Shown: one piece after another, positions 1-46,375 of the stretch | Layout of the letters: each line of letters starts with the position of its first letter | Position numbering within the stretch: the stretch's first letter is position 1 | DNA from: a virus | IMG/VR virus record: IMGVR_UViG_3300036853_000321 | Coordinates: 1-46,375 of that record | Length of the DNA stretch: 46,375 nucleotides | Reading direction: 5' to 3' (one strand) | Made by a program: the position numbers and the translations under genes | The notes under the pieces: model-generated | Seen by the model: only the letters and a program-made list of their open reading frames with translations | What the model was told of the DNA's origin: nothing | Databases searched by the model: none

Positions 1-31
1 CGGATCCGGATCCGGATCAGATCCGGATCTG
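1..31. repeat. Tandem CGGATC hexamers plus palindrome at left end
   Basis: Three perfect CGGATC units are followed by the palindrome CAGATCCGGATCTG. The same hexamer in another phase (TCCGGA x5) lies at the right end of the window, which suggests the contig begins and ends in related repeats. Confidence 0.8.
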
Positions 32-599
32 AGGAGCGCACCGGACGGCGCGTCAAGAAGACTGATACTGCGGTACGTGAGGACGTCCAGCTCCCGCCGG
101 ATCCGACTCGACCGCCCGGTCGCAACGCGACGGGCTAGGTCGGCCTTACGTGCGAGGTCGGTGTGGTGAAGGGCGTCATCGACGCCGACCCCCCACCCCC
201 CTTCAACCGGGGTACCCACCTCCGACCCCCCAGCCTCGGCCGCGCACCGCGCGGTCGGGCCCCGGTCCGGAGGGGTCCAGTCGCCGCGTTAGCGGCGCGT
301 CGACCCCTCAGATTCGGTGCCGATTGAGCTAAGACCGCGCACACACACAGCATCGTGAAGGCCGCAGAGCGCATGCGGGGCGCGCGCCGCGATGCTCTCG
401 CCGGGAGTCCTCCGGATCCGGATCCGGACGCGCGGAGCGGCAAGACGCGCGCGGACGCGGTGGACTGTCGATGCGGCGCAAATTGCGGGCGTTGACCCGG
501 ACCGGCCCCGGACAGGTAGGAACGGATCCCAGGCGCGGACAGGATACGGACGCCTCGCCGCGAGTCTCGGCTCTCCGCGACACGGCAGTTGCGCCAATC
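1..599. other. Gene-free left end with GGATCC-rich repeats
   Basis: I see no convincing gene here. The open frames on both strands look like by-products of high G+C: they lack ribosome binding sites and family-like motifs. The stretch holds three tandem CGGATC units at 1-18, a 14-base palindrome at 18-31, a second TCCGGA cluster at 411-428 and single GGATCC sites near 99 and 524. The same hexamer array ends the window on the right. It could be a packaging or end region, or simply unresolved repeat sequence. Confidence 0.5.
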
Positions 600-635
600 C
601 CACCTCCGGATCGCGCTAGTGCTCTCCGGAGGTGG
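600..635. terminator. Perfect 11-bp hairpin downstream of the left minus-strand operon
   Basis: CCACCTCCGGA (600-610) and TCCGGAGGTGG (625-635) are exact inverted repeats around a 14-base loop. The hairpin lies about 60 bases after the stop of the last gene of the 2257-to-694 operon. No U-tract follows on either strand, so it may be a weak terminator or an RNA-protecting hairpin rather than a classical intrinsic terminator. Confidence 0.4.
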
Positions 636-693
636 CGTTTCGACGCGCTGTAGCTCTCTCCCAGGCAAGCGTCCCCAGGGAGCGTTGGTCCGG

Positions 694-1005
694 CTACTCG
701 GCGGCGTCCGTGCGGCGGCGCCGGACGCGCTCTAGCGCGGCGGCGTACGCAGTCCGGCAGCAAGACAGCGCCATGGCCACGATCGCCTCTCTGGCTCGCT
801 CCCGGCGCGTCTCGGGAGCATCTGCGGCTAGCGTCTCAAGCGCGGCTTCGGTCTCTGCGTCCAAGCGCAGGGAAAACATTTCCCCCGTCGCGCCGTGTGG
901 GCGCCGAGGACGTCCCACCCGTGGGCCCGCACTGGCGTCTTGCCGCACCGTCTTCCGCAGCTCGCTTCGGCCGATTTTGACGCCCTTACCCTTCCTACTC
1001 GGCAT
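694..1005 (-). CDS. Small ribbon-helix-helix-like DNA-binding protein
   Basis: This is a 103-residue basic protein. After a Lys/Arg-rich N-terminus, the segment MFSLRLDAETEAALETLA, followed by a helix rich in Arg and Glu, resembles the strand-helix-helix of Arc/CopG-type regulators, so it may bind DNA. I chose the ATG at 1005 because AGGAG lies 10 bases upstream; an earlier ATG at 1035 lacks such a site. The start overlaps the stop of the preceding gene by 11 bases, so the two are probably translationally coupled. It is the last gene of a four-gene minus-strand operon. Regulator identity is inferred; the target is unknown. Confidence 0.55.
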   Translation of the reverse strand: MPSRKGKGVKIGRSELRKTVRQDASAGPRVGRPRRPHGATGEMFSLRLDAETEAALETLAADAPETRRERAREAIVAMALSCCRTAYAAALERVRRRRTDAAE

Positions 1006-1276
1006 TGTCGGAGTACTCCTTGTAACCCGATGCACAAAAGTCGTCCCACAGTCCCACTTTCACAAGTCCCTCGACTTCGTGTTCCATGTTCCCGAAAACG
1101 GTCCGCCCGTAGATGGACACCTTCGTCGACAGTCCGAACGAGACTTCGACCTTGAAGCCCGGATAGATGCTCTCAAGCTGTTCGACGAGATACTCCGGAT
1201 AGTGGGCAGCCTCAGGAAACTCGGCGTCGCCTTGATACTCAGTCGTCACGACGTTGATTCTCTTCTCAGTCTTCAT
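995..1276 (-). CDS. Hypothetical small acidic protein
   Basis: This 93-residue protein is not recognised. It has no Cys-pair motif and no membrane segment; the composition is acidic with aromatic residues, as in a small soluble protein. The start at 1276 is supported by a strong GGAGGAAAC ribosome binding site six or so bases upstream; the longer open frame to 1390 would run through a 12-bp hairpin and has no such site. It lies third in the left minus-strand operon, directly after that hairpin, and overlaps the ribbon-helix-helix-like gene by 11 bases. Coding status is fairly secure from the start signal; function is unknown. Confidence 0.65.
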   Translation of the reverse strand: MKTEKRINVVTTEYQGDAEFPEAAHYPEYLVEQLESIYPGFKVEVSFGLSTKVSIYGRTVFGNMEHEVEGLVKVGLWDDFCASGYKEYSDNAE

Positions 1277-1291
1277 GTTCGTTTCCTCCCT

Positions 1292-1320
1292 CGCGCCGCC
1301 GACGAGGTGTCGGCGGCGCG
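1292..1320 (-). promoter_or_regulatory. 12-bp perfect hairpin just before a ribosome binding site
   Basis: Arms 1292-1303 and 1309-1320 are exact 12-bp inverted repeats around a 5-base loop. On the minus strand the hairpin sits after the stop of the Cys-rich gene and ends one base before the GGGAGGAAAC of the next gene. It has no U-tract. It could attenuate the transcript, protect it from decay, or tune access to the start. Confidence 0.45.
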
Positions 1321-1334
1321 CAGTAGGTGGCGAA

Positions 1335-1904
1335 CTAAGCGCCGCGGCAAGCGCGGCACTCCCCGCACTCGCAAACAACTCTGTCGTCATAGCTTCTCAC
1401 CGCTTCCCATGCGCCTTGCAGCGAGTAGGGATCGAAGTCCTCGCCGAGTGCCGCTTCGTCCGTGTGGACGCCGTTGGGATCGTTCCATTGAAGCCAAGCG
1501 GCGACGTCCTCGCGTGCGCTGTCTGCGGTGAGAAGCGGCGGCAGTCCGTCGCGGTAGCGACACTTCTCTCGCCCCTCGTTCGCGCGGTCGGCAAGCTTCG
1601 CGCGCTCCGCCCGTGGCATGGTGAGAGGCGCAGCGGGAACCCACTTGAGTCCGCTCCGCGCATGCAGTGGACACTCATCATCCTCGCATCCGTACTCTTC
1701 AGTCCACCGTTTCTGCGGACACGTCGTGCCGCAGTCGCGACACACGTCGTGCCACACGCTCAAGTGCGGCGTGTGCTCGCACGCGACAGGTTCGAGCGCC
1801 GCGCGCGCCACGAACGCGCCACACGCGCAGTCCACCCGCGTGCATTCGCCGTCATCATTCGCGGCGTGCGCGCTATCCGGATGCCCACACCGACAGGGAT
1901 TCAC
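1335..1904 (-). CDS. Cys-rich, zinc-binding-type hypothetical protein
   Basis: This 189-residue protein has 17 or so cysteines. It opens with a CRCGHPDSAH motif followed by further C-x4-C and C-x-C pairs, then a second Cys/His group near the middle and a CECGECRAC tail, so at least two zinc sites are likely. Such N-terminal CxCGHxxxxH modules are common in phage and actinobacterial small proteins of unknown role. I chose the GTG at 1904 because it makes a GTGA overlap with the upstream stop and has AAGG seven bases before it; a GTG at 1910 is the alternative. No function is assigned. Confidence 0.65.
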   Translation of the reverse strand: MNPCRCGHPDSAHAANDDGECTRVDCACGAFVARAALEPVACEHTPHLSVWHDVCRDCGTTCPQKRWTEEYGCEDDECPLHARSGLKWVPAAPLTMPRAERAKLADRANEGREKCRYRDGLPPLLTADSAREDVAAWLQWNDPNGVHTDEAALGEDFDPYSLQGAWEAVRSYDDRVVCECGECRACRGA

Positions 1905-2257
1905 TCCCACACCTTGACGTCGTAGGCGTAGTCAAGATCGGCTTGGCTCATGTTCTTCTCCGGCCCCTGAACGGACGCCGTGGCCGCGTCCATCCCACCG
2001 ACACCGAAGGTATCGTTCAGCAGCCGCAGAACCCGCTGGCAGTCGTTAGCCGTCGCGAGGCGCGCGAGTTCGTCCGCGCCGATCTCCCGAACGAGTTCGT
2101 CGATAGCTTCGCCGCACCAACCCTCCGCGTCCGCGTCCGGCGCGACGTCCTCGTAACCATGGGCCGCGAGATAGGCGCGGACCATTGGCCAGTCCGTCTC
2201 ACGCGGGTTACCGAACAAGATGTTCTCCACACACTCCAGAACCGTATTTGTTTCCAT
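1901..2257 (-). CDS. Hypothetical acidic protein, first gene of left minus operon
   Basis: This 118-residue acidic protein (METNTVLECVENILFG N-terminus) is not recognised. It appears all-alpha, soluble and without paired cysteines. The ATG at 2257 follows an AAAGGGGG ribosome binding site; the longer frame to 2320 has none. It is the first gene of a leftward operon transcribed away from the membrane-protein cluster at 2471, with an intergenic control region between them. The stop overlaps the next gene through GTGA. The function is unknown. Confidence 0.65.
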   Translation of the reverse strand: METNTVLECVENILFGNPRETDWPMVRAYLAAHGYEDVAPDADAEGWCGEAIDELVREIGADELARLATANDCQRVLRLLNDTFGVGGMDAATASVQGPEKNMSQADLDYAYDVKVWE

Positions 2258-2344
2258 ACCCCCTTTGTACCGCGCTTTCCCCTCGTTTGGGAACTCCCGA
2301 AACGGACAATCGACCGACACGCCGCGCGCCGGGCGTCCTCGAGC

Positions 2345-2410
2345 GCCGTGACGTGCGATTTATCCCTAGCCTAATCACGGACTTCTCAAATAGATGATTT
2401 AAGAAGTCCG
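2345..2410. promoter_or_regulatory. Divergent control region with hairpin
   Basis: Between the divergent genes starting at 2257 and 2471 there is an interrupted dyad: CGGACTTCT (2378-2386) pairs with AGAAGTCCG (2402-2410), extended by AAAT/ATTT around a 5-base loop with one mismatch. The patch is clearly more AT-rich than its surroundings. A loose minus-strand promoter (TTGAGA, then GATAAA about 19 bases later) overlaps the dyad, so an operator is plausible. No other gene is visible in 2258-2470. Confidence 0.4.
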
Positions 2411-2435
2411 ACAATGCGGCGCCTTTCGCTACTGT
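2408..2435 (+). promoter_or_regulatory. Putative sigma70-type promoter for the membrane-protein cluster
   Basis: CCGACA at 2408-2413 and TACTGT at 2430-2435 are separated by 16 bases. The first hexamer overlaps the right arm of the hairpin, and the ATG of the first small gene lies about 35 bases downstream of the second. Matches to consensus are partial, so this is a candidate only. Confidence 0.35.
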
Positions 2436-2470
2436 GGGGACTCAGCAACTCACACGAAAGGTTCTCCCCC

Positions 2471-2563
2471 ATGCTCGATTACGCTCTTTTCGCTACTCTC
2501 GCTGTCTCGGCGGTAACGTTCCTCTACGGCGTCTGCGGCGCGCTTAGCGTGTGCCGCAAGTGA
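2471..2563 (+). CDS. Tiny single-span membrane protein (30 aa)
   Basis: The product is a 30-residue peptide beginning MLDYALFATLAVSAVTFLYG and ending VCRK. Residues 5-27 form one hydrophobic segment with small and aromatic residues, and the basic tail suggests the C-terminus stays in the cytoplasm. The ATG is preceded by AAAGG nine bases upstream. Its stop overlaps the GTG of a second tiny membrane gene by four bases, starting a chain of four coupled genes. I do not recognise it. Size and hydrophobicity would fit a membrane-active or anchor peptide, but no role can be assigned. Confidence 0.6.
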   Translation: MLDYALFATLAVSAVTFLYGVCGALSVCRK

Positions 2564-2652
2564 CTACCGTCCTCGGCTTTCTCGCCGGTTTCGGTCTCGG
2601 TAGCGTCGTCACGGCACTTGTGCTGGCCATCAACGCGTTGGTGAGCAAGTGA
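2560..2652 (+). CDS. Tiny single-span membrane protein (30 aa), second of chain
   Basis: This GTG-started gene encodes 30 residues (MTTVLGFLAGFGLGSVVTAL, then VLAINALVSK). The glycine- and alanine-rich hydrophobic stretch spans residues 4-27, with a single C-terminal lysine. GTGA overlaps join it to the genes on both sides, so translation probably depends on the upstream gene. The overall pattern (short Thr N-terminus, one span, Lys end) repeats that of its neighbours although the sequences differ. Coding is inferred from the unbroken overlap chain and the shared architecture; function is unknown. Confidence 0.6.
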   Translation: MTTVLGFLAGFGLGSVVTALVLAINALVSK

Positions 2653-2744
2653 CCCGTCTTGTCCTGTGTCTACTCGGTCTCTGCGCGACCATGGGCGCGA
2701 TTCAGGTTGGCGCGACGTTCGCCATCATGGCGGCGCTCAAGTGA
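2649..2744 (+). CDS. Tiny single-span membrane protein (31 aa), third of chain
   Basis: This GTG-started gene encodes 31 residues (MTRLVLCLLGLCATMGAIQV, then GATFAIMAALK). It is hydrophobic along nearly its whole length, with two cysteines near residues 7 and 12 and a terminal lysine. The stop overlaps the GTG of the larger Cys-rich gene by four bases. It is the third peptide in a row with the same size and topology. It might form oligomers or anchor the downstream product, but this is speculation; the sequence shows only the membrane-span architecture and the coupling. Confidence 0.6.
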   Translation: MTRLVLCLLGLCATMGAIQVGATFAIMAALK

Positions 2745-3601
2745 AAGGCCCCAACGGTTTCGTGGCCTATGAAGGCCCGTCGACACTCGACGGCGCGCCG
2801 ATCGTTGTGATTGTCACGGGCCTCAACCGTCCGTCGAAAAACGGGAAAACAGGCGCCATGCTCCAGTCTTACATCCTCCGTTCGGACGTCCATCCGTCGG
2901 AGGCACTCAAGTCCGGCGAGGACGTCTCAATCTGCGGCGGATGCACGATGCGGCCAACGCTCATGCCGGACTATCGCGCCGGAGCCAAGTCCGGTTACAC
3001 ACGCATCGTCCGTCGATGCTACGTCCGGATGGAGTCGGTCGGCTCCGTGTGGCGCTGCTACAAAGCGGGTAACTACCCGCGCCTCACGAACGGATCCTAC
3101 GCGTGGTTCAAAGGGAACGGATGGATCGGCACGCGGAACGTCGACTTGATGGAGGGGAAAATTTTGCGACTCGGCACGTACGGTGATCCTGCCGCCGCGC
3201 CTCTCGACGTGTGGGCGCCTCTCGTGGCCGCCGCCAAGTCGCACACGGGTTACACTCACCAATGGCGCCTGCCGCACGTCGCGCCTTACGCCTCCATTCT
3301 CATGGCCAGCGCGGACAGCGCCGCCGACCGTGCCGATGCGAACGCGGCAGGTTGGCGGACGTTCCGTGTGCTCACCGCGACGGACGCGGGCAATGAGGCG
3401 CTGGGCGCGCGTGAGATCAGTTGCCCGGCCTCCAAAGAAGCGGGCAAGGTCGCGACGTGCGAAACCTGCCGCCTGTGCGCGGGAACGTCGCGTCCGGCTA
3501 AGGACATCGCGATCATTGACCACTCGTCCTCCGCGCTGGGCGCGCGCCGCCGCAGCCTCAAGCTGCAAGTGATTCAGGCGGCCGCCGCCGCCGCGGCCTA
3601 A
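2741..3601 (+). CDS. Phage Cys-rich protein resembling the DUF7227 family
   Basis: This 286-residue protein has the features I recall for a widespread phage family of unknown function (DUF7227): an early nucleotide- or metal-site-like segment NRPSKNGKTGAMLQSYILR, a CGGC pair, CYVRM, VWRCYKAGNY, LRLGTYGDPAA, TGYTHQWR, GWRTFRV, and a C-terminal CPAS, then TCETCRLCAG. The repeated cysteines suggest metal or Fe-S binding. The true start is the GTG at 2741, which overlaps the third membrane peptide by GTGA; the open frame further upstream belongs to other genes. Lysine is coded by AAA about as often as AAG, unlike most of the phage. Family name is from memory; function is unknown. Confidence 0.7.
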   Translation: MKGPNGFVAYEGPSTLDGAPIVVIVTGLNRPSKNGKTGAMLQSYILRSDVHPSEALKSGEDVSICGGCTMRPTLMPDYRAGAKSGYTRIVRRCYVRMESVGSVWRCYKAGNYPRLTNGSYAWFKGNGWIGTRNVDLMEGKILRLGTYGDPAAAPLDVWAPLVAAAKSHTGYTHQWRLPHVAPYASILMASADSAADRADANAAGWRTFRVLTATDAGNEALGAREISCPASKEAGKVATCETCRLCAGTSRPAKDIAIIDHSSSALGARRRSLKLQVIQAAAAAAA

Positions 3602-3620
3602 CCCGCGCTCTGAAAAATTC

Positions 3621-3652
3621 GGCCGGCGAGCTGCGTGCGCAGCTGCGCGGCC
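3621..3652. promoter_or_regulatory. GC-rich hairpin after the Cys-rich gene
   Basis: AGCTGC and GCAGCT flank a GTGC loop, and the outer GGCC(G)GCG / GCGCGGCC bases extend the stem imperfectly. It lies 20 bases after the stop at 3601 and 48 bases before the next start. It has no U-tract. A weak terminator or transcript-end hairpin is possible. Confidence 0.35.
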
Positions 3653-3699
3653 GCACGCAACCTCGGGCGCCTCGCGTCCGATGAAAGGCAAAGGTCCGC

Positions 3700-3903
3700 A
3701 TGCTGGTATCCCTGTTGTATGAGGGGAAACGTGTGCTCACAGCACTCGCACGGTCGGCAATCGTCCGTGTGCCGTCGGCTGCGCACGCGTTCGTGGAACT
3801 ACGTGCGGCTGATGGCGCGATCGTCGCGGTCATACGACTGTCGCGCCGGGAGGCGCGCGCGCTGGCGGACGCGCTGGTCACGCAGCTCGGCCGGCGGGAA
3901 TAA
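3700..3903 (+). CDS. Hypothetical small protein
   Basis: This 67-residue protein (MLVSLLYEGKRVLTALARSA N-terminus) is not recognised. It appears to be a small alpha/beta protein: alternating hydrophobic strands in the first 45 residues, then an Arg/Ala-rich amphipathic helix (SRREARALADALVTQL). AAAGG and AAGG ribosome-binding-like sites lie 5-12 bases before the ATG. It sits alone between a hairpin and the promoter/operator at 3909, so it probably ends the transcript that starts near 2435. The function is unknown. Confidence 0.55.
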   Translation: MLVSLLYEGKRVLTALARSAIVRVPSAAHAFVELRAADGAIVAVIRLSRREARALADALVTQLGRRE

Positions 3904-3908
3904 GGGTC

Positions 3909-3943
3909 TTGCTGTCATTGATAGCAGGGGATACTATCCCTGC
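3909..3943 (+). promoter_or_regulatory. Promoter with operator-like dyad over the -10 box
   Basis: TTGCTG (3909-3914) and TACTAT (3932-3937) are exactly 17 bases apart. The -10 box lies inside a dyad, GCAGGGGATA-C-TATCCCTGC (3924-3943, one bulged G). The next genes encode a ribbon-helix-helix-like and a winged-helix-like protein, so autorepression by one of them is a natural reading. Confidence 0.55.
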
Positions 3944-4025
3944 GTTCAAAACCGGGGGGCCGGGAACCTGGGCGCCTGAAAAATTTGGGGAGCTGCGCCA
4001 CCTGGGCGGGCGGAAAGGGGGGAGC

Positions 4026-4277
4026 ATGCCGCACAACAATCAGTACAACACGCGACAGTCGCGGCTAGCCCGCCTGTCGGTGGTAGCCGTCACTTCCGAC
4101 GAGCGCCGCGTGGTGGATAAATTTTGCGCGCGGTACCGGCTGTCCATGGGCCAGGTGGTCCGAGCTGCGCTGGTCTGCGCCGGGGTGCTGGAGCTCGACA
4201 GTTTGCGGGGGGACATCCCCCCCGAGCTGGTTTCGAACATCGAAAAATTCGGACGACTCGCAACGGGGGAGGACTGA
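4026..4277 (+). CDS. Ribbon-helix-helix-like small regulator
   Basis: This is an 83-residue protein. The segment SRLARLSVVAVTSDERRVVD followed by KFCARYRLSMGQVVRAAL gives a beta-strand and two helices in the order seen in MetJ/Arc-type dimers. The ATG at 4026 has an AAAGGGGGGAG ribosome binding site; the frame upstream to 3909 crosses the promoter and is not used. The gene follows a promoter whose -10 box lies in a dyad, which fits a self-regulating DNA-binding protein. It is cotranscribed with the next gene, one base apart. Lys and Phe use AAA and TTT often, unlike the phage core. Confidence 0.6.
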   Translation: MPHNNQYNTRQSRLARLSVVAVTSDERRVVDKFCARYRLSMGQVVRAALVCAGVLELDSLRGDIPPELVSNIEKFGRLATGED

Positions 4278-4278
4278 C

Positions 4279-4647
4279 ATGGACGACCTGGCAACCCTCA
4301 TCGAGGAATACCGGCAGGCTGAAAAAATTTGCGCAGACCGGCGGGCGCAGCTGCTCCGCCTGCTCACGCCGGCCGGGCTTGACGCAGTCAAGGCGACGAA
4401 CGGCCCGGCTCGGGTGTGGGTGCGCACGCCGGGGCACCCGAACTCAGCCACCCACCGCGAGCTGGTGCTGGCGATGGACGGCCCCATCGATGCCAAGCGG
4501 GTGGCGACGGCGGCGGGGACAACCCCGGCCACGGCGAGGGCGGTGCTGCGGCGGTGCTGCGACGACGGCGACATCCGGCGCACCGGGCGCGGGCAGTACG
4601 AGGTGGTGAAAAAATCCCGCGCCGGTAAAAATTCCCGACGCGGGTAA
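4279..4647 (+). CDS. Winged-helix-like DNA-binding protein
   Basis: This 122-residue protein starts with a short coiled helix (DDLATLIEEYRQAEKICADR), followed by a segment with strands around WVRTPGHPN. From about residue 60 a helix-turn-helix is visible: IDAKRVATAAGTTPATARAV, then LRRCCDDGDIRRTGRGQYEV, the last part fitting a wing. The C-terminus is basic. A GGGGGAGGA site precedes the ATG. It is the second gene of the promoter/operator at 3909 and ends the rightward module, facing the lysis genes tail-to-tail. A regulator role is inferred from fold; the target is unknown. Confidence 0.6.
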   Translation: MDDLATLIEEYRQAEKICADRRAQLLRLLTPAGLDAVKATNGPARVWVRTPGHPNSATHRELVLAMDGPIDAKRVATAAGTTPATARAVLRRCCDDGDIRRTGRGQYEVVKKSRAGKNSRRG

Positions 4648-4754
4648 GTGGGCGGGTGCGACCGGACGGTTGGAGCGATGACCACACGGCACCGCGGGAG
4701 CCCACCCGGTCACTCGGTCCAGATGCCGCCCCACCTGGCAGTCCGCTCCCGTAG

Positions 4755-5222
4755 TCACGCGACCGGCGGGGCGTTACGTGCCCCCAGCCAGGTCAGCCAG
4801 TCCGCGGTGGCCATCGGCCCGTGCTCGAGGTGGGCCGGGCTGAAGGGCGGTAACTGCACATGTGGGCGCTCGAACGACAGCGTCTGTAGCCCCTCGGCGT
4901 TGGCCATCGCCGACATCCTCGCCCACATGCCGTGCTCCGGTTCGTCCCAGGTCCAGGCGTTACCGACCCGGAACACGAGGTCGACCGCCAGCCCGTACTG
5001 GTGAGCGGACTCGTACGCCCGCGCCCGGGTCACGGTCCTCCCGTAGTCGAGGCCGAGGGGGTCGCGGCCCCGCTCGTACAGGATGCTCTGGCGCATGGGG
5101 CTCCTCGCGGTCTCGAACACCGACAGCGGGATGCCCGCGGCGGCCAGCTGGGCCATGAGGGCGAGGAGCCGGGGGAGGAACCGGCGGTCGAGCCACTCCA
5201 GCCGCGTGATCCTGTCGCTCAC
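4755..5222 (-). CDS. Endolysin: M15-family (L-Ala-D-Glu type) peptidase
   Basis: This 155-residue enzyme has the M15C zinc peptidase signature: S72-x-H74-x2-G-x-A-x-D81 (SAHQYGLAVD) and a distal H121 in FERPHVQ, the three metal ligands of the VanY/T5-endolysin-like fold. An Arg-containing FETARSPMRQ segment precedes them, as in the family. It probably cleaves peptidoglycan stem peptides for host lysis. It lacks a signal peptide, so it needs a holin; the gene just upstream encodes a membrane protein that may be that holin. The GTG at 5222 overlaps the upstream stop by GTGA. It is the last gene of the 10464-to-4755 run. Confidence 0.85.
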   Translation of the reverse strand: MSDRITRLEWLDRRFLPRLLALMAQLAAAGIPLSVFETARSPMRQSILYERGRDPLGLDYGRTVTRARAYESAHQYGLAVDLVFRVGNAWTWDEPEHGMWARMSAMANAEGLQTLSFERPHVQLPPFSPAHLEHGPMATADWLTWLGARNAPPVA

Positions 5223-5509
5223 CCTCCGCCGCCCACCACCTGGACCGGCACCACCCGGGTGATGGTCGCCGTCGCCGCCTCGATCTGCGCGACCTTCACC
5301 TTCGACCGGGACATGGAGTACCCGATGCTGGCGCCGGCGGAGGCCACGGCCAGCGCCGCCTCCACCCAGGTGGGCGGGACGACCACGCCAAACACGCCCA
5401 GCACCATCACCGCGGGCGTGATGAGGTGGGCCCAGAACTCCGAGGTCCACCACCCCGGCCTCACCGGCACGGTCGAGGGGGGCGGGGGCATCATGGGGTC
5501 GGTGGACAT
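5219..5509 (-). CDS. Holin-like membrane protein
   Basis: This 96-residue protein has a proline-rich N-terminus (MSTDPMMPPPPSTVP), then two close hydrophobic segments: about residues 22-45 (FWAHLITPAVMVLGVFGVVV) and 48-65 (VEAALAVASAGASIGYS). A basic turn (MSRSKVK) and a variable tail follow. This layout, and its position immediately before the M15 endolysin with a GTGA overlap, fit a phage holin, which would form the membrane lesions that release the endolysin. The start at 5509 has an AAAGAGAG site upstream. Identity as holin is inferred from context and topology. Confidence 0.6.
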   Translation of the reverse strand: MSTDPMMPPPPSTVPVRPGWWTSEFWAHLITPAVMVLGVFGVVVPPTWVEAALAVASAGASIGYSMSRSKVKVAQIEAATATITRVVPVQVVGGGG

Positions 5510-5829
5510 GGCTCGGCTCTCTTTCTCGCGGCGGTTTGCTGCAGGTACTGCTGGTGGAGCTGGTCGTGGACGTGGCAGAGGTACTTCGACCGCGTGGGCC
5601 GCGGGCACTTGATGCAGAGCTCGGCCTTCGCCCGCTTACGCCGCCACTTCCTCGCGCTGGTGGCGGCGGCCTGCTTGCGCCACTTGCAGGTGCGGACCCG
5701 GCGGAGGTAGGCCACCCGCTCCCGGTGCTCCCGGCACCACGGCGTGTCCTCGTCGAGCGGGCGCACACACGCGGTGGAGTACACACACTGTCCCGCCAGC
5801 TTGCGGGCCAGGTACGTCGCGCGTGTCAC
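5491..5829 (-). CDS. Basic protein with two Cys/His zinc motifs
   Basis: This 112-residue, Arg/Lys-rich protein has two similar metal-site motifs: CVYSTACVRPLDEDTPWCREH (spaced C-x5-C-x10-C-x2-H) near residues 15-36, and CIKCPRPTRSKYLCHVH near 70-86. Between them is a strongly basic helix. The duplicated Cys-Cys-Cys-His arrangement resembles small zinc fingers in phage nucleic-acid-binding proteins, and a DNA- or RNA-binding role is plausible. The GTG at 5829 gives a GTGA overlap with the helicase-loader-like gene upstream; its 3' end overlaps the holin-like gene by 19 bases. I do not know a named family. Confidence 0.6.
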   Translation of the reverse strand: MTRATYLARKLAGQCVYSTACVRPLDEDTPWCREHRERVAYLRRVRTCKWRKQAAATSARKWRRKRAKAELCIKCPRPTRSKYLCHVHDQLHQQYLQQTAARKRAEPCPPTP

Positions 5830-6452
5830 CTGCGACTCCACGCAGGCGTGGGCCCAGGACGCTCTGGCTTGCGCTCTGTTGCGTTTTCCCTGCCGGCCCG
5901 GCCTCTCATGCCGGCCGGCAGCGGGACGAGCGTATCGGGGCCCTCCTGCTCTCCGCGGCGGCGGTAGTACTCCGCGTATTCCTGCCAGTGCGCCTGGTCC
6001 TGGTGGTGGCGGAGGATGTCGAGGCGGCAGTCTGTGATGCCGGCGGCACCCGGCTGCATCACCCGGTAGCGCGCGCGGGAGGCCGCCTCCTCGTCCGCTG
6101 CCTTCCGGGCGTTCCCCAGGCACACCTCGACCATCTCGGCGTTGCTGATGGGCGTGGGGTCGCCCCAGTACTTCGTCGTGCCGGGCTTCGGCGCCTCTTC
6201 GATCCTCGCGGGCTGGTGGTAGTGCAGCACCACCGGCTTGGCGAGCTCGCGCAGCTTCGCCACCGTCGGGAAGTACTTGCACACCTTCAGCGCCTCGCGC
6301 CCGCCGGCGGCGAGCTTCTCCCACGGGATGTCCTCGAGCCCCACGAGGTAGGCGTCGACCATCAGGTCCGTCACCTCGATGCGGAACGCCGACCCCAGCG
6401 TGAAGAGCATCCCCCCCAACTGGTCGCGGAGGTCACTTCGTGCTGAAAGCAT
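5826..6452 (-). CDS. Helicase-loader-like replication protein
   Basis: This is a 208-residue protein. Its N-terminal ~80 residues follow the pattern of the G39P/loader-and-inhibitor family: a long hydrophobic helix, VDAYLVGLEDIPWEKLA, AL-x-VCKYFPTVAKLRELA. These proteins deliver the host or phage replicative helicase to the initiator at the origin. The rest is charged and flexible. The ATG at 6452 follows GAGGAGGAC; the frame overlaps the initiator gene by 20 bases. Position directly after an initiator carrying origin-like iterons fits a role in replication. No helicase gene is visible, so the host helicase is probably used. Confidence 0.6.
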   Translation of the reverse strand: MLSARSDLRDQLGGMLFTLGSAFRIEVTDLMVDAYLVGLEDIPWEKLAAGGREALKVCKYFPTVAKLRELAKPVVLHYHQPARIEEAPKPGTTKYWGDPTPISNAEMVEVCLGNARKAADEEAASRARYRVMQPGAAGITDCRLDILRHHQDQAHWQEYAEYYRRRGEQEGPDTLVPLPAGMRGRAGRENATERKPERPGPTPAWSRR

Positions 6453-7182
6453 CGCGTCCTCCTCGCTCCATGAACCGCCGCACGGCATCCGCGCTGCGCG
6501 CCTCCTGGGCCGACAGCAGCGGGGCCTGCGATCGCTCGTCCTCCCAGCGCCTCTGGTTCAGGTACGTGGTCGGGTGCGGGATGTACGCGCCGCCCTCGCC
6601 GACCCACTCCGGGCTCTTCGTCTGCCAGGCCAGCGCCGCCAGGACCGTGGCCAGCTCGGGCTTCGCGCTCGCCCAGGCCAGCGCCGCCTCCAGCTTCTTG
6701 ACCTTGCGGGGGTAGGCCGCCCAGAACACCAGGAAGTCCCCGCTGTACGCCGCCTCGACCTGGCGCCGCTTGGCCAGGGCCGCCCGGCTCATGGAATTAC
6801 AACTCCTGATCCTGAGCTTCGAAGGGATCAGACCGGCCGGATCAGGCTCAGACCGGAACAGATCCAGAGATCCGGATAGAACCCCCCCTACCCCCCCATC
6901 AACCAGTAGGGTCGAATCGTCAACTAATAGGGTCGATTGTCGATTACCAGGGTCGTTTGACCCTGGTGATAGGGTCGTTGACCCTGGTGATTGATGGAGG
7001 TCGCTACTACCAGCAGGGCCGGCGGCCCCATTAGCAGGGTCAATAACCCTGGTCACCTTCTCGTCCGTGAGCCAGCGGGTGCCGCACTTGTAGCACCTTC
7101 GCCTACGCTCGATGACGTTGCCCACGGTGGGCCGGCTGTCGGTCACCGAGTTGCCCCTGGAACTGCAGCGCGGGCAGTTCAC
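6433..7182 (-). CDS. Replication initiator-like protein with N-terminal zinc ribbon
   Basis: This is a 249-residue protein. Residues 1-45 form a four-Cys ribbon (C3-x2-C6 and C30-x2-C33, with VTDSRPTVGNVIERRRRC) that closely resembles the NrdR-type zinc ribbon. A low-complexity middle (STLLVDDSTLLVDGG) is encoded by the iterons. The C-terminal part, FLVFWAAYPRKVKKLEAALA, then WVGEGGAYIPHPTTYLNQRR, matches the typical C-terminus of phage replication initiator (O-like) proteins. The GTG at 7182 overlaps queE by GTGA. Like lambda gene O, it seems to contain its own origin. Initiator identity rests on the C-terminal pattern and the iterons. Confidence 0.65.
   Translation of the reverse strand: MNCPRCSSRGNSVTDSRPTVGNVIERRRRCYKCGTRWLTDEKVTRVIDPANGAAGPAGSSDLHQSPGSTTLSPGSNDPGNRQSTLLVDDSTLLVDGGVGGVLSGSLDLFRSEPDPAGLIPSKLRIRSCNSMSRAALAKRRQVEAAYSGDFLVFWAAYPRKVKKLEAALAWASAKPELATVLAALAWQTKSPEWVGEGGAYIPHPTTYLNQRRWEDERSQAPLLSAQEARSADAVRRFMERGGRDAFSTK
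6905..7057. repeat. Iteron block, putative replication origin
   Basis: AGGGTCG starts at 6908, 6929, 6949 and 6971, i.e. every 20-22 bases, with a fifth related unit at 7036. The last three are dyads: CCAGGGTC-GTTT-GACCCTGG (6947-6966), AGGGTC-GTT-GACCCT (6971-6985) and AGGGT-CAATA-ACCCT (7036-7050). The block is more AT-rich than its surroundings and lies inside the initiator gene. A homopyrimidine run is found at 6881-6900. Confidence 0.65.
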
Positions 7183-7814
7183 TTGACCCCCCAGGTCCGG
7201 TGCGCCTGGGTGGACAGCGCCCACCTCGCCCCGGCGCTGCCGGTGGCCAGCAGGCCGATCACCTCGGACAGGTTGTTGGTGCCGTCCAGCGCCGTCATCG
7301 GCTGGAGGTATCGGTGGAAGAACGTGGTCTCGCGGTCGAGCGCCGTGATCTCCTGCCAGCCCCAGCCGGGCCGCACCACCACCTTGAGCGTGTGCCCGGT
7401 GCGCTGGGGGTAGTTGAGCTCCTTGGGGCTCACCGTCAGCCAGTCGACGGGGCAGCCCTCGATGGCGCGCACCCCGCTGGTCTCCAGGTGGACGCGCATG
7501 CCGTAGGAGTGCAGGAGGTCCACGAGCGGCACGAGGTCGTGGTCGGTCGGCTCCCCCCCGGTGATGACCGCTATCCCGCTGGCCGCCATCTGCCAGGCCC
7601 GGCGGGCGAGGTCAGCTGCGGTCACCCGCTCGGTCATCTTCCACGGCGCCTCGTCGCACTCCTTGCGGATGGCGCAGCCGCTGACCGAGCAGCCGGCAAG
7701 GCGGATGAACACCATTGGATAGCCCACGAAGTGCCCCTCGCCCTGCAGGCTCTTGAACACGGCCGAGACGGGGTAGGCGTACGCCTGGGCGGCGCCGATG
7801 ATGTCGTCGCTCAT
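7179..7814 (-). CDS. queE: QueE-like 7-carboxy-7-deazaguanine synthase (radical SAM)
   Basis: This is a 211-residue protein. SAVFKSLQGEGHFVGYPMVF and IRLAGC form the typical QueE N-terminus; TGGEP (85-89) is the radical-SAM glycine motif, and HLETSG and DWLTVSPKE (to residue 132) are family hallmarks. QueE rearranges carboxy-tetrahydropterin to 7-carboxy-7-deazaguanine, using S-adenosylmethionine and a 4Fe-4S cluster. The cluster cysteines are spaced C42-x4-C47-x5-C53 rather than the canonical CX3CX2C, which is odd. ATGA overlap with the DpdA-like gene and GTGA overlap with the initiator place it in one operon. No queC, queD or folE is present, so earlier substrates must come from the host. 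Confidence 0.8.
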   Translation of the reverse strand: MSDDIIGAAQAYAYPVSAVFKSLQGEGHFVGYPMVFIRLAGCSVSGCAIRKECDEAPWKMTERVTAADLARRAWQMAASGIAVITGGEPTDHDLVPLVDLLHSYGMRVHLETSGVRAIEGCPVDWLTVSPKELNYPQRTGHTLKVVVRPGWGWQEITALDRETTFFHRYLQPMTALDGTNNLSEVIGLLATGSAGARWALSTQAHRTWGVK

Positions 7815-8404
7815 GTGGTCGCCTCGAGGAACGAGCGGAGCTGCGCCCGCTGCTTGCGGTGGAACCAGCCGCTGCCGTCGACCGAGACGGCGCCAGCTCG
7901 CTCGCACATGGCCAGCCGGTCGGGCCCGCTCACCCGCCCGACGTGGACGCGCCCCGGGAACCTCGCGCACCAGGGCTGGACCGCCGCCAGCTTGAACTGC
8001 GTTGAGCCGCCGATGAACAGCATGCACTCGTCGTCGGGGACGTCGTCGAAGGTCATCCCGTCCTGGCAGACGAACGCCGGCCGGAACCCGCGGGCCACCA
8101 CCTCGCCGCGGTACTGGTGCCAGGACTCGATGGTCCGGTCACGCAGCATCATCACGTCGGGCACCGCGGCCCACACCGGCTGGGTGCCGGACCTGGCCGC
8201 CCAGTCCAGCAGCTTCATCCAGGGGGCGGGGTCGAACTCGACGTTGCGCTGCCAGCACCCGTAGGCGCCGTTGTCGAGGGCGTAGGGCAGGAAGGGGAAG
8301 GGCCCGCGCTGGCCACCTGGGGAGTAGAGGTGGCCGAGGCGGCCGACGTGGCGCCCGGCCATGTAGCCGAACTCCATGCTGGTGTGGTTCGAGACCATGA
8401 CCAT
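7811..8404 (-). CDS. dpdA: DpdA-like 7-deazaguanine DNA transglycosylase
   Basis: This is a 197-residue protein. Motifs LDNGAYGCW, PDVMM, FVCQDGMTFDDVP, CMLFIGGSTQFKL and HVGRVSGPDRLAMC followed by AGAVSVDGSGW match my recollection of phage DpdA proteins, relatives of tRNA-guanine transglycosylase that exchange guanine in DNA for a 7-deazaguanine base. The neighbouring queE gives strong contextual support. It starts at the ATG at 8404 in a TGATG overlap with the methyltransferase gene and ends with an ATGA overlap into queE. It is shorter than bacterial DpdA, as phage forms tend to be. It could in principle be a different TGT-fold enzyme, but the pairing argues for DNA modification. Confidence 0.7.
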   Translation of the reverse strand: MVMVSNHTSMEFGYMAGRHVGRLGHLYSPGGQRGPFPFLPYALDNGAYGCWQRNVEFDPAPWMKLLDWAARSGTQPVWAAVPDVMMLRDRTIESWHQYRGEVVARGFRPAFVCQDGMTFDDVPDDECMLFIGGSTQFKLAAVQPWCARFPGRVHVGRVSGPDRLAMCERAGAVSVDGSGWFHRKQRAQLRSFLEATT

Positions 8405-9432
8405 CACGTGCGTTGCCTGACGCCTCGGGCCAGCTGCTCGACCAGGGTCACGAAGGCGAACGCCGCACACTGCGGGACCGCGGCGTTGCCGAGGAGGCGA
8501 AGTTGCGCGGGTCGTGAAGTACGTCTGTCCATCCATCGGGAAACCCCATAAGGCACTCGACGAACCGCGGGTTCAGGACCATCCCACTCCCCGATGCGGT
8601 CGGGGCCTGGCGGGAAACGGTGGACGTACCCCGCGTCGCCGCGTCCGTCAGCGAGACCCCCGGCTTCGCCTTCGACCCGGGGAGGTTGCGCGACCCCGAG
8701 CTGCGCCCGTCCCCCGCCGTCGGGGTGGGCCAGCGCCTGGCCATCGTCCGCGCCACCTCTTCCTCCAGGTCCCCGTGGCCGCCGTTCGCCTGCCTGGCGT
8801 GCGAAGTCCCGCTCACCGTTCCCGGGTACGTCTTGACCGTTCGTCCTGCCCGCTCTGCCCGCGGCGTCGGCCACATCGAGCGCGCGACTCTCTCCGGAAG
8901 CGAGTCGTCTCCCGCCGGTCTGCGGTCGAGGTCGCGACAGCCCTTCCAGTCCCGGGCGAGTGGTGTAGGCCAGGAGGAAGAGTCGGTTGCGTCGGTGGGG
9001 AGCACCGACCTGGGCCGCGGAGAACAGACCCCACTCCGCATCGAACCCGAGACGGGCAAGGTCGGCCAGCACGTCACGCAGTCCGCTCGTCCGCAACCCT
9101 GGCACGTTCTCGACGAACACGGCGCGGGGGCAGAGAACCGCAACGACTCTTGCGAACTCGGGCCAGAGCCAGCGCGCGTCCGCGGTGCCCTGCTTCTTGC
9201 CGGCAACGCTGTGGGGCTGGCAGGGAAAGCCCCCGCAGATGAGGTCCACAGCTGGAGCTGCACCATCGATGTCCCTCACGTCCTCGTAGCAAGGCACCTC
9301 GGGCCAGTGGTGGCGCAGCACCGCGCGCGCCGCCGGGTCCTTCTCGCAGAACCACCGCGTGGGCCCGTGGCCCAGGGACTCCATCGCACGCTCGAGGCCG
9401 CCCACCCCGGAGAACAGACTCCCGACGGTCAC
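8404..9432 (-). CDS. Cytosine-5 DNA methyltransferase (Dcm-like)
   Basis: This is a 342-residue protein. Motif I is TVGSLFSGVGGLERA, motif IV GGFPCQPHS with catalytic C71, motif VI FVENVPGL (108-112), motif VIII QVGAPHRRNR (141-150), and motif X LLGNAAVPQ near 313-321. It should transfer a methyl group from S-adenosylmethionine to C5 of cytosine in a specific sequence, protecting phage DNA. The GTG at 9432 overlaps the upstream stop by GTGA. The target-recognition part (roughly 8530-9010) is also open in a second frame that itself reads like the recognition domain of other phage methyltransferases. No partner endonuclease gene is visible. Confidence 0.85.
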   Translation of the reverse strand: MTVGSLFSGVGGLERAMESLGHGPTRWFCEKDPAARAVLRHHWPEVPCYEDVRDIDGAAPAVDLICGGFPCQPHSVAGKKQGTADARWLWPEFARVVAVLCPRAVFVENVPGLRTSGLRDVLADLARLGFDAEWGLFSAAQVGAPHRRNRLFLLAYTTRPGLEGLSRPRPQTGGRRLASGESRALDVADAAGRAGRTNGQDVPGNGERDFARQAGERRPRGPGGRGGADDGQALAHPDGGGRAQLGVAQPPRVEGEAGGLADGRGDAGYVHRFPPGPDRIGEWDGPEPAVRRVPYGVSRWMDRRTSRPAQLRLLGNAAVPQCAAFAFVTLVEQLARGVRQRT

Positions 9433-9863
9433 GCCGCCACCCGCTGCGCCTGCACCTTGGGCGAGGTGCGGATGCGCTCCGCGGTGGCCACGAGCTCGGG
9501 CCGGCGAGACATGGCCGTGAGCGACTGCAGGACCGTGGCGTGGGACCGGCGCAGGTGCCGGCCGATTGACTTGAGGGTGTACCCCGCGTCCCGCAGCACC
9601 CGCATGGCCACCCACCGGGCGTGGACGAGCTCCTTCTCCCGGCGGCGGCCGACCAGCCCAGGCCGCGTGACCTCCATGGCCACGCAGGTGGCCGCCAGGA
9701 TGGCGCGCGCGAACGGGTCGAGGTCGTGGGACCGGCGCTGCTCCTGCCGGTCCCGCTCGAGGACCGCCCACATCGCGTCCTCGTAGTTCTCCGTGTCGAG
9801 GAAGACCGCCCAGAACAGCCGCAGCCGCTCCCGCACCCGCTCCCTGCCGGCGGCGACGGTCAT
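9429..9863 (-). CDS. DnaA domain IV-like DNA-binding protein
   Basis: This is a 144-residue protein. Residues about 80-115 (ARWVAMRVLRDAGYTLKSIG, then RHLRRSHATVLQSL) reproduce the helix-turn-helix of DnaA domain IV, where RQIAMYL and GGRDHTTVLHA normally stand. The ATPase domains of DnaA are absent. It may bind DnaA-box-like sites to regulate replication or transcription; such truncated forms occur in phages. The ATG at 9863 has GGGGAGG six bases upstream and an ATGA overlap with the preceding gene; the stop overlaps the methyltransferase by GTGA. DNA binding is well supported, the function is not. Confidence 0.65.
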   Translation of the reverse strand: MTVAAGRERVRERLRLFWAVFLDTENYEDAMWAVLERDRQEQRRSHDLDPFARAILAATCVAMEVTRPGLVGRRREKELVHARWVAMRVLRDAGYTLKSIGRHLRRSHATVLQSLTAMSRRPELVATAERIRTSPKVQAQRVAA

Positions 9864-10048
9864 GTGAACCTCCCCACGTACTCGCGCAGCACGTCCTCGA
9901 TGACCTCCAGCTCCCGCGGCGTCATCAGCCCGGTCAGCGCCTTGTGGCGGATGAGGGTGCGGAGATCCTCCACCGTCTCCCGGGCGCTGGTCGGCCAGCG
10001 GATCGCGGTATGGGCCGCGATGGGCGCCTGGCAGCTAGGGCAGATCAC
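9860..10048 (-). CDS. Small protein with N-terminal CxxC
   Basis: This 62-residue protein starts at a GTG (MICPSCQAPIAAH) that overlaps the upstream stop by GTGA; a longer start at 10063 is less likely. The CPSC pair plus a nearby His could bind zinc with a partner, or in a dimer. The remainder, ETVEDLRTLIRHKALTGLMT and PRELEVIEDVLREYV, is helical. It sits directly upstream of the DnaA domain IV-like gene with an ATGA overlap. The family is not recognised and no function is proposed. Confidence 0.6.
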   Translation of the reverse strand: MICPSCQAPIAAHTAIRWPTSARETVEDLRTLIRHKALTGLMTPRELEVIEDVLREYVGRFT

Positions 10049-10464
10049 GGCTGCACGTCCCACGGCTCGGCTGCGGTGCTCGGCTCTGTGATCTCGCCCC
10101 TCAACTTCATCAGCGCCGCCTCGGCCTTCTGCTTGGCCCAGTGCGCGCGCATCTTCTCCGCCTGCTCCCGGCGGGCGGCGGCCACCTGCTCAGCGCGCGC
10201 CACGCACGTCTTCGCCGTGCCCGTGGAGCCGCTGTGGCCTTCGGCCTGGCAGTACTGGCAGCGGGGCTCTCCGGTCACCTGGGAGCGCCAGGCGATGATC
10301 GTGCGGCCCTCCGCCGACAGCACCAGCGCCTCCCGCCCATATCCGGCGTCTACCTGCTCAACTGTCCAGCGCGTCTCGGCGTCGATGTTGGAGTAGACTC
10401 GCGCAAGTGTCGGTAACGCCCGAGCCTTCAGGCGACAGTGCGATCCCCGTATTGGCCTGGCCAT
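10045..10464 (-). CDS. Hypothetical basic protein with Cys motif
   Basis: This 139-residue protein is basic at both ends. The middle has RCQYCQAEGHSGSTGTAKTC, a possible three-Cys/one-His metal site, followed by a long Ala/Glu/Lys-rich helix likely to form a coiled coil (QVAAARREQAEKMRAHWAKQ). The first half, RWTVEQVDAGYGREALVLSA, looks like a small beta fold. It starts at the ATG at 10464, downstream of a control region. It is the first secure gene of the leftward run that includes modification, replication and lysis genes. The family is not recognised. Confidence 0.6.
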   Translation of the reverse strand: MARPIRGSHCRLKARALPTLARVYSNIDAETRWTVEQVDAGYGREALVLSAEGRTIIAWRSQVTGEPRCQYCQAEGHSGSTGTAKTCVARAEQVAAARREQAEKMRAHWAKQKAEAALMKLRGEITEPSTAAEPWDVQP

Positions 10465-10467
10465 GGG

Positions 10468-10725
10468 TCACGCCGCCTCGCCTTCGTATGATGTGGTCAG
10501 AGAGGCGTCATCAACGGCATCTAGGGGGGGCGATGCCACCGGGTGACGGGGACGGCTCTTGATGGAGCCACCGACGGTGATGCCAGCGATGGTGGCATGT
10601 AGTTGCGGGATGCGACGTTCACTCGCCTCGCCTACAAGGAGGGGTGTAGATGGCCCCGCAGTCCGCGTGCGGGGTAACCTAAGTCCCTCCTGGGCGAGGT
10701 AGGCGGGGCTTGAGACGCCTTGCAT
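10468..10725 (-). CDS. Possible small gene in the control region (85 aa)
   Basis: An 85-codon frame starts with an ATG that has GGAGG six bases upstream and ends four bases before the next gene, which favours a real gene. Against it, third-position G+C is only about 65 percent by my count, lower than in neighbouring genes. The frame is crossed by dyads that look like operators, and the predicted protein (MQGVSSPAYLAQEGLRLPRT start) resembles nothing I know. It may be a leader gene, or chance coding in a regulatory stretch. Confidence 0.35.
   Translation of the reverse strand: MQGVSSPAYLAQEGLRLPRTRTAGPSTPLLVGEASERRIPQLHATIAGITVGGSIKSRPRHPVASPPLDAVDDASLTTSYEGEAA
10485..10514 (-). promoter_or_regulatory. 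Candidate promoter for the leftward early run
   Basis: On the minus strand TTGATG (10514-10509) and CATACG (10490-10485) are 18 bases apart, about 20 bases before the ATG at 10464. The matches are partial. If used, the transcript would begin near 10478 and the 85-codon frame would not be translated from it. Confidence 0.3.
10579..10598. promoter_or_regulatory. Operator-like dyad, shared with 40.9 kb
   Basis: ATGCCA (10580-10585) and TGGCAT (10593-10598) are inverted around seven bases. The 13-mer GATGCCAGCGATG at 10579-10591 recurs exactly at 40907-40919 inside a large palindrome in the divergent control region. A related GGCATC/GATGCC inverted pair lies at about 10517-10537. One regulator could bind both regions. 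Confidence 0.45.
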
Positions 10726-10804
10726 GACCTACCTCCAGGGGTATGTGGTTGGACACCGAAGTGGTCTTCCCCTGCCTCATCGACTCGGAGCCACCCGCAG
10801 CCGC

Positions 10805-10901
10805 TACAGTGTCCCAACGTCTCTCCGGGAGGAGGTAGGTCGGAGGACGCGGCAGCGAGCAGCTCGGAAGCGACGAGGCAAGAGACAGTTGAGACACTGT
10901 A
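10805..10901. repeat. Distant inverted repeat beside the integrase gene
   Basis: TACAGTGTCCCAAC (10805-10818) and GTTGAGACACTGTA (10888-10901) are inverted repeats with 13 of 14 positions paired, 69 bases apart. They lie in a gene-poor stretch just past the integrase 3' end, where attP arms are often found. They could be integrase arm sites or a pair of operators. No core site can be identified without the host sequence. Confidence 0.4.
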
Positions 10902-10948
10902 TGACGACGGGTACGCCCCTCCACCGACCAAGTCAACACCGAGAGCTC

Positions 10949-10991
10949 AAAAAAAGAGAGGGCCGCCCGGCTCACCACCGGACGACCCTCT
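10949..10991 (-). terminator. Strong intrinsic terminator after the integrase gene
   Basis: Read on the minus strand, a 14-bp stem (10991-10978 with 10970-10957, two G-U pairs, 7-base loop) is followed by a run of seven T residues (10955-10949). It lies about 60 bases after the integrase stop and should end leftward transcription of the integrase/recombination block. It is the clearest Rho-independent terminator in the window. Confidence 0.85.
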
Positions 10992-11050
10992 GCTGGCGGG
11001 GCCGAGACCTCGCCGTTACCGGGCGGTACAATCCACAGGATGCTCCCGGC

Positions 11051-12136
11051 CTAGCCGGCTGTCGACTCTTCCTCTGGGACGTCGATCACCTCGGGGGCCG
11101 GCGCCTTCTTCGGGCGCATCGGGCCATTGGCTCGCAAGGACTTCGCGATGCTCGTCGACCGCTCGTTCATGCGCATCAGCCCGGCCTCCCGGTGGCGCCT
11201 GGCGATGTTGATGTAGCGCCTCGCCGTCTTCTCGTCACTCCACCCACCGATGGACATCAGCGTCTCGATGTCCACCCCGTTGGTGGCGCCGTCGGTCGCC
11301 CAGGTGTGGCGGAGGGTGTGCAGCCAGATGGGCTGGCCCGCCGGGCCCGTCACCCCGGCGAGGTCCCGCGCGTCCCTGAACCACTTCCCCAGCGTGGAGC
11401 GGGAGATGGGGCCGTCGGGGAGGAACGGTGTGGAGAAGACGTACGGGCTGGTGCCATCAGTCGGGATCATGTCGAGCACCAGCCGGGCGGTGGTGGTCAG
11501 CGGGATCTCGCGGTCGCGCGCCCCCTTCGTCCTGTGCCAGGGCAGCTTGATCAGCCCGATGTCGAGGTCCACCTCCGACCACACCAGCTCGCGGAGCTCG
11601 TCCCGCCGGCAGCCGGTCTCGTAGTCGAGCAGCAGGAAGTAGCGCAGCAGCGGGCGCGCGCACTTCACGATTTTGAGGAACTCCTCCTGGCTGATGGAGA
11701 AGTCCCGGTCGTGGATGGGGCGCTCGTCGAGCATCCCCGAGAGCGGGTTGCGGGGGATGATCCTCTTCTTCACTGCCTGGCTCAGGCACGACTGCGCCGA
11801 GCGCAGCTCCCGGTTGATGGTGGCGGCCTTGGGCATCCGCTTCGTCCACCGGCCGACGTGCGTGCGCCGCCAGGCCCGGTACTCGTCGGCCCGCTCCAGG
11901 GTGACCGCGTCCCACGGCAAGTCGCCGAAGTGCTCCAGCAGGCGGCGCGCCTGGTACCGCTGGCCGCGGTCCCACGACTTGATCCTCATCCGCCCGCCCT
12001 CGGTGAGGGTCGTGCCGAAGGCGTGGTACTTCACCCACAGGTCGCGAAAGGAGGGCTTCGGCCCGCTTCGCTCCTTCAGAAACTCCGCGAACGCGGCCAT
12101 CAACTCTGCATTGCCAAACTCATCGAGCATAGTCAT
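11051..12136 (-). CDS. int: Tyrosine-recombinase integrase
   Basis: This is a 361-residue protein. The catalytic set is visible: R177 in ETGCRRDEL, K204 in RTKGARDREI, H273-x2-R276 in LHTLRHTWA, W299 in GGWSDEKT (usual His position) and nucleophile Y308 in ARRYINIA. Residues about 25-130 form the core-binding domain. It inserts the phage genome at the host attachment site and, with a directionality factor, excises it; this marks the phage as temperate. The ATG at 12136 has a GGGAGGG site. Its promoter probably lies in 12137-12219 with the dyads there, and a strong terminator follows. The small HTH gene at 14283 is a possible excisionase. Confidence 0.92.
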   Translation of the reverse strand: MTMLDEFGNAELMAAFAEFLKERSGPKPSFRDLWVKYHAFGTTLTEGGRMRIKSWDRGQRYQARRLLEHFGDLPWDAVTLERADEYRAWRRTHVGRWTKRMPKAATINRELRSAQSCLSQAVKKRIIPRNPLSGMLDERPIHDRDFSISQEEFLKIVKCARPLLRYFLLLDYETGCRRDELRELVWSEVDLDIGLIKLPWHRTKGARDREIPLTTTARLVLDMIPTDGTSPYVFSTPFLPDGPISRSTLGKWFRDARDLAGVTGPAGQPIWLHTLRHTWATDGATNGVDIETLMSIGGWSDEKTARRYINIARRHREAGLMRMNERSTSIAKSLRANGPMRPKKAPAPEVIDVPEEESTAG

Positions 12137-12173
12137 CGCCTAGCACCCTCCCGTTGTGTGCTCTGAATGCTAG

Positions 12174-12209
12174 CATAGCTAGCTATGATACCTCACAGGG
12201 TATTCCCTG
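12174..12209. promoter_or_regulatory. Two dyads upstream of the integrase gene
   Basis: The perfect palindrome CATAGCTAGCTATG (12174-12187) is followed by CAGGG-TATT-CCCTG (12196-12209), in the short gap between recT and int. On the minus strand TATCAT overlaps the first palindrome and could be a -10 box, though no good -35 is visible. Regulation of int by a repressor is plausible. The second dyad resembles the origin dyads and the one at 3924-3943. Confidence 0.45.
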
Positions 12210-12219
12210 GCGTACCGCG

Positions 12220-13119
12220 CTACCCCTCGGAACCCGGCTCTCTGTCGGGCGTTGCGGGCGGCGGAGGTGGCGTCACCACCTGAATATCCAGCTGCGACTT
12301 GCGCCCCTTGAGCGGGAGTCGGCGGCCCTCGACGGGCTCCGTGTCGGCCTCGCCCTCGCCGGGGACCACGATGCCGTCCACGTCGAGCGCCTCGATCAGG
12401 TTCTGCCCCACCCCGGCGTCGGCGTGCTCATCCATCATTACTGCGCGCTGGAGCTCGATGGACCCCGGCAGCATCTTGCACAGCCGGCGGAGGACGGTCT
12501 TCTTCGCCATCTCGGGGAAGTGCGAGGTCCAGGGGCTGGGGAACTTGAACTTCTGCGACGCCTGGTAGCCCTGACTGTTGTCGCGGATGCGCTCCACCTC
12601 GCCGAGGGACATCACCTCGAACTGCCAGCCGCCATCCTTCATATGCGCCACCGCATACACGTAGATGAGCCCGCCCCAGTCAGGGTCGCGGGAGGGGACG
12701 TGGTGCAGCCGCTCGTGCAGCCCGTACTCGTAGTCGAACTTGTCGTTGGCGTACACCACCCGGGCAGAGACGGTGCTGATGAGCGCGGACTGGCGCGCAA
12801 TCTTCAGCAGCCCGCGGTAGCCCGGGATGAGAGTGACCTCCTTGCCGAACGGCACGAGGTACGCCTCCCCGAGGAGCCCGTCGCACTCCAGCCCGAGCTG
12901 CGCCGACTGCAGCACCGCGCCCAGGAGTGAGCGGATGTCGCATTGGAGTAGCTTAGGGTTTCGCCTGACGGCGGACAGCGCCACCCGGATCATGCGCTCC
13001 GCCTTGATGTGGGCGGGGAGCGCCGCCATCAGCTGCGGCGCCATCTTCTGCAGCGCCAGCGCGACGGTGCCGGCCCCGGGCTTCGCCGCTGGAGCCGCCG
13101 CCACCGCCGACTCACTCAT
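12220..13119 (-). CDS. recT: RecT-family single-strand annealing protein
   Basis: This is a 299-residue protein. The RecT core is clear from about residue 25 to 235: ERMIRVALSAVRRNPKLLQC, LLGAVLQSAQLGLECDG, GEAYLVPFGKEVTLIPGYRG, LLKIARQS, and AKKTVLRRLCKMLP. It anneals complementary single strands and promotes strand exchange in phage recombination, using ends resected by a partner exonuclease; the nuclease gene 85 bases upstream is the likely partner. The C-terminal 60 residues are acidic and proline-rich. The ATG start overlaps a putative 30-codon gene by eight bases. Confidence 0.93.
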   Translation of the reverse strand: MSESAVAAAPAAKPGAGTVALALQKMAPQLMAALPAHIKAERMIRVALSAVRRNPKLLQCDIRSLLGAVLQSAQLGLECDGLLGEAYLVPFGKEVTLIPGYRGLLKIARQSALISTVSARVVYANDKFDYEYGLHERLHHVPSRDPDWGGLIYVYAVAHMKDGGWQFEVMSLGEVERIRDNSQGYQASQKFKFPSPWTSHFPEMAKKTVLRRLCKMLPGSIELQRAVMMDEHADAGVGQNLIEALDVDGIVVPGEGEADTEPVEGRRLPLKGRKSQLDIQVVTPPPPPATPDREPGSEG

Positions 13120-13204
13120 GGCTAACCCCGAGGCTCCATTTCGGGCTCACAGTACACCTCGCTCCTGTGGACTGGCTCCAATAATCAGCATGCATTGACG
13201 GCAT
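13112..13204 (-). CDS. Putative 30-residue peptide between nuclease and recT
   Basis: An ATG in a TGATG overlap with the nuclease stop opens a 30-codon frame (MPSMHADYWSQSTGARCTVS start) that overlaps the recT start by eight bases. AAGGAG lies seven bases before this ATG, a better site than recT itself has. Two readings are possible: a genuine small protein, or a leader frame that couples recT translation to the nuclease. The peptide is soluble and has one Cys; no family is known. Confidence 0.45.
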   Translation of the reverse strand: MPSMHADYWSQSTGARCTVSPKWSLGVSHE

Positions 13205-14286
13205 CAACGGCTCCTTTTTTCCGAGAGTTTCTTGATGGTCGTTGTCTCGACGGCACCTGCCGTCTCCAGCTCTGCCAGCAGCGCCCGGCTGGCGGCGGCA
13301 CCCTGGCCCCGCGGCACCGACGCCGCCACCGCAGCCTGGGCCTGCGGCAGCGACACGGTCACCACGCCGGCCAGCGCATCGTCGTCGAGCAGCCGCTGCA
13401 GGATGGGCCACGCCGGGAGGGTGCGGACCGAGCGGCGATGCTCCTCGACGAGCTCCAGGCGCGTCCCGTCGGCCTCCAGCCCGCCGTCCTCGTCCACGAT
13501 CGCGCGCACCTCGTCCACCACCCGCCGGGCCAGGTTGGCGATGTCCTTGGCCCGGCGGTAAAGCGTGATCTGCTCGCCGGGTGCCATCTGCCGCAGCGTC
13601 CGCCCCCCCTCCGCGCCGAGGATGGCCAGCGACGCCCGCTGCATGTCGAGCCGGCCGGCGCAGGTGAACTGCCGCGGGCAGTGGGAGCAGTGGGGCCCCG
13701 GCCGATAGGTCTGGTCCTTCAGTTGCTGCCCGAACCGCTCCAGCCACATGGGCAGCTCGACCCGGCGGAGGGTGTAGAGCTCGGCCTCCAGTGTGCGCAA
13801 CCAGACCACCCGGGCCGTCGCACGGTCAGCCGAGGGGTGGTTGACGAGCGCCAGGACGCAGTACCCGATCACCTGCTCCCGGTAGTCGCCGTCCTTGCGG
13901 CCGGACTTCCAGTCGATGATGTCCACGCTTTCGATCGCGTTGACCAGCACGTCGGCGCCGCCCGTCAGGTCGGCGTCGGGGAGCACCGTTGCCTTCATCT
14001 TCTCCTCGGTGGTCACCTTCGTGTCGGCCGCCGGCGGCGGGATGAGTTCCTTCCATGCCTCGTTCGCCTGGGAGACCAGGAAGCGCAAGTCGGTGGGGTC
14101 CACGCCGTGCATCGCCGCGATGGCCGCCACGTCCACCGGCTCCCCCCGCACGACGCCAGCCGCCCCGACGTGGGCCGCCGTCCCCAGCACCGTCTCCGGG
14201 TACCACTCCGAGACGCTCGTCTCCCCCCTCATGCTCTGCGCGCACTTCATGAAGAGGGGCAGCGACGAGCACCGCATGGCGATCAT
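13204..14286 (-). CDS. Cas4/RecB-type PD-(D/E)XK nuclease with Fe-S cysteines
   Basis: This is a 360-residue protein. H39 (GTAAHVG), D112 (GGADVL) and D125-W-K127 (IIDWKSGRKDG) form the RecB-family active site, with Q138 in a helix after it. C15 and C200-x2-C203-x5-C209 (PHCSHCPRQFTC) match the four cysteines of the Cas4/AddB-type 4Fe-4S cluster. It probably resects DNA ends to give the single strands bound by RecT. The ATG at 14286 overlaps the HTH gene by ATGA. The C-terminal 130 residues are helical and Ala-rich, a possible partner-binding extension. DUF2800-type phage nucleases share this layout, to my recollection. Confidence 0.8.
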   Translation of the reverse strand: MIAMRCSSLPLFMKCAQSMRGETSVSEWYPETVLGTAAHVGAAGVVRGEPVDVAAIAAMHGVDPTDLRFLVSQANEAWKELIPPPAADTKVTTEEKMKATVLPDADLTGGADVLVNAIESVDIIDWKSGRKDGDYREQVIGYCVLALVNHPSADRATARVVWLRTLEAELYTLRRVELPMWLERFGQQLKDQTYRPGPHCSHCPRQFTCAGRLDMQRASLAILGAEGGRTLRQMAPGEQITLYRRAKDIANLARRVVDEVRAIVDEDGGLEADGTRLELVEEHRRSVRTLPAWPILQRLLDDDALAGVVTVSLPQAQAAVAASVPRGQGAAASRALLAELETAGAVETTTIKKLSEKRSR

Positions 14287-14483
14287 GGGAGCGCCTCCGC
14301 GGTCATCGCGGACAGCGAGTCCCGCGTGATCCACCACCGTCCGGCGTACAGGACCGCCTTTACCCGCTCGTCAGCGATCCAGGTCCGGATGGTCGGGGGG
14401 CTGACCATTGCGATCTTGGCCGCCTCCGTCACCGTCACCCGCCCCTGGGCTCTCATCTTTGCCGTTAGCTCTTTCTTGACCAT
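14283..14483 (-). CDS. MerR/excisionase-type helix-turn-helix protein
   Basis: This is a 66-residue protein, nearly all one winged HTH: RVTVTEAAKIAMVSPPTIRT, WIADERVKAVLYAGRWWITR, DSLSAM. This is the pattern of excisionase/MerR-like DNA-binding modules in which a small wing carries the GRWWIT strand. It could be a recombination directionality factor for the integrase or a regulator. I prefer the ATG at 14483 (MVKKELTAK); a GTG at 14537 would add 18 residues but begins inside a repeat. It overlaps the RusA frame by 113 bases and the nuclease by ATGA. Confidence 0.65.
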   Translation of the reverse strand: MVKKELTAKMRAQGRVTVTEAAKIAMVSPPTIRTWIADERVKAVLYAGRWWITRDSLSAMTAEALP

Positions 14484-14937
14484 GAGAGACCAGTACGCCC
14501 ATACGCGGTCCCGCTGCAACTCGCGCGCTCTCAACACCCCTGTTGGTAACTACCGTCTCCAGCAGCACCAGCACGCCAGGTTTCGCGGCAATTTCCCAGA
14601 TATCCGAGAACCCGGCGACCTCGTCCCAGCCGTCGTTTTTGAGCACCTTGGCCCGCACCAGCCCGTCGAGGATCAGCTTGCGCCCGCCACCCGCCACGTT
14701 GTCAGGGTCGCGCCGGCGGTCCTTCTCCCGCCAGGTGAACCGCAGTCGCACGCACTCCACCGGCATCAGCCGCCCCACCCGGGCCAGCAGCGCGATATCG
14801 TCGGTCCACTTGCGTTTGAGGCGCGCGTAGGAGTTCCCGCTCCCGCCCCCGCCGGTCCCGTGGGCGTAGAGTAGGTCGTTCAGGGACGGCAGCTGCCCCG
14901 GGATCCAGAGTACCTGGAGGGTGGGCGCCTCACCCAC
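14371..14937 (-). CDS. rusA: RusA-like Holliday junction resolvase
   Basis: This is a 188-residue frame. Residues 1-130 fit RusA: VLWIPGQLPSLND, RLRFTWREKDRRRDPDNVAG, LILDGLVRAKVLKNDGWDEV, with the metal-binding aspartates in RDPDN and ILDGL and NDGW. It cleaves Holliday junctions made during phage recombination. Typical RusA ends near residue 125-135; the last 55 residues here are Gly/Asp-rich, not family-like, and lie over the HTH gene in another frame, which suggests loss of an earlier stop. The GTG at 14937 follows AGAAGGAAC and overlaps the preceding gene by eight bases. Confidence 0.85.
   Translation of the reverse strand: MGEAPTLQVLWIPGQLPSLNDLLYAHGTGGGGSGNSYARLKRKWTDDIALLARVGRLMPVECVRLRFTWREKDRRRDPDNVAGGGRKLILDGLVRAKVLKNDGWDEVAGFSDIWEIAAKPGVLVLLETVVTNRGVESARVAAGPRMGVLVSHGQERANGKDESPGAGDGDGGGQDRNGQPPDHPDLDR
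14527..14550. repeat. 24-bp dyad repeat, first copy
   Basis: GCTCTCAACA-CCCC-TGTTGGTAAC contains the inverted pair CAACA/TGTTG around four bases. A second copy at 40537-40560 matches at 21 of 24 positions. Each copy lies just upstream (minus strand) of a MerR-type HTH gene. Confidence 0.5.
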
Positions 14938-15169
14938 GTTCCTTCTCGCGACTGATCATCACGTCCACCCGCACGGCATGGGCGAAGTCCCCCAGCCTGG
15001 CGAGCTCCGCCTCCAGCTTGAGAAGCGCCTCGAGCCGCCGCCCCGACGCATGGTCGGCGACGTCCGCCGCCTTCCGCACCCGTGCGTACGCCTCCGCGAG
15101 CTGGCTCAGCATCAGCCAGCTGGTCGCCGTCAGCGACGTGCCCCTGGGTGGGGTCTTGTCGTCGCTCAC
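14930..15169 (-). CDS. Small helical (coiled-coil) protein
   Basis: This 79-residue, GTG-started protein has a short N-terminal tail (MSDDKTPPRGTSLTATS), then one long amphipathic helix, roughly residues 18-75 (WLMLSQLAEAYARVRKAADV, RRLEALLKLEAELARLGDFA), which should form a coiled coil. It follows the membrane/coiled-coil gene at 15166 with a GTGA overlap and precedes rusA with an eight-base overlap. It could partner the upstream membrane protein, but no family is recognised. It lies at the junction between late genes and recombination genes. Confidence 0.6.
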   Translation of the reverse strand: MSDDKTPPRGTSLTATSWLMLSQLAEAYARVRKAADVADHASGRRLEALLKLEAELARLGDFAHAVRVDVMISREKERG

Positions 15170-15417
15170 TTCCCCTCGGTGGTGATGGGCACGCCCTGCC
15201 TGGTGATGGGGCGGTGGCGGCTGCGTTCGGCCAGCTTCGTGATGTCCTTGCCGATGGCCTCCAACCTCTCGCCGGTGCGCTCCCGGCTCCTGTTCCACTC
15301 AGCCTTCAATTCGCGGAGCTCGGTCTGCAGGTTGCCCACCTTGTTGCTGAGAACCCCGTACGTGATCCCGGCCGAGCCGACGGCACCGAGCAGGGTGATC
15401 CAGTTGCCGGTATCCAT
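15166..15417 (-). CDS. Single-span membrane protein with coiled coil
   Basis: This is an 83-residue protein. Residues 6-24 (WITLLGAVGSAGITYGVLS) form an N-terminal membrane anchor, and residues 25-68 a charged helix with heptad character (VGNLQTELRELKAEWNRSRE). This is the layout of inner-membrane spanins and of some small phage structural or holin-accessory proteins. It is far from the endolysin (10 kb) but at the end of the late genes, so a spanin-like lysis role is possible and unproved. The stop forms GTGA with the next gene. Confidence 0.6.
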   Translation of the reverse strand: MDTGNWITLLGAVGSAGITYGVLSNKVGNLQTELRELKAEWNRSRERTGERLEAIGKDITKLAERSRHRPITRQGVPITTEGK

Positions 15418-15433
15418 CAGGACGCCGGGGCCC

Positions 15434-15622
15434 TCACGGGTGGAACACCGGGGTCACCGATGCGAGGACGGCCCGGATCTCCGGCGCGAGGGTGGCGAGA
15501 TAGGTGTCCCAGGCCGCCTGGGTGGTGATGCTGTTGGCGTCGCCCAGGACCGCCACCTCATGCTCCAGTGTGGAGCTATCGAAGGTCCAGGTCGGACCGG
15601 CTTCGGTGAGAGCATACGACAT
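15434..15622 (-). CDS. Small protein, tandem paralog B
   Basis: This 62-residue protein begins MSYALTEAGPTWTFDSSTLE. It is clearly similar to the gene just upstream (MAYQVTASDPLWSFDAGELE): same length, the same WxFD motif, a matching E-x-V-A segment, and a shared T-T-Q-x-x-W motif near the middle. The pair arose by tandem duplication. AGGAGGAAAG precedes the ATG. Both follow the tail-fibre-like genes in the late operon and may be minor virion or fibre-associated proteins. No family is recognised. Confidence 0.65.
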   Translation of the reverse strand: MSYALTEAGPTWTFDSSTLEHEVAVLGDANSITTQAAWDTYLATLAPEIRAVLASVTPVFHP

Positions 15623-15638
15623 TGGTCTTTCCTCCTGT

Positions 15639-15842
15639 TTACGGTGTGCCGCACTTGATGGATGAGAGCAGTCCCTTGCACACCGCGATCGCCTGCGCGG
15701 TGGTCGAGATCGAGGCGATGAACGCCGTCCACTGAGTCTGCGTGGTCTTCCCCTGCGCGAGCGCGAAGGCCGCCACTTGCTTCTCCAGCTCGCCGGCGTC
15801 GAACGACCACAACGGGTCACTTGCGGTCACCTGATATGCCAT
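15639..15842 (-). CDS. Small protein, tandem paralog A
   Basis: This 67-residue protein begins MAYQVTASDPLWSFDAGELE and continues KQVAAFALAQGKTTQTQWTA. It is the paralog of the next gene downstream. It is helical after the first 20 residues, has a single Cys near the end and no membrane segment. GAGGAGGGT lies a few bases before the ATG. It sits directly after the lectin-like fibre gene, so it may belong to the adhesion apparatus. Function is unknown. Confidence 0.65.
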   Translation of the reverse strand: MAYQVTASDPLWSFDAGELEKQVAAFALAQGKTTQTQWTAFIASISTTAQAIAVCKGLLSSIKCGTP

Positions 15843-15852
15843 CGGACCCTCC

Positions 15853-16740
15853 TCAGTTTCTCTCGCCCATGACGAGCATCCAGTCAGTGTCCAGTTCGCG
15901 GTCCGCAGCGGTGGTCCCGTTGCGGGCGATCATGGCGAACGCCATCGAGTCGGCGGGGCTGGCGAGGGTCACCGACACCGTGGCGCCACCGTCGATGCGG
16001 GCATAGAGCTTGTTGTCGGCCAAGCCCCACAGCTCGAAGACGTGATAGGCGGTGTCCAGCGCAAGGCCCAAGTCCAGCACCGAGCCGCCGAGGTAGATGC
16101 TGTTGTAGCTGACGGAGAAGTTTGTCGTGTTTCCGCCGTTGGCCCCGGCGACGATCATCCCCGACTGCGCGAGGTTGAGGAGACCGACCCCGCAAGTCGT
16201 CTGCGCGTCGGTGGCGGTGGCGATCTTGGCTCGCGCGGCGAGGTACCAGCGACTGGTCAGCGGTGGCCCGATCTGTCCGCGGGCGGTGTATGTGATGACG
16301 TTCGAGTTTGCCGTTGTCGATGTGTGGATGCGGAAGACGCCGCCCTTGCTGGTCGAGGTGTCGGCGATTCCCGTCCCGCCCGCGGCCACGATGTTGAGCG
16401 TGCCGGGTGGGTAGATCGGCGAGCCAAGCATGAAGTCGTCCCAGAAGTACGTGCAGTCCGTCGCCGACAGCCCGGCCAGCGCCTGGCCGGTTGTGAAGTA
16501 GCGGCCGAGCGTGGACAGGACTTGCTGGAAGTCGGTGCCGGGTACTCCCCTGGAGAACGCGCCGGTGGTGATCGTGCTCTTGAGCAGTCCGGTCGCCTGC
16601 GTCTTCAGGCCCTCGAGCGCGGTCACCGTGGGGTCGGGGTAGGTGCCCCCCAGGCTCCCGCCAGCGGCCCCCGAAGGGGCTCCGCCACCACCACCAGACC
16701 CGAGCGGCGACGGCGGGACGTCTGCGATGTCGACGGCCAT
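15853..16740 (-). CDS. Tail-fibre-like protein with lectin-like C-terminal domain
   Basis: This is a 295-residue protein. The N-terminus has a Gly-rich linker and the fibre hallmark GGSLGGTYPDPTV (about residues 28-40). The rest, from TYFWDDFMLG through SRWYLAARAKIATATDAQTT to YHVFELWGLADNKLYARIDG, reads like a concanavalin-type beta-sandwich that could bind host surface sugars. It follows a small structural-like gene at one-base spacing. It is a probable receptor-binding or decoration protein; the exact virion location is unknown. Confidence 0.65.
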   Translation of the reverse strand: MAVDIADVPPSPLGSGGGGGAPSGAAGGSLGGTYPDPTVTALEGLKTQATGLLKSTITTGAFSRGVPGTDFQQVLSTLGRYFTTGQALAGLSATDCTYFWDDFMLGSPIYPPGTLNIVAAGGTGIADTSTSKGGVFRIHTSTTANSNVITYTARGQIGPPLTSRWYLAARAKIATATDAQTTCGVGLLNLAQSGMIVAGANGGNTTNFSVSYNSIYLGGSVLDLGLALDTAYHVFELWGLADNKLYARIDGGATVSVTLASPADSMAFAMIARNGTTAADRELDTDWMLVMGERN

Positions 16741-17118
16741 TTAGAACGCCACTCCCAGCCCCTCGCGAGCTTTCACGCTGACCTCCCACACCGTGGGGGG
16801 AACGGCGCCGGTGGCGATGTACAGTTGCGTCTCCTCGCCCAGCAGCACCACGTCGCGCAGGAACAGCACGTTCGCCGCCACCGTGTCGCCGGCCCCGGCG
16901 TTGTTGTAGACCCTCCACGTCGTCGAGTCCTGCCCGACCAGGCACCGGGTGTAGAACGTCACCGGCTGGTCGACCCAGATGGCCACCAGCAGCCGGCCGA
17001 ACCGGCTCCGCCGACGCAGAGTGCCAGGGACGTTAAACAGAATGGACCCGGTGCTGTCATAGAGAACTACTTGGGAACTCGCGCCTGGGTTGGCCGGATT
17101 GAGAATTGGCTCGGACAT
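16741..17118 (-). CDS. Small beta-rich structural-like protein
   Basis: This 125-residue protein (MSEPILNPANPGASSQVVLY start) has alternating strands throughout, e.g. SRFGRLLVAIWVDQPVTFYT and NVLFLRDVVLLGEETQLYIA, as in a compact beta-sandwich. An AGGTGAGG site precedes the ATG. It sits between the large ejection-like protein and the fibre-like gene, separated from the former by a plus-strand gene. It is likely a virion accessory protein; the family is not recognised. Confidence 0.55.
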   Translation of the reverse strand: MSEPILNPANPGASSQVVLYDSTGSILFNVPGTLRRRSRFGRLLVAIWVDQPVTFYTRCLVGQDSTTWRVYNNAGAGDTVAANVLFLRDVVLLGEETQLYIATGAVPPTVWEVSVKAREGLGVAF

Positions 17119-17169
17119 ACCTCACCTCACCTGTAGACGAGCGGAGCGTTGAGCGCGCACTGTAGGGGG

Positions 17170-17424
17170 ATGCGATTTGCAATTCTGGGTGGACTGCTGG
17201 CGGTTGGCTTCAGGATGATCGCGATCGCGGAGGGCCCCAAGGTGGCTAAGGCGGCGGACCTGGAGCGGGTGCTGAAGGCGTGCGAGTCGATCCGCGTGCT
17301 CTACCATCCAGCAGAGCTGCAGACGGGCGTCCCCGCGGCGCTGGAGGCGTACAGGGAGACTGGGGCTCCCCGTGGTATCCCCGCCATCGTCGACATGCGC
17401 GTGTACGAGCTCTTCTGCAAGTAG
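17170..17424 (+). CDS. Reverse-oriented small gene within the late operon
   Basis: This 84-residue protein is encoded on the strand opposite to all neighbours. Third codon positions are strongly G/C, so it looks coding. Residues 3-20 (FAILGGLLAVGFRMIAIA) resemble a signal peptide or anchor, followed by EGPKVAKAADLERVLKAC and an alpha/beta remainder. The start at 17170 has a G-run directly before it; a start at 17149 is possible. It fills a 310-base gap between two late genes that face the other way. A self-contained accessory gene (moron) expressed in the prophage is one reading. No family is recognised. Confidence 0.6.
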   Translation: MRFAILGGLLAVGFRMIAIAEGPKVAKAADLERVLKACESIRVLYHPAELQTGVPAALEAYRETGAPRGIPAIVDMRVYELFCK

Positions 17425-17428
17425 CACC

Positions 17429-20400
17429 CTAGTAGTCCTCCGGGTGGCGATGGCGGTCCCGCTCCCGCTGTTCCTGCGCGCGCCGTAGCGCCTGGAGCAG
17501 CGCCGGCACAGAGGGCGCGGTCTTGTCGAGCCCGCCGTGCTGGAGCCCGCGCAGGAAGGGGTACACGCCCCGGCCGATGGCCGGCGAGGCGAGATTGAGG
17601 GCGTCGGTGCCACCACCGCCGATGCGGGGTAGCTTCTTCAGCTTGAGGCGCTCCTCGGCCAGCAACAGGCGCGGCTGATCAAACGCCTTCTTCACGTCGT
17701 CGGCGGTCATGCGCCTGCTCGTGGGGAAGGTCTCCGCGTACTCACGCAGGCGTGGGGCCCGGTTGCCGACCGCCTTGGAGCCCTCCTCGCCCTGCCCGGC
17801 GAGCTGCATGCCGAAGGACTCGGGGATGTCGGCCTCGTCCTTCGCCAGTGCGCGCGTCCGTTCGCGCTTGGTCAGGCCGAGGTGCCGGCGGAGGTTGGCG
17901 GCTGCGATCTTGGGGGCGTGCGGGCGGATCAGCTTGTTGCGGATCTCGTTGGCCATGTGGACCGCGGGCTGCTTGCTCTTCGAGTACCCCTCCCGGGCGC
18001 CGACGTTGCCCAGCTCCTCGAGGGTGTCTCGCATCTCGTTCAGATCCTTGGCCGTCCGCACATGCTGCGGAGGGCGGCTCTGGAGCGACTCCCGCAGGGG
18101 TGCGTTCTCGGGCAGGCGCCGCTCCACCCCTCCGGGTGGCCGACCGGGCGGCGGTCCCGTCACCCGTCCGTGGACGTCGCCCATCCCCACCGTCTCGGGC
18201 GGCAGCGGGAGGTCCGACGCGTTCTCCTCGATGCCGTGTCTCACCTCGCCGGCCGATGCTGTCCGCGCCTTCGGGATGCTGCGGACCACGTCCACCGCGG
18301 GGTCTGGAAGATGCGCGTTCTTGTAGACTGGGTCGCCCAGTTCGTGCCGAGGTCTGCCAACCCCCGGCGGCACTGGCCTGCCCGGAGGCCCCTGCGGGGC
18401 GGGAGGGTCGAGGCTCGGATGGCCCCTGAAGTCCGCGGGACTGCTTCCCACGGGCACCTCGGGTGCCCTCCATGGCACCGCGGGATACGGCATGTTCACC
18501 GGCGCGCCGGTCAGGGGGTCGTTGTTGATGACCTTCGTCCGGAACGGAGCACCGATCGTGGGCCCGAAGCCAGGGTCTGGCGGCCAGCCGCCGGGCGGAG
18601 GACGGGGTTCCACCCGGGGGTAGCTCTCGGTGAGCGGCACCCGCTCGGGCGGCGCCGCCGGGGGCCTGACCGGCGGTGGCGCGCCTCCTGGGCGGCGACC
18701 GAGGAACCCCGCGAGATTCTCCTGGGCAACTGACCTCGACGGCGGCACCGGCGGCGGCTCCACGCTGGACATGATCTGGTCGTCCGCCACGGGCAGCGCC
18801 GGGGCCCCCGCCGGGGCGCGGCCCCCCTCGGAGAATGGCCCCTCTTCTTGCGGAACTTCGGGCTGGGGCCTTCTCCCGAACAGCCTCTGGAGGAGCGACT
18901 CTTTCGGGGCGGCGCCGGGGTCACGCAACCCCCCCGCGGTCTTGTCCCCCACCATCGACGCCGCCCAGGTGTCCTCTGGTGCAGCGGCCGCGCTCGGCTT
19001 CCAGTCCTTGATGCGATCGGCGAGATCTGCAATTGGGCTGATGTCGCCGTGTATCTTCGCGACCTGTTCCTGCAAAGCCGCCAGCCGCGACTCGGGCGTC
19101 GTCGGCGGAGGGGGGCGCGCCACGTCGTACCCCTCGTAGGATGGCGGCGAACTATGGAGCCCGGCCCCGCGCCCCCGCCAGGGGTGATCAGGTGGGGCCT
19201 CTCCCCCGACGCGAGACGGTGACCACGGGAACTCCGGGCCGCCTGCTGCTGCATCGGTGTGTTCCGCGAAGGTGGGCGGCTCGGCGAAAGTGGCTGGCTC
19301 TGCGAACGTCGCCGGCTCCGCAAAGGTGGCCGGGTCCACCGCCGTGGCGGTCGGCGGGCCCACGAAGGGTTCCGGTGGAGGCGCAGCTCGTGACATCGGC
19401 GGCATGGGATGCGCTGCCGGGGGTGGAGGAGGTGGCACCGGCGGCATCGGGTGCGCAGCTGGCGGAGGGGGAGGGGCCGGGGGCCCCATGAAGGGCTCGG
19501 GCACGTAGCCCTCCACCGGGCGGTGGTAGATGTCCGCGGTGGGCTCCAGGTCCCTGGTCAGCGCAGTGCGGAGGCGGTCCATCTGCCCCTGGGCGCCGGG
19601 CATGAGCTCGGCCGCGGGGCTGGCGCGCTCGGCGGCCACCGCCGGCAGCACGGGCTCCACGCTGATCTGTCGCTCGCCCTGTCCGCCAGGCTGGTTCTGG
19701 CGCCACAGCCTGCGGCCGAGCACATCCCCTTCGAGGTCGTGCTGGATGTCGAGCTCCTTGTCGAAGGCCCGCGCGGAGAGGTTGCCCGACTCGCCCCGGC
19801 CAGCAGACGTCGCCGGGAGCTGCTGCGCCTCGGACGGCGACCGGGGCAGTTGGGGCCCGTAGTCCGTCGCAGGCCAGCGACTGCTCGTCCGCGGAGTCAT
19901 GTTCTGCACTGGCCTCAGTGGCATCGCCGACGGCGTGTACCCGTGCTCCTCGAGCATGCGGATGTCGGAGCCGAGCGCCGAGGGCGACTGCTTGATCACA
20001 TCCGCGCCCATGCCGGACCACTTCGACAGGCCACGGAGCCCCCCGCCCAGGGTCGCGGCCATTGGTGCCGACGTCAGGATCTCGCCGGGGCTCCCGCCCG
20101 AGACGGTCGTGCCGAGCATCCCGCCGAAGGCGTCGGCCAGGTAGGGAGCCAGCCTGGGGAGCTTCGTCGCCAGCCGCGTGCCCATCATGGCTGCGGTGCC
20201 CGCCCCGCCCACAGCCATGCCCGCCAGATCCCCCTTCAGGCCCTCCAGGCGACGACTCGCCTCGATGAGCTCCGGGTTCGTCCGTTCCACCGACTTCATG
20301 CCGTCGAGCATCTCCTGGGGGTCGCCCCCCACGAGGCCCGCGATGAGCTTCAGTTGCCAATCGGGTTGCGCGTCGCGGATCATCTCGTGCGGCCCATGTC

Positions 20401-20644
20401 CCGCCGCCGCCGCCAGCCTCGAAAGCAGCGTCGGTGGGGCCGTGTAGCCCGCATCGTTCTCCCGCTCGATGCGCGCGGCCTTGCGCTGCTCGTTGTCGGT
20501 GGTGCGGAAGGGGCCCGGCCCGCGCTGCTGGAAGCCTGAGGCCGGCGTTTGCGGCGTCTCCTGCTCGCGGAGGAACTGCGCCAGCGGGTCCGCTGCCGCC
20601 TTGGCTTCGTCGTCCTCCAGAAACTGCGCGAGCGGGTCCTTCAC
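17429..20644 (-). CDS. Very large internal virion / ejection-like protein
   Basis: This is a 1071-residue protein. The N-terminus repeats DPLAQFLEDDE and DPLAQFLREQE. Residues about 135-205 contain hydrophobic Gly/Ala-rich stretches (LAGMAVGGAGTAAMMGTRLA) that could insert in a membrane. The middle is extremely Pro-rich, with PPPPPPAAHPMPP and four TFAEP units; the C-terminus is charged and helical. No transglycosylase motif was seen. Position after two other ejection-like genes and the tail hub, as in P22-type podoviruses, suggests a protein ejected with the DNA. It starts at a GTG in a GTGA overlap. Confidence 0.55.
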   Translation of the reverse strand: MKDPLAQFLEDDEAKAAADPLAQFLREQETPQTPASGFQQRGPGPFRTTDNEQRKAARIERENDAGYTAPPTLLSRLAAAAGHGPHEMIRDAQPDWQLKLIAGLVGGDPQEMLDGMKSVERTNPELIEASRRLEGLKGDLAGMAVGGAGTAAMMGTRLATKLPRLAPYLADAFGGMLGTTVSGGSPGEILTSAPMAATLGGGLRGLSKWSGMGADVIKQSPSALGSDIRMLEEHGYTPSAMPLRPVQNMTPRTSSRWPATDYGPQLPRSPSEAQQLPATSAGRGESGNLSARAFDKELDIQHDLEGDVLGRRLWRQNQPGGQGERQISVEPVLPAVAAERASPAAELMPGAQGQMDRLRTALTRDLEPTADIYHRPVEGYVPEPFMGPPAPPPPPAAHPMPPVPPPPPPAAHPMPPMSRAAPPPEPFVGPPTATAVDPATFAEPATFAEPATFAEPPTFAEHTDAAAGGPEFPWSPSRVGGEAPPDHPWRGRGAGLHSSPPSYEGYDVARPPPPTTPESRLAALQEQVAKIHGDISPIADLADRIKDWKPSAAAAPEDTWAASMVGDKTAGGLRDPGAAPKESLLQRLFGRRPQPEVPQEEGPFSEGGRAPAGAPALPVADDQIMSSVEPPPVPPSRSVAQENLAGFLGRRPGGAPPPVRPPAAPPERVPLTESYPRVEPRPPPGGWPPDPGFGPTIGAPFRTKVINNDPLTGAPVNMPYPAVPWRAPEVPVGSSPADFRGHPSLDPPAPQGPPGRPVPPGVGRPRHELGDPVYKNAHLPDPAVDVVRSIPKARTASAGEVRHGIEENASDLPLPPETVGMGDVHGRVTGPPPGRPPGGVERRLPENAPLRESLQSRPPQHVRTAKDLNEMRDTLEELGNVGAREGYSKSKQPAVHMANEIRNKLIRPHAPKIAAANLRRHLGLTKRERTRALAKDEADIPESFGMQLAGQGEEGSKAVGNRAPRLREYAETFPTSRRMTADDVKKAFDQPRLLLAEERLKLKKLPRIGGGGTDALNLASPAIGRGVYPFLRGLQHGGLDKTAPSVPALLQALRRAQEQRERDRHRHPEDY
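19263..19334 (-). repeat. Four 18-bp tandem repeats in the large ejection-like gene
   Basis: Units at 19263, 19281, 19299 and 19317 encode P/A-T-F-A-E-P on the minus strand. The copies are diverged at silent positions, which points to an old duplication under protein-level constraint. Neighbouring DNA also encodes two PPPP-AAHPMPP units. Confidence 0.75.
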
Positions 20645-22608
20645 TTGCCGCCCCCGTACTTCTTCACGACCTTCAGGGCGTACTCGTCATTCGGGTTCGT
20701 CTTGAGGCGCTCTCTCGCCATCTGCAGGGCCGCCTGCGGAGTCATCGACGGTGCGGCGGCCTGGGGGGCAGCGGGGGCGGTGGCGGCGGGGGAGGCCACC
20801 GGGCCATGCTGGCCGTGACGTGGCTTCTGCCACACCCGCGGCGGCGGCTTTACGTCTTGTCCAGCCGTCTTCTCTCGTTCCTCGGGGAAGTACGTGCCCA
20901 GCGCCTGCATCTTCCACTGGGGGTTCTGACCGAGCACGGGATCGCTCGTGAGGGCATGATCGAGAGACTGGCGCATGGCATCGAGGTTGCCCCTCGCCTG
21001 GCTCGCGAGCTCGTGGACCGCATCTGCAACGATGGCGCGCTTCTCGGGCAGGATCTTGCCACTCAGGATGTCCTGAATCCGCTGCCCAGTCTTGATGCCG
21101 ATGTCGCCGATGCGGTCCCAGAATGCCGACATGTCCTTGTCGCTGATCACGCCGGTCCCCCCCTGGGCCATCTTCACGAACGAACCCGAGATGACAGCGT
21201 CGAGAGCTGCGTTGGGGTCAGCGCCCAGGCTGCTGGCCATACTGTTGAACTTGCGGTTCTGCACCTGAACGTCGCTGAACCCGAACTTGCCGAGCACCTG
21301 CATGGTGACCTTTTGCGCGTAGTTCGCCTCGGTGATGTCGTCGCGCTTCCGCGTCTCCAGCTCCCGCCAGTCCCCCTGGGCATTGCGCCCGGCGTTCTTC
21401 GCGCGCTCCAGCCCAAGTTTCATCTTCTGCGCTGCGGTCAGGTCGTAAATCTCCGACTGCCCAGCCTTGAATCCCTGGGCGTTCTCCTGAGATGCCACCG
21501 TGTTGACAGACGCCCGGTCCTGACCCGAGGCCCGCGCCTCCTCCAGATCCGCCTGCCGCAGCCACTGCGCGCGCTCGTCGGGAGAGGCCGCCCGAGCTGC
21601 CGCTGCCCGGTACTGCTGGGCGCGCTCCTTCGCCTCGTTGATCGCCACCAGCTTCTGCTCGCGGGGGTCGAAGGTGACAGCCCGGTCGGCAGTCTCGGGG
21701 TTGTTGGGGTCGTAGCCCGGGAACTGCATCTGCCACCGCTCCGACTCCCCGTGGGCCTTCGTGTCGGCGGCCAGCTTCGTGTCGGCGTCGGCGCCCCGTT
21801 GGGTGTAGGCGCTGGCGGCGTCCTGCTGCTGCTGGGCGGCACGGGACGCCGCCTTCAGCGCCTCGATGGGGTTCGCCCAGGTCGCCGCAGGGACGCTGAG
21901 CCCGTCCTCCTGGGTGGTGGGCTCGGGCCCAGCCGTGATGACCGAGGGGTCGGCGTGGAAGACGGGAGGGGCGCCAGGGACCACGCCAGGGTCTCCCCGG
22001 CCGGGAGGGGGAGGGGCGGCGGTGCCAGAGTACCCTGGCTGGGGTGGCGGCTCGATGGCCCGGGGGTCAGCGGCAGGGGGCGGCGGGGGCGGCAGCTCCG
22101 CCGGCGGGGGCGCGGGGGGCCGCGGGCTCACCCCCAGGAAGCGGCCGAGGGCGGCGCCCGGGTGCTCGTCCTCCGGCGCCGGCCCGATGTCGTCGCGCAC
22201 CGGCGCGGGGCCCGAGGGGCCGAGGTTCTCAAGATGGATCCCCTCCATCTTGTGCGTCCGCGGGTTCTCGAAAACGGACGCCGCAGCCTCTGCCTGCGCC
22301 GCGCCCGTGAGCCCCTTGCCGAAGAGTGAACTGAGGTTCCGCACCGCGTCCGCCCGCGCCCGACTCTGCGACTGCGCCTCGTGGACCGAGTGCTCCTGCG
22401 CCGCCTCCTGCTTGCCGAACATCACGGCGGCGTTCTGCTCGTCCTCGAACTTCTTCTTCTGGAGAAGCTCGCGGTCCTTGAGGTCTTGCTCCCGTCTGAA
22501 TCGCTGGCTCGCGATGAGGGCGTCCAGCCCCTCGTTCAGCCCCCGGTCCGACTCGTAGGCCGAGGGGGGCATGTACGGCTTGTAGCCGGCGAAGTAGTTC
22601 TCGGCCAT
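20641..22608 (-). CDS. Internal virion / ejection-like protein with Pro-rich insert
   Basis: This is a 655-residue protein. The N-terminal 110 residues are helical (LNEGLDALIASQRFRREQDL). Residues 130-230 are Pro/Gly-rich, and from about 250 onward long Ala/Gln/Arg-rich helices dominate (SAYTQRGADADTKLAADTKA, QWLRQADLEEARASGQDR), ending in ARERLKTNPNDEYALKVVKK. No enzymatic motif was seen. It lies between another helical virion protein and the 1071-residue protein, in the usual place of P22 gp20/gp16-like ejection proteins. The start abuts the upstream stop. The assignment is by position and composition. Confidence 0.55.
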   Translation of the reverse strand: MAENYFAGYKPYMPPSAYESDRGLNEGLDALIASQRFRREQDLKDRELLQKKKFEDEQNAAVMFGKQEAAQEHSVHEAQSQSRARADAVRNLSSLFGKGLTGAAQAEAAASVFENPRTHKMEGIHLENLGPSGPAPVRDDIGPAPEDEHPGAALGRFLGVSPRPPAPPPAELPPPPPPAADPRAIEPPPQPGYSGTAAPPPPGRGDPGVVPGAPPVFHADPSVITAGPEPTTQEDGLSVPAATWANPIEALKAASRAAQQQQDAASAYTQRGADADTKLAADTKAHGESERWQMQFPGYDPNNPETADRAVTFDPREQKLVAINEAKERAQQYRAAAARAASPDERAQWLRQADLEEARASGQDRASVNTVASQENAQGFKAGQSEIYDLTAAQKMKLGLERAKNAGRNAQGDWRELETRKRDDITEANYAQKVTMQVLGKFGFSDVQVQNRKFNSMASSLGADPNAALDAVISGSFVKMAQGGTGVISDKDMSAFWDRIGDIGIKTGQRIQDILSGKILPEKRAIVADAVHELASQARGNLDAMRQSLDHALTSDPVLGQNPQWKMQALGTYFPEEREKTAGQDVKPPPRVWQKPRHGQHGPVASPAATAPAAPQAAAPSMTPQAALQMARERLKTNPNDEYALKVVKKYGGGK

Positions 22609-24375
22609 CTACTTGCCTCCCTGGGAAGCCGTGTAGATCTTGGTCCCGAGCTCCAGGGTGGACTTGAAGCTGTCGATCGCAGCGGTGATCGCAGCTGCAT
22701 CTAGCCCGGCTGCCTGCAGCTCCAGGGATATGGCGCTGACCTCGGCGTCGGTCAGCGCCTTGCCCTGGCGAGCCGTCATGTCCATGTCGATGCCAGCTCG
22801 GGCGCCCGCGAGCTCGACCATCGCCTTGTTCTGGGCGTCCACCCGGTCCAGGCCGCTGCCCTGCTCGTCCGAGGCGTCCTTGGCGAGGTTCCGCAGGTAG
22901 TCCTTCTGCCTCCACTCCTCGTCCGACGCATTCTTCGCCGCCCTGACCCTCGCGTCCGAGCGGTCCACCTCCGACTTGTCGATGCTGTCCGCGGCTCCGA
23001 TCTTGGTCTTCGTCTTCGACAGGTTCGTGTTGTCCAGCTCGGTCAGGTAGCCGCTCGTCAGATGCCGCTTGTTGTACTCGCTGGTGTCCGCGCTGGACGC
23101 CAGCGCGTCCATCCGCTTCTTGTAGTCGAGGTCTTCCTCGGAGGCGTTCTTCGACAGGACGTCGATCTGCGCAGACGACCGCAGCGACGCGTCGTCCGCC
23201 TGCCCCGCCAGCAAACCCCGCTCGTGCTCCCCCGCCAGGCTGTCCTCGTTGCCCTTGAGCCGTAGCCCCGCCTTCGACAACGCGAAGTTGTCCTGTTCCT
23301 TGCCCACGTCCAAATTGAAGTTCCGGTTGCCCAGGACGCTGTCCTCGTACAGCTTCGCCTCGCCCGTGAGTGCCTGCAGCCGGCCGGTCCGTGCCTGCTG
23401 CGCCTCGCCGGCCATCTTCGCCCGCTCCTCGTATTCCTTCGCCGAGAGGTCGGACAGCGCCTCGCCCTGCTGCCGCATCGACTCCCCCGCGTGGAAGCTG
23501 CCGCCGGCCGCCGCCCGCCGCTCCATCGCCTTGCTGGTCGTGTCCCGCAGGCGGTCGTAGTAGGGGTTCGTGCCGTTGGCGCTCGCCTCGTAGAACTGCT
23601 CGAGGTAGCCCTGGTTCTGCTGCTGCGGCAGTACCGTGTTGTGGTAGAGGTCCCCGATCGCCTGGGTTTGCGTCGGGTCGAACCGGAGGTTGGTTACCTT
23701 GTCTTCCATCCCGCGGATGTCGTTGGTGGTGTCCTTGATGTCCTGTGTCGCCCCCGACCTGTCGAACGCGGTCAAGGCGTCCTCGGAGAACTTGGGCCCG
23801 CCCAGCGCCGCCCGCGATGCGTACCTGTCTGCGGAGAACGTCGGATTCTTCGTCCCCGCCGCCATCGCGTACCGCGTGTTGGCGTTCGTGCTCGAGTTGC
23901 CGTACCCCATCATCGAGTCCATGTAGCCCTGGCTCGCGGAGGGCTTGCTCAGGTCGGCGTACATGCCCCCGCTGTAGTAGTCACCCTCCAGCTTGCTTCT
24001 GCCGCCCAGCTTCGAGATCGCGGCGCTGTTCGCCCCCGCCGACTGGTTGGGGCCCGCCCCCTGGCTCTTGCCGAAGAGCCCCTGCAGGTAGGTCGGTTGC
24101 GGCGCGCCCCTGGCCGCTGTGAGCTCTCTCTCGGCGCCGTCGTAGTACCCCTGCGCCCTCGCTCCGCCGGCGCCGTAGAAGTTCGACATCTTGTCGCCGA
24201 ACGCGCGCGTCTCGTCGGCCTTCTTCTGAACAACCCCAGACTGCCCCTCCAGCGCCTCTTTCTTCTTGTCGCCAGTGAGTGCCTCGTCGGCGACGTTGTA
24301 GGTGTCTACGAGGGCCTTCCCGGCCAGATAGGTCGGGGTGTGCGTGACAATGTCTTTAAGCCAACCCCAAGCCAT
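22609..24375 (-). CDS. Helical internal virion / ejection-like protein
   Basis: This is a 588-residue protein. The N-terminus MAWGWLKDIVTHTPTYLAGK is followed by a Gly/Tyr-rich part (SNFYGAGGARAQGYYDGAER), and the second half is coiled helix with many Asp/Lys/Ala repeats. The C-terminus, TAAIDSFKSTLELGTKIYTA, is typical of small hydrophobic ejection-protein ends. It follows the tail hub with a TGATG overlap. In P22-like podoviruses this slot holds DNA-ejection proteins. No enzymatic motif is visible. The function is inferred from position. Confidence 0.55.
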   Translation of the reverse strand: MAWGWLKDIVTHTPTYLAGKALVDTYNVADEALTGDKKKEALEGQSGVVQKKADETRAFGDKMSNFYGAGGARAQGYYDGAERELTAARGAPQPTYLQGLFGKSQGAGPNQSAGANSAAISKLGGRSKLEGDYYSGGMYADLSKPSASQGYMDSMMGYGNSSTNANTRYAMAAGTKNPTFSADRYASRAALGGPKFSEDALTAFDRSGATQDIKDTTNDIRGMEDKVTNLRFDPTQTQAIGDLYHNTVLPQQQNQGYLEQFYEASANGTNPYYDRLRDTTSKAMERRAAAGGSFHAGESMRQQGEALSDLSAKEYEERAKMAGEAQQARTGRLQALTGEAKLYEDSVLGNRNFNLDVGKEQDNFALSKAGLRLKGNEDSLAGEHERGLLAGQADDASLRSSAQIDVLSKNASEEDLDYKKRMDALASSADTSEYNKRHLTSGYLTELDNTNLSKTKTKIGAADSIDKSEVDRSDARVRAAKNASDEEWRQKDYLRNLAKDASDEQGSGLDRVDAQNKAMVELAGARAGIDMDMTARQGKALTDAEVSAISLELQAAGLDAAAITAAIDSFKSTLELGTKIYTASQGGK

Positions 24376-25802
24376 CAGGCCACCCCCTCGGTGTGGTACA
24401 GCTCGCGTGCGCTGATCATGGCGCGCGCATCGGCCGCGGTGGAGGAGACCTCCCACTGCCGCTGGGCGTAGGGCGCCCCAGCCGGCGTGATCTCGATGGT
24501 CGGCTGCACGTCGCCCGCGGTCCCCAGCGGATACCGCAGCTTCGGCGCCCACTCGCCCAGGTCATCCCGCCAGCTCACGTCCACCGCCGAGTCCCCGCTG
24601 GTCGCCTCGCCCCGGCGGAACTGCATGTGGACCTGGAGCGGGCTCTTCGGCTGCAGGCTCCCGTGGGTCACGAAGCCCGACCGCGCCCGCCACAGGATGC
24701 TGTCCCCGAGGTCGGTGTGGGCGTCGAAGGTCAGCTGCGCCAGCATGCCGTTGGGCAGCCCCACGAGGTAGATGCCGGCCTCGCGCCAGTAGTACGCCGC
24801 CGTGGGCCGCCAGGCCCCCATCCGACCCCCCAGCATCCCGTGCCACTGCGACCATGCCTTGCTGGTCATGTCGTACGCGAACACCCGCCCCTCGGTGGGG
24901 AAAACCCACGTCAGGCAGTCGTGCTGGCCCAGCAGCATGCGGAAGGACCAGCAGTCGTCGGTCACGTTCAGTTGGTCGAGCTGGTTCTGGATGTCCCGGC
25001 TGATGAGAGAGTCGTCGTCGAAGGTGTGGCAGTCGCTCATCACGATCTGCTGCTGGTCGGACAGCCAGGCGTGCTGGTGGTACCACCGCACCAGCGACCG
25101 CGCCGCCAGCAACCCCACCTCGAGCGCCGCCGTGGGGGAGAAGGTGTCGTTCTCGTCGGGGGCGTACGCCTCCACCGTCTCCTCGCCGAAGGCGTAGAGC
25201 TCGCGCGCCGCCGCGGAGACCGTCACGAGGTTGTCGGCCTTCGCCTCCGCCTCGCGGAACTCCATCCCCAGGTCCCAGTCCTCTGCCCCGCCCTCCAGAA
25301 TGCCCGACCACGGGAAGTTCCCCGTGCCGGCCTGGGCCAGCACGATCCTGCGGGTCAGGATGCACACCCCGGTGGCCGCCGGCGGGTCGCCCCCCAGCCG
25401 CGAGGAAACCAGCGATGCGCTGATCTTCTGGGGCACGCCGCCCGCCACCACCACGAAGATGTTCTCCCCGCTCGACGCCCAGGTGGGCGTCATGTAGTGC
25501 TGCAGCCGGCTCTCGTCGGAGAAGGACAGCGGCACCACGTCGTTGGGGCCCCGCCACGCAAACACACTGCCGTCGTTGGTGGTGTAGATGATCCGCCGGC
25601 CGAAGCTGGCAATCATCGTCACGGGCCGGCGGCTGGGGGGGATGGCGGGGAAGTCGGCCAGCGCCATGATCCCGGGCCGCGCCCGGATCACGTTGCCCCG
25701 GTCGAGGAGGGCGTTCACGAACGCCGGGTTGGCCCCCGCGAGCTCGTCGATCCCGCTCTGCTCGCCCCCGAAGGGAATTGCTTTTGTTTCAGGGAGTGCC
25801 AT
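24375..25802 (-). CDS. P22 gp10-like tail hub protein
   Basis: This is a 475-residue protein. The N-terminus (GNVIRARPGIMALADFPAIP), the repeated beta-blade strands such as RRIIYTTNDGSVFAWRG, AWLSDQQQIVMSDCHTFDDD, and CLTWVFPTEGRVFAYDMTSK with WSQWHG, are the pattern of the phage stabilisation / tail hub family (P22 gp10), a beta-propeller-like ring below the connector that closes the head and carries tailspikes and needle. The ATG at 25802 is in a TGATG overlap with the tailspike gene. Its place with the gp4-like connector fits a short-tailed virion. Confidence 0.75.
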   Translation of the reverse strand: MALPETKAIPFGGEQSGIDELAGANPAFVNALLDRGNVIRARPGIMALADFPAIPPSRRPVTMIASFGRRIIYTTNDGSVFAWRGPNDVVPLSFSDESRLQHYMTPTWASSGENIFVVVAGGVPQKISASLVSSRLGGDPPAATGVCILTRRIVLAQAGTGNFPWSGILEGGAEDWDLGMEFREAEAKADNLVTVSAAARELYAFGEETVEAYAPDENDTFSPTAALEVGLLAARSLVRWYHQHAWLSDQQQIVMSDCHTFDDDSLISRDIQNQLDQLNVTDDCWSFRMLLGQHDCLTWVFPTEGRVFAYDMTSKAWSQWHGMLGGRMGAWRPTAAYYWREAGIYLVGLPNGMLAQLTFDAHTDLGDSILWRARSGFVTHGSLQPKSPLQVHMQFRRGEATSGDSAVDVSWRDDLGEWAPKLRYPLGTAGDVQPTIEITPAGAPYAQRQWEVSSTAADARAMISARELYHTEGVA

Positions 25803-27406
25803 CAGACCACCATGGCGAAGCGGTCTCCGGTCCAGCGGAAGATGTGCGAGTAGGTCGTCGCCGTTGCCATGGTGTTCTCTACGTAATTGCCGGACGCCTG
25901 GGTCGAGGTGAAATACACGCGGAACGTGTTGGTTCCGGTGCCCGAGAATGTGTAGAGAAAGTAGAGCAGTGCTCCGATGGGAAGCGACGCGGTGACCGCA
26001 TCTATGGGCAGCTTGACCGTGACCGTGGTCCCGGCGGTGGCGTGGCTGATCTGGATGATCTCGTAGTCGAGGTCGAGCTCGATGGCCGTGCCCGGAGTGC
26101 CGATCAGCGTGCGGCCCACCCGGGAACCACGGTATCCAGTTGCGTTGAGGCCGACGGAGCCGTTCGTGGCCCCACTGGTCTGCTTGCCGGAGCCGGTGAA
26201 GACGTTGGCACTCTCGTGGTAATTGGCCCCCCCGCAGCGAATGCCCGCCGTGTTCGAATCCCCTGTGATGATGTCGCAGTTCGTGACCCGGCAGTAGGAC
26301 GCGGCGATGTTGACCCCCCACCCTCCCGGCGGAGGCCCGGAGTAGACGACGGCGCTGATGTCGACCGTCGCGCCACTCACGGAGATGTGGGTGGCGCCCA
26401 GGTACAGGCCCCCGGCGCTCGCCGAGCGCGACTGGGTGTATGCCCCGCCAAGGACCCGCGAGTAGTCGGAGCTCGCGGTGAACGACACCGCGTAGGTCGC
26501 CCCCACCCCGCTGGAAGGGACGGCCACGTCGCAGTTCTGCAGGGTGGTACGGCTGCGGATGTCCACCGGCAAGGCAAAGCCAGTGACCAGCACGTTGCGC
26601 AGGATCAGGCCCGGCGTGGCCGAGATGTAGAGCGGGGTCACGTTGGCCCCCGAGACCACGGGCGCAATTTGAATGTCCGAGATGTAGGCGCCCGAGTAGT
26701 TGGAGGTCAGCGTGTTGACCGTGATCCCTGTGCCGCTGGTGAGCCCGATGGTCAGGACGCTGGCCCGGCAGCCGGCCCCCATCAGCGACACCTTCTGTGA
26801 GGTGATGCTCCACGCTGTGTTGAGGAGGTAGTTGCCACCCGGCACGTAGATGATCCCGCCGCCCAGCGCCGCCGCCCCGTCGTGGGCCAGCTGGAAGGCG
26901 AACGTGTCGTCGGTGACCCCGTCGCCCGCCGCCCCGTACAGCCGCACGTTGAACAGCGGCAGGTTGCTGATCGAAACCGCCGAGAGCGCCGCCGCGATGG
27001 TCTCGTCCCAGGGGAGGCCCGGCCGCCTCACGAGAAAGTCGTTCGCCCCCGCGCTGGCGTGCCAGCGGTCCAGCAGGGTCGACAGCCCCACCGCCCCGCC
27101 CGACCCCTGGCTCCCCGTGGGGAGAAGGCCCGTGAAAGAGCCGATGGACACGTCCGCGTCGCCGCCCACGTTGAACTCGCGGACGATCACCCCCGCCGAG
27201 CTGCGCACGCGGATGAACGCCGGCTCCTTGACGTAGAGCTCGGCGCCGCCGTTGGCGTCGAGGGTTACGATCTTGTCCACGACGTGCGTCGCGTCGGGGT
27301 CGGAGTAGCCGTACACCGGCGTGTTCGTGCCCCGGGCGTAGAGCTCGGCCGTCCCCGAGACCGCCCCGTTGACCCCACCCGCCAGCGGCGCCACCAGGAT
27401 GGACAT
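25802..27406 (-). CDS. Tailspike with pectate-lyase-like beta-helix
   Basis: This is a 534-residue protein. After an N-terminal ~150-residue virion-anchoring part, NVRLYGAAGDGVTDDTFAFQ, then GGGIIYVPGGNYLLN (about 155-200) is the signature of the Pectate_lyase_3 right-handed beta-helix found in phage tailspikes. Repeated Asn/Val/Ser rungs continue to residue 430, and a beta-rich C-terminal domain (SHIFRWTGDRFAMVV) probably trimerises. It likely binds or degrades host surface polysaccharide. The ATG at 27406 overlaps the gp4-like gene by TGATG. The catalytic residues cannot be assigned by eye. Confidence 0.8.
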   Translation of the reverse strand: MSILVAPLAGGVNGAVSGTAELYARGTNTPVYGYSDPDATHVVDKIVTLDANGGAELYVKEPAFIRVRSSAGVIVREFNVGGDADVSIGSFTGLLPTGSQGSGGAVGLSTLLDRWHASAGANDFLVRRPGLPWDETIAAALSAVSISNLPLFNVRLYGAAGDGVTDDTFAFQLAHDGAAALGGGIIYVPGGNYLLNTAWSITSQKVSLMGAGCRASVLTIGLTSGTGITVNTLTSNYSGAYISDIQIAPVVSGANVTPLYISATPGLILRNVLVTGFALPVDIRSRTTLQNCDVAVPSSGVGATYAVSFTASSDYSRVLGGAYTQSRSASAGGLYLGATHISVSGATVDISAVVYSGPPPGGWGVNIAASYCRVTNCDIITGDSNTAGIRCGGANYHESANVFTGSGKQTSGATNGSVGLNATGYRGSRVGRTLIGTPGTAIELDLDYEIIQISHATAGTTVTVKLPIDAVTASLPIGALLYFLYTFSGTGTNTFRVYFTSTQASGNYVENTMATATTYSHIFRWTGDRFAMVV

Positions 27407-28101
27407 CAGCGCCCCCCGAAGAGTGAGTCGACCACGAACCGCGTCGGCCCGCGGCCGGTCTCGTCGTTCATCGCCCGCTGGTGGGCCTCGTTGTACTCCT
27501 CGAGCAGCGCCTTGGCCTTGGCGTCCCGGTTGTAGTGGCGCGCAAACCTCGCCCCCAGCTTCAAGCACACCGGCTCGGTGAACTTCACCGGCACGTCGAT
27601 GCTCACGTCCCCGCGGTCGTTGTCCCGCAGCCGCCGCACCCGGGGGTAGATGAGGGTCGGCCAGTCGGAGGTGGGGACGGGGTAGAGGTAGACCGTCGAG
27701 GTGCCGGTGGGGTTGCGCTCGGCGTAGTACTCGGTGGGCTGGCCCGAGATGGTCTTCGTCCCGAGGGCGTTGTAGTCCCGCATCGACCCGATCATGGTCA
27801 GCGTGATGTCGTTGCCATTGGTCGACCGCACCACCGCCCCGTCCTCGACGTCCAGCGTGTCGGCCGGCGCCAGGTAGGCCCCCACCCCCGCGGTCAGCGG
27901 CTGCGAGTACCGCTCGATCGCCTGCAGGATGATCCCGTCCGACTGCAGCGAGGCCAGCAGCATCTGCAGGAAGTCCACCCCCACCGCTATCTGGTCCCGG
28001 CTGGGGTTGTGGCCCGCGTTCAAGACCCCCGCCAGGTTCAGCGCGCGCGCGATCAGCTGGTCGCGCCGCAGCTCCCAGGTCGCGGTCGCCGAGACGGTCA
28101 C
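27406..28101 (-). CDS. P22 gp4-like tail connector / head completion protein
   Basis: This is a 231-residue protein. Features of the gp4 family are visible: DQLIARALNLAGVLNAGHNP, VDFLQMLLASLQSDGIILQA, ERYSQPLTAGVGAYLAP, GQPTEYYAERNPTGTSTVYL, PVPTSDWPTLIYPR, and a C-terminal helix with KAKALLEEYNEAHQRAM. The protein binds beneath the portal ring and joins it to the tail hub. GTG start with GTGA overlap. With the adjacent gp10-like hub and tailspike, it is strong evidence for a podovirus-type tail. Confidence 0.8.
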   Translation of the reverse strand: MTVSATATWELRRDQLIARALNLAGVLNAGHNPSRDQIAVGVDFLQMLLASLQSDGIILQAIERYSQPLTAGVGAYLAPADTLDVEDGAVVRSTNGNDITLTMIGSMRDYNALGTKTISGQPTEYYAERNPTGTSTVYLYPVPTSDWPTLIYPRVRRLRDNDRGDVSIDVPVKFTEPVCLKLGARFARHYNRDAKAKALLEEYNEAHQRAMNDETGRGPTRFVVDSLFGGR

Positions 28102-29777
28102 GCCCCCACCCCGCGCCCGGTGTACGCCTGCGGCGGCTGGCGGTAGATGCCCGCCGTCATGGCCGCCCGGGGGATGCTCTCGTAGCGGTTCAGCGAGGCG
28201 TCAGAGTAGGGCTGCAGGGACAGCCCCGAGACGCCCAGGGGGCCGAGGTAGAGGTACTTCCCGTCGCGGGGGTCGAACCCCTCGCGCCACCGCGGCCGGG
28301 GGATCACCAGCGCGTCCTTCAACTGCCCGAAGGCCGCCTGCTGGCGGGTGGAGTACAGCGAAGCCAGCAGCCCCACCGTGGCCAGGTCGTACAGCCCCGA
28401 CCCGTTCAGCGCCACCGCGCCCCCGCCGGCGGTCCGCACCTGCAGCAGGGTGGCCAGCGCCGTCTTCGGGTTGTAGGTCCCCCTCGTCCCCGCGTAGATG
28501 CCGCGGTCGTCGGGGGTGTTCCAGGTGACCGTGCCGTAGAGGTGGCTGGTCACGCTGGCCTCGAACGCCGGGGCCGAGCCGAACCCCATCAGCCAGTCGA
28601 ATATCCCGGTGACGTCCACCCCCAGGGCGCGCAGAGCTCGCAGCCCGATGGCCCAGCCCAGGGAGGTGATAGCGGTGCCCGAGGACAGCGGGCCGTCCTG
28701 GTACTGCCAGGAGCCGCGGTTGGCCAGGGTGCCGAAGGTCGGCGCCGGGATGTTCGTGGCGGCGGGATACGAGGAGAAGAACTCCCGCGGGGTGGCGGCC
28801 GAGAAGCCATTTATCACCACGCCGTCGTCCACGGAAAATACCCCCTGGGTCCAGAACGCGAGCGCCTCGGCGATGGCGGTGGAGACCGGCGCCGCCCGGG
28901 AGGAGGAGAACGTCGCGATGGTGCTGGAAGAGCCGATGGACTCGTCGCCCGCCACCTGCTGGAACGCCTGCAGGAACTCCAGCCCGATGAGGTCGCCGGG
29001 GTAGTAGCGGTTGTCGAAGTAGAAGTTGCCACCGTTGAGCAGCACGTTGTGCGTCCAGGCGCCGTGGTGGCGGGGGGAGACGCCGGCGGTGGGGTCGGTG
29101 GAGCACGGCAGCAGGCTCTTCTTGTCCCCACACTGGCAGCTGCGCAGGAACCAGGCGCAGGCGCGAGCTGCGGTGAGGTACCCCGGCGTGCCCAGGAGCT
29201 GGTAGGCGCGGACCAGCGCCAGGCCGGCGGCGCCGCTGTCCTCGCTGAAGAACTCCTCGCCCACCGTCCGGCGGTTGTACGAGCCCCACTCCATCATGGC
29301 GTTGGTGTACGTGCCCGTGACCGGGCCGCCCCACTGGTGGTCGTAGAGCCAGTCGGCCAGCTTCTTGAGGGTGAGCCGGGCGAGGGTGACCCACCGGGTG
29401 GGCCGCTTGGCCTCCGTGATCACGTCGTAGAGGTACAGGCACCCCCAGGCCGCCGCCTGCACGGTGGAGGCCGCGGGGGCCCCGGCGCCGTTGGTGACGT
29501 CGAGGGAGTCGGCCGGCGCCTGCAGGGCGATAAGGTTGAGGATCTGCCCCTCCGAGACCTCGTAGGTGTCGATCGGGTTCCACGGCTTCGCCCCGGCGAT
29601 GGTCACCGGCGCGCCGAGGTTGATGTACGGGACCTTCTCCAGTACTTGCCTGGGCACGTAGCTGGGGTGGCGGTCGCAGATCCAAACGCCCGAGACGATG
29701 CGGAAGCACTTCCCCGGCCGCAGACGCCCACACACGTCACAAACGCGGGCCCAATCATCAGCGGGGATGTACCCCAT
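28098..29777 (-). CDS. Large virion-associated protein with N-terminal zinc ribbon
   Basis: This is a 559-residue protein. The first 40 residues hold CDVCGRLRPGKCFRIVSGVW-ICDRH, a four-ligand zinc ribbon. The remainder is rich in paired helices with Trp/Tyr (VTLARLTLKKLADWLYDHQW, GLALVRAYQLLGTPGYLTAA, ITSLGWAIGLRALRALGVDV), resembling an alpha/alpha-toroid of the kind found in glycoside hydrolases and lyases. A sugar-active or structural role is possible; catalytic residues are not identifiable. It lies between the beta-helix gene and the connector gene. Start at 29777 (TGATG); a GTG at 29780 is equivalent. Confidence 0.5.
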   Translation of the reverse strand: MGYIPADDWARVCDVCGRLRPGKCFRIVSGVWICDRHPSYVPRQVLEKVPYINLGAPVTIAGAKPWNPIDTYEVSEGQILNLIALQAPADSLDVTNGAGAPAASTVQAAAWGCLYLYDVITEAKRPTRWVTLARLTLKKLADWLYDHQWGGPVTGTYTNAMMEWGSYNRRTVGEEFFSEDSGAAGLALVRAYQLLGTPGYLTAARACAWFLRSCQCGDKKSLLPCSTDPTAGVSPRHHGAWTHNVLLNGGNFYFDNRYYPGDLIGLEFLQAFQQVAGDESIGSSSTIATFSSSRAAPVSTAIAEALAFWTQGVFSVDDGVVINGFSAATPREFFSSYPAATNIPAPTFGTLANRGSWQYQDGPLSSGTAITSLGWAIGLRALRALGVDVTGIFDWLMGFGSAPAFEASVTSHLYGTVTWNTPDDRGIYAGTRGTYNPKTALATLLQVRTAGGGAVALNGSGLYDLATVGLLASLYSTRQQAAFGQLKDALVIPRPRWREGFDPRDGKYLYLGPLGVSGLSLQPYSDASLNRYESIPRAAMTAGIYRQPPQAYTGRGVGA

Positions 29778-30574
29778 CACGCCGTCAACACGAGACGCGC
29801 GGTCCCGCTCCTATCGCGGACCAGGATGCGGCCCGTGGTGCCGGTCGCCGTGAACACGTCGCACCCGCGCAGCAGCGAGATGTTCACCGCGTACAGCCGG
29901 GTGACGGCGGCGGTGCCCTTCAAAACGTAGTCGCTCCACCCGCACACCCCGCCGTCGAAGGTGCAGTTGGTCAGCCAGACGCCGCTGGTGGCGTTGGCCA
30001 CCTCGAGCCCGATGGACGGCTGGGCCGTGATCACGGTGGCGGTCGACAGCCACCGGCAGTTCTCGGCGCGGAACTGCGCGGCCCCCGTGATCAGCTTGAC
30101 CGCCGGCGCGGTGTCGAGCCCGCCGCAGTCGAAGTCGCAGGCCACGATCGCGCACTCGGCCGCCGCCACCCGCACCCGGGCGGTGGGCGCCACCAGCGAC
30201 TGCGGGAAGTAGAGGTTCTCCAACCACACCCCGGCCGACGTGATGTCGAACATGGCCACGGCACCGTTGCAGATGAACTGCGGCCGGGTCGCCCCGCTGC
30301 CCTCGCCCACGAGGTAGAGGGTCTTGCTCAGGACCTGGGCGGCAGCGAGGGTCTCCTGGTGGTTCTCCAGGTAGACAATCGTGTCACCGGCGGCGGCGTT
30401 GGTTACCGCCTGCGCGGTCGTGGCGAGCGGCCGGATCCGGTCGAGCCCCGGGGCGGAGTCAGACCCCGAACGGTGGACGAACCACCGCTGCCCGGTTTCC
30501 CGCCAGGGTCCGCTCGCGGCCATTGCCGGCCCGGTGGAGCCACCCGAGCTCTCTACGATGTACCAGCTTGCCAC
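29777..30574 (-). CDS. Small right-handed beta-helix virion protein
   Basis: This is a 265-residue protein. After an N-terminal WYIVESSGGSTGP, the repeated rungs TLYLVGEGSGATRPQFICNG, VWLENLYFPQS, CAIVACDFDCGG, AENCRWLSTA and VWLTNCTFDGG are typical of a parallel beta-helix of pectate-lyase type. It ends in LRGCDVFTATGTTGRILV. It may be a head or tail decoration that binds polysaccharide; it lies just after the small head-fibre-like gene. The GTG start is preceded by GGGGAGG at a long spacing. The fold assignment is fairly confident; the role is not known. Confidence 0.6.
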   Translation of the reverse strand: MASWYIVESSGGSTGPAMAASGPWRETGQRWFVHRSGSDSAPGLDRIRPLATTAQAVTNAAAGDTIVYLENHQETLAAAQVLSKTLYLVGEGSGATRPQFICNGAVAMFDITSAGVWLENLYFPQSLVAPTARVRVAAAECAIVACDFDCGGLDTAPAVKLITGAAQFRAENCRWLSTATVITAQPSIGLEVANATSGVWLTNCTFDGGVCGWSDYVLKGTAAVTRLYAVNISLLRGCDVFTATGTTGRILVRDRSGTARLVLTA

Positions 30575-30591
30575 TCAGGGGTCAGCCTCCC

Positions 30592-30912
30592 CTACTTGAC
30601 GCCGACCACCAGCCAGTTCGCGCCGTCCGAAGCGATGGTGAACGCCCCCCACTGCGTGGTGGTGGCCAGCGTCGCCGCCCCGTCGATGGTCTCGCTGCCC
30701 GAGCCGTCCAGGGTGACGGCGTTGGCGGAAGCGTCGACCTTCTTGATCGTCAGGTGGCGTCCCTTGCACCCCACCGCGGTCGGCAGGTTCGCCACCACCG
30801 CGGCGGCGGTCGCGTCCACCGGGTAGACCCCGTGGCCCGTGCCGATCGTGAAGGTCACCAGCTTGACGTCGGAGACCTTCACCCCGAGCGTGTCGAAGTT
30901 CGAGACGCCCAT
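30592..30912 (-). CDS. Head-fibre / decoration-like small protein
   Basis: This is a 106-residue protein. The C-terminal half, CKGRHLTIKKVDASANAVTL, DGSGSETIDG, TQWGAFTIASDGANWLVVG, is the beta-prism-like repeat seen at the ends of phage head fibres and adhesins (pattern: IKK-D-S-N-VTI ... G-ETIDG ... SDG-NW). It starts two bases after the capsid stop, so the pair is coexpressed, as expected of a capsid decoration. It could also be a minor tail protein. A start further upstream would overlap the capsid gene and is not needed. Confidence 0.65.
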   Translation of the reverse strand: MGVSNFDTLGVKVSDVKLVTFTIGTGHGVYPVDATAAAVVANLPTAVGCKGRHLTIKKVDASANAVTLDGSGSETIDGAATLATTTQWGAFTIASDGANWLVVGVK

Positions 30913-30914
30913 GG

Positions 30915-31820
30915 CTAGAAGTTCGACCCCAGGAGCTTCCTCGGGTTCACGCAGCTGATCCCGAGCATCATGTTCCCGCTGTACACCGTGGCCCGGTTGA
31001 GGTCCATGCCCACCTCCACCATGTTGGGCTTCTCCGTCCAGATGAGCAGCAGCCCCAGCTTCGCGTCCGTGATCCCCCACCAGTTGGTGGTCGACGGCAG
31101 GTAGCGGTTGGTCACGATCTGCAACCCCTCGTCTTTGAGAGGGTTGATCGCGTTGTTGCTGGTGTCGTACTGCTGGCCGCTCATCAAGACCCGCTTGGTC
31201 TCGAAGTACTGCTCCCAGGGGACGAGAATCTTCTTCAGCTTCACCCCCACCGGGATGCCGTGCCCGCCCGGCATCTTCGCGGCCAGGATGAACATCGACT
31301 CCAGCGCCGTCTGCCCCACCGACGCCGCGGTGATGACCGTGTCGAAGGTCCCACCCCGCGGCAGCTTGTGGCCGGTCGCGGAGATGGGCTTGCCGTCGGG
31401 GAGCAGGTTCACCGTGGTCGAGAACGAGTTCCCGAAGACGTCGGCCGCGAGCACCTCCACGCTGTTGTGGAGGGACTCGTTGACTGACTCGGCCCCGTTG
31501 ATGGCGTCGCGGTACTGCTTGAACTTCAACGCCTCCCGCGAGACCGGCATGTTGATCGAGTAGGCGTACTGGTTGATGCGTACCGTGTACCCCTGCTTGA
31601 CGATGTCGACCGCCCCCTGCTGCAGCTCCTCGCGCCTGGGTGCGAGCCCCAGGCCGGCGAACTCTGCGATCTCCTCGAACGCCTTGTCCGACGTCATCTC
31701 CTGGAACCCGCACTTCTTCCATTCGGGGTCGCGCGCTTCGTTCGCGACCTTGAAGGTTTCGAGGAGTGACCCCCGGAGTACCGGGTCTGTGAATTGCGAG
31801 GTTACAACGCCTTGGCTCAT
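30915..31820 (-). CDS. Major capsid protein (HK97-type)
   Basis: This is a 301-residue protein. Its place after scaffold and decoration-like genes, its size, and features such as YTVRINQYAYSINMPVSREA, LHNSVEVLAADVFGNSFSTT, TAASVGQTALESMFILAAKM and LPSTTNWWGIT with a spine-helix/P-domain layout fit an HK97-fold major head subunit of the Mu-like/podovirus type. A GAAGGGAAG site precedes the ATG. It forms the icosahedral shell around the DNA, assembled on the scaffold at 33207. The HK97 fold is inferred from pattern, not structure. Confidence 0.75.
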   Translation of the reverse strand: MSQGVVTSQFTDPVLRGSLLETFKVANEARDPEWKKCGFQEMTSDKAFEEIAEFAGLGLAPRREELQQGAVDIVKQGYTVRINQYAYSINMPVSREALKFKQYRDAINGAESVNESLHNSVEVLAADVFGNSFSTTVNLLPDGKPISATGHKLPRGGTFDTVITAASVGQTALESMFILAAKMPGGHGIPVGVKLKKILVPWEQYFETKRVLMSGQQYDTSNNAINPLKDEGLQIVTNRYLPSTTNWWGITDAKLGLLLIWTEKPNMVEVGMDLNRATVYSGNMMLGISCVNPRKLLGSNF

Positions 31821-31835
31821 GGTCAGCTTCCCTTC

Positions 31836-32459
31836 TCAGACGCCGAGAACGGCAGAGATGCCGCCAAAGTTGCTCAGGACGTTCGCGTACACGACGTACC
31901 GTCCCTTGATCTGGGTGGGGTCGTTGCCCACCTGTTCGAGAACATCAGCGATGCGCCACTGCAGCGTCGCCGTCACCGCGTGGGTCGAGATGTCGAGCAG
32001 CGCGCCCGACAGCCCCAGCCCCTGGTCCGGTGTCACGTAGATGTGGTCGGCGTTCTCACCCACGATGGCCCGCGCCCCCGCGATGGTGGTGATCGACGTC
32101 CCGTCGTCCGCGTCCACCACGAACAGCGAGTGGGCGGCCAGCTGCACCATGACCATGCTGCGGTCGGCGTCGGCCGTCCAGGTGGTGCCAGAGGGGATGT
32201 AGCGCCCGTTGCGCACCAGCACCCCGTCGGAGTTGCGGTACTGCAGCACCGAGCTCACCACGCCGTAGATGCCGGTCGTGCCGGCGGCGGTTCTGGCCAC
32301 CGTGCCGTCGGACAGCCAGGTGACCGGGTCACCGGGGTAGATGTCCGCCGTGGCGTAGGCGCTGGCGATCATCGCCGGGCGCGGCTCGGCCATGCCGACG
32401 ACCATGCTCCTTGGCTTGAAGAACTGGAAACCGTTGCGGGGGATATTTGCTCGGGCCAT
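31836..32459 (-). CDS. Head-associated structural protein
   Basis: This 207-residue protein is beta-rich (PGDPVTWLSDGTVARTAAGT, GRYIPSGTTWTADADRSMVM, AHSLFVVDADDGTSITTIAG), with a C-terminal part that ends SNFGGISAVLGV. The layout, with hydrophobic strands around Gly turns, suits a capsid decoration or stabilisation protein. It sits directly before the capsid gene (15-base gap) and has a GAGGAGAG ribosome binding site. I do not recognise the exact family. Confidence 0.55.
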   Translation of the reverse strand: MARANIPRNGFQFFKPRSMVVGMAEPRPAMIASAYATADIYPGDPVTWLSDGTVARTAAGTTGIYGVVSSVLQYRNSDGVLVRNGRYIPSGTTWTADADRSMVMVQLAAHSLFVVDADDGTSITTIAGARAIVGENADHIYVTPDQGLGLSGALLDISTHAVTATLQWRIADVLEQVGNDPTQIKGRYVVYANVLSNFGGISAVLGV

Positions 32460-32472
32460 TGCTCAGCTCTCC

Positions 32473-33024
32473 TCAGACCAGGACGGTCCGCTCGGTGATG
32501 GTGGTCGTGTGGCCAGGCTTCGTGGGTTGCATGATCTCGGACATCAGCTGCGCGTGACGCCTGCGCTGCGGATCGCGGGCCTGCAGCCGCTCCCAGTCCA
32601 CCGTCGGCATCTTCATGAGGGTGAGTTCCTTCTCCTTGATGAGCTCGCCCCGGTGCTTCGCCCCGAAGTAGAACTTCGGGTGCGCACAGGTGGGCGACCA
32701 CCGCTCTTCGATCCAGCCGCGGTGGCCGAGCCGACCCCGGTCCTTGTCCGACGCCCAGAAATAGCGGAAGTCGGGGTCCTCGTTGGCCAGCTTCAGCGGG
32801 TCGTAGTCGCCATCGATGGGGGCGTCCTCGGCGTCGTGCCTGACCTTCGCCTGCCGCGTGCGGCGGACGTCTGCCAGCGTCTCCGCCAGGTGCTCTGTCG
32901 CCACCAGCTTGCGGGGCCGCCCCCGCTTCCTCGGCGCCTCGGCTGTCGGTTCCTCGACGCCCTCACTGCCCTCTTCGATGTCCAATGCGCGACCCACTCT
33001 GGCCACGGTGCGTTTCGCCACCAC
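32473..33024 (-). CDS. AT-hook-containing phage protein
   Basis: This 183-residue protein is basic. Residues about 32-40 (RKRGRPRKL) are a textbook AT-hook, a minor-groove DNA-binding motif. The remainder includes DFRYFWASDKDRGRLGHRGW, which is common in phage proteins near the capsid, and a Lys/Met-rich end. It could bind packaged DNA or act in head maturation. It starts with GTG-GTG, with no strong ribosome binding site, after a 180-base gap that contains no other gene. Its role is unknown. Confidence 0.55.
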   Translation of the reverse strand: MVAKRTVARVGRALDIEEGSEGVEEPTAEAPRKRGRPRKLVATEHLAETLADVRRTRQAKVRHDAEDAPIDGDYDPLKLANEDPDFRYFWASDKDRGRLGHRGWIEERWSPTCAHPKFYFGAKHRGELIKEKELTLMKMPTVDWERLQARDPQRRRHAQLMSEIMQPTKPGHTTTITERTVLV

Positions 33025-33172
33025 CGTCCGGGGAGCGCGCGGCCCTGGCGCTCGGGAGGCATGACGCTCAGCCGTTCTGCGGTCTTACCCAGTGGCGCTC
33101 GCGGCTGAATGTCGCCTGGGCCTGACCCGGTCAACCGTGCCCGTCGGAGACGGAGGCTGTATTCAAGCTAGT

Positions 33173-33191
33173 AGGCCCCTAAATTGGGCCT
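33173..33191. terminator. Short hairpin after the scaffold gene
   Basis: AGGCCC (33173-33178) and GGGCCT (33186-33191) are inverted around seven bases, 15 bases past the scaffold stop, in an AT-rich patch. No U-tract follows on the minus strand, so it is at best a weak terminator or attenuator between scaffold and capsid-block transcripts. Confidence 0.35.
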
Positions 33192-33206
33192 GTCCAGCGG
33201 TATTTA

Positions 33207-34112
33207 TTATTTGCGCATCGAGGCGAGGGATTTTCCGACCGTGCTTTTCCATTTATTCACGGCAGCCGCCCGGTCCAATTGGGGGTACATGACGGTCGCC
33301 GCAGCCTCGATATCCGGCTCCAGGCCGGCGTAATCGGGGCCGGCGTTGCCACCGACGCCTCCGCGCCCCGAGCTGCCCGACATCCGGTCGCGTCCATTGC
33401 TGTCGCCGCCGGCCGAGAAACTCGACGGCAGGGGGTAGCCGAGGTCTTTCGCCACCAGCGCCGCAGCCTGGCGGAGTGTGGTGTACAGCACGTTGGGGTC
33501 CGACATGTTGCGCTTCTCGGTCCTCGCCAGCTTCGCCGCGTACCCCTCGACCATCGCCTTGGCGTCGCGGTCGGCGCTCTCGGGGTGGAGCCACGGGAAC
33601 TCCGCCGCCAGGCTCTGGCCCAGGGGGGAGGGGCCGCGGGGCGGCGGCGCCTTCTTCGCGTCGTGCATCTCCGCGCCGAGTTTCCCGTACTCGACCTGGA
33701 GGTCGCGGAACTCCTCCACCGCGCTGGGGTCTCGGTCCAGCCGGGCCAGCACCTTCTGGTATTGCGCGTCGAGCGTCTTCTTGCGGGCCACCAGCGGGTC
33801 CTCCCGCGGCGGCCGGCTGGCCTCCACCGACTCGGCGATGCGCGCCGACATCTCCCGCAGCCGCTCGTTGAGCTCGCGGTTCTGCGTGGTCATCGCCCCG
33901 AGGGCGCGGTTGAGCTCCTGGTTGCGGCGCCAGTCCTCGCGCCGCTCGGCGCGCGTCGGCCGGCGGGGGACGTCCTGGCCAGGCTGCGCCTGCTCCTCCG
34001 TCGGCGGTTGCCCGTCCGTTGTCTCCTGCTGGGGCTCAACCCCTTCACCCGGGTCACCCACGGGCTCGGTGCCCGCCTGCGATTCTCCGTTTGGCTGCGT
34101 CTCCGGTTCCAT
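33207..34112 (-). CDS. Scaffolding protein
   Basis: This is a 301-residue protein. An acidic, Gln/Glu/Pro-rich N-terminal 50 residues precede a long coiled region (ERREDWRRNQELNRALGAMT, RELNERLREMSARI), then helical segments with a basic C-terminus (NKWKSTVGKSLASMRK) like the capsid-binding helix-turn-helix of scaffolds. Position between portal and capsid genes is typical. It directs procapsid assembly and then leaves. AAGGAGACC lies eight or so bases before the ATG. The last 80 bases are AT-rich with AAA lysine codons, unlike most of the gene. Confidence 0.75.
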   Translation of the reverse strand: MEPETQPNGESQAGTEPVGDPGEGVEPQQETTDGQPPTEEQAQPGQDVPRRPTRAERREDWRRNQELNRALGAMTTQNRELNERLREMSARIAESVEASRPPREDPLVARKKTLDAQYQKVLARLDRDPSAVEEFRDLQVEYGKLGAEMHDAKKAPPPRGPSPLGQSLAAEFPWLHPESADRDAKAMVEGYAAKLARTEKRNMSDPNVLYTTLRQAAALVAKDLGYPLPSSFSAGGDSNGRDRMSGSSGRGGVGGNAGPDYAGLEPDIEAAATVMYPQLDRAAAVNKWKSTVGKSLASMRK

Positions 34113-34122
34113 CTGGGTCTCC

Positions 34123-34692
34123 TTACGTTACGGGCTTTACGAGGTGCATCCCCCGGCCGGCGTCGTCGGCCACGAATACAATCTTCATCAGCTGCTCGGG
34201 CCCCCACAGGCGGGTGTCGAGGTCGAAGCTGCCGCGGATGTCCCGCACGTTCAGCAAGAGGACGTCCTCCATGCTCCGCACCGTCCCGCCGGTGAACCAG
34301 TGGACCGGGGTTTCCTCGCCGCTGTATTTGCCCCACTTCACGATGTCCCCGATCAGGACGCCGTGGGAGCGCATCCAGTCCCGCGCCGTGCAGCCAGCCT
34401 TGAGCAGCAGCCCCAGGTTGATCACCTTCTGGTGGGCGATGGTGCGCCCCTCGTCCACGTCCAGGGTGTGGTCGGGGATCACGATGCCGCCCTCGGTCTT
34501 CTGCTCCTTGGCCTGGAGGCGGTAGACCATGACGTCGTCATCTGTCGGCTGAAACGGGATCTCGGGCAGCCGCAGCTCGCGCGTGCGCGTCGCCAGCAGC
34601 AACGACGACAGCTGCTCCAACTCCTCCCAGCGTGCGAACTCTTGCTTGGTGTACGCCGCCGTCGGCACGAAGTACTCGCCCAGTTCGCTCAT
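34123..34692 (-). CDS. GroES-like co-chaperonin
   Basis: This is a 189-residue protein. Residues 54-75 (VMVYRLQAKEQKTEGGIVIP) contain the GroES mobile loop with the hydrophobic triad IVI at 70-72 that docks on GroEL. VLIGDIVKWGKYSGEE (112-127) and MEDVLLLNVRDI (141-152) match the VKVGDxVLxGKYxGxE and EDDILAV core of Cpn10. It is longer than the usual ~95 residues, with an N-terminal extension and an insert after the mobile loop. It could replace host GroES so that GroEL folds a phage capsid component, as T4 gp31 does. ATGA overlap with the gene upstream. Confidence 0.75.
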   Translation of the reverse strand: MSELGEYFVPTAAYTKQEFARWEELEQLSSLLLATRTRELRLPEIPFQPTDDDVMVYRLQAKEQKTEGGIVIPDHTLDVDEGRTIAHQKVINLGLLLKAGCTARDWMRSHGVLIGDIVKWGKYSGEETPVHWFTGGTVRSMEDVLLLNVRDIRGSFDLDTRLWGPEQLMKIVFVADDAGRGMHLVKPVT

Positions 34693-34898
34693 GGCAGCGC
34701 CCCCTGGCCCCAGTGCTCCTCGATCAGCAGGCGCAGCTCGTTGCGGGCCCCGTAGTACTGCAGGCGCTGCTCACTCTGGCTGTCCGGGCCGCACAGGGAT
34801 ATTAGGTTGCTCTCCAGCTCCCGGAGGCGGCCCAGGAGGTGGTCCCGCAGGCGGTGGGTGCCCGGGTGGGCCATCCATTGCTCCATTACCTGATCCAT
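34689..34898 (-). CDS. Small gene overlapping the portal 3' end
   Basis: This 69-residue helical protein (MEQWMAHPGTHRLRDHLLGR near its start) resembles the small helical proteins often found just after podovirus portal genes (pattern HPG-x-L-x-L, then a Y-x-G-x-x-x-x-L-x-x-L segment). AGGAGGACC sits six bases before its ATG, one of the best sites in the window. The first 128 bases lie in another frame inside the portal C-terminal tail. It is joined to the GroES-like gene by ATGA. The role is unknown. Confidence 0.7.
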   Translation of the reverse strand: MDQVMEQWMAHPGTHRLRDHLLGRLRELESNLISLCGPDSQSEQRLQYYGARNELRLLIEEHWGQGALP

Positions 34899-37089
34899 GC
34901 GGTCCTCCTGGTGGTCCTGGTGGTGGCTTGTCGGGCCCGCCGGGGCCTGGCGGCATCCCGCCGGTGCCGGGGGCCGGCGTTGCGTTGGGCATCGGCGATG
35001 CCAGGATCAGTTCGGCCTGATCTGACATCTCCAGCGCCCGGAAGTACTCGGCGGCGGCGTTTCTGATGAGCATCACGCCCGTCTGGGGGTCGACGATGGG
35101 CACCGGGCCCGCGGCGGCCTGGCAAACCTGCATTGCGACGTTGAACCCCTGCAGGGCGGTCTTTTCTCGCTGCGGGCGGCTCGATAGCTCGGGATCGCAG
35201 GTGAAAAACACGTCGAACTCGTCGATGTAGTCCTCTTTCGTGACTACGAACTCCTCGACCTCCTGTTCCGGGGCTGAAGCCTCCATCGGCGAGCCCGGAG
35301 GGGGCTTCGCGGCGTCTTTCACCTCGAAAAAGCTGTCCGGCTCCTCCAAGGTCTGCGAAAGGAGGTACGCGAGCACCTGGATCTCGTTGCCGCGGGCCCG
35401 GTTGTACCTCACGGCGATCATTGAGATGTTGTCGGAGGCGTTGGAGGCCCGAATCTCCGTTTCCGCGGCCGTTTGGCCGCTCATTCCGGGCGCGCCGCCG
35501 ATGATATCGTCCGCGGTCACCTGCTGGACGGCCCGATCTTGCCTTTCCTCGACCTTGAAGGCGTTGGGGTCGCCCTGCGGGAACTGGAATTGGAAAATGG
35601 CCTTCCCCACCTGCTCCGGAGGCAGCGGGACCTCGATGCCCTCGCCCAGAACGAGCTTGAAGTCGCCCCTCGGCATGCGCGCCTGCCTCGAATAGAGGAA
35701 CGTGGGGAGCAAATTCATCCGCATCAGCGACACGTACAGGCTCATCACCTCGTTTGCGGTGATGTTGTGGCCCTCGATGAGGTACCCGAGCCCGTAGCCG
35801 TAGATGCCGTCGGGGTTTGGCAGCGCCACGTAGTGCGTGAAGCGGTTGTGGGGCACCTTCCGGGCCGGTTTCGGCGGCGGAGTGGGCTGCGGAGGTGGCC
35901 CAGGGTGCTGCATCGGCACCGGGGTGGGCATCCCGGTCATCGGATCAGGCGGTCCCTGGTCGTAATCGCCGTTCTGGAACCGCACCATGCGGGACGTGTA
36001 GTCGGCCATCTTCGCCTGCAGCTCCACGTTCTGCAAAAAGAGCTCGTGCTTGAAGCGCGCGGCGTCCTTGGGGTCGTCCTTCTCCCGCAGCACCAGCCGC
36101 AGCACTGTGCTGGTGCCTGAATCCACGCACACCGTGACCGGCCGCTGGCGTTTCTCCCCCGGCAGCGCCAGCCAGAGGTCCTGCTCGAGGATGGTGCGGG
36201 GGGCGTCGGGGTCATCCGTGGGCTCGGCGGTGCCCATCAGCTTGTCCTGGGCGGCCTTCACCGGCATCTCGTCGGTCTTCGGCGCCTCCCCGGCCCCGGA
36301 GTCCATCGGTGCCCCGTCCTTGCCGTAGGGACGCGGGAACAGCTTGTCGACGTTGGCGTAGTAGGCCACCCCGGTCTCCGGGTCGGGGTCGCCCATCGCC
36401 TCCAGCTCGTGGCGGTGGTACTCCTTGCGCCAGGTGATCCTGGGGACGTCGGCCAGGTCCACCCGGTCGCTGGTGTGCTTGTAGGGCAGGATGAGGTTGT
36501 CGGTGCTGATGAACTCGAACTTGCACCGCCGCTCCACCGGGTCGTAGAACCACACCGAGAACTGCGACCCGAAGATCAGAGTCGCCAGCCCGCCGCGGTC
36601 GTGCGACGGGATGTACTCGGGGCACCGCTTGCGCACGTACATGTTGAGGTGCCGGGTGCGCTTTCTCGCCAGTTGCTTCTGTTCCGGCCGGGTGGCCACC
36701 GCCCCGCAGATGTCCCCGGTGGCGGGGAAGAAGTGCTTGTGCAATTTGGAGTGGAACATCAGCGCCGCCTTGGTCAGGTACGGCAGGTGGACGTACAGCA
36801 CGTTCTTCTGGTCGGTCTTCCCCGGGATCTCGCCGCCGAACAGCTTGAGGTGGCGGGCCTGCGTCTCCCTCCACTTCTTGCCGCTCTCCAGGTCCATCTC
36901 CTTGTTCTTGATGACCCGCGCTGCAATGGCCCGGAGGGTGTCCTCGGGCAGCGTCTCGGCCAGGTTCACGATGCTGGCGTAGTCGGGCGGCGGCATCGGC
37001 GGGCCGCCCTCGGCCATGGGGTCATCCGGCGGCCCCGGCGGCAGACCCGGGCCACCTGGGGACATGCTGGGGGCCTGCAGATCATCCAT
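34771..37089 (-). CDS. Portal protein
   Basis: This is a 772-residue protein. It directly follows the large terminase gene and carries portal-like features: AARVIKNKEMDLESGKKWRE, LPYLTKAALMFHSKLHKHFF, CKFEFISTDNLILPYKHTSD, GIYGYGLGYLIEGHN, NRARGNEIQVLAYLL. It forms the dodecameric vertex through which DNA is pumped and released. N- and C-terminal tails are Pro/Gly-rich; the C-terminal ~40 residues are overlapped by a separate small gene. The start overlaps the terminase stop by eight bases. The size is typical for podovirus portals. Confidence 0.8.
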   Translation of the reverse strand: MDDLQAPSMSPGGPGLPPGPPDDPMAEGGPPMPPPDYASIVNLAETLPEDTLRAIAARVIKNKEMDLESGKKWRETQARHLKLFGGEIPGKTDQKNVLYVHLPYLTKAALMFHSKLHKHFFPATGDICGAVATRPEQKQLARKRTRHLNMYVRKRCPEYIPSHDRGGLATLIFGSQFSVWFYDPVERRCKFEFISTDNLILPYKHTSDRVDLADVPRITWRKEYHRHELEAMGDPDPETGVAYYANVDKLFPRPYGKDGAPMDSGAGEAPKTDEMPVKAAQDKLMGTAEPTDDPDAPRTILEQDLWLALPGEKRQRPVTVCVDSGTSTVLRLVLREKDDPKDAARFKHELFLQNVELQAKMADYTSRMVRFQNGDYDQGPPDPMTGMPTPVPMQHPGPPPQPTPPPKPARKVPHNRFTHYVALPNPDGIYGYGLGYLIEGHNITANEVMSLYVSLMRMNLLPTFLYSRQARMPRGDFKLVLGEGIEVPLPPEQVGKAIFQFQFPQGDPNAFKVEERQDRAVQQVTADDIIGGAPGMSGQTAAETEIRASNASDNISMIAVRYNRARGNEIQVLAYLLSQTLEEPDSFFEVKDAAKPPPGSPMEASAPEQEVEEFVVTKEDYIDEFDVFFTCDPELSSRPQREKTALQGFNVAMQVCQAAAGPVPIVDPQTGVMLIRNAAAEYFRALEMSDQAELILASPMPNATPAPGTGGMPPGPGGPDKPPPGPPGGPHGSGNGAMDGPPGHPPPAGPPPGPPPGAGEQPNIPVRPGQPE

Positions 37090-38782
37090 GGGAGTACCAG
37101 TCCGGCAAGGTGTGGGCGTTCTTCGTCTGGCGGAACTTCAGGAGCTCGTAGACCACCCCCTGGCCGGGCGGCAGCGGCTCGTCGGCCGTGCCGGACAGCG
37201 GGCGCGACAGCGCGCCGTAGCCCAGGGCATCGAGGTCGTGGTCGTCCTCGGTGGTGTCCCAGCGGTCCGGGTTGTGGGGGTCGATGGGGATGCTGGGGAT
37301 GGTCACGATCGGCCCGGTCTCGTCCCACTCACCGTTGGGGAGCTGGAAGCGGGTCTTCGCAGTCGAGAAGAACCTCAGTCCCGCCACCATGTCGTCGCCC
37401 TTCCCGGTGGGCGTCCGCCGGCGGAGCCGGCTTCTGATCTGCTCCGCCGCGCTGTCGGGGTCCTTGTTCGAGCGGATGAACCCCGTCCCCATCTGCTGCA
37501 GCACCTCGCCGCGGGATGGCCCGGTCTCGCCCTGCTTGCTCCACAGGGCGGCGTCCATCGGCCCGTACACCGTGGAGCAGTCGTTGACCTCGTCCCACTC
37601 GGGGCCGGTCACCAGGATGCGCTGGCCGCCCACCGTCACGTAGAGCGGCTGGGACTCAATCTCCCGTATCCGCCGGCCCAGGTCCTCGACCGTCATCCCG
37701 GTCTTGCTGAAGCTGCGGTAGATTATCCAGTTGTCGTCGGGGTCCACCGCCCCCCACAGCACCGAGCTGCGGGCGCGGAAGCCGTAGTCGCCCATCTTGA
37801 ACTTGAACATCCCCCGCGGGAGGGTGAACGGGATGCAGAGGTGGTACCTCGGATCCCAGTCCTCCCCCACCCAGCTGCCCTCGCCCACGTCCCAGTCGTT
37901 GTAGAGCAGGGCGCGGATGGTCGCCTGTGAGTGCCGGCGGAGCGTCGCCTCGTACTCGCCCGACTCCATCAGCGCCGGGTTGTCGAACAGGTTCGACGGG
38001 ATGTACACCTGATAGGCTTTCACCCGCCGGCCGTCCTCGAGCACGGTCTCCGTGTAGACCGGCTGCTCGGGGGGCGCGGGCTTGACGTACTTCCGCTTGA
38101 TCCACTGCTTGGTGGCCCCGCCGATGGGGTTGGTCAGCAGGTACAGCTGGAGGTCGGCGGCCAGCACCGAGTCGTCGGTGCGCAGGCGCTGATCCATCTT
38201 CTCAATCTGCAGAATCTTGAACTGCGTGGCCTCGTCGAAGACCACCAGGGTGTACTGACCGCCCCAGTACTTCTCCCAGTCGTGCTCGTGCTCCATCCCG
38301 CCGAACTGCACGATGTAGCCGTTCGGGTACTCCGCGTACTTCTGCTGCTCGTTCCAGCGGACGTTGGCGTCGACCCGCCGGTAGTAGTTGCGGAAGTCGT
38401 TGACCACCTGCTGCGTCTCGGGGATGGTCCGCCGCAGGAACAGCGACCACCCCTTCGACAGCACGCCGGTCTCTCGCCAGGCCGCCTGCGCCTTGATCCA
38501 CTGCTTGAGCCAGAGCCGCGAGCCGATGAACGTCTTTGCGCCCCCAGCTCCGCCGCCGCCGAGCACGTAGCGTTCTCTTGCTGTCCACAGCTTCGTCTGC
38601 TGGCCCAGGAACGGGCAGAACAGCACCTCGGGGGGCAGGTGCTCGCGGCAGATCAGCTTGCCCTGGTAGTCGTGGCAGGCGGCGTTCTCGCAGCCCGGGT
38701 TGGCGCAGTGGCCGAAGGGCAGGCTGCGGAACCCGTACTTGTTCCGGTTGTCGATGGTGGCGGTGGCGGGCGGCTGGTTCAC
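37082..38782 (-). CDS. terL: Terminase large subunit with N-terminal zinc ribbon
   Basis: This is a 566-residue protein. Walker A-like GGGGAGGAKT is at 75-84, Walker B VVFDEATQF with D183/E184, coupling motif LLTNP near 215-219, and the RNase-H-type nuclease domain with WGAVDPDDN (D348 a likely metal ligand) and DDHDLDALGYGAL near the end. It packages DNA through the portal and cuts the concatemer. Residues 20-50 carry an unusual extra ribbon: C26, C31, C36, C45, H48. GTG start in a GTGA overlap with the gene upstream. Confidence 0.9.
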   Translation of the reverse strand: MNQPPATATIDNRNKYGFRSLPFGHCANPGCENAACHDYQGKLICREHLPPEVLFCPFLGQQTKLWTARERYVLGGGGAGGAKTFIGSRLWLKQWIKAQAAWRETGVLSKGWSLFLRRTIPETQQVVNDFRNYYRRVDANVRWNEQQKYAEYPNGYIVQFGGMEHEHDWEKYWGGQYTLVVFDEATQFKILQIEKMDQRLRTDDSVLAADLQLYLLTNPIGGATKQWIKRKYVKPAPPEQPVYTETVLEDGRRVKAYQVYIPSNLFDNPALMESGEYEATLRRHSQATIRALLYNDWDVGEGSWVGEDWDPRYHLCIPFTLPRGMFKFKMGDYGFRARSSVLWGAVDPDDNWIIYRSFSKTGMTVEDLGRRIREIESQPLYVTVGGQRILVTGPEWDEVNDCSTVYGPMDAALWSKQGETGPSRGEVLQQMGTGFIRSNKDPDSAAEQIRSRLRRRTPTGKGDDMVAGLRFFSTAKTRFQLPNGEWDETGPIVTIPSIPIDPHNPDRWDTTEDDHDLDALGYGALSRPLSGTADEPLPPGQGVVYELLKFRQTKNAHTLPDWYSHG

Positions 38783-39252
38783 CCTGACCTCACTTCGATC
38801 CAGAGGTCCCAGTCCAGCACCGCGTCCTGGCCCCCGCCCGAGTTCACGTCGCTGGCCAAGATCGAGAGGTGGTTGTTGCTGAGCGCGAACGCCAGCTGCA
38901 TCGCCGAGTGGCTCACCACCGGCGGGTGGACGTCCAGCACCGCCCCGAGTTGCACCACGCCGGCCGACAGGTCGGCCGCCCGGAAGTAGAACGCCCTTCT
39001 CTCCCACATCCCGTAGATGGTCGGGCCGATGCCCGAGGCAATCGCGTACACCGCGAGGGAGGCGTGGGTGTTGTGGGGCATCTCGTCGGGGTCGGTCCAG
39101 ACGGGCCCGGTCTGCCCGTTGCCGCTGGTGTGCGCCACCACCTTGCGCTGGTAGACCCGGTTGGCCGCCGTGCGGAGCTGGTTGATCAGCAGCACCTGCT
39201 CGCGGGCCGGCACCCCCTCCGAGGTGTACCCGGACTCAACCGGGGGTTTCAT
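38779..39252 (-). CDS. Hypothetical beta-rich protein before terminase
   Basis: This 157-residue protein is beta-rich: QTGPVWTDPDEMPHNTHASL, AVYAIASGIGPTIYGMWERR, then LDVHPPVVSHSAMQLAFALS and QDAVLDWDLWIEVRSG. It does not resemble a small terminase. It may be a virion decoration. It overlaps the upstream gene by 17 bases and terL by GTGA, so it is part of the late operon. The family is not recognised. Confidence 0.55.
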   Translation of the reverse strand: MKPPVESGYTSEGVPAREQVLLINQLRTAANRVYQRKVVAHTSGNGQTGPVWTDPDEMPHNTHASLAVYAIASGIGPTIYGMWERRAFYFRAADLSAGVVQLGAVLDVHPPVVSHSAMQLAFALSNNHLSILASDVNSGGGQDAVLDWDLWIEVRSG

Positions 39253-39667
39253 CGTTGCCTTCCGGCGGCGCGGGCGGCAACGGCTGGGCTTCCTGCAGCT
39301 GCGGCGCCTGGGTGGGCGACACGATCACGGCGTCGACGAAGGGCCGCTGGCCCTCCTCGCCGCGATACCGCAGCAGCGACCGCTCGTGGGTCATCTGCAG
39401 GTAGAACGGCGACTCCCGCTTGCTCATCTTCGCATCGCAGGCAATCTGCAGTTCCTGGCGCGTCCACCCCAGCGCCTTGAGCTGGTCATCCGGGCACTCC
39501 ATGAGCTCGAACGCGTGCTCGGGGCTCATGATCTCCCGCGCCCGGCCGGCTGCTCGGATCACGCACGCGTCGTCCTCCACCACCTGGGCCAGGATGGACG
39601 CCAGGGCATTCTCTCGCTCCCGCACCAGCGGACTGGGCTGCCGGTTGCGGGCGAGAGCCTTGCTCAT
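39236..39667 (-). CDS. Possible small terminase or late-operon protein
   Basis: This 143-residue protein is helical in its first 100 residues (ENALASILAQVVEDDACVIR, GRAREIMSPEHAFELMECPD), with a QLKALGWTRQELQIACDAKM segment that could be a helix-turn-helix, followed by a Pro/Gln-rich tail. Small terminases are often of this size and lie near terL, but the DNA-binding signature is too weak to be certain. ATGA overlap with the gene upstream. Confidence 0.45.
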   Translation of the reverse strand: MSKALARNRQPSPLVRERENALASILAQVVEDDACVIRAAGRAREIMSPEHAFELMECPDDQLKALGWTRQELQIACDAKMSKRESPFYLQMTHERSLLRYRGEEGQRPFVDAVIVSPTQAPQLQEAQPLPPAPPEGNDETPG

Positions 39668-40065
39668 TTCTTGGAGACGACCTCCGGGTCAGGGTGGCCC
39701 TTCATGTGCTTCAGGTCGGGGTCGACGAGTGCCTGCTTTTCGGGGTGTGAGCCCGTCCCGAAGTCCCCGACGACATGGTGTTGCTGTGCGCCCTTCTTCT
39801 GGTGCTTGTCGCCCGCCTCCCCCCGCACGCGCTTCTTGTCCTCGTCGGCCGAGTGCTCCACGAGCTTCTCGTGGGCCTCCGATAGCGCCTTGTCGAGCTC
39901 CTGGGCGTCGACCGTCACCCGCATGCCTCGGCCACCGCCGGCGGCCGGCAAGATCAGCACGATATTGTCGGGTGCCTGGTGGTGGACGTGAATCTCCTCC
40001 GCGTCGCTCACGACAACCGGGGTGGCGTCGCTCTCGGGGGCATACAGAACCTTCGCTGTGGCCAT
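39664..40065 (-). CDS. Hypothetical charged late-operon protein
   Basis: This 133-residue protein has a beta N-terminal part (KVLYAPESDATPVVVSDAEE, IVLILPAAGGGRGMRVTVDA), a central helix (ELDKALSEAHEKLVEHSADE) and a His/Lys-rich, probably disordered C-terminus. The His clusters could bind metal. AAAGGATG precedes the ATG. It lies between an HTH gene and a possible small terminase. The family is not recognised. Confidence 0.55.
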   Translation of the reverse strand: MATAKVLYAPESDATPVVVSDAEEIHVHHQAPDNIVLILPAAGGGRGMRVTVDAQELDKALSEAHEKLVEHSADEDKKRVRGEAGDKHQKKGAQQHHVVGDFGTGSHPEKQALVDPDLKHMKGHPDPEVVSKK

Positions 40066-40069
40066 GGGA

Positions 40070-40423
40070 TCATCCTTTCTTCGGAGCCGGGTAGCCGCGC
40101 TTCGTGGTGCGTAGGAAGTCGTCCAGATCAGCCCCCTTGATCAGGTACAGGCCCCCACCTGGCGTCTTCTTCGCCGGCAAGTCGCCCCGCTTTATCCAGA
40201 AACGGACCGCATCGGGCTGAACACCGCAGGTGCGCGCAACCTCGTCCACCCGATACCACCATTGCTTTGGGTCATTGCCGTAGCGGCGGTAACCAGCTGC
40301 CGTCCACCGGGGCAATTGCTCGCCGGCATTGTTCGTCCAGTGGTAATCAGGCGGCGCGCCCGTGATCGGATGCAGGTGCTGCACCTTGCAGTGAGCGTAG
40401 AGACAGGTGCCGAGGTACGGCAC
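40070..40423 (-). CDS. MerR-type helix-turn-helix protein
   Basis: This is a 117-residue protein. Residues about 60-110 (WYRVDEVARTCGVQPDAVRF, WIKRGDLPAKKTPGGGLYLI) form a winged HTH of the MerR/excisionase type. The N-terminus has a Cys/His cluster (CLYAHCKVQHLH) that could bind zinc. The GTG at 40423 has AGGAGGGTC just upstream and is better than a GTG at 40492. It may act as a regulator or in packaging-site recognition, given its place before the terminase block. A 24-bp dyad lies about 110-140 bases upstream. Confidence 0.6.
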   Translation of the reverse strand: MPYLGTCLYAHCKVQHLHPITGAPPDYHWTNNAGEQLPRWTAAGYRRYGNDPKQWWYRVDEVARTCGVQPDAVRFWIKRGDLPAKKTPGGGLYLIKGADLDDFLRTTKRGYPAPKKG

Positions 40424-40536
40424 AGGACCCTCCTCGGCCGCTCGCTTCTCCGCGACCCCGGGCGCCTTGATCAGTCTCTCAGGTCCCCACACTCGGTAAG
40501 ACGGTTACACGTTCGCGCATGGCCGTCGAACGAGCT

Positions 40537-40560
40537 GCTCTCAACAACGCTGTTGCTAAC
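40537..40560. repeat. 24-bp dyad repeat, second copy
   Basis: GCTCTCAACA-ACGC-TGTTGCTAAC, with the pair CAACA/TGTTG, matches the copy at 14527-14550 at 21 of 24 positions. It spans the stop of the 87-residue gene and precedes the MerR-type HTH gene. Confidence 0.5.
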
Positions 40561-40819
40561 TCGGCTTCGTCCGGGGTGAGCGCCGCGGGATCCTGCCCTT
40601 GTCGCCGAGCAGCCAGACCGTCACGTAGGTGCGCACAATCCGCGTCTTTTCACGCGCTTCCGCCGACAGCACGCCGAAGTACGCCTCGGCGAAGCGTCGC
40701 TCCGAGAACAGCGCCTCGGGCACTTTCTCCCCCTCCGAGAGCAGCCCCCAGTAGACCCGGTCGTCCGTCACCGGCTCCTGTTCGGCCCGTGCTGTAACCT
40801 TCTTTACCTTGTTGCCCAT
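40556..40819 (-). CDS. Small hypothetical protein at the head of the late operon
   Basis: This 87-residue protein (MGNKVKKVTARAEQEPVTDD start) is helical in the middle (RRFAEAYFGVLSAEAREKTR), followed by a strand (YVTVWLLGDKGRIP) and a basic tail. GAGGG lies seven bases before the ATG at 40819, so the longer frame to 41029 is not used. It is the first gene leftward from the divergent control region. The family is not recognised. Confidence 0.6.
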   Translation of the reverse strand: MGNKVKKVTARAEQEPVTDDRVYWGLLSEGEKVPEALFSERRFAEAYFGVLSAEAREKTRIVRTYVTVWLLGDKGRIPRRSPRTKPS

Positions 40820-40890
40820 GACGTTTCCCTCTCTGGCCTCTCTGCGACGGACGGTACTCGTCATCGACACCAACTTGGGGGATTGTGATG

Positions 40891-40916
40891 GCGCTGTCAT
40901 CGCTAGCGATGCCAGC
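40891..40916. promoter_or_regulatory. 26-bp near-perfect palindrome, divergent control region
   Basis: The arms CGCTGTCATCGCT (40891-40903) and AGCGATGCCAGCG (40904-40916) pair at 12 of 13 positions. A -10-like CACAAT for the minus strand lies just beyond (40886-40881). The right arm shares the exact 13-mer found at 10579-10591. It is a strong candidate operator between the leftward late run and the rightward small-gene run. The rest of 40820-41159 shows no gene. Confidence 0.6.
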
Positions 40917-41057
40917 GATGAAAGCACGACCTCCCGTCGCGCGCAAGGCGGCGAAGGGCGTCCTGTCCGCCCTCTTCCACCCGCGGCGATCTCGCGCTTT
41001 CGGCTCCTCTGGTTGCGCATTGTCGGCACCCTACCTGTGGGCTGCTGGGGCCTTCAA

Positions 41058-41086
41058 TTGGCAAATGCTGTTGATGCTGTCATAGA
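41058..41086 (+). promoter_or_regulatory. Candidate promoter for the rightward small-gene run
   Basis: TTGGCA (41058-41063) and CATAGA (41081-41086) are 17 bases apart, about 75 bases before the first start at 41160, with AT-rich surroundings rare in this genome. Confidence 0.45.
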
Positions 41087-41159
41087 GAGCTGAATGTGTA
41101 TTTCCAGTCTTGCAGATCACCCCGGGGCATCTGATACGGTGCCGAGCAACGGAGGGACC

Positions 41160-41360
41160 ATGGCCACCACCCTTTCCGAGGTAGAGGCGGACTTGCTGGA
41201 GCTGGCCAGCGCGGTGGAGACGCTGGGCTCCGTGCTCGAGGACCTCCTGGCGCTGGCCTGGGCCCAGGGCACCATCCGCGGCCCGCAGCTCGGGGAGATG
41301 CGGGTGCGGGCCAAGGTGGCCCACGAGGCCGGCGCCCGCCTGCGGGAGCCGAAGCCGTGA
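41160..41360 (+). CDS. Small helical protein, first gene of the right arm
   Basis: This 66-residue protein is predicted to be nearly all helix (MATTLSEVEADLLELASAVE, TLGSVLEDLLALAWAQG), with leucine heptads suggesting a coiled coil. GGAGGGACC precedes the ATG. It is the first gene after the promoter at 41058 and overlaps the Lar-like gene by GTGA. The family is not recognised. Confidence 0.6.
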   Translation: MATTLSEVEADLLELASAVETLGSVLEDLLALAWAQGTIRGPQLGEMRVRAKVAHEAGARLREPKP

Positions 41361-41665
41361 CCGACGCCGAGTTGCTGCCGTGCCCGTTCTGCGGGGCCAC
41401 CCCGCACCCGCCCGAGAACGACACCTACGGCGGGTACTGCGTGTGCTGCCCGACGTGCGACGACATCGGGCACAGCTACGCCAGCGCGGAGGCCGCCGTT
41501 GCCTCATGGAACCGGCGCGCGCCCGACCTGGCCGCCCACGCCCGCGGCGCGGCCGAGGAGCGGGCGGCGGTGGTGGTGTGGCTGGACCTAAAACGCCGCA
41601 TGGACCCGGTTGAATTAGGGAGATGCATCGCCCGCGGCGAGCACCGGCGCGAGGAGGGCGGGTGA
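41357..41665 (+). CDS. Lar-like restriction-alleviation protein
   Basis: This is a 102-residue protein. MTDAELLPCPFCGATPHP, then VCCPTCDDIGHSYASAEAAV and ASWNRRA is the signature of the Lar family: two CxxC zinc knuckles and a conserved E-A-x-x-x-W-N-R-R end. Lar-type proteins of the Rac prophage modulate type I restriction. The ~45-residue C-terminal extension (RGAAEERAAVVVWLDLKRRM) is additional. GTG start, GTGA overlap. Many phage proteins share this ribbon without tested activity, so the anti-restriction role is inferred. Confidence 0.7.
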   Translation: MTDAELLPCPFCGATPHPPENDTYGGYCVCCPTCDDIGHSYASAEAAVASWNRRAPDLAAHARGAAEERAAVVVWLDLKRRMDPVELGRCIARGEHRREEGG

Positions 41666-41931
41666 TGGCGAGCTGGGCGGAGCGGGCGGCCCACGAGCAC
41701 GTCTCAGCATGGGTCAGCCTGGGTGGCTCACCTCGCGTGGAGAAGCTTGTGCTGGAGGCCGTCACCGACGCCATCAGGGAGGCGGTCCGGCGGTGCGAGG
41801 TGGCCCGGGAGGCGGCGCTGACGTGTCACATCTGCCAGGCCAACCCGACCCTCTGCTCGAAGATGCACGCCCCCGAGGTGGTGGTCCTGGCAATGCTCGC
41901 CGACGACGGCGGGGAGGCGGGCGGTGGCTGA
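41665..41931 (+). CDS. Small Cys-containing hypothetical protein
   Basis: This 88-residue protein starts in a TGATG overlap with the Lar-like gene. It is helical (PRVEKLVLEAVTDAIREAVR), with a central TCHICQANPTLCSKMH motif giving three cysteines and two histidines, so zinc binding is likely. It ends in a Gly/Glu-rich tail that overlaps the next gene by eight bases. No family is recognised. Confidence 0.6.
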   Translation: MASWAERAAHEHVSAWVSLGGSPRVEKLVLEAVTDAIREAVRRCEVAREAALTCHICQANPTLCSKMHAPEVVVLAMLADDGGEAGGG

Positions 41932-42265
41932 CGAGGCGGTCAGGAACGTCTTCCGGCTCATGGCGGAGGTCAACAACCTCCGCGCCGCCCTGGCCACGGC
42001 GCTGCGGGAGCGGGACGATGCGCGGGGGGAGCTGGAGCGACTGCGGGGGGTCAAGGGAGCACTCGCCTGTTTGCAAGACGACTGGGACCGCAAGCTGGAA
42101 GAAGCGACATTCGCCGTGGCCACCGAGCGCGACGCCCTCCGCGCCGCCATCGAGCCGACGGAAGATGTCATCGAACACCTCAAGCAAGTCGACGGTCGCC
42201 TGAGCCACGCTGACGTCCGGCGGCTCCTCGCCGAGATCGCCGCGCGGGCGAAGGGGGCCGGGTGA
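41924..42265 (+). CDS. Coiled-coil protein
   Basis: This 113-residue protein is GTG-started (MADEAVRNVFRLMAEVNNLR). Nearly the whole chain is helix with heptads (ALRERDDARGELERLRGVKG, FAVATERDALRAAIE), ending in a short ADVRRLLAEIAARAKGAG. It probably oligomerises or binds a partner in the right-arm operon. GTGA with the next gene. No family is recognised. Confidence 0.6.
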   Translation: MADEAVRNVFRLMAEVNNLRAALATALRERDDARGELERLRGVKGALACLQDDWDRKLEEATFAVATERDALRAAIEPTEDVIEHLKQVDGRLSHADVRRLLAEIAARAKGAG

Positions 42266-42504
42266 GGAAGCCGGCGCTGCGGGAGGGGTCCGACGAGGAC
42301 ACGGTGAGGATCGACCGCCACGTCGACGCCATGATCGTGTGGCTCAAGTCCCGCGCGCTCCAGCCTGGCGATGCCCTGGAGGTGATGCTCAATGCGCTCC
42401 TGCGGATCCACGGCCACCAGCACGAGCAGGGGCAGGACGCGCTGGAAGACGCGCTGGAAGACGCGGTGAAACTCATGAGACAGCGACGACAGGGGGACGC
42501 GTGA
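42262..42504 (+). CDS. Small helical protein
   Basis: This 80-residue, GTG-started protein is helical and acidic in the middle, with DALEDALEDAVK encoded by a short DNA repeat (near 42437-42460). RIDRHVDAMIVWLKSRALQP and ALEVMLNALLRIHGHQHEQG are the main helices. It precedes the DGQHR protein with a GTGA overlap, so it may be its partner. No family is recognised. Confidence 0.6.
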   Translation: MRKPALREGSDEDTVRIDRHVDAMIVWLKSRALQPGDALEVMLNALLRIHGHQHEQGQDALEDALEDAVKLMRQRRQGDA

Positions 42505-43487
42505 GCAACGTAATCAAGATGCCGGGCACAAGAGACCTCCCCAGGAACCGGAAGGCCGCCGCCTCGCGGATGGACACGGTTCTCGTCACCCCCTCGGCGG
42601 TCAAGGCGTGGAAGGATCCGCCCTTCCAGCGGCCGTTGCGGGTGAACGACAAGGTGAGGCACCTCGCCGAGGAACTGAAGGGGAACGGCGGCATCATCCC
42701 CGGTGTCCTGACCCTCGGGGAACTCGGCCGGGAGACCTACCTCGTGGACGGGCAGCACCGCAAGGAGGCGTTCCTCATGTCGGGGCTCGCGGAGGGCATC
42801 GTGGATGTCCGCATTTGCACCTTCGTCGACATGGCGGAGATGGGGGAGGAGTTCGTGATCTTGCAGTCGAGTCTGGTGCGCATGCGGCCCGATGACATCC
42901 TGCGGGGCCTGGAAGCGACGCTGCAGCCGCTGGTGGAACTGCGCAAGCGGTGCCCGTTCATCGGCTACGACCAGATCCGACGCTGCACCAACTCCCCGGT
43001 GGTGTCCATGTCCTCTGCCATCCGCTGCTGGGTGGGCTCGGCCAATGAAGTGCCGGCCGCCGGCGGCGACTCGGTGACGGCACTGGCCCGTGACCTCACC
43101 CAGGACGACGCCGACCACATGATCCAGTTCTTCAACTCGATGGCCGCTGCCTGGGGGCGCGATCAGGAGTACTGGCGCCTGTGGTCGAACATCAACGTCA
43201 CCATCGTGGCCTGGCTGTGGCGGCGCACGGTGCTTTCCCAGTACTCGCAGAAGTCGGTGCGCCTCACGGTCGCGCAGTTCATCGAGTGCGCGATGAGCCT
43301 GTCCGCTGATGGGGGCTACCTCTCCTGGCTTGTCGGCCGCCAGCTCTCTGACCGCGACCGCTCGCCCGCTTACGCCAGGATCAAGTCGATCTTCGCGGCC
43401 AGGGTGAAGGAGCGGACGGGCAAGCCTGCCGTGTTCCCCGCGCCGCCCTGGTCTTCGTCGCACCATGCGCCGAAGAGCGTGAATTGA
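42501..43487 (+). CDS. DGQHR/ParB-like domain protein
   Basis: This is a 328-residue protein. Residues 35-130 have the ParB/sulfiredoxin-like fold pattern with the DGQHR motif at 83-87 (ETYLVDGQHRKEAFLMSGLA), then CTFVDMAEMGEEFVILQSSL. This motif is shared by ParB-like NTPases and by DndB/DpdB-type proteins of DNA-modification systems. The rest is helical. It may act on DNA with CTP or ATP. Because the phage also carries queE and a dpdA-like gene, a DpdB-like role should be considered, though a regulatory ParB-like role is equally open. GTG start with GTGA overlap. Confidence 0.65.
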   Translation: MSNVIKMPGTRDLPRNRKAAASRMDTVLVTPSAVKAWKDPPFQRPLRVNDKVRHLAEELKGNGGIIPGVLTLGELGRETYLVDGQHRKEAFLMSGLAEGIVDVRICTFVDMAEMGEEFVILQSSLVRMRPDDILRGLEATLQPLVELRKRCPFIGYDQIRRCTNSPVVSMSSAIRCWVGSANEVPAAGGDSVTALARDLTQDDADHMIQFFNSMAAAWGRDQEYWRLWSNINVTIVAWLWRRTVLSQYSQKSVRLTVAQFIECAMSLSADGGYLSWLVGRQLSDRDRSPAYARIKSIFAARVKERTGKPAVFPAPPWSSSHHAPKSVN

Positions 43488-43508
43488 ACCAACCGAGGAG
43501 GACCGAAC

Positions 43509-43697
43509 ATGTCGTTGCTGTGGCTGATCGTGGTGATTCTGCTGGTGCTGTGGGCGGCGGGGAACTGGGCCCCAGGCTCGCCGGTGCGGGGCAACAACCT
43601 CGTCCACGTCCTGCTGGTGATCGTGGTGATCATCGTGCTCTACAACCTGCTGGTGGGCGGCGGGCTGCACATGGGCGGCGGCATCCACTTCCGGTGA
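43509..43697 (+). CDS. Two-span small membrane protein (DUF5670/lmo0937-like)
   Basis: This is a 62-residue protein. The first hydrophobic segment is LLWLIVVILLVLWAAGNW (3-20), then a short loop with PGSPVRGNNL, then VHVLLVIVVIIVLYNLLVGG, ending in a Gly/His tail (LHMGGGIHFR). The spacing resembles the small membrane families lmo0937/DUF5670 and DUF3309, found in bacterial chromosomes. GAGGAGGACC precedes the ATG. Its role is unknown; a host-membrane effect is possible. Confidence 0.65.
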   Translation: MSLLWLIVVILLVLWAAGNWAPGSPVRGNNLVHVLLVIVVIIVLYNLLVGGGLHMGGGIHFR

Positions 43698-43701
43698 GTC
43701 G

Positions 43702-43911
43702 GTGGAGCCCACGGGGGACTTCTGGTGGTCGTCGGCCGAGGCGCGGCGGCTCGACCACGAGGTGAACGTCGCCGGCCAGGCGCTGGCGGAGACGCTGCGA
43801 CAGGCGGCGGGCAGGCCGGACGGGAGGGAGCTCATCCGCGCCGCCCTCGCCCGGGTGGATAGCGCGCTCGACGCCTACTACGAGTACCGGCGAGGAGGAG
43901 GGAGACCATGA
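43702..43911 (+). CDS. Small helical protein
   Basis: This 69-residue, GTG-started protein is helical (SAEARRLDHEVNVAGQALAE, ELIRAALARVDSALDAYYEY) and ends in RRGGGRP. It lies four bases after the membrane-protein gene and overlaps the next gene. The coding evidence is continuity in the operon plus GC-rich third positions; no family is recognised. Confidence 0.5.
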   Translation: MEPTGDFWWSSAEARRLDHEVNVAGQALAETLRQAAGRPDGRELIRAALARVDSALDAYYEYRRGGGRP

Positions 43912-44426
43912 TGTACGAGTGCGAGAAGTGCCGGGTGATCATCAACCTCTCGATCGACCCCGACCCCCTGCCCAGGCTGGCGCCGGACTTCGATCCCACC
44001 GCCTGCCCCGAGTGCGGGGTGCCGATGAACGCCACCGGGCCGGCGATGGTGGAGCCCGAGGAACTGCGCAGGCTGTACAGACAGTTCAGGCACCTGCGGG
44101 AGCCGGTGGCAAGGAGCGTGGAGAAGATCAGAAAGGGGGTGGCAGGGCTGCTGGAGATACTCGACCCCATGACGCCGAAGATAGAGGAACTGCTGCAGCT
44201 GCTGCCCAGGATGTTCCCCGTGCGCGACGACGCGATGCTGGCCCTGGCGATGTGCATGCGAACGCTGCGGGCGATGCCGGACGCGGCGGACCCCGCCTCG
44301 ATCGAGGAGCTGCTCGACCTCGCCGAGATGACCGGCGCACTCGCGTTTGAAGTCGAGCGGGTGCAGGAGGGCATCAGCGTCAAGCTGAAGTACTCGAAGC
44401 CGCAGGGGAAGGCAGAGGGAGGGTGA
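43908..44426 (+). CDS. Zinc-ribbon protein with helical C-terminus
   Basis: This is a 172-residue protein. MMYECEKCRVIINL and ACPECGVPM form a four-Cys ribbon in the first 45 residues. The rest is helical (EELRRLYRQFRHLREPVARS, DDAMLALAMCMRTLRAMPDA). GAGGAGGGAGACC precedes the ATG-ATG, which overlaps the upstream stop. The ribbon suggests nucleic-acid or protein binding. No family is recognised. Confidence 0.6.
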   Translation: MMYECEKCRVIINLSIDPDPLPRLAPDFDPTACPECGVPMNATGPAMVEPEELRRLYRQFRHLREPVARSVEKIRKGVAGLLEILDPMTPKIEELLQLLPRMFPVRDDAMLALAMCMRTLRAMPDAADPASIEELLDLAEMTGALAFEVERVQEGISVKLKYSKPQGKAEGG

Positions 44427-44431
44427 GAGCC

Positions 44432-44533
44432 ATGGGGCCGTTCGAGGACCACGCCGCCATCACCTTCGTCCTGCTGCTGGCCGCGATGCTGGGGTGGGGG
44501 GCGGTCTGCTACCACTTCGGAGCCGGGCCATGA
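44432..44533 (+). CDS. Tiny single-span membrane protein (33 aa)
   Basis: This 33-residue peptide (MGPFEDHAAITFVLLLAAML start) has one hydrophobic span at about residues 9-28, and ends with CYHFGAGP. GGAGGG lies eight bases before the ATG; a GTG at 44423 in a GTGA overlap would add three residues. It joins the next gene by ATGA. Its size and position recall the small membrane peptides at 2471-2744. Function is unknown. Confidence 0.5.
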   Translation: MGPFEDHAAITFVLLLAAMLGWGAVCYHFGAGP

Positions 44534-44817
44534 AGCCCCGCCGGGAGGACATCCGCAGCGTCGCCCGCGAGCTGGCGGAGGCCGAGCCCGTGGCGATCGT
44601 GATGCCCGCGCTCGACGCCTACTCCGTCCTCGCGATCGTGCAGTACGCCTGGCGCAACCCCAACCTCGACGCCCGCGAGAAGGAGCTCATCGAACGCTTC
44701 GGCCGCGCCCTGCAGGCGGCCATCGCCCGCCGGGCGCCGAAGGCCGGGGAGACGCTGGAGCTCGGGTGGTACGTCGCCTACGACCAGCCGCCGCGGGGGA
44801 GGAGGAACGAGTCGTGA
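44530..44817 (+). CDS. Hypothetical small protein
   Basis: This 95-residue protein (MKPRREDIRSVARELAEAEP start) is alpha/beta: a helix, a VAIVMPALDAYSVLAIVQYA strand/helix stretch, helix LDAREKELIERFGRALQAAI, then a strand (TLELGWYVAYDQPP). ATGA overlap upstream, GTGA overlap downstream. No family is recognised. Confidence 0.6.
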   Translation: MKPRREDIRSVARELAEAEPVAIVMPALDAYSVLAIVQYAWRNPNLDAREKELIERFGRALQAAIARRAPKAGETLELGWYVAYDQPPRGRRNES

Positions 44818-45035
44818 AGAACAAGAAACCCCACCGCGGGGCGCCGCTGCCGGACTTCAGCAAGCTACTCCCGCGGCGCAAGGTCGAGGACGACGAGCCG
44901 GCCCCCGCGGCGTGGGTGGGGAAGTACAAGCCCAGGGAATTGGCGGCGGGGGAAAAGCCGCTTCAGCCAGGCGACGCCGAGCGCCTGGCCGAGATATCCC
45001 GCCGGCAGCTCGCCTCGCTGCGGGGCAAGCCGTGA
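44814..45035 (+). CDS. Small charged protein
   Basis: This 73-residue, GTG-started protein begins MKNKKPHRGAPLPDFSKLLP. It is basic at the N-terminus, acidic in the middle, and has a C-terminal helix (AERLAEISRRQLASLRGKP). It is probably disordered for the most part. GTGA overlaps on both sides place it in the right-arm operon. No family is recognised. Confidence 0.55.
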   Translation: MKNKKPHRGAPLPDFSKLLPRRKVEDDEPAPAAWVGKYKPRELAAGEKPLQPGDAERLAEISRRQLASLRGKP

Positions 45036-45277
45036 GCCTGCCGTGGGCAGAGTATCAGGACGACGATCACTGCGCGTGGTGCGGGCGCCTCCTGCAAGAC
45101 GAGGATACGGGGCAGGTGAATACCAGCCTGGGGTTCCCGAAGCGCAACTGGGTGCCCATCTGCAAGGACAACGGCGGGTGCGCGTACCGGCTCGGGCTCA
45201 TCGTCGGTCGCATTGACCTCGCCCACGAGATGTTCGATGAGCCGGGGCCGGCGGCGGGGAAGGGGAGCAAGCCGTGA
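45032..45277 (+). CDS. Small zinc-ribbon protein
   Basis: This is an 81-residue, GTG-started protein. CAWCGRLLQDEDTGQVNT, then ICKDNGGCAYRLGLIVG gives a four-Cys treble-clef-like or ribbon site. The rest is helical (RIDLAHEMFDEPGPA). It is one of several similar small ribbon proteins in this arm. GTGA overlaps on both sides. No function can be assigned. Confidence 0.6.
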   Translation: MSLPWAEYQDDDHCAWCGRLLQDEDTGQVNTSLGFPKRNWVPICKDNGGCAYRLGLIVGRIDLAHEMFDEPGPAAGKGSKP

Positions 45278-45552
45278 AGCTATCGACGATACTGCAGCGG
45301 GGACGGGCGCGCATCGCTGACCCCAACCACTGGTGGAACGGGGAGGGCAGTACCATGGGACTCCGTGAATGTGCCGTCAGTGCTCTGGAGGGTCTGCCCC
45401 GCAACACAGAGGCCCGCACACAACTCGCAGTCCTCGCCCTTTGCCTGTATGACGAACCGACCACGTTCGTGAACGACCACCACGGTCACGCGGCGGTGCT
45501 CGCCCTCTACGACGCCGCCATCAGCGCGGCCCTGAGCGACGAGGCGCCGTGA
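45274..45552 (+). CDS. DUF6197-like protein
   Basis: This is a 92-residue protein. The pattern I-L-x-x-A/G-R-x-x-I-x-D-P-x-x-W-x-x-G, CAVSAL, then FVNDHHGHAAVLALYDAAIS is the signature I recall for DUF6197, a small family found in actinobacteria and phages and often located next to other small genes. Its function is unknown. GTG start, GTGA overlaps on both sides. The family name is from memory. Confidence 0.65.
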   Translation: MKLSTILQRGRARIADPNHWWNGEGSTMGLRECAVSALEGLPRNTEARTQLAVLALCLYDEPTTFVNDHHGHAAVLALYDAAISAALSDEAP

Positions 45553-45728
45553 CGGGGTTGAACGCCGGGCCGCCAGCGTGCCTCCACGACCCGGGGCTCG
45601 CGACGCTGACCAGGGACACGCTCCGCCTCGTGTACACCTGGCGCTGCTGGAAGTGCGGGCGGGTCATGGAGACCCAGACCGAGGTCATCGCGCTCCTGCC
45701 GGCGCGAGACAGGGTGCTGTGGCCGTGA
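45549..45728 (+). CDS. Small zinc-binding-type protein
   Basis: This is a 59-residue, GTG-started protein. ACLHDPG and RCWKCGRVMETQTE provide a Cys/His pair and a C-x2-C pair suited to one zinc. The gene is too short for most searches but is held in the GTGA chain and has GC-rich third positions. No family is recognised. Confidence 0.55.
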   Translation: MTGLNAGPPACLHDPGLATLTRDTLRLVYTWRCWKCGRVMETQTEVIALLPARDRVLWP

Positions 45729-45961
45729 CGGGGTGGGAGGGGAAAAGGGTGCACCGGCTGGTGTTCGGTCACTCGTGGTGCGGGGTGCCGGCGGGGATGC
45801 CGGACGAGTGGCCAGCCGGGCACGCGTGGTCGAGCTACTGGCACGAGGTCAGCTGCCCCGATTGCCTGAAGACAAAGTCGGACTGGCCGCGGGAGGGGGC
45901 GGCCCCGCCGGGGGCGCCGAAGATCACCGGCGGCGGGCCGCCGAAGCCGAAGGGAGGGTGA
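45725..45961 (+). CDS. Small zinc-binding-type protein
   Basis: This is a 78-residue, GTG-started protein. VFGHSWCGVPAGMPDEWPAG and WHEVSCPDCLKTKSD give a His/Cys pair and a C-x2-C pair, likely one zinc site, and the C-terminus is Gly/Pro/Lys-rich. GTGA overlap with the gene upstream. The structure resembles its neighbour. No function is known. Confidence 0.6.
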   Translation: MTGWEGKRVHRLVFGHSWCGVPAGMPDEWPAGHAWSSYWHEVSCPDCLKTKSDWPREGAAPPGAPKITGGGPPKPKGG

Positions 45962-45968
45962 GGGAGCG

Positions 45969-46142
45969 GTGGACCGCGGGTGGCGGGGCGTGGCGGCGGG
46001 GGCCTCCGTCGGCTTCGTGGTGGCCAACTGCGGGCTGGCGGTGCTGGCCGCGGCCGTCGGCGACCGCCTCACCGCGTGCTTCTCCCTGGCCTGGGCCACG
46101 CTGTTTGCCCTGGGGCTCCTGGTACTCCGCGGCCCAGACTGA
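45969..46142 (+). CDS. Two-span small membrane protein (57 aa)
   Basis: This is a 57-residue, GTG-started protein. VAAGASVGFVVANCGLAVLA (8-27) and FSLAWATLFALGLLVL (37-52) are two hydrophobic spans separated by a short DRLTAC loop. GAGGGAGC precedes the start. It could be a holin-like or host-interaction protein; nothing in the sequence decides this. Confidence 0.55.
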   Translation: MDRGWRGVAAGASVGFVVANCGLAVLAAAVGDRLTACFSLAWATLFALGLLVLRGPD

Positions 46143-46147
46143 CTCCC

Positions 46148-46375
46148 ATGGGGAGAGACGGGGAGCGGAGCTCGGGGCGGTGCCGCCTTCACGGCCGGCT
46201 CGAGGGCCGCCACTGCGACGCGTGCGAGGGAGGGCCCGGGCCGGGGCCGGCGGCTGCGGTGCCGGCCAGGGGGCGGGTTTCCAGACCAGCGCGAACCCTG
46301 TCCCACACGCCTGCACCCGATTTCCTCACAGGCGGTTGTCCGGATCCGGATCCGGATCCGGATCCGGAACCGGCG
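46148..46375 (+). CDS. Partial gene running off the right end
   Basis: An ATG at 46148 opens 76 codons without a stop to the window end. The start (MGRDGERSSGRCRLHGRLEG) and then HCDAC give a C-x2-H / C-x2-C-like zinc site of the kind common in this arm. The last codons read (Pro-Asp) repeats, encoded by the TCCGGA hexamers. The ribosome binding site is weak. The remainder of the gene would lie beyond the window or, if the molecule is circular, near position 1. Confidence 0.4.
   Translation, partial: MGRDGERSSGRCRLHGRLEGRHCDACEGGPGPGPAAAVPARGRVSRPARTLSHTPAPDFLTGGCPDPDPDPDPEPA
46339..46368. repeat. TCCGGA x5 hexamer array at right end
   Basis: Five perfect TCCGGA units lie seven bases from the window end, within the partial gene. 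The same hexamer, in different phase, opens the window and recurs at 411-428. Confidence 0.8.

Follow-up and report, generated by a model that had tools for sequence, protein, structure and literature searches.

The window, by which we mean the whole stretch of DNA analysed here, is a 46,375-bp virus record with a GC content of 68% and with most genes on the minus strand. Divergent from a small minus-strand gene (1901-2320), a chain of three tiny ORFs on the plus strand leads into the gene of a 286-residue Cys-rich protein (Table 1). The GTG start of peptide 2 overlaps the stop of peptide 1, that of peptide 3 the stop of peptide 2, and that of the 286-aa gene the stop of peptide 3. All three links are 4-nt GTGA overlaps, i.e. 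same-direction stop-start overlaps of the kind that defines translationally coupled overlapping genes, and because every such overlap shifts the frame, the chain uses all three frames. Checked base by base, the ORFs and overlaps agree with the original prediction of one-span peptides of 30, 30 and 31 codons with a Lys end, GTGA-linked to each other and to the 286-residue protein.

Table 1. Features at the peptide locus and in the lysis region of the window
Feature	Position	Strand	Description
Palindrome	2379-2409		31 nt, GGACTTCTCAAATAGATGATTTAAGAAGTCC; intergenic, between minus-strand gene 1901-2320 (start 2320) and peptide 1
Shine-Dalgarno-like GAAAGG	2456-2461	+	~10 nt 5' of the peptide 1 ATG; from sequence and motif scan
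Peptide 1	2471-2563	+	ATG start, 30 aa, MLDYALFATLAVSAVTFLYGVCGALSVCRK; single predicted membrane span, RK at C-terminus
Peptide 2	2560-2652	+	GTG start, 30 aa, MTTVLGFLAGFGLGSVVTALVLAINALVSK; single predicted membrane span, K at C-terminus
Peptide 3	2649-2744	+	GTG start, 31 aa, MTRLVLCLLGLCATMGAIQVGATFAIMAALK; single predicted membrane span, K at C-terminus
286-aa Cys-rich protein, phrog_2554	2741-3601	+	GTG start overlapping the peptide 3 stop, no Shine-Dalgarno motif
Endolysin, L-alanyl-D-glutamate peptidase type	4755-5222	-	phrog lysis families, E 6e-10; PDB L-alanyl-D-glutamate peptidase, E 1.5e-6
Two-span membrane ORF, likely holin	5219-5608	-	Upstream of the endolysin and coupled to it by a stop-start overlap

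In each successive frame a membrane-length hydrophobic segment stands exactly at the position of the ORF, with best 19-residue Kyte-Doolittle means of 1.95, 2.21 and 2.04 for peptides 1, 2 and 3, respectively. By length and by this one span, the peptides belong to the single-span membrane microproteins (up to 50 aa, one membrane-length hydrophobic span), their insertion being predicted. Their positive charges are mainly C-terminal, and peptides 2 and 3 carry small-xxx-small patterns (G6xxxG10xxxG14 and A17xxxG21xxxA25), whose spacing would permit helix packing. The repeated architecture noted earlier holds insofar as three one-span peptides stand in a row, but their sequences have no detectable relationship; a tandem duplication was considered as their source and rejected, since the pairwise scores were no better than those of shuffles (p 0.29-0.86).

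Short open frames can arise by chance, and we simulated 600 order-2 Markov windows with the trinucleotide statistics of the window, counting hydrophobic chains on both strands; an order-1 null was also run. Chains with two links appeared in 2 of the 600 order-2 windows and chains with three links in none (0/600). A codon model trained on the larger genes of the same phage ranked the claimed frame best of six in all three stretches, with weak log-odds of +1.7, +4.5 and +4.0; it gave no synonymous-codon support for the peptide frames, and the modest signal comes from amino-acid choice. Homology searches with the peptides returned nothing convincing in Pfam and PHROGs (best E 0.24) and no match at E 10 by tblastn against 50,697 phage records. 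Queries with the terminase and the portal-like protein yielded one close match, a 4.8-kb fragment (L082) with 71-73% identity, and no close relatives were found via the other structural and neighbour proteins. The absence of peptide homologues and of close relatives and the weak codon signal would suit open frames that exist by chance in a GC-rich leader and are never translated. However, this reading is improbable: three consecutive hydrophobic GTGA-linked frames never occurred in the simulations, and the large gene would be left without any ribosome-site-like motif.

Indeed, a motif scan found no Shine-Dalgarno motif before peptide 2, peptide 3 or the 286-aa gene, and peptide 1 is the only member of the chain with one. 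The missing downstream motifs would fit a dependence on upstream translation. Overlaps of 4 nt are among the commonest spacings of co-directional prokaryotic genes and have been shown experimentally to couple translation by termination-reinitiation (PMC6728339, PMC10666635). GTGA or ATGA links also join at least five other gene pairs of this genome, three of them being GTGA links without a Shine-Dalgarno motif, so the GTGA links by themselves are ordinary. Since the chain goes beyond chance, the codon preference lies in the claimed frames and a ribosome-site motif stands at the first ORF only, the three ORFs probably represent genuine microprotein genes with coupled translation. To that extent the sequence bears out the original prediction that these are genuine membrane microprotein genes, missed by annotation and expressed through coupled translation.

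Between the divergent minus-strand gene and peptide 1 lies the 31-nt palindrome, which has a single copy in the window and did not appear in any of 100 shuffles. Its region folds as a hairpin at 2378-2410, and the upstream region folds better than shuffles (z -2.4); the palindrome is a candidate operator or leader hairpin. No match to a sigma-70-type promoter was recognised. The fold and the hairpin would suit a translated leader that controls the large gene, in which ribosomes traverse the three frames and the peptides themselves matter little, as would the GTG of the large gene, which has no Shine-Dalgarno motif vs one in 55 of the 81 nonredundant homologues surveyed below. Yet a leader would need one frame only, not three membrane spans in successive frames, and a pure leader gives no reason for the hydrophobicity, so that we regard this explanation as unlikely.

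The 286-aa protein belongs to phrog_2554, with a profile match of E 7.3e-63 between its residues 5-262 and profile positions 285-513 of 529. It had been called DUF7227-like, a description that stands loosely: its Pfam DUF7227 (PF23872) score of 15.6 bits lies below the cut-off of 27, and the firm family is phrog_2554. A distant relation to DUF7227 is likely because 25 of 33 aligned relatives match that family weakly (E <= 0.01, best 7.6e-6) and because two BFVD structures named DUF7227 match the model of the protein (E 1.6e-3 and 3.7e-3). Seven Cys are invariant in the alignment (65, 68, 93, 228, 240, 243 and 246), the conserved motifs of the family are GxYGDP, TGYTHQW, CPAS.E.G and CxxCxxC, and the window protein extends ~25 residues past the conserved part at its C-terminus. 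AlphaFold2 models the protein with confidence (pLDDT 87). We claim no fold for it, since there was no sequence match in the PDB, Foldseek with the model gave nothing significant (best E 0.55), and the best VIA-align hits (Z 2.9; radical SAM and TIM-barrel enzymes) were within noise. PADLOC gave no defence-system match.

The family was found in 148 phage records (mostly Mycobacterium, Klebsiella and Gordonia), six plasmids and more than 500 IMG/VR stretches. Where the context is annotated, its genes have many small hypothetical genes around them and frequently lie close to one end of the genome; they occupy accessory regions in Caulobacter S2B, LUZ100 and Fromanvirus. The LUZ100 copy is truncated: gp04 of this Pseudomonas phage (L094:726-989) matches only residues 5-55 of the window protein, with 61% identity. 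It is located in the early region, which its authors presume to serve host take-over (PMC10134795). The small ORFs before it were considered as counterparts of the peptides and rejected, as they are not membrane peptides.

Is the peptide chain a common companion of phrog_2554 genes? To answer this question, we surveyed the neighbours of 81 nonredundant homologues with at most 54% identity to the window protein, the IMG/VR loci being represented by the best 80 per query out of more than 500. A chain of hydrophobic peptides overlapping the gene from upstream was found in the window only, and in no other of these homologues does even a single hydrophobic peptide overlap it from that side. The proposal of a membrane-associated system that includes the DUF7227-like protein is thus unsupported, and relatives that keep the large gene without the tiny frames, named at the outset as counter-evidence, do occur among these diverged homologues. 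The chain appears to have been added locally, in this lineage, rather than to represent a conserved new system.

Tiny one-span ORFs do, nevertheless, adjoin some of the homologues. The phrog_2554 gene of the L030/L046 group is followed by one or two ATGA-linked ORFs of 27-31 aa; L046 (4732-4907), and also L054, L056, L059 and L064, have two ATGA-chained one-span peptides of 31 and 27 aa directly 3' of it. The first ORF of this group (30-31 aa) is under clear purifying selection (pS 0.42 vs pN 0.11; Fisher p 3e-7 for the L046-L054 pair), so that comparable one-span ORFs beside homologues in other phages are genuine genes where selection can be measured, which favours the view that the window peptides are genuine too. 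Two further such ORFs lie downstream in L008 and one in L075, and one lies upstream in each of L079, L108 and L062. Together with the reported enrichment of short overlaps among subunits of heteromeric complexes (PMC10666635), these neighbours would fit a single membrane-associated complex, with subunit ratios set by the overlaps and with peptides that hold the Cys-rich protein at the membrane or regulate it there. However, most homologues have no tiny one-span neighbour, and the peptides that adjoin the gene in different lineages, on either side of it, have no convincing sequence relation. Counted over all loci, one-span ORFs have a density of 0.25 per kb close to the phrog_2554 gene (up to 150 nt away) and of 0.11 per kb on the rest of that strand, and these two values do not differ significantly (p = 0.06). 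The opposite strand has 0.02 per kb, and overall the sense strand of these loci exceeds the antisense strand about fivefold in such ORFs. We consider such a complex rather doubtful. As the density near the gene is barely above that elsewhere, tiny membrane peptide genes seem to be a general trait of these accessory regions, while a specific association with phrog_2554 may exist. A bolder version, which we hold to be distinctly unlikely, is that one-span microproteins without mutual relationship have been recruited time and again, on either side of the gene, as coupled membrane partners of phrog_2554 proteins. The latter would then be the soluble component of a widespread, so far overlooked membrane system of phages, and the window would show its most elaborate form.

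The terminase of the genome (phrog_979) is of a distantly T7/HMO-2011-like type, sharing ~30% identity with Roseobacter and HMO-2011 phages, and genes for an integrase, RecT, an exonuclease and a RusA-like resolvase are also present. On the minus strand, a QueE-like radical SAM protein (phrog_2076, E 2e-23) adjoins a phrog_15826 protein (E 9e-25) at 7179-9771, and a C-5 cytosine methylase domain (8404-9771) belongs to the same cluster, which is possibly one for DNA base modification. A minus-strand ORF at 34123-34692, between structural genes, matches phrog_3188, a family of GroES-like co-chaperonins of phages (E 3e-7). A plus-strand ORF for a 62-aa two-span DUF5670 protein (43509-43697; 24.8 bits, cut-off 23.5) lies close to a ParB-like gene (42339-43487). 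A perfect 16-nt repeat, CGGATCCGGATCCGGA, stands at the record start (1-16) and again 412 nt later (413-428).

Small size, a single span, C-terminal positive charge and glycines that may serve helix packing are also what a lysis module of the holin, antiholin or pinholin-like type could show. The three peptides, however, are not encoded with the endolysin, as the members of a holin or lysis cassette are; they lie on the opposite strand and are grouped with a non-lysis gene. A lysis role is very improbable, because the separate endolysin has its own coupled, holin-like two-span membrane partner.

We favour, at a probability of roughly 0.55, the explanation that the three microprotein genes and the phrog_2554 gene form a compact operon with coupled translation, whose peptides most likely act on the host inner membrane. 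In this temperate podophage-like genome, the operon would belong to the accessory, probably early, part, while the structural and lysis genes are encoded on the other strand. The single entry point for ribosomes would be the weak Shine-Dalgarno site of peptide 1; from there, termination and reinitiation at each GTGA overlap would carry them to peptide 2, peptide 3 and the large protein, a course that we infer from the presence of the overlaps and the absence of other ribosome sites. Such a chain would tie the output of the peptides and of the large protein together. The peptides are predicted to insert as single helices with the Lys/Arg C-terminus probably cytoplasmic, and they may associate via their small-xxx-small faces. 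Their hydrophobicity, strand and position suggest an early action on the host inner membrane; the most likely target would be this membrane or one of its proteins, and the purpose might be superinfection exclusion or the take-over of the host, for instance, rather than lysis. The large protein would be an independently mobile, widespread phage gene product that shares their transcript.

Single-span membrane microproteins of ~30 aa are, according to two articles (PMC7549839, PMC11364881), a well-described class that annotation often misses. The window peptides resemble bacterial and phage members such as E. coli YohP (27 aa) and small phage gene families in their length of ~30 aa and their one span, but differ from known single-span microproteins in that three of them follow one another, joined by exact stop-start overlaps and without sequence relation to the families searched. 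As in coupled pairs with 4-nt overlaps (PMC6728339, PMC10666635), the overlaps are of the RTGA type and the downstream starts have no Shine-Dalgarno motif; unlike in those pairs, the upstream partners have just 30-31 codons, and there are three of them. The 286-aa protein is homologous to other phrog_2554 proteins over residues 5-262 and shares their conserved motifs, whereas its coupling to upstream peptides and its C-terminal extension set it apart. The closest parallel in arrangement is the L046 group, whose one-span peptides are likewise overlap-linked to a phrog_2554 gene, through ATGA; these peptides, however, lie downstream of the gene and are unrelated in sequence to those of the window.

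In summary, the chain adds likely unannotated genes to this virus genome and offers an example of how short membrane peptides may be packed into accessory operons through stop-start overlap. If it is true that the peptides partner the phrog_2554 protein, this would be the first functional lead for a protein that occurs in phages of mycobacteria, Gordonia, Klebsiella, cyanobacteria and alphaproteobacteria.

What the first reader, a model, noticed from the sequence alone, without database searches (positions are those of the whole stretch)
7179..8404. QueE plus DpdA-like transglycosylase: phage DNA probably carries a 7-deazaguanine
An ATGA-coupled pair encodes a radical-SAM QueE (TGGEP, SPKE motifs) and a small DpdA-like protein (QDG, FIGGST, HVGR motifs). 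In known phages this combination replaces some guanines by a 7-deazaguanine and blocks restriction. With no queC here, the inserted base may be the carboxy form or depend on host enzymes.
Basis: partly seen in the sequence, partly recalled or inferred. Interest (0 to 1): 0.8.

Follow-up and report, generated by a model that had tools for sequence, protein, structure and literature searches.

The report
Compact phage DNA deazaguanine-modification gene pair
This phage carries two overlapping genes that very probably make a 7-deazaguanine base precursor and swap it for guanine in its DNA; the swapping enzyme belongs to a small, hitherto uncatalogued branch of a known enzyme family that different phages pair with whichever precursor-supply gene they carry.

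Summary
On the minus strand, 7179-7814 encodes a QueE-like radical-SAM protein and 7811-8404 a 197-aa TGT/DpdA-like protein, overlapping as ATGA; the latter overlaps an upstream cytosine-C5 methyltransferase gene as TGATG. The QueE model matches solved QueE structures; its three cysteines have the unusual spacing C-x4-C-x5-C, conserved in its clade. The small protein has no Pfam or NCBIfam match and only an unnamed PHROG. Its AlphaFold model (pLDDT 95.8) matches solved DpdA best (7ui4), then TGT. Invariant aspartates match the DSGAF and SxDSSSW motifs of larger phage DpdAs. About 487 relatives lie in IMG/VR. Among 50 non-redundant viral loci, 33 have queD, queC or queE within 1 kb. All 42 such genes are on the same strand, and none lies at 1-8 kb. 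Some distant relatives instead adjoin a preQ0/preQ1 transporter (PF02592). So this is a compact DpdA-like subfamily with interchangeable precursor-supply partners. The window and its closest relatives supply only QueE; queD, queC and folE were not found, so the host must complete the pathway. The inserted base is most likely preQ0 or ADG via host QueC; direct insertion of CDG remains open. The host is unknown. No biochemical evidence exists.

The parts
7179..7814 (-). QueE-like radical-SAM protein, 7-carboxy-7-deazaguanine (CDG) synthase, 211 aa; predicted cluster cysteines C42, C47, C53 (C-x4-C-x5-C), TGGEP at 85-89, SPK at 129-131
7811..8404 (-). compact DpdA/TGT-like putative DNA-guanine transglycosylase, 197 aa; candidate catalytic residues D44 and D176; invariant P82 D83, Q114, G132 G133, K138, H154, R157, S174
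7811..7814 (-). ATGA overlap: stop of the DpdA-like gene and start of queE (translational coupling)
   Evidence: sequence; translations
8404..9438 (-). C5-cytosine DNA methyltransferase (PF00145; exact start not settled); its stop overlaps the DpdA-like start as TGATG (8406-8402). Same operon; role in the modification not shown

Best explanation
The two genes are a compact 7-deazaguanine DNA-modification cassette. QueE converts the host's CPH4 to CDG, raising flux at that one step. Host QueC probably carries CDG on to ADG and preQ0. The 197-aa DpdA-like enzyme then exchanges guanine in phage DNA for the 7-deazaguanine base, through a covalent intermediate on D176 with D44 as acid/base, and so shields the DNA from restriction. 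Shown here: gene identity, fold, conserved candidate catalytic residues, overlapping genes, and family-wide linkage to precursor-supply genes. Inferred: catalysis, DNA rather than tRNA as target, the base identity, dependence on the host, and the anti-restriction effect.
For: QueE: PHROG_2076 6.7e-24, NCBIfam QueE models up to 5e-24, PDB 6nhl 4.5e-22, Foldseek 4njg 9.2e-12. Small protein: pLDDT 95.8; top PDB fold match 7ui4 DpdA 1.5e-5, then many TGTs; viral fold matches to annotated queuine tRNA-ribosyltransferases and an nt-1 protein; profile match to larger phage DpdAs 6.6e-5, aligning D44 with DSGAF and D176 with SxDSSSW. Linkage: 33 of 50 non-redundant viral loci have queD, queC or queE within 1 kb; 42 pathway genes within 1 kb against 0 at 1-8 kb, all same strand; PF02592 transporter family in nine loci with the gene (transporter function PMC11130926). 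QueE-only gene sets recur in the 35 kb and 53 kb contigs of the nearest relatives. Phage DpdA inserts preQ0 and blocks restriction in CAjan (PMC6884629).
Against: No measurement. The small protein is not detected by Pfam or NCBIfam TGT models and lacks the Cys-rich zinc site and C-terminal part of TGT. Among distant relatives 37 of 48 non-redundant genome loci have no linked pathway gene, and several actinobacterial carriers lack a clear QueC. TIM-barrel folds other than TGT match almost as well by E-value. The host, and so its pathway, is unknown. QueE is far below the NCBIfam equivalog cut-off and has an unusual cluster spacing.
Confidence: 0.72

Rival explanations
1. The phage inserts CDG itself: QueE makes CDG and the compact DpdA-like enzyme uses it directly, giving 2'-deoxy-7-carboxy-7-deazaguanine, independent of QueC.
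For: queC is absent from the window and from the 35 kb and 53 kb contigs of the nearest relatives; queE is the only supply gene kept in this clade. Phage Bipper, lacking only queC, was flagged for the same reason in PMC6884629.
Against: Relatives pair the same enzyme family with queC or with a preQ0/preQ1 transporter, and the same QueE clade occurs with queC and a larger DpdA in L002/L003, which points to a QueC-derived base. The nearby sister L013 has queD instead. The contigs may be incomplete.
Confidence: 0.22
2. The pair boosts queuosine in host tRNA rather than modifying DNA: QueE raises precursor supply and the small TGT-like protein acts on tRNA.
For: TGT and DpdA share the fold, and the model matches both. 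Hutinet et al. propose tRNA benefit for phages with pathway genes but no DpdA (PMC6884629).
Against: The best fold match is the DNA enzyme DpdA. The protein lacks the C-terminal part of TGT. Isolated phages carry it beside DNA replication genes and a larger DpdA.
Confidence: 0.1
3. The small protein is a divergent TGT-like factor with another role (for example a specificity partner or counter-defence against systems that consume CDG), and QueE is a separate cargo gene.
For: Some phages carry it in addition to a larger DpdA (Sonali, R29Z, SHIN8). CBASS type IV uses CDG in immunity (PMC13279940). Many distant relatives have no linked pathway gene.
Against: All candidate catalytic residues are invariant; in most pathway-linked loci no larger DpdA was found nearby; no PADLOC match.
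Confidence: 0.08

Closest known systems
Phage DpdA (9g/CAjan/Rosebush type) and bacterial DpdA (PDB 7ui4)
   Same: TGT-like barrel; D44 and D176 align with DSGAF and SxDSSSW; linkage to preQ0-pathway genes
   Different: 197 aa against about 270-430; related to larger DpdAs only by profile-profile comparison or fold; the compact-family profile does not detect the larger DpdA of Bipper; can co-occur with a larger DpdA in one phage
'DpdA-like tRNA-guanine transglycosylase' of mycobacteriophages (Majeke, Ksquared) and Arthrobacter phages (Sonali gp81, Aoka gp40)
   Same: same family by tblastn and profile
   Different: about 32% identical; in Majeke and Aoka near a PF02592 transporter rather than queE; in Sonali a larger DpdA and queC are nearby
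Mycobacterium phage Bipper dpdA-queD-queE-folE cluster lacking queC
   Same: DpdA plus QueE without QueC; possible CDG insertion was noted in PMC6884629
   Different: full-size DpdA and also QueD and FolE
QueE (CDG synthase), TIGR04508/TIGR04322, PDB 4njg/6nhl/5th5
   Same: fold, TGGEP, SPK, three cysteines in the cluster loop
   Different: C-x4-C-x5-C spacing instead of CX3CX2C or CX14CX2C; 85 bits against a 240-bit cut-off

Membership tests
DpdA/TGT superfamily | TGT-like (beta/alpha) barrel fold | tested here: met
   AF2 model pLDDT 95.8; Foldseek best hit 7ui4 DpdA 1.5e-5, TGT TM up to 0.66 normalised by the query
DpdA/TGT superfamily | two catalytic aspartates (acid/base in DSGxF; nucleophile in the later motif) | tested here: met
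   D44 and D176 invariant in 54 sequences and aligned with DSGAF and SxDSSSW of larger phage DpdAs; their chemistry is assumed from TGT
DpdA/TGT superfamily | sequence-level match to curated TGT/DpdA models | tested here: not met
   no Pfam, NCBIfam or PADLOC hit; profile comparison with E. coli TGT gave only a spurious match. Filed therefore as DpdA-like, a separate subfamily
DpdA/TGT superfamily | C-terminal zinc-binding Cys/His site of TGT | tested here: not met
   no CxCxxC in P0002. This is a TGT feature; whether all DpdAs keep it was not tested
DpdA | exchange of guanine for a 7-deazaguanine in DNA | not testable with these tools
   needs biochemistry or nucleoside mass spectrometry
DpdA | genomic linkage to 7-deazaguanine synthesis | tested here: met
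   33 of 50 viral loci within 1 kb; 42 genes near against 0 far
QueE | radical-SAM QueE fold | tested here: met
   4njg 9.2e-12, TM 0.73
QueE | three cysteines for the 4Fe-4S cluster | tested here: met
   C42, C47, C53 conserved in the clade, but spaced x4/x5; cluster binding itself not tested
QueE | NCBIfam equivalog cut-off | tested here: not met
   TIGR04508 85 bits against 240; function is inferred from fold, motifs and linkage
Complete preQ0 pathway phages (FolE, QueD, QueE, QueC, DpdA) | all four synthesis enzymes encoded | tested here: not met
   no QueC, QueD or FolE in the window

The most novel reading that the evidence does not exclude
The window's clade needs only two genes, QueE and a minimal 197-aa transglycosylase, to place 7-carboxy-7-deazaguanine, a base with a negative charge, directly in DNA, without QueC. 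More broadly, the compact enzyme would be a portable writer able to use several pathway intermediates, according to its partner gene.
Probability: 0.2. Interest if true: 0.75.

Novelty: new variant of a known kind. Interest (0 to 1): 0.6.

Why it matters
It defines a large, mostly unannotated family of minimal DpdA-like enzymes (487 viral relatives at one conserved motif) and links it to the 7-deazaguanine pathway by gene neighbourhood. It suggests that phages combine one supply gene (queD, queE, queC or a transporter) with a host pathway, which makes predictions about the base in each phage. It offers an explanation for orphan DpdA-like genes in some mycobacteriophages (an adjacent transporter) and a very small enzyme for mechanistic and sequencing work.

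Tried and rejected
P0002 against Pfam, NCBIfam, PADLOC and the PDB by sequence: nothing useful (eIF4E hits at E 0.1-0.4 rejected as chance). A single-sequence viral scan with P0002 found nothing; an alignment was needed. Direct profile comparison with E. coli TGT failed. Host search by terminase and integrase was uninformative. Missing queC and queD in the window is not explained by divergence alone: profiles trained on the relatives also found none. Phage Orion's record is not in the collection, so whether its DpdA belongs to this subfamily was not tested. The papers Cui 2023 and de Crecy-Lagard 2024 are not held. QueE as a cell-division inhibitor (PMC11142719) was considered; it is known for enterobacterial QueE only and does not explain the conserved DpdA-like partner.

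Full report
Observation. The window is a linear 46,375-base IMG/VR virus record, 68.4% G+C, with integrase, RecT, exonuclease and terminase genes, so probably a temperate tailed phage. They overlap as ATGA at 7814-7811, and the DpdA-like start overlaps the stop of a C5-cytosine methyltransferase as TGATG at 8406-8402. The same pair, in the same order, is found in L011, L012, L094 and L095.

QueE. P0001 matches the phage QueE family PHROG_2076 (6.7e-24), NCBIfam QueE models (best 5.3e-24 but 85 bits against a cut-off of 240) and E. coli QueE 6nhl (4.5e-22). Its model (pLDDT 88.9) matches B. multivorans, E. coli and B. subtilis QueE as the top six structures. The cluster loop reads GC-SVSG-C-AIRKE-CDEAPW, a C-x4-C-x5-C spacing. 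Radical-SAM enzymes are normally recognised by CX3CX2C (PMC8124187). The variant is shared by the whole clade and by QueEs next to other compact DpdA-like genes, such as L041, L044, L069 and L100, and occurs beside queC and a larger DpdA in L002/L003, so it is probably functional.

The partner. P0002 has no Pfam or NCBIfam hit and matches only PHROG_15826, of unknown function (4.9e-25). Isolated-phage relatives at 31-34% identity are annotated 'DpdA-like tRNA-guanine transglycosylase' in mycobacteriophages and Arthrobacter phages. An alignment scan of IMG/VR gave 487 relatives sharing one motif; 80 were fetched. In 54 aligned sequences D44, N45, P82, D83, T91, W95, Q114, G132, G133, K138, H154, R157, S174, D176, G177 and G179 are invariant (the FxGG...K positions are partly imposed by the search motif). 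The model has pLDDT 95.8. Foldseek ranks DpdA 7ui4 first (1.5e-5) and then many TGTs, with other TIM barrels mixed in; in the viral library it matches annotated queuine tRNA-ribosyltransferases and a phage nt-1 protein. Profile comparison with larger phage DpdAs gives E 6.6e-5 (probability 64%) and aligns LDNGAY with LDSGAF and SVDGSGW with SCDSSSW. The compact-family profile does not detect the larger DpdA of Bipper and finds one gene only in Sonali and R29Z, which also have a larger DpdA. It is therefore treated as a separate subfamily.

Neighbourhood. With profiles trained on the relatives, 33 of 50 non-redundant viral loci have queD, queC or queE within 1 kb on the same strand. All 42 pathway genes found within 8 kb lie within 1 kb, none in the remaining 472 kb, none on the opposite strand (binomial p about 2e-33; genes within a locus are not independent, and the loci are those closest to the window). 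One redundant locus left out of that count, L049, has pathway genes 4-6 kb away. Partners vary: queD alone 15, queE alone 7, queC alone 3, combinations 8. On the tree the window groups with L011, L012, L095, L094 (all queE) and L013 (queD) with 96% SH-aLRT support, and partner type changes at least 14 times across the family. Distant relatives in mycobacteriophage Majeke, Arthrobacter phage Aoka, Rhodococcus phage ReqiPine5 and six other loci have a PF02592-type transporter directly adjacent or nearby (five of the nine confirmed against Pfam); that family carries preQ0/preQ1 (PMC11130926). Others adjoin PAPS-reductase-like genes. Many distant relatives have no linked gene (37 of 48 genome loci).

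Missing steps. The window has no match to QueC, QueD/PTPS or FolE, nor to QueC, QueD and transporter profiles trained on relatives. The 35 kb and 53 kb contigs of L011 and L094 also have queE but no queC or PTPS and no FolE, so the QueE-only set is not merely truncation. The host must supply at least CPH4.

Mechanism. Most likely QueE lifts CDG supply, host QueC makes ADG/preQ0, and the compact enzyme exchanges guanine for it in phage DNA. The choice of preQ0/ADG over CDG rests on relatives that use queC or a transporter; it is an inference. By analogy with CAjan (PMC6884629) the effect would be protection from restriction. Low-level cases exist: phages 7-11 and MED16 carry DpdA alone and have only traces of dADG (PMC6884629, PMC8306585), and Orion has none, so presence of the gene does not guarantee heavy modification.

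Novelty. Phage 7-deazaguanine modification, DpdA and QueE are known. New here, as far as the held literature shows, are the compact subfamily as a defined group, its partner switching, the transporter link, and the QueE cluster spacing. Papers not held (Cui 2023; de Crecy-Lagard 2024) could already mention parts of this.

Noticed in passing
window 8404-9438 (-): C5-cytosine methyltransferase gene overlapping the DpdA-like gene; queE, the DpdA-like gene and a methyltransferase are also contiguous in L100, and a methyltransferase lies 3 bp from the gene in L070.
   Followed up: partly
window 6893-7053, inside the ORF 6433-7224 (-): Repeats of about 20 bp at 20-21 bp spacing (AGGGTCGWT core) with inverted copies, inside a gene with an NrdR-like zinc ribbon and a replication-initiation match; possibly an origin within the initiator gene.
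   Followed up: partly
window 9429-9863 (-): Small protein with a DnaA C-terminal DNA-binding domain (PF08299).
   Followed up: no
L005:4436-4993, L010:3086-3613, L177:8432-8965: PF02592 (YhhQ-type) transporter genes beside or near orphan compact DpdA-like genes in Majeke, Aoka and ReqiPine5; may explain DpdA-like genes in phages whose hosts lack the pathway.
   Followed up: partly
L111:8620-10425, L177:9676-10593, L055 downstream of the DpdA-like gene: PAPS-reductase-like PP-loop genes next to compact DpdA-like genes, including many Paraburkholderia/Caballeronia loci; possibly a further modification step.
   Followed up: partly
L009:4720-5312 (Escherichia phage SHIN8): The compact DpdA-like gene is split over two overlapping frames in SHIN8 (and in two pieces in phiG7), apparently broken, beside an intact larger DpdA in SHIN8.
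   Followed up: no
window 34126-34692 (-): Protein next to the connector gene with a weak match to a GroES co-chaperonin PHROG (3.4e-7).
   Followed up: no
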